Part shown: positions 1 through 15,973 of the stretch, in pieces
Numbering within the stretch: the first letter of the stretch is position 1
Layout of the letters: every line of letters begins with the position of its first letter
Assembly (NCBI GenBank): GCA_001871015.1
Contig: MNUO01000133.1
Coordinates: 1 to 15,973 of the forward strand
DNA: 15,973 nucleotides
Source: Candidatus Desantisbacteria bacterium CG1_02_38_46
GTDB taxonomy: Bacteria; Desantisbacteria; UBA1551; UBA1559
Reading direction: 5' to 3'
The notes under the pieces: generated by a model
What the model was told of the DNA's origin: nothing
Seen by the model: only the letters and a program-made list of their open reading frames with translations
Database searches by the model: none
Position numbers and translations under genes: made by a program

Positions 1-258
1 GTCCAGGAAAAGATTGACTCACAGAAAAGTTATCCAAAGAAAGCATTAGAAAAAGGAGAAGAGGGTATAATCCATGTAAAATTTACTATCTTAGCAAATG
101 GCAATGTATTTGATGCGAGGGTTATTCTCTCATCAGGTTTCCCTGACCTTGATAAATCAGCAATATTAATGGTTAAGAGTGCCAGTCCTTTTCCTGCTCC
201 ACCACAAAATTTTCGTCTCACTATGAAACTGCCAATTACATTCAAGATATCTCATTAA
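1..258 (+). CDS. TonB-family C-terminal domain protein (3' part only)
   Basis: An open frame runs in from the left edge and ends at TAA 256-258, giving the last 85 residues of a protein. It has the TonB C-terminal pattern: YPKKALEKGEEG, then a strand HVKFTILANGNV, then a helix DLDKSAILMVKSASPFPAPP, then a final strand ending LPITFKI. In the family this domain sits in the periplasm and contacts outer-membrane receptors or related partners, normally after an N-terminal membrane anchor and a Pro-rich linker. Those parts lie outside the window, so it could be TonB itself or another energy-transducing or envelope protein with the same domain. No clear terminator follows. The next gene has its own promoter about 50 bases downstream. 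Confidence 0.85.
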   Translation, partial: VQEKIDSQKSYPKKALEKGEEGIIHVKFTILANGNVFDARVILSSGFPDLDKSAILMVKSASPFPAPPQNFRLTMKLPITFKISH

Positions 259-306
259 GCGATTTCCGTATTGAATTATATAACCAGGAAACCAAAATGC
301 GAAAAC

Positions 307-334
307 TTGACTTTTTGTACAAAACTGGTATAAT
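307..334 (+). promoter_or_regulatory. Sigma-70-type promoter for the first RHH-like gene
   Basis: TTGACT at 307-312 and TATAAT at 329-334 are separated by 16 bases, and TGG directly before the -10 box makes an extended -10. Transcription would start near 341, leaving a leader of about 38 bases. An AGAGAGGAA ribosome site (365-373) stands in front of the ATG at 379. Confidence 0.72.
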
Positions 335-378
335 TATACATTGTAGGGTGGAGGGAACGAAAAAAGAGAGGAACCAAT

Positions 379-639
379 ATGGCAAGACTCGCGGGAACAA
401 AAAAGAGAGAAAAATATTTCCGTGTTAATCTGACACTTCCTATTCACCTGGACAGGGTATTGGCTGACCTGGGACCAACAACCTGGGCAAAAGGAGGCAG
501 TAAACTTCCCAAGACGGTAATTATGCGAGCCCTGGTAAGATTGCTAATGGAGTTGAAGATAGATGTCTCTGGAGTAAAGACAGAAGAGGAATTTCTGGAG
601 AGGTTACGCCAGAGCATTTTAAACTATAAAAAGAAATAG
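379..639 (+). CDS. Small ribbon-helix-helix-like DNA-binding protein
   Basis: This 86-residue basic protein has no family name I recognise. The layout fits an RHH fold: a short strand (FRVNLTLP, about residues 14-21), a first helix (LDRVLADLG), a loop with GG, and a second helix (LPKTVIMRALVRLLMEL) resembling the SxSexIRxAL helix of RHH repressors. A Lys-rich charged tail follows. RHH proteins are usually dimeric transcription regulators, often autoregulated or antitoxins, but no toxin gene is beside it. The gene at 742 encodes a diverged relative alignable without gaps over about 54 residues. The start is supported by AGAGAGGAA six bases upstream. Its own promoter and a very strong terminator make it a single-gene unit. 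The DNA-binding role is inferred from the fold pattern only. Confidence 0.75.
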   Translation: MARLAGTKKREKYFRVNLTLPIHLDRVLADLGPTTWAKGGSKLPKTVIMRALVRLLMELKIDVSGVKTEEEFLERLRQSILNYKKK

Positions 640-644
640 TAGCG

Positions 645-697
645 CCCCCTTCTTGCTCGCCGCGGCGAGCAGGGGGGGGGATTTTATTTTTTTCTCA
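645..697 (+). terminator. Very strong intrinsic terminator
   Basis: A perfect palindrome TGCTCGCC-GC-GGCGAGCA (654-671) is extended by a C/T-rich 5' arm (645-653) pairing with a run of nine G (672-680), some as G-T pairs. The stem is about 17 pairs with a two-base apex, and ATTTTATTTTTTT follows. It ends the first RHH-like transcript six bases after its stop codon. Confidence 0.9.
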
Positions 698-741
698 TTA
701 ATTTACACAAATACACATAAACATAAATTGTGGAGTATCTT

Positions 742-936
742 ATGCTCAGCCAAAATGTCAGGATATCTTTAAATTTCTCAGATGAACAAATCAAATTTCT
801 TGATTCCCTTTCCAGGAAATGCAAGCATAATGGTGGTATCAGACTTTCCCGCAGCTGCATCATGAGATGCCTTATTAAAATTGTGAGTGAACTCGAGTTC
901 GATTTTACAGATTTTGCAAAAGTCAAGCGTAAATAG
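742..936 (+). CDS. Second small ribbon-helix-helix-like protein
   Basis: The protein has 64 residues if it begins at ATG 742, which has GGAG at 732-735 with a six-base gap. An in-frame GTG at 730 would add four residues but lacks a good ribosome site. The pattern repeats that of the protein at 379: strand (NVRISLNF), helix (EQIKFLDSL), GG loop, and second helix (LSRSCIMRCLIKIVSELEFD). By hand I count about 14 identities in 54 ungapped positions, including GG, L, IMR, L, EL and D. The long C-terminal extension of the first protein is missing here. It lies 10 bases upstream of the spoVS gene and is probably co-transcribed with it, so it may regulate that gene or itself. I see no clear promoter in the AT-rich stretch 700-730. 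Confidence 0.72.
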   Translation: MLSQNVRISLNFSDEQIKFLDSLSRKCKHNGGIRLSRSCIMRCLIKIVSELEFDFTDFAKVKRK

Positions 937-946
937 AGAGGTGCTT

Positions 947-1207
947 ATGGAGATACTAAAGGTCGCATCAAAATCTGAGGCAAAGTCAGTAGCGAACGCT
1001 CTTCTGGCAATATTCCAGAAGGGTGAGCAGGAAATTGAAATGCATATGATTGGTGCAGGAGCAGTCAATGAATCTGTGAAAGCAGTAATTATTGCCCGGG
1101 GAGCTCTGGTTACGCAGGGGAGGGATATCAAAATAACTCCTTCGTTTATGGATATAGAGATTGATGGAGTCAAAAAGACAGGCATAAGGATGAAAGTATC
1201 AGCATAA
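947..1207 (+). CDS. spoVS: Stage V sporulation protein S (SpoVS) family protein
   Basis: The predicted protein is 86 residues, the usual SpoVS length. It opens with MEILKVASKSEAKSVANAL and has the family core GAGAVNESVKAVIIARG, followed by a C-terminal half with PSFMDIEIDGVKKTGIRMKV. SpoVS proteins are small Alba-like alpha/beta proteins thought to bind nucleic acid. In Bacillus subtilis the family affects later sporulation and septation, but members occur in many non-sporulating bacteria, so sporulation is not implied here. GTG/TTG starts further upstream are rejected because ATG 947 has GAGGTG at 938-943 directly before it and matches the family N-terminus. The gene follows the second RHH-like gene by 10 bases and ends before a terminator. 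Confidence 0.93.
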   Translation: MEILKVASKSEAKSVANALLAIFQKGEQEIEMHMIGAGAVNESVKAVIIARGALVTQGRDIKITPSFMDIEIDGVKKTGIRMKVSA

Positions 1208-1244
1208 TGACGGATAAATAATCCGGATTCAGACGGATTTGTCA

Positions 1245-1271
1245 GGCATACTTGACAGGTATGCCTTTTTT
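1245..1271 (+). terminator. Intrinsic terminator after spoVS
   Basis: GGCATAC (1245-1251) pairs with GTATGCC (1259-1265) around the loop TTGACAG, and six T follow. A weaker stem AATCCG/CGGATT lies just upstream. This closes the RHH-spoVS transcript. Confidence 0.9.
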
Positions 1272-1273
1272 AT

Positions 1274-1301
1274 TTGACAAAGTAAAAAATTGATATATAA
1301 T
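1274..1301 (+). promoter_or_regulatory. Consensus sigma-70 promoter for the ribD-pheA-hisC operon
   Basis: A perfect TTGACA (1274-1279) and a perfect TATAAT (1296-1301) are spaced by 16 bases, three bases after the previous terminator's T-run. Transcription should begin near 1308. The roughly 70-base leader is too short for an FMN riboswitch and holds none of its conserved blocks, so ribD here shows no sign of riboswitch control. Confidence 0.82.
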
Positions 1302-1327
1302 ATATACCAGAAAGTCTATCATATGGA

Positions 1328-1359
1328 GATTGCCACCTCGCCGCGGGGGTCGCAATGAC
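1328..1359 (+). repeat. Half copy of a MITE-like repeat (inverted relative to 4885-4914)
   Basis: This 32-base stretch in the ribD leader begins GATTGCCAC and ends TCGCAATGAC. Its reverse complement matches the left half of the 4885-4946 element at both ends: GTCATTGCGA and GTGGCAATC are identical, while the middle (C/G-rich, hairpin-forming in the other copy) differs. It is best read as a solitary half-element of a dispersed repeat. Confidence 0.7.
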
Positions 1360-1378
1360 TCTAATCAGGGAATAAACA

Positions 1379-2458
1379 GTGGAATGTAGAAAACAGAATA
1401 AAGATGAGAAATATATGGCAATGGCGATTGAGTTAGCAAGGAAAGCACAAAACCCAAGCCCCAATCCATATGTAGGTGCGATTCTGGTAAAGAACAAAAA
1501 AATCGTGGGCAAGGGTTTTCATCGCCGTGCCGGCGAATCACATGCAGAGGTCAATGCGATTCGTGACACTGGCACTTTAGCCCGTGGTTCAACTCTTTAT
1601 GTCAATCTTGAACCCTGTGTTCATTATGGTAAGACCCCTCCCTGTACATGGGCACTAATTAATGCAGGAATCAAAGAAGTTGTAATTGGAATGAAAGACC
1701 CTAATCCATTGGTGAATGGTAGAGGTATAGCCGAACTTAAGGAATCAGGGGTCATGGTAAAAGAAGGAATTTTGAAAAAAGAAGCAAAAAGATTAAACGA
1801 AATCTATTTAAAGTATATAACCAGGAAAATGCCTTTTGTTATATTGAAAAGCGCGATGAGTTTTGATGGTAAGATTGCAACAATAAGTGGTGAGTCTAAA
1901 TGGATTTCAAGTGAAGAGTCCAGACGATATGTCCGCAAATTGCGTGGTAAATTTGATGCAATTCTTGTTGGGATAAATACGGTGCTGATGGATAACCCTT
2001 CTCTATCCAAGCCCTGCAAGGTAATAGTAGACAGCAGGTTGAGGATTCCATTAAAAGCGAAAGTTTTGAAAAATCCACAAAGGGTAATTGTCGCTACGAC
2101 CAACAGGGCACCAAATGCGAAAATAAGAAGACTGCAGGATTCAGGGGCGAGAGTATTAATAATAAAAGAAAAGAAGGGTAAAGTTGACTTAAATATCCTG
2201 ATGAAAGAAATGGCAAAAATAGAAATTTCATCTGTGCTCATTGAAGGCGGCGGAGAAATTAATGCCAGTGCGATTGAGTCCGGTATTGTTGATAAGATTT
2301 TATTTTTTATAGCTCCTAAGATCATTGGTGGCAGGGATGCAAAGACACCTGTGGAAGGCGAAGGTATTAAGCGAATAGCCAGGGCAATACCAATTAGAAA
2401 TATGACAGTCAAAATGCTCGGTAGAGATATATTGATAGAAGGATACATCTGGGGGTAA
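1379..2458 (+). CDS. ribD: Bifunctional diaminohydroxyphosphoribosylaminopyrimidine deaminase / 5-amino-6-(5-phosphoribosylamino)uracil reductase
   Basis: RibD carries out the second and third steps of riboflavin synthesis in the cytoplasm: pyrimidine-ring deamination, then NADPH-dependent reduction of the ribosyl chain. The deaminase domain (about residues 10-145) has the zinc motif HAE (His55, Glu57) and PCVHYGKTPPC (Cys80, Cys89). The reductase domain (about 151-359) starts PFVILKSAMSFDGKIA and contains the WISSEESR substrate region, a VGINTVLMDNPSL motif and IEGGGE. At 359 residues it is full length. The GTG start is preferred because AGGGA (1367-1371) lies seven bases upstream. ATG 1415 (residue 13) has no comparable site and would trim the N-terminal helix. 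No other rib gene is nearby, and pheA starts two bases after the stop. Confidence 0.96.
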   Translation: MECRKQNKDEKYMAMAIELARKAQNPSPNPYVGAILVKNKKIVGKGFHRRAGESHAEVNAIRDTGTLARGSTLYVNLEPCVHYGKTPPCTWALINAGIKEVVIGMKDPNPLVNGRGIAELKESGVMVKEGILKKEAKRLNEIYLKYITRKMPFVILKSAMSFDGKIATISGESKWISSEESRRYVRKLRGKFDAILVGINTVLMDNPSLSKPCKVIVDSRLRIPLKAKVLKNPQRVIVATTNRAPNAKIRRLQDSGARVLIIKEKKGKVDLNILMKEMAKIEISSVLIEGGGEINASAIESGIVDKILFFIAPKIIGGRDAKTPVEGEGIKRIARAIPIRNMTVKMLGRDILIEGYIWG

Positions 2459-2460
2459 AC

Positions 2461-3522
2461 ATGAAAATTGGAAAAGTTAGAGAAGAAATTGACAGCATTG
2501 ATTCTCAAATTCTGGATTTGTTAACCCTGCGGGGCAAAAAGGTTCTGGAAATTGCCAGGCTCAAATCCATTTCAGGAAAGGGTTATTATGCCCCGGACAG
2601 AGAAAAATTTATACTTGAGAGGTTATTTAAAAAAAACAAGGGACCTATTCCAAAAGATGGGCTGAAAGCAGTTTACCGTGAAATACTCTCATCCTGCCGG
2701 AACATCGAAGCGCCCCTGAAAGTTGCATATCTTGGTCCTGAAGGTTCGTTCACACATCTGGCAGCAATGGAGAAATTTGGCTCTTCAATGGAACTTATTC
2801 CAGCCAGTGATATTGCAGAAGTTTTTACTGCTGTAGAAAAAGATGAAGTTGATCTGGGTGTGGTGCCTGTGGAAAATTCCAGCGAAGGAGTGGTTACATA
2901 TACGCTGGATATACTGGTAGATTCACATTTGAAGATAATTGATGAGATAATGCAGGAGATTGCACATTATCTCGCATCGCTGGAAAATGACATTCACAGG
3001 GTAAAAAAGATTTATTCCCATCCGCAAGCATTAGGGCAGACCCGGCTCTGGTTAAGAAATAACCTTCCTGGTGTGAAAGTGGTAGAAGTGGATAGTACTT
3101 CTGAGGCTGCAAGATTAGCATCTCTGGAAAAGGGAAGCGGGGCAATTACAGGAAAATTGGCAGCAAAGATGTATGGGCTTAATACTCTTCGTGCCCACAT
3201 TGAAGACTTAGCACATAATTATACACGATTCCTGGTGATTGGGAAAGAAGGGGCAAAACGCACTGGCAAGGACAAAACTTCAATAATCTTTTCAGTGAAA
3301 GATAAGCCAGGCGCCCTGTACCACTGTCTGGCCGCATTCGCGCAGGGCAATATCAATTTGACAAAGATAGAATCTCGTCCTTCCAAAAAGAAGGCATGGG
3401 ATTACATTTTCTTTATTGATATGGAAGGGCATATTGATGATTCGAGAATAAAAAAGGCACTCGACCAACTTGAAAAAATGTGCGTGTACTTGAAGGTTCT
3501 TGGGTCGTATCCCAGACAATAG
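2461..3522 (+). CDS. pheA: Chorismate mutase / prephenate dehydratase (P-protein)
   Basis: This 353-residue bifunctional enzyme converts chorismate to prephenate and then to phenylpyruvate. Residues 1-80 are an AroQ-type mutase, with Arg7, Arg24 and the DREKFILERL segment where the family's active-site residues lie. Residues 87-265 are the dehydratase: VAYLGPEGSFTHLAA, PVENSSEGVV, the SHPQALGQ segment and the catalytic TRF (255-257). Residues about 273-353 form an ACT domain with GALY (284-287) and ESRP (304-307), the motifs associated with phenylalanine binding and feedback inhibition, so end-product control is likely intact. The GGGGGT before ATG 2461 lies inside the end of ribD, which implies coupled translation. 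A HisC-type aminotransferase follows, which could transaminate phenylpyruvate. Confidence 0.97.
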   Translation: MKIGKVREEIDSIDSQILDLLTLRGKKVLEIARLKSISGKGYYAPDREKFILERLFKKNKGPIPKDGLKAVYREILSSCRNIEAPLKVAYLGPEGSFTHLAAMEKFGSSMELIPASDIAEVFTAVEKDEVDLGVVPVENSSEGVVTYTLDILVDSHLKIIDEIMQEIAHYLASLENDIHRVKKIYSHPQALGQTRLWLRNNLPGVKVVEVDSTSEAARLASLEKGSGAITGKLAAKMYGLNTLRAHIEDLAHNYTRFLVIGKEGAKRTGKDKTSIIFSVKDKPGALYHCLAAFAQGNINLTKIESRPSKKKAWDYIFFIDMEGHIDDSRIKKALDQLEKMCVYLKVLGSYPRQ

Positions 3523-3547
3523 TTGACAATGGATAACGAAGAGGATT

Positions 3548-4669
3548 ATGGAGCAAAAGATGGAAAGATTAGCAAGAAAATGCATATTGAAAATAAAGCC
3601 GTATGTTCCCGGAAAGCCGATTGAGGAAGTAGAAAGGGAATTGGGCGGGTACCCCGATGTAACATCGGGGTGGGAAGCGATAAAACTTGCTTCAAACGAG
3701 AATCCATTTAGTCCACCCTCAGGTGTTTTGAAGGCAATAAGGGAGTATTTACCAAAACTCAATCGCTATCCAGATGACCATGGATATTATTTAACAGGTG
3801 CATTGGCGAAGAAGTATAGGGTAAAACAGGAAAACATAATTCTTGGCTGCGGCAGTGATGAGATTATGGAACTGGTTTCAAAGACTTTTCTTGAACCCGA
3901 CGAGGAAGTTATATTCGGGGACCAATCATTTGTAATGTACAAAATCATCACACAGATTATGGGTGGCAAGCCAGTTGCAGTGCCATTGAAAAATTATACA
4001 TATGATTTGATAGCAATAAGGAGGGCAGTTACAAAAAAGACAAAAATTGTTTTCATTGCAAATCCCAATAATCCAACAGGAACAATCGTGTGCGATAAAG
4101 AGGTCAGGCAATTTATCAGAAATATGCCAAAGAATATTATCATAGTCTTTGATGAAGCGTATGCTGAATATGTGGAGTCTAAAGATTATCCCCGCAGTCT
4201 TGAAATTGTGCAGGAGAATCGCAATTGCGTAATGTTGCGCACATTTTCAAAAATTTGTAGTCTTGCGGGTTTACGCATAGGCTATGGCATTGCCAATCCA
4301 CAACTTATTGCCTGTCTGAATCGCGTGCGCCTGCCGTTTAATACATCTAATATTGCACAGGTTGCAGCACTTGCAAGTCTTAAGGAAACAAAATGGATGG
4401 AAAGAATCAGGCGAATCAACCGTGAAGAAAAGAAGTTCCTCTATTCAGAGTTCGGGAAAATGGGTTTAGAATATATTCCAAGTGAAGCCAACTTTATTCT
4501 GGTTAAAATTGGCAGGGATGCACCAGGAGCGGCGCAGGGATTATTGAAAAAAGGTATTATTGTACGTGTAATGACTGATTTCGGTTTTCCCGAGTATGTA
4601 AGGGTGACAATTGGCAGACCGGTGGAGAACAAGAAATTTGTGAAAGCGTTAAAACAGTGTATAAGTTGA
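3548..4669 (+). CDS. hisC: Histidinol-phosphate / aromatic aminotransferase, HisC type
   Basis: This is a class I/II PLP-dependent aminotransferase of 373 residues. Visible motifs are KLASNENPFSPP (46-57), NPNNPTG (172-178), FDEAYAEY with Asp202, and TFSK with Lys235, expected to hold the PLP. The C-terminal VRVTIGRP has the carboxylate-binding arginine. HisC proteins act on histidinol phosphate, but close relatives also transaminate phenylpyruvate and hydroxyphenylpyruvate. Its place after pheA and the absence of other his genes here favour an aromatic role, possibly dual. Residues 35-42 (YPDVTSGW) are encoded by a perfect palindrome and appear inserted between the usual ...VERELG and ...IKLASNENP segments. 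The frame is intact, so the enzyme is probably functional. AGAGG lies just before ATG 3548. Confidence 0.9.
   Translation: MEQKMERLARKCILKIKPYVPGKPIEEVERELGGYPDVTSGWEAIKLASNENPFSPPSGVLKAIREYLPKLNRYPDDHGYYLTGALAKKYRVKQENIILGCGSDEIMELVSKTFLEPDEEVIFGDQSFVMYKIITQIMGGKPVAVPLKNYTYDLIAIRRAVTKKTKIVFIANPNNPTGTIVCDKEVRQFIRNMPKNIIIVFDEAYAEYVESKDYPRSLEIVQENRNCVMLRTFSKICSLAGLRIGYGIANPQLIACLNRVRLPFNTSNIAQVAALASLKETKWMERIRRINREEKKFLYSEFGKMGLEYIPSEANFILVKIGRDAPGAAQGLLKKGIIVRVMTDFGFPEYVRVTIGRPVENKKFVKALKQCIS
3651..3671 (+). repeat. Perfect palindrome inside hisC, likely inserted in frame
   Basis: Arms ACCCCGATGT (3651-3660) and ACATCGGGGT (3662-3671) surround a single A at 3661. It codes for residues 35-42 of the aminotransferase, at a point where HisC homologues normally run straight from the N-terminal ELG segment into IKLASNENP. 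This resembles a short palindromic repeat accommodated by the reading frame. Confidence 0.75.
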
Positions 4670-4678
4670 GAAAAATCA

Positions 4679-4768
4679 GACCTGAAGGTCCGTAGCTCAG
4701 GGCTTTAGCCCTGACCTGCTGTAACTCAGGACTTTAGTCCTGATATCAAACCTAAAGGTTTGAGTTAC
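4679..4768 (+). repeat. Array of four short hairpins with a shared design
   Basis: Four palindromes follow hisC: 4679-4690 (GACCT-GA-AGGTC), 4697-4714 (TCAGGGCT-TT-AGCCCTGA), 4726-4743 (TCAGGACT-TT-AGTCCTGA) and 4746-4763 (TCAAACCT-AA-AGGTTTGA). The last three are 18 bases long with eight-base arms, and arm changes are matched by the opposite arm. GTAACTCA (4721-4728) and TGAGTTAC (4761-4768) form an outer inverted repeat round the last two. They lack a T-run, so they are not ordinary terminators, but could stabilise the hisC mRNA 3' end or slow the polymerase. Confidence 0.85.
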
Positions 4769-4776
4769 AACACTTT

Positions 4777-4785
4777 TGGTATAAT
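4777..4785 (+). promoter_or_regulatory. Possible extended -10 promoter for the cysE operon
   Basis: TGG-TATAAT at 4777-4785 matches the extended -10 at 326-334, including the flanking TT. No good -35 is found at 16-18 bases; the nearest is TTTGAG (4759-4764) at 15 bases, inside the last hairpin. Transcription from here would put the tandem hairpin unit and the MITE-like element in a leader of about 170 bases before cysE. Confidence 0.5.
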
Positions 4786-4795
4786 TTCCTTAGCT

Positions 4796-4879
4796 ATCGA
4801 GTAAACTCGACCACTACAGTAGTGGCAGACCTTGGTCTGCTTTAGATCGAGTAAACTCGACCACTACAGTAGTGGCAGA
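4796..4879 (+). repeat. Tandem double-hairpin repeat, two 34-base copies
   Basis: Identical 34-base units at 4796-4829 and 4846-4879 start 50 bases apart. Each contains TCGAGT-AA-ACTCGA followed at once by CCACTAC-A-GTAGTGG and then CAGA. Between them GCAGACC-TT-GGTCTGC (4825-4840) forms a further hairpin. The fragment CCACTACAG reappears at 4946-4954 directly before the cysE ribosome site, as if a third copy had been interrupted. No protein is encoded. Confidence 0.9.
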
Positions 4880-4884
4880 GTAAT

Positions 4885-4946
4885 GTCATTGCGAGGGCAG
4901 AGCCCGTGGCAATCCAATAAGATTGCTTCACTTCGTTCGCAACGAC
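4885..4946 (+). mobile_element. MITE-like element with imperfect terminal inverted repeats
   Basis: The 62-base element begins GTCATTGCGA and ends TCGCAACGAC, which are inverted copies with 9 of 10 positions matching. Inside, GGCAATC (4908-4914) and GATTGCT (4921-4927) are inverted copies, so the whole folds into a branched hairpin, and GGGC-AGA-GCCC forms a small stem in the left half. It has no coding capacity. A half copy in the opposite orientation is at 1328-1359, so the family is dispersed. The right end abuts the cysE ribosome-binding site. Confidence 0.72.
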
Positions 4947-4962
4947 CACTACAGGAGAAAAG

Positions 4963-5685
4963 ATGCTCGTTGTATCAAACGAAACTATTCTTGGGATTTT
5001 AATAGTTATTGTGGCGGTAATTTCAATTTTCTACAAGGGTTTCTGGAAGAGGCTTACAGAGGACATTCAGACTGTTTTCGAGAAAGACCCTGCAGCCAAA
5101 AATGTTGTTGAGGTTCTTCTTTGCTACCCGGGATTACATGCTCTCTGGTTACATCATATTGCTCATTCATTATATGAGGAGAGATTGATTGTGCTTGCCC
5201 GGCTTGTCTCACACATAAGTCGTTTTCTAACAGGAATCGAAATTCATCCTGGGGCAAAAATTGGGCGAAGGTTCTTTATTGACCACGGTGCAGGAGTTGT
5301 AATTGGCGAGACCAGTGAAATTGGAGACGATGTGCTTCTATACCAGGGTGTGGTGCTCGGCGGCACAACTCATGAAAAGAAAAAACGTCACCCAACTTTA
5401 CAGAATAATGTTATTGTAGGAGCAGGTGCTGTTGTGCTTGGGGCAATTATTGTTGGAGAAGGGGCGAAGATTGGAGCGGGTTCTGTAGTAGTTAGTGATG
5501 TACCTCAGAATACAACGGTTGTGGGAGTTCCTGGCAAAGCAGTGGAGCCAGGTAAACCACATCCGAAAGTTGACCTTGAGCACGGAAGACTTCCTGACCC
5601 GGTGGCTGCAGAAATGGGCTCTGTAAGAGAAGCACTTCGTAAATTGGAAGAGAGAATTGAAAAACTGGAAAAAGAAAAGGAATAA
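4963..5685 (+). CDS. cysE: Serine O-acetyltransferase
   Basis: CysE acetylates serine with acetyl-CoA, the first step of cysteine synthesis. After an unusual hydrophobic N-terminal segment (about residues 8-26, [17 protein letters not shown], a likely membrane anchor or signal-anchor), the family core follows: an alpha-helical region with [18 protein letters not shown] and HHIAHSLY, then left-handed beta-helix hexapeptide repeats with the [27 protein letters not shown] and [10 protein letters not shown] segments. The C-terminal 35 residues ([20 protein letters not shown]) look like a short coiled coil in place of the usual CysK-binding tail, which typically ends in Ile. The 240-residue length fits the family. 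AGGAG (4953-4957) gives a five-base gap to ATG 4963. A surE gene follows 12 bases later. Confidence 0.95.
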
Positions 5686-5697
5686 GACAGTATATTT

Positions 5698-6450
5698 ATG
5701 GCAAAAATTTTGGTAACAAATGACGATGGAGTTCACTCGCCAGGTCTTGAAGTTTTAAGAAAACATTTGAAAAAACTTGGAGATGTGATTGTGGTTGTTC
5801 CTGAGCGGGAGATGAGCACTGCAAGTCACTCGCTAACTCTGCGTAGTCCTCTGCGCGTGTCACGAATAAAGAAAGGAATTTTTATTACCAGTGGCACTCC
5901 CTCGGATTGTATAAATATCGGGACCCTGGGAATATTGAAGGAAAAGCCGGTTCTGGTGGTCTCCGGAATAAACAGGGGTCCAAACCTTGGTGATGATATC
6001 ACATACTCCGGGACTGTTGCTGCAAGCATTGAATCCACGCTCAGAGGTATTCCTTCCTTTGCCATCTCTGTAGCAAGTTTTAAAAACTGCAGGTTCAATT
6101 TAGCAGCAAAATTTGCGTTTATTCTGGCGCGATATATCCTGAAGAATGGATTGCCATCGCATACATTTCTTAATGTAAATGTCCCGAATGTAAGCATAAG
6201 GAGTATTCAGGGAGTGGAGATAACGCATCAGGGTAAGAGAATCTATAAGGAGAATCTCGTAAAACGCACTGACCCCAGAGGGCGGACATATTATTGGCTT
6301 GGAGGAGATGAACCGACTGGCGAAATTGAGGAAGGGACTGATTTTGCAGCAGTTGCCAGGAAAAAAATTTCTATAACACCTGTGCAACTTGACCTGACTG
6401 ATTACAAAATGATTGATAAATTGCGAAATTGGCATATTAAATTCCCGTAA
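5698..6450 (+). CDS. surE: 5'/3'-nucleotidase SurE
   Basis: SurE is a metal-dependent nucleoside monophosphate phosphatase linked to stationary-phase survival. The 250-residue protein is full length with the N-terminal metal site NDDG (8-11), the STASHSLT segment, SGTPSDCINIG, and the strongly conserved SGINRGPNLGDD followed by YSGTVAASIE. The family's C-terminal dimerisation arm region is present through LTDYKMIDKL. The ribosome site is weak (AAGGAA well upstream), so translation may depend on coupling from cysE, whose stop is 12 bases before. The next gene, pcm, starts one base after the surE stop; this pairing is widely conserved, for example in Escherichia coli. Confidence 0.96.
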   Translation: MAKILVTNDDGVHSPGLEVLRKHLKKLGDVIVVVPEREMSTASHSLTLRSPLRVSRIKKGIFITSGTPSDCINIGTLGILKEKPVLVVSGINRGPNLGDDITYSGTVAASIESTLRGIPSFAISVASFKNCRFNLAAKFAFILARYILKNGLPSHTFLNVNVPNVSIRSIQGVEITHQGKRIYKENLVKRTDPRGRTYYWLGGDEPTGEIEEGTDFAAVARKKISITPVQLDLTDYKMIDKLRNWHIKFP

Positions 6451-6451
6451 A

Positions 6452-7117
6452 ATGGCTGCTGATAAGATGGATTATAAAAAAGCAAGAGAGGAAATGGTTA
6501 GGTTACAGATTGAGGCGCGCGGAATTACTGACAGACGAATTCTGGATGCAATGTGCAAAATCCCCAGGGAAAAATTTGTAGAAGAAAAATTCTATACCAG
6601 TGCCTATGCTGACTATCCCCTGCCCATAAGCGATGGACAGACCATCTCCCAGCCATATATCGTTGCCCTTATGACGCAATGTCTAAATTTAAAGGGCAAT
6701 GAGAAAGTTTTAGAGATCGGGACCGGTTCTGGATATCAGGCGGCGATTCTGGCAGAACTGACAAGGAAAGTTTATAGCGTGGAGCGATTTGAAACTCTGG
6801 TAGAGAGAGCTAAAAAGGTAATTGAAGAACTTGGATATAAAAATGTCAATATATTTGTTGGTGATGGAACGGTCGGCTTAAAGGATTTTTCCCCGTATGA
6901 CCGTATTATTGTCACTGCAGCAGCACCAGAAGTCCCATCTACATTAGTTGAGCAATTGCAGGAGAACGGAATACTTGTTGCGCCTGTTGGTTCGCTCTAT
7001 TCTCAGGATTTAAAGGTTGTGGAGAAAAAAAGTGGTAAGCTTTACACGAGAAGTGAGGGCGGGTGTGTATTTGTGCCCTTGATTGGTAAATATGGCTGGA
7101 AATCAAATGAATTTTGA
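6452..7117 (+). CDS. pcm: Protein-L-isoaspartate O-methyltransferase
   Basis: Pcm methylates L-isoaspartyl residues of aged proteins with S-adenosylmethionine, starting their repair. It has the family segment SDGQTISQPYIVALM, SAM motif I VLEIGTGSGYQAA, the acidic VERFETLVERA region and GDGTVGLKDFSPYDRIIVTAAA. From ATG 6452 it has 221 residues. A second ATG at 6467 (MDYKKAREEMV) would give 216 and matches where many homologues begin. An upstream in-frame ATG at 6413 overlaps surE by 38 bases and is rejected. No good Shine-Dalgarno is seen, consistent with coupling to surE. The 3' end overlaps the next gene by up to 11 bases. Confidence 0.95.
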   Translation: MAADKMDYKKAREEMVRLQIEARGITDRRILDAMCKIPREKFVEEKFYTSAYADYPLPISDGQTISQPYIVALMTQCLNLKGNEKVLEIGTGSGYQAAILAELTRKVYSVERFETLVERAKKVIEELGYKNVNIFVGDGTVGLKDFSPYDRIIVTAAAPEVPSTLVEQLQENGILVAPVGSLYSQDLKVVEKKSGKLYTRSEGGCVFVPLIGKYGWKSNEF

Positions 7118-8393
7118 AATTGGTATTTCGGGATACGAGTCCCCCTTTAATAAGGTGGGAATAAGGGGGATTTTGTATAAGGTACTCATAAGAATTCTCC
7201 TGTGGATAGTTATATCTGCTGGGACAATCGGGTTCTTTTTTCACTTGATGAAGGCAACTAATTTTTATTTATCCTCTGTGCCGCAATCTCCGAATTCAAA
7301 AATATATCCTGATACGGCGGTTTTTCCTGTCAGGGGACTGCACATTACTTCTTTTGTTGCAGGTTCTTCTTCTTTGCTTACACCATTGGTGGAACTTGTG
7401 AAGAAGACTGAGTTAAATGCAATGGTCATTGATTTGAAAGAGGCAGACGGCAAGATTGCCTATGATAGCAGATTAAGAATAGTTGAGAACCTGGGGACAA
7501 AACGAGCAGGAATTGGAAATCTTGATAAATTACTTGCCATTTTAAAGGAAAATAATATTTTCCCAATTGCTCGCATCTGTGTATTCAAGGACCCATTGCT
7601 TGCAGAGGTGCGTCCCCATCTTGCAGTTAAAGATAAAAATGGTTCAATCTGGCGTGACAAAAAAGGGTTGTCCTGGGTTGACCCATATAGTAAGCAGGTA
7701 TGGGAATATAACACTGCAATTGCACAGGAAGCAGCCCAGAGAGGATTTAAAGAAATCCAGTTTGATTATATCAGATTCCCCAGTGACGGAGTGATAAGAA
7801 ATTGCGTGTATACCTATAAAAATTCACATGGTGATAGCGCACCTGTTATGGCAATAAAAAATTTCTTGAAATATGCCGCAACACGTCTCAGACCTTATGG
7901 AGTAATTATATCCGTAGATGTTTTTGGTCTAACTTGCAGCGCAATTGGAGATATGAATATCGGGCAAATCATTGAGGAAATAGCTCCTGAAGTTGATTAT
8001 ATTTGTCCGATGGTTTATCCATCACATTATTACGACGGAATGTATAATCTTAAAAATCCAGAGTCCGCTCCTTATCAGACGGTTTATGCCAGTCTTAAGG
8101 ATGCACAAATGCGAGTTGGGAAAATTTGTCGTATAAGACCCTGGTTGCAGGATTTTTCTTTGCGTGTGAAATATAGAGCTGAGGATGTCCGGGAACAAAT
8201 CAGAGCAACTTATGACAATGACATTCAGGAATGGCTTTTATGGAACCCCGCGTGTAGATATACTGCGGTTGCATTAAAACCAAAAACAGAAAGAAGTATT
8301 TTGGCGAAGGCGACTTCAATTGAAACAAATGTTCAGACAGAAATTCCTTCAGAAAAGAAGCATAAAGTTGACTTGCCGGAAGAAAAATTTTAA
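7107..8393 (+). CDS. Membrane-anchored putative glycoside hydrolase (DUF4015-type)
   Basis: The protein of about 428 residues begins with a basic segment and one hydrophobic helix (VLIRILLWIVISAGTIGFFF), likely an uncleaved anchor facing the cell exterior. The body from RGLHITSFVAG onward fits the putative glycosyl hydrolase domain PF13200/DUF4015: AMVIDLKEADGKIAYDS, WVDPYSKQVWEYN, EIQFDYIRFPSDG, ISVDVFG and DYICPMVYPSHY, with Asp and Glu placed as in TIM-barrel hydrolases. Substrate is unknown; cell-wall or exopolysaccharide is plausible. The start is uncertain: ATG 7107 overlaps the pcm stop, while ATG 7092 and TTG 7083 are alternatives and none has a strong ribosome site. Codons 12-22 (SPFNKVGIRGI and neighbours) come from an inverted-repeat sequence. 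The tRNA-Pro gene follows 15 bases after the stop. Confidence 0.82.
   Translation: MNFEIGISGYESPFNKVGIRGILYKVLIRILLWIVISAGTIGFFFHLMKATNFYLSSVPQSPNSKIYPDTAVFPVRGLHITSFVAGSSSLLTPLVELVKKTELNAMVIDLKEADGKIAYDSRLRIVENLGTKRAGIGNLDKLLAILKENNIFPIARICVFKDPLLAEVRPHLAVKDKNGSIWRDKKGLSWVDPYSKQVWEYNTAIAQEAAQRGFKEIQFDYIRFPSDGVIRNCVYTYKNSHGDSAPVMAIKNFLKYAATRLRPYGVIISVDVFGLTCSAIGDMNIGQIIEEIAPEVDYICPMVYPSHYYDGMYNLKNPESAPYQTVYASLKDAQMRVGKICRIRPWLQDFSLRVKYRAEDVREQIRATYDNDIQEWLLWNPACRYTAVALKPKTERSILAKATSIETNVQTEIPSEKKHKVDLPEEKF
7140..7170 (+). repeat. Inverted repeat within the hydrolase 5' coding region
   Basis: TCCCCCTT (7140-7147) and AAGGGGGA (7163-7170) are perfect inverted arms 15 bases apart. The segment encodes SPFNKVGIRGI between the start codon and the membrane anchor. 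From memory, TCCCCCTTT...AAGGGGGATT inverted repeats are a frequent intergenic class in diverse bacteria. Here it is translated, or else marks that the true start lies downstream of it. Confidence 0.65.
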
Positions 8394-8408
8394 ATTGACT
8401 GTTTTTAT

Positions 8409-8484
8409 CGGGGAGTAGCGCAGCCTGGCTTAGCGCGCACGGTTCGGGACCGTGAGGTCGCGGGTTCAAATCCCGCCTTCCCGA
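8409..8484 (+). tRNA. tRNA-Pro (anticodon CGG)
   Basis: This folds fully: acceptor CGGGGAG pairs with CTTCCCG (one G-U), the anticodon stem CACGG/CCGTG encloses loop TTCGGGA with anticodon CGG, and the T arm is GCGGG-TTCAAAT-CCCGC. The discriminator base is A8484. CCA is not encoded. It reads CCG proline codons. Confidence 0.96.
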
Positions 8485-8523
8485 CATATTAACTGAAATC
8501 TAAGAGTTAAATTACGAGGATTA

Positions 8524-8975
8524 ATGAATACTACTGCCTATAAATGTAATGCTGATACAGTTATAGAAAGACTTCGTTTGTTATATGAAAGACAAGCTCA
8601 AGATCAAATCTTTGCTGCATTCGAAATTCCGGGTATAACATTATCTGAGTTCCAAAAGCAACATTCCGAAGGTTTATGTGATTACCCGGATCCCTGCGTT
8701 CGAATTGACTTTTGGGATAAATTATTAAAGGAAAAAACATCGATAGAGGATGATTCTATTCCGAGTGCCTATCTAAGCGAATTTGATCAGGGATTATATG
8801 CTGGACTTCACAGCAGGTCAACGCCTGGGAACGAACCAAGCGAAAAATTAATCTCTACGACCTGGCGAATACCGCAGACAGTTTTCGTTTTAAGGTGGAC
8901 ATTCCCTCATCGATGGAGGGCGTGACGATAGGGACACATCCTATTTTTAATATCAGATTGTTGAGGTATGATTAG
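8524..8975 (+). pseudogene. Broken gene with internal deletion and frameshift
   Basis: The first frame starts at ATG 8524 (GAGG upstream) and reads like real protein to about residue 94, with EIPGITLSEFQ, CDYPDPCVRIDFW and DDSIPSAYLSEFDQGLYAGL. After that it becomes Ser/Arg/Trp-rich nonsense to the stop at 8925. In the -1 frame a sensible C-terminus begins at about 8805 (QQVNAWERTKRKINLYDLAN, then FKVDIPSSMEGVTIGTHPIF) and ends in RLLRYD at TAG 8973-8975, overlapping the next gene's start by eight bases. The two parts may be the ends of one longer protein with its middle lost, or the remains of two adjacent genes. I do not recognise the family with confidence. An assembly error is possible but would have to remove a large block. 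Confidence 0.7.
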
Positions 8976-9711
8976 TATGTTAGATGAGCCGATTTTAACA
9001 CCACCTGAAGTTGGGAGTTTTAGGTTAAATGACCACCTGGACCAATTTCGCATCGTTGCCATTGGAGATTCGAATACGGAATGCAGCAGATGGGAGAGAC
9101 CCCAGCGCTGGACAGGAATTCTGGAATCGTTTATAGGTTCTCAATGTAAAGTTGTGAACGCGGGCATGGGCGGAACAAGTTCAAATTTAGGATTATTTCG
9201 CTGGCATCGGGATGTGTCTCCCGTTAAACCACATTGTGTGGTGATAAACTTTATCCTGAACGACAGTTACATCCGGCATTATGAATGTCGCTCATCCTAT
9301 GTAGTGCAGTGCACTCCTGACAGGATGGATTCAAATTTGTGCAACATGGTGAATTTTGCTAAAGCTATAGGAGCTTCTTGTGTTTTCTGGACATCGCCAC
9401 CGGTCCCTGATTGGCCTGATAATTTTAAGAGACGGACAAACTTTGAGATTCAGAAGGAAATTTTGAACTCATATGTAAAGATAATTGAAAGAATTGCCAG
9501 GGATCTGGATGTACCACTTGTAAATTTCTGGGAAATCTTTCCCAGTATCGTCAAGGATTATCCGGGGCCATATTTTAATCACCCTGACGGATATCACAGC
9601 AACGAAAAATCCCAGCCGATTATAGCAAAGGGAATTGCAGAAGCAGTAAAGCCAATTTTTGAAAGATGGCTTGGAAAAGAAGTAGGAGAAAAAGATGAAA
9701 TCTTATACTGA
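8968..9711 (+). CDS. SGNH/GDSL-type hydrolase (esterase-like)
   Basis: The predicted protein has 247 residues with the SGNH catalytic blocks: [10 protein letters not shown] with nucleophile Ser35, AGMGGTSS supplying the oxyanion Gly, NFILND with Asn98, and HPDGYHSN with Asp207 and His210. Such enzymes cleave or transfer acyl or acetyl esters on lipids, sugars or cell-wall polymers. No signal peptide is seen, so it is probably cytoplasmic, although relatives exist outside the cell. ATG 8968 overlaps the stop of the broken upstream gene by eight bases, and ATG 8977 is an alternative start. Both arrangements suggest it was once translationally coupled to that gene. It overlaps the next gene by 17 bases. 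Confidence 0.85.
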
Positions 9712-10111
9712 GCAGTTATGGTTTAACACGGAGAAAAGAATAGAATTTATAAACATCACTCCACAGGTGGAGGATGCAGTAAGAAAAAGCGGGGTGAAAG
9801 AAGGATTTTGTCTTGTTAATGCAATGCACATTACTGCCAGCGTATTCATCAATGATGATGAAGGTGGATTACACAAGGATTTCGAGGAATGGCTTGAGAA
9901 ATTGGCACCATATGGTAAAGAGAAGTATAAACACAATTTGAGTGGCGAAGATAACGGTGATTCTCATTTAAAAAGAACAATTATGGGTCGGGAAGTAGTG
10001 GTGGCAATAACTGGAGGAAAATTGGATTTCGGACCCTGGGAACAAATCTTTTACGGCGAATTTGACGGACAGAGGAGAAAGAAAATTCTGGTCAAAATTA
10101 TCGGCGAATAG
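9695..10111 (+). CDS. YjbQ family protein (UPF0047)
   Basis: The protein has 138 residues, the family's usual size. It shows the YjbQ pattern [12 protein letters not shown], then [11 protein letters not shown], then [21 protein letters not shown] and the ending [10 protein letters not shown]. The conserved His, Asp and Glu are thought to form an active or metal site. Some members have been reported to have weak thiamine-phosphate synthase activity, but the true role is unsettled and no thiamine gene is nearby. AGGAG (9684-9688) lies seven bases before ATG 9695, inside the end of the SGNH gene, so the two are translationally linked. apt follows 11 bases after the stop. Confidence 0.93.
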
Positions 10112-10122
10112 AGGAGGTTTGA

Positions 10123-10647
10123 ATGATGGATTTTAAAAAGTACATAAGGACTATTCCAGATTTTCCTAAAAAAGGAATTATGTTTAGAGATATAACCACT
10201 TTAATTAAAAATGGTCCGGCATTTAGAAAAGTTGTGGATGAAATTGCAAACCGTTACAAGAAAGAAAAGATAGATATTATTGTGGGCGCTGAATCGAGGG
10301 GATTTATAGTTGGGGCAGCAGTTGCTTATAAGCTCGGAGTGGGTTTTGTACTTGTCCGCAAAAAAGGTAAACTTCCACACAGGACCATAAGTACAACTTA
10401 TGAACTTGAATACGGCACTGACACGGTTGAAATGCATAAGGACGGTATAAGGCGCGGGCAACGTGTGTTGATAGTGGACGACCTGCTTGCTACAGGAGGC
10501 ACTGCGTCCGCAGCAGTTGACCTTGTCAAAAAACTCGGCGGAAAAATTGTTGGTATTGCATTCATAATAGAACTTGTTGACCTCAAAGGTAGAGAGAAAT
10601 TGAAGGGTTATGATGTCTTTTCACTTGTGGAATACGAGGGAGAGTAA
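10123..10647 (+). CDS. apt: Adenine phosphoribosyltransferase
   Basis: Apt salvages adenine to AMP with PRPP in the cytoplasm. The 174-residue protein has the family start (I)[17 protein letters not shown], the [16 protein letters not shown] adenine-binding region, [11 protein letters not shown], and the PRPP signature [21 protein letters not shown] (10111-10117) lies five bases before ATG 10123; an ATG at 10126 immediately follows and is equally plausible with an eight-base gap. The stop is only four bases before the tRNA-Ser gene, so the primary transcript probably carries both. Confidence 0.97.
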
Positions 10648-10651
10648 GAGT

Positions 10652-10736
10652 GGAGAGGTGTCCGAGTGGTTTAAGGAGCACGCCTGGAGAGCGTGTAATC
10701 CGAAAGGGTTCGGGGGTTCGAATCCCCCCCTCTCCG
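10652..10736 (+). tRNA. tRNA-Ser (anticodon GGA)
   Basis: An 85-base type II tRNA: acceptor GGAGAGG pairs with CCTCTCC, anticodon stem CACGC/GCGTG encloses loop CTGGAGA with anticodon GGA, the long variable arm lies between TAATCCG and CGGG, and the T arm is GGGGG-TTCGAAT-CCCCC. The discriminator is G10736. CCA is not encoded. It reads TCC and TCT codons. Confidence 0.96.
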
Positions 10737-10799
10737 TTGCATGCTTGCTGAAGGATTCGACGGACGTTGGGCGCCGTTACCGAAAGGTGTGCGTTATAC

Positions 10800-10827
10800 T
10801 TGACAAATCATTTTTAAGTGATATAAT
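10800..10827 (+). promoter_or_regulatory. Consensus promoter for the PIN toxin-antitoxin pair
   Basis: TTGACA (10800-10805) and TATAAT (10822-10827) are spaced by 16 bases, with TGA before the -10 making an extended box. Transcription near 10834 leaves a leader of about 30 bases holding AAGGAG (10851-10856) before the TTG start. About 60 bases between tRNA-Ser and this promoter hold nothing I can identify. Confidence 0.8.
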
Positions 10828-10862
10828 GAAGGCGATAATCGCAGTGTAGAAAGGAGTCCCAA

Positions 10863-11342
10863 TTGAAAAAGCCGACGCTTTATTTTGAAACAACCATTAT
10901 CAGTTACCTGGCTGCTCGGCCCAGCCGGGATATTATAGTACAAGCGCACCAACAGATTACTGCTGATTGGTGGGAATCTTGCCGGCAACAATACGAACTA
11001 TATATTTCTGAGATGGTAATCCAGGAAATTGCTATTGGCAATGGTGAGGCAGTAAAAAGACGACAATCATTTATTAGCAGCCTTAAAATTCTAAATCTGA
11101 CGGATGAAGTACATCAATTAGCTAAGGAGCTGGCAAAATTCCTGCGGTTACCCAAACGGGCAGAGATAGATGCGTTACACTTGGGCTTTGCCATAGAGTA
11201 CGAAATGGACTATCTTCTGACATGGAACTGCTCTCATTTGGCCAATGGAGGAATCATTGGTAAGTTGAAAGAGTATGAATTAGAGGGTGGCCGCCCTGTG
11301 CCAGTTATTGTTACGCCTGAAGAACTTTTATCCGGGGGGTGA
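10863..11342 (+). CDS. PIN-domain toxin, VapC-like
   Basis: This 159-residue protein has PIN nuclease features: LYFETTIISYLA near the N-terminus, with Glu9 where many VapC proteins have Asp, then EMVIQEIAIGN (Glu55), AEIDALHLGFAI (Asp103) and the C-terminal LLTWNCSHLAN. VapC proteins are Mg-dependent RNases that cut RNA to arrest growth. The start is TTG at 10863, placed by AAGGAG seven bases upstream and by its family-like N-terminus; no ATG is in the right position. It has its own promoter and touches a small antitoxin-like gene, with its stop only five bases before that gene. Order is toxin first, unlike most VapBC pairs. It is likely horizontally mobile. Confidence 0.87.
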   Translation: MKKPTLYFETTIISYLAARPSRDIIVQAHQQITADWWESCRQQYELYISEMVIQEIAIGNGEAVKRRQSFISSLKILNLTDEVHQLAKELAKFLRLPKRAEIDALHLGFAIEYEMDYLLTWNCSHLANGGIIGKLKEYELEGGRPVPVIVTPEELLSGG

Positions 11343-11347
11343 GAAAG

Positions 11348-11533
11348 ATGACTTGGGTTGATCCTATAGTAAAAGAGGTTCGGGCTATCAGAGAGAAAAT
11401 CTGGAAGCAACATGGCTATGATCTCGACCGGCTCTGTGAGGGGCTAAGGAGGAAACAAGCAGGGCACACCTCGCAAGTGGTAATAAAAAAAGACTTGGTA
11501 AGGAATCAGCGCGCAATGGTGCGCGTCCACTAA
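11348..11533 (+). CDS. Probable cognate antitoxin of the PIN toxin
   Basis: A 61-residue basic protein starting MTWVDPIVKEVRAIREKIWK, then GYDLDRLCEGLRRKQ and a Lys/Arg-rich tail. Short proteins with this MTW-DPIV-EVR start and a YDLD segment commonly sit directly next to PIN-domain toxins of this type; that is memory, not a search result. Its N-terminal half looks helical and would wrap the toxin, and the C-terminal tail is basic. A GTG at 11339 overlapping the toxin stop would add three residues; ATG 11348 is preferred, with the GGGGGG run (11334-11339) eight bases upstream. The pair ends before a weak terminator. Confidence 0.75.
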   Translation: MTWVDPIVKEVRAIREKIWKQHGYDLDRLCEGLRRKQAGHTSQVVIKKDLVRNQRAMVRVH

Positions 11534-11560
11534 ACAAAAGTAGCCCTTTTGTTTAATTTT
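11532..11560 (+). terminator. AT-rich hairpin, likely terminator of the toxin-antitoxin pair
   Basis: AAACAAAAG (11532-11540) pairs with CTTTTGTTT (11546-11554) around TAGCC, followed by AATTTT. The stem is weak in GC and begins at the antitoxin stop codon. No second promoter for dnaX is convincing in the 46 bases that follow, so read-through may matter. Confidence 0.55.
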
Positions 11561-11606
11561 AGCCCTGGTTTCAAGTTGTTAGGGAGTGATACCTTAAGAA
11601 AAAAAA

Positions 11607-13136
11607 ATGGCATATCAATCATTGGCATTAAAATATAGGCCGCAGAATTTTGATGAAATTATCGGGCAGTCTCATGTAACACAGACGCTGAAGAGTGCGG
11701 TAGGGACCGGGCGAATTGCGCACGCATATCTTTTTAGCGGTCCCAGAGGAATTGGCAAAACTTCAACAGCCAGAGTTTTAGCCAAGTGCTTGAACTGCGA
11801 GAAAGGTCCGACTTCCAATCCCTGTGGAAAGTGCACAATGTGCCGCGAAATTACAGGTGGAGTGTCAATTGATATTCTTGAAATCGATGCTGCTTCTCAT
11901 ACAGGGGTTGAAGAAGCAAGGGATTTGATTGAAAAAGTAAAATTTGCATCCGGAGCAGCAAAATATAAAATGTATATTATTGATGAAGTACATATGCTCA
12001 GCCCTCAAAGTTTTAACGCTCTTTTAAAGACAATAGAGGAACCTCCTCCAAGTGTTGTATTTGTTCTTGCCACAACTGTGGCGCACAAGGTTCCACAAAC
12101 TATACTTTCGCGATGCCAGTGGTTTGTATTCAGACGAATTTCTGTGCAAGACATAGTGAGTCATTTATTAAAGATTAGCAAAGCAGAGGGAATAAAGATA
12201 AGCGAGAATTCCCTTTATGCGATTGCCCGTCATGCAGAAGGTGCGTTGCGTGACGCTGAGGTCAGTCTTGACCAGATTATTTCATTCAGTGGGGACGATG
12301 TAAAGGAAGAGGATGTGAATGCGTTGCTTGGAATAATCAGGCCGGATTTCTTTCACGCTTTCATTAAGGGTTTAATAAACAGGGATATTACATCAACCAT
12401 TAAATTAATCGCAGAGCTTATTGAAAGTGGTTATGAGGTGGAAAATTTTATTAAAGGATTGCAGGAATATCTGCGTAATTTGATAGTTTTAAAAGATGAG
12501 TCTAATCAAACGAAAGAAATTGATTTTACCCTTGTGGATCTTCCAGGAGAGGAAGTGAAAAAACAAAAAGAGGAAGCCACAGTATTCTCTGAAGAGGAAA
12601 TAGCGTGGATGCTGGATGTAGTTTCGCAAACACAGAAGGACCTGCACTTATTCGGAATGCGAGGGCAGGAAAGATTAATTTTAGAATTGATGGTTATTAA
12701 ACTGATAAAGCAACGGGAACACGAGCATACTCCAGAAGAAAAAGGGCCAGAGACTCCTCAGTTAGAATTGAAGAAAGGGGAAATCCAGAAAAGATGGACT
12801 GATGTGGTTGAAGCTATGAAGAAAGAGAAAGTTTCTCTTTCTCATTTTTTAAAGGGATGCATACCAGGGGAAATTAAGGATGGGATTCTTTTGGTAGTTT
12901 TTGCTAAAGAAGTGATGTTTCACAGAGAGAGGGCAGAAGAGCGTGAGAACAGAGAGAGCATAGAAAAGATATTGTGCAAGGTGTATGGAAGAAAACTGAG
13001 GGTTAAGTTTATCCCCGGAGAAAATCTGGCAGATGTGCAGAGAAGCCAACCTCTCCAGCAATCCGAGGACCCGGTTACAAAAAAGATAATTGATTTATTT
13101 AAAGCAAGGGTTATAGAGAGGAAAAAGATAGGGTAA
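11607..13136 (+). CDS. dnaX: DNA polymerase III subunit gamma/tau
   Basis: DnaX is the motor subunit of the clamp loader that places the sliding clamp at primers. The 509-residue protein has the AAA+ core: Walker A GPRGIGKT (45-52), the four zinc cysteines 64, 73, 76 and 79, Walker B DEVH (126-129), sensor LATT (154-157) and the SRC arginine finger (Arg169). A lid and collar region follow. The C-terminal part, from about residue 380, is charged and diverged, as in tau tails, and is short for tau, so both the gamma role and tau-type contacts are plausible. ATG 11607 follows a run of nine A with no good ribosome site: GGGAG lies about 20 bases upstream. No YbaB or RecR gene follows, unlike many genomes; glxK starts on the stop codon. 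Confidence 0.97.
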   Translation: MAYQSLALKYRPQNFDEIIGQSHVTQTLKSAVGTGRIAHAYLFSGPRGIGKTSTARVLAKCLNCEKGPTSNPCGKCTMCREITGGVSIDILEIDAASHTGVEEARDLIEKVKFASGAAKYKMYIIDEVHMLSPQSFNALLKTIEEPPPSVVFVLATTVAHKVPQTILSRCQWFVFRRISVQDIVSHLLKISKAEGIKISENSLYAIARHAEGALRDAEVSLDQIISFSGDDVKEEDVNALLGIIRPDFFHAFIKGLINRDITSTIKLIAELIESGYEVENFIKGLQEYLRNLIVLKDESNQTKEIDFTLVDLPGEEVKKQKEEATVFSEEEIAWMLDVVSQTQKDLHLFGMRGQERLILELMVIKLIKQREHEHTPEEKGPETPQLELKKGEIQKRWTDVVEAMKKEKVSLSHFLKGCIPGEIKDGILLVVFAKEVMFHRERAEERENRESIEKILCKVYGRKLRVKFIPGENLADVQRSQPLQQSEDPVTKKIIDLFKARVIERKKIG

Positions 13137-14260
13137 TGAAAATTCTTGTTGCACCCAATTCGTTTAAAGGTTCCTGTAGCGCAATAAATGTAACCAATGC
13201 AATTGAGAAAGGGATATTAAATGTGCTACCTTATGTCAGCATTGAAAAAATTCCTCTGTCAGATGGTGGAGATGGATTTCTCCAGACTTCAAAATTTGCG
13301 AATAGGCAGATTAAAATTTACAGGGCAAGAGTTACAGGTCCTCTGGGCAAAGAGGTTAATGCCCATTATGGAATTTTAGGTGATACAGCAATAATAGAGA
13401 TGGCACAGGCTTCAGGATTGCATTTAATAGCGCCTGAGAAGAGGAATCCGTTTTTTACTACCACTTATGGGACAGGGCAGTTGATTAAATTGGCACTTAA
13501 TAGAGGTGCGAGAAAAATCATTATTGGAGTTGGAGGAAGTGCCACTGTTGATGGAGGTGCTGGCTGCCTCCAGGCGCTCGGAGTGAAGTTTATTAAGAAA
13601 AATGGCAAGGAGATTGGCTTTGGTGGCAGAGAACTTTCTAAAATATCCCGCATTGACCCTGCCGGGATTGAGCCGCGAGTAAAGGATACAGAGTTTATTA
13701 TAGCATGCGATGTTCAAAATCCACTCACCGGCAGCAGAGGCGCCGCTTATATCTATGGCCCGCAGAAGGGTGCTAATCCAGGAATGGTAAAAATTCTTGA
13801 TGAAGGACTCCATAATTATGCCAGAGTTATAAAAAAGGATATAGGCATGGATGTAGAAAGCATAAAGGGTGGAGGAGCAGCTGGCGGAATTGGTGCAGGG
13901 CTTGTGGCAATTGCAGGGGCTAAATTAAAAAAAGGCATAAAAGTAATTGCAGATTTAACAGGACTTGGCGAGAGAATTAAAAAAGCAGATTTAGTAATTA
14001 CCGGTGAAGGGAAAATAGACAATCAAACCATCTATGGTAAGGCACCAATTGGCGTAGCGAAGATTGCAAAGAGATACAATATACCGGTGGTTGCAATCTG
14101 CGGTTCAACTGGTGAGGGATACGAGGCAGTTTATAAGCATGGTATTGATGTGGTGGCAAGCATTATGGATTCTCCGATGGAGATTTCCAGGGCGATGAAA
14201 GAGGCTGATTTTTTGATCGAAAAGGCAACAGAGAGATTTTTTCGTAGGATGAAACAATGA
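13136..14260 (+). CDS. glxK: Glycerate 2-kinase (GlxK/GarK family)
   Basis: The enzyme phosphorylates D-glycerate with ATP. In this family (type II, glycerate kinase GlxK/GarK) the product is 2-phosphoglycerate, the substrate of enolase. The 374-residue protein is full length: APNSFKGS (6-13), IPLSDGGDG (40-48), a central IIIGVGGSATVDGGAGCLQAL and the later ITGEGKIDNQT and GKAPIGVAK. ATG 13136 uses the last base of the dnaX TAA, so the two are translationally coupled. Its 3' end overlaps the next gene by four bases (ATGA). The placement two genes upstream of eno makes metabolic sense, although the shared operon is inferred. Confidence 0.93.
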   Translation: MKILVAPNSFKGSCSAINVTNAIEKGILNVLPYVSIEKIPLSDGGDGFLQTSKFANRQIKIYRARVTGPLGKEVNAHYGILGDTAIIEMAQASGLHLIAPEKRNPFFTTTYGTGQLIKLALNRGARKIIIGVGGSATVDGGAGCLQALGVKFIKKNGKEIGFGGRELSKISRIDPAGIEPRVKDTEFIIACDVQNPLTGSRGAAYIYGPQKGANPGMVKILDEGLHNYARVIKKDIGMDVESIKGGGAAGGIGAGLVAIAGAKLKKGIKVIADLTGLGERIKKADLVITGEGKIDNQTIYGKAPIGVAKIAKRYNIPVVAICGSTGEGYEAVYKHGIDVVASIMDSPMEISRAMKEADFLIEKATERFFRRMKQ

Positions 14261-15006
14261 GTGATGAAGAAAAAACAGAAAATAAGGTGGAAAGTATTTC
14301 ATTGGTAGACGAAACCCTTAAAAAGTTTTCCCAGGGCTTGCTCAACAATCTTGGTAAATTGATTTTAATAAATCTACTGTGGTTTATATTTGCGATTCCG
14401 CTTTTTATGCTCCTGTTTACAAAAAGCCGGATGGACTCGAGTAATTTCTTTGCTTTACTTTTTCCGTTTTTAATTTTACCTGCACCAGCAACAGCGTCTA
14501 TTTTTAACCTCACATTTCAGATAATTGAAGGGAAAGATGTAAAAGTTATAAGAGATTTTTTTGGCGGAATTGGTAAGTATCTGGTGAAGGGAATTTTACT
14601 TTCTGCAGTCATAATCATGCTTTTTACGGCTGGTTTTTTATATATATGGTTTTGTACCAATCTTAAATTATCCGGTGTATTACCGATAGTTCTCATAGCA
14701 ATTGGATTGTGGATAATTTTCTTCATTGCATTGATGCAGAGTTATCTATTTCCACAGATGATACAGAGAAATTTAAACATTAAAAAAATTCTTGCTAATA
14801 GCATCTATTTAACTTTTGATAATGTTGGGTTCAACTCTGTCATTTTTCTTATAGCTGTAGTAACCTGGTTGGTCTTTGGACTTTCGGGGATAGGAATAAT
14901 AATATTATTCATGTCTGCTCCAAGTTTTCTTTACAATTTGGCGTTTAAAATACTGCTTGAAAAGAACTATGGAGTTGGAGGCGAAATTTTTAAAAAAAGG
15001 AGGTAG
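14257..15006 (+). CDS. Polytopic membrane protein, DUF624-like
   Basis: A 249-residue protein starting with a charged cytoplasmic segment (MSDEEKTENKVESIS), then five to six hydrophobic stretches at about residues 28-54, 63-82, 106-131, 142-160, 190-213 and 212-228. The pattern LLNNLGKLILINLLWFIFAIP followed by LPAPATASIF matches the start of DUF624 (YesL-like) membrane proteins, where the NP/PATA segment is typical. Family function is unknown, although members in Firmicutes often sit with sugar ABC transporters. It overlaps glxK by four bases, and a strong AGGAGG at the 3' end serves the next gene, so the operon continues. The name is a resemblance, not proof. Confidence 0.75.
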   Translation: MSDEEKTENKVESISLVDETLKKFSQGLLNNLGKLILINLLWFIFAIPLFMLLFTKSRMDSSNFFALLFPFLILPAPATASIFNLTFQIIEGKDVKVIRDFFGGIGKYLVKGILLSAVIIMLFTAGFLYIWFCTNLKLSGVLPIVLIAIGLWIIFFIALMQSYLFPQMIQRNLNIKKILANSIYLTFDNVGFNSVIFLIAVVTWLVFGLSGIGIIILFMSAPSFLYNLAFKILLEKNYGVGGEIFKKRR

Positions 15007-15008
15007 GG

Positions 15009-15973
<965 letters not shown>

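Follow-up and report, generated by a model that had tools for sequence, protein, structure and literature searches.

Palindromic repeats that lie in frame within genes are best known from Rickettsia. The Rickettsia palindromic elements (RPEs) are repeats of 100-150 bp from Rickettsia and Wolbachia, and RPE-4 and RPE-6 have a CGTC end (PMC3767692, PMC3733652). These dispersed palindromes occupy in-frame positions in conserved, unrelated genes, which stay intact. They are found in solvent-exposed or loop regions, and the same DNA is readable in several frames (PMC3767692; PMC3733652). The GTAG/CGTC REPs are palindromes of 20-40 bp with many copies, some of which are intragenic, and with compensatory changes in their stems (Di Nocera et al. 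2013). Intragenic tagged REPs are known from a few other species: Opitutus terrae, R. conorii, Thioalkalivibrio, and Thauera (Di Nocera et al. 2013; PMC3733652). The enzyme TnpA-REP acts on single-stranded REP hairpins, which it cleaves and joins next to a guide tetranucleotide (PMC8266576).

We analyzed a stretch of 15,973 nucleotides (the window) from Candidatus Desantisbacteria bacterium CG1_02_38_46, in which a 21-bp palindrome lies within a hisC-type gene. It shares with the RPEs the dispersed copies, the in-frame and loop positions, and the readability in several frames. With the GTAG/CGTC REPs, it shares the many copies, some of them intragenic, and the compensatory stem changes. An earlier note on this DNA had likened it to RPEs, and the two are of the same kind, in that both are in-frame palindromes in unrelated conserved genes. 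Unlike the RPEs, the unit is just 21 bp, has another sequence, usually lacks the CGTC end, and is from Desantisbacteria rather than Rickettsiales. Unlike the GTAG/CGTC REPs, most of the copies are untagged, and in ten genomes, we found no RAYT gene with the palindrome on both sides (although a flanking RAYT is not required of CGTC REPs). A CGTC end tag is present in 2 of 20 copies in the host genome and in 9 of 30 copies in a related genome, CG1_02_49_89, while GTAG is found within 8 nt of the end for 4 of 20 and 1 of 30 copies, respectively. Since GTAG is above background in the host genome, a minority of the host copies may be GTAG-tagged. Other GTAG-tagged families (GTAGTGGCAGAG..CTCTGC) share the host genome with the palindrome.

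Because most copies lack the tag and no cognate RAYT was found, we do not class the palindrome as a GTAG/CGTC REP or an RPE. We consider it a short variant, mostly without tags, that works in the same way as intragenic REPs and RPEs do. We found no earlier description of it in the open papers that we searched. The setting here is an uncultured phylum, with about ten housekeeping genes affected in one genome. We put the probability at roughly 0.7 that a dispersed REP-like palindrome was inserted as DNA into the hisC-type gene, with the likeliest route being a single-strand hairpin that was inserted in trans by a Y1 enzyme.

The palindrome in the hisC-type gene

Positions 3651-3671 of the window (ACCCCGATGTAACATCGGGGT) are a perfect palindrome, ACCCCGATGT-A-ACATCGGGGT, with ten-base arms around a single A, just as the earlier note had read it. 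In a window of the same length and composition, about 0.018 palindromes with arms of at least 10 and a spacer of 1 would be expected. We annotated the 21 bp as an insertion without a strand; its ends are ambiguous by one base, so 3650-3670 is an equally good fit. The host gene (3548-4669, + strand) encodes a class I/II aminotransferase of 373 amino acids and of the HisC type (histidinol-phosphate or aromatic aminotransferase), and the palindrome does keep the reading frame. The neighbors of this gene, which from our reading of the ORFs are presumably PheA-like and serine-acetyltransferase-like, are also found around hisC in Candidatus Desantisbacteria CG1_02_49_89 (L017). This metagenome-assembled genome (MAG; G001), whose HisC is 75% identical, is the only one in our set from the same order. 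G001 was matched to CG1_02_49_89 by the copy of the palindrome at position 722, whose flanks are identical in contig MNUP01000120.

In an alignment of 26 HisC sequences, which includes the one from CG1_02_49_89, all 25 of the relatives lack exactly seven residues at the site of the palindrome. The relatives have ELG-IK-EAIKLASNENP, while the protein in the window has ELG-GYPDVTSGW-EAIKLASNENP. The aligned segment is ERELGGYPDVTSGWEAIKLASNENP in the window and ERELGIKEAIKLASNENP in CG1_02_49_89; for the DNA, these are GAATTGGGCGGGTACCCCGATGTAACATCGGGGTGGGAAGC and GAACTCGGTATAAAGGAAGC, with a net difference of 21 bp. The solved structure of HisC from C. jejuni (3GET) has the identical seven-residue gap, and none of the 25 relatives has the YPDVTSGW residues without the palindrome. 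So, relative to the nearest available HisC and 24 others, it is exactly the palindrome block that is extra. The earlier note considered all of YPDVTSGW to be extra. These residues are indeed encoded by the element and its junctions (codons 35-42, at 3650-3673 on the + strand), but the net gain of 21 bp is just seven amino acids, so one of the eight residues stands for an ancestral residue.

In an AlphaFold2 model from the 26-sequence alignment (mean pLDDT of 93.3), the element encodes a predicted loop that follows a helix (residues 25-31) and precedes the IKLASNENP strand. The one stretch where pLDDT falls below 50, residues 37-40, is within this loop, which agrees with the loop-like N-terminal position that had been proposed. 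Most likely, the extra residues are neutral.

Copies elsewhere in two Desantisbacteria genomes

We searched the host genome (1.73 Mb in 133 contigs) by patterns and by sampled stretches that total 262 kb. Allowing up to two mismatches, we counted 20 copies of the core CCCCGATGTNACATCGGGG in the host genome and 33 copies in CG1_02_49_89. As a control, the reversed core pattern has 0 copies in either genome. The core had no copy in 55 of the 57 other genomes that we searched. The consensus for the family, CCCCGATGT-N-ACATCGGGG, is a REP-like perfect palindrome of 19-21 bp, usually with one or more extra pairs. The earlier note had suggested looking for the palindrome between genes and inside them, and it occurs in both settings: about half of the 20 copies in the host genome are intergenic and half are inside conserved genes.

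Pairing within the palindrome is kept as its sequence varies. Among 50 copies, both sides of a pair had changed in 20 cases, compared to 2.8 expected if the sides were independent. Complementarity was kept in 18 of the 20 cases (mostly TCCC...GGGA), but since sub-families share descent, these are not 18 separate events. Similarly, the inner sequence ATGTNACAT occurs 18 times in the 262 kb, and at 15 of these sites, at least 4 of the 6 flanking positions are paired. Dyad symmetry that is preserved by compensatory changes might indicate a regulatory or RNA-level signal (an operator or an mRNA hairpin) that is kept in genes for its function. The hisC message does have a stable predicted RNA hairpin (about -15 kcal/mol alone, and z of -3 in context). 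This explanation seems very unlikely, as the copies are in unrelated genes and unrelated places (mid-gene, intergenic, or inside repeats), in both orientations and in all frames, and a binding site for a protein would not tolerate paired changes of the outer bases so freely. A word that is recognized across the genome, such as a DNA uptake word, would be another way to account for inverted pairs; in Neisseria and Haemophilus, such words often come in pairs of this kind. Most uptake words are single, though, while only 2 of 20 CCCCGATGT half-sites were outside of a recognizable copy (in the 262 kb, from stretches chosen around copies). This largely refutes the idea, and we give it hardly any weight.

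Ten of the 20 copies in the host genome are in ORFs that match conserved Pfam families. Besides the HisC-type aminotransferase, these are NrdD, a penicillin-binding transpeptidase (PBP), TopA, GcpE/IspG, DapF, RnfC, a DHODB-type electron-transfer subunit (PyrK-like), a CDP-alcohol phosphatidyltransferase, and an M24 peptidase. In CG1_02_49_89, genes with a copy encode DnaE, thymidylate kinase (Tmk), a DUF2961 protein, a relative of the CCA-adding enzyme, and the E2 component of a 2-oxoacid dehydrogenase.

We compared orthologs between the two Desantisbacteria genomes and found exact net insertions of 21 bp (seven codons) in hisC, nrdD, and pbp2. NrdD has QCAYR-VPRCNIGVS-KENI, while its ortholog has QCAYR-AG-KENI; pbp2 has RGADTTMLHRGGKKF instead of RGEGNMKF. 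The palindrome is read in a different frame in each gene, as YPDVTSGW (hisC), VPRCNIGV (nrdD), or TTMLHRGG (pbp2), which implies that DNA was inserted and not a protein motif. The length of the HisC N-terminal loop varies between families, so the extra residues might have been an ordinary lineage-specific loop whose codons are palindromic by chance. The low expected number of such palindromes, the 20 occurrences of the same 19-mer in the genome, and the identical DNA in three frames of three genes refute this, and it has practically no chance of being correct. Instead, since the repeat is also present in about nine other conserved genes, it seems that working proteins are gaining sequence from a tiny DNA element that is spreading. 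The earlier note's suggestion that a mobile short palindrome can become part of a conserved enzyme is supported by the copies in ten conserved-family ORFs and by the three exact insertions, which make the case stronger than the note had put it.

At other sites, the comparison is less simple. In topA, ispG, dapF, and dnaE of CG1_02_49_89, the palindrome is within a larger insert, and the inserts in topA, ispG, and dapF also hold GTAG-tagged palindromes such as GTAGTGGCAGAG...CTCTGC. For the M24 peptidase, the CDP-alcohol transferase, and Tmk of CG1_02_49_89, the comparison of orthologs did not identify a clean insertion, and we left these out of the count of insertions. The copies in the M24 peptidase and Tmk take the place of local sequence instead of adding to its length.

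The main rival to insertion by an enzyme is a copying process that is templated by hairpins and needs no transposase. Template switching that is primed by a hairpin, or recombination between palindromes, would swap the tips of hairpins, and the element would be a by-product of DNA synthesis. Replacement of local sequence, as in the M24 peptidase and Tmk, fits with this. So do several copies that are located within the loop of another repeat or at its tip, for instance tcattgcgag[TCCCGATG..CATCGGGG]cgtggcaatcc (L007), with similar joints in other phyla. But there is no recognizable earlier hairpin in the sister hisC, nrdD, or pbp2 genes, and each of the three genes gains exactly 21 bp with one junction pattern. 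Overall, we consider copying of this kind to be unlikely.

If the palindrome is instead inserted as DNA, its effects on proteins would be mild. The 21-bp unit has no stop codon in any frame (PDVTSG, PRCNIG, or PMLHRG) and its length is a multiple of three, so the reading frame is kept wherever it lands. Selection would then retain the copies that fall in flexible loops. Insertion would be nearly harmless, which gives a testable model of selfish hairpins that add loops to proteins.

Two further observations concern these genes. At sites in ispG, rnfC, and the pyrK-like gene, CG1_02_49_89 has other short repeats where the host genome has palindromes: GTCCGACGTCCGACGTCCGACGT (L198, about 5990-6110, with L240), ACCGTGGACCGTTGACCGTGGACC (L203, 2722, with L236), and ATCCAGCATCCAGCATCCAGG (L187 with L247), respectively. 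These loops take up different repeats in the two genomes. Also, the nrdD gene with the palindrome has an intein with a LAGLIDADG homing-endonuclease domain (L203, 5062-9000).

Similar palindromes in other phyla

We also found copies of the core in MAGs from other phyla: two from Planctomycetota (25 and 21 copies), a Brocadiaceae bin (54), Elusimicrobia UBA5214 (31), and a Chloroflexi bin (24). One further bacterium has 14 copies. The reversed pattern gave 0 matches in the multicopy MAGs from other phyla. Isolates of Streptomyces, Streptosporangium, Methylobacterium, and Melghirimyces each have a single copy. Conserved genes with a copy outside of Desantisbacteria encode Mfd/TRCF and NAD kinase (both from Planctomycetota) and a leucyl-tRNA synthetase. 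Compared to solved structures, the NAD kinase and the leucyl-tRNA synthetase have extra residues in the region of the copy.

The core also matches within RNase P RNA, rRNA, and a cobalamin riboswitch of other phyla. These matches looked like insertions, but at least the one in L065 coincides with a naturally occurring P8 hairpin; its UAAC loop and its stem, rich in G+C, are similar to the core. Single matches in RNA genes may therefore be convergent, and we did not use them as evidence.

A minimal palindrome, without its own transposase or the known REP tags, might move between genomes of several phyla (Planctomycetota, Brocadiaceae, Elusimicrobia, Chloroflexi, and Desantisbacteria) and repeatedly write the same three short peptides into conserved genes. 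We view this as rather doubtful. If true, no smaller element that recurrently lengthens proteins would be known. With one 19-mer present in several phyla, one may ask whether so short a sequence moves horizontally.

Candidate enzymes and other palindrome families

The earlier note described the palindrome as mobile. The dispersed copies and the exact net 21-bp insertions in three genes support this, but we did not find a dedicated transposase, and we infer that it moves by transposition of a folded single strand. In the route that we favor, a Y1 (HUH) enzyme of the IS200 or RAYT kind would insert the folded hairpin in trans, and the 19-21-bp palindrome would enter the hisC-type gene as DNA. 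This seems the likeliest route because of the lack of target-site duplications, the shared flank (GGRT^...^GRG), and the RAYT and IS200 genes that are flanked by other dispersed palindromes. Specifically, the sites in hisC, nrdD, and pbp2 all fit the junction GGRT^A[...]T^GRG, and none of them has a target duplication (both statements rest on these three sites). Insertion beside a short fixed flank and without a target duplication, as at just these three exact sites, may also be a link to IS200/IS605 elements and to the non-autonomous elements derived from them. We did not find an insertion sequence with the exact palindrome.

There are three matches to PF01797 (Y1/HUH enzymes) in the host genome and ten in CG1_02_49_89. 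Those in the host genome are a RAYT-like protein just below the cut-off of the model, one with an internal stop, and a fragment at the end of a contig. In CG1_02_49_89, the gene for one protein that passes the RAYT model NF047646 has CCTCAACTTGTTGAGG-type palindromes on its flanks, and on the flanks of another PF01797 gene is TCAGGGCTTTAGCCCTGA, from a family that is also found 3' of hisC in the window. An IS200-type gene in this genome is flanked by end hairpins, CCCCGCGGCTTGCCGCGGGG, which are dispersed (15 exact copies and one variant). Among 31 PF01797 loci from ten genomes, no RAYT or IS200 gene has the CCCCGATGT palindrome on both sides, so either action in trans or an unseen enzyme must be assumed. 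Variants of the palindrome are downstream of one PF01797 locus (L260) and 1.3 kb from another (L271). The palindrome is not identical to the IS200 end hairpins from the same genome (CCCCACCGCTTGCGGTGGGG for the host genome and CCCCGCGGCTTGCCGCGGGG for CG1_02_49_89). As a defined substrate, it could be used to find the enzyme that moves untagged palindromes.

An IS200-type element from Elusimicrobia UBA5214 (L255, 21-546) has end hairpins CCCTAATGCTTGGCATTAGGG and CCCCGATGCTTGGCATCGGGG. The CCCCGATGCTTGGCATCGGGG hairpin has the same eight outer pairs as the palindrome in hisC, with a CTTGG loop instead of TNA, and the CTTGG form is not dispersed. This element is a possible source of the palindrome family, and we treat it as no more than a lead.

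Other palindromes are found in the window as well. Downstream (3') of hisC, at 4675-4960 (no strand), is an intergenic cluster of other REP-like palindromes that is separate from the element and illustrates the palindrome load of the genome. It includes TCAGGGCTTTAGCCCTGA, GTAGTGGCAGACC..GGTCTGC, TCAAACCTAAAGGTTTGA, TCATTGCGAGGGCAGAGCCCGTGGCAATCC, and an exact 34-nt repeat with GTAGTGGCAGA that occurs at 4796 and again at 4846, among others. A second long perfect palindrome, AGAAAGAGAAAGTTTCTCTTTCT, with 11-bp arms, is inside a dnaX-like ORF (12820-12842). The intergenic palindrome TGCTCGCCGCGGCGAGCA (654-671) has near-identical copies in L198 (at 14286 and 18628), so it is another dispersed family.

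On contig 23 of CG1_02_49_89, two PF01797 (RAYT-like) genes have TCAGGGCTTTAGCCCTGA or TCAGACCTGAAGGTCTGA palindromes on either side (L183, 1267-2083; L184, 1399-2026). These are likely to be REP-RAYT units, and their families are abundant in the host genome as well. In the RAYT-like proteins of both Desantisbacteria genomes, the C-terminal part matches the C-terminal region of DnaA (L177, 1402-2439; L181, 1453-2460).
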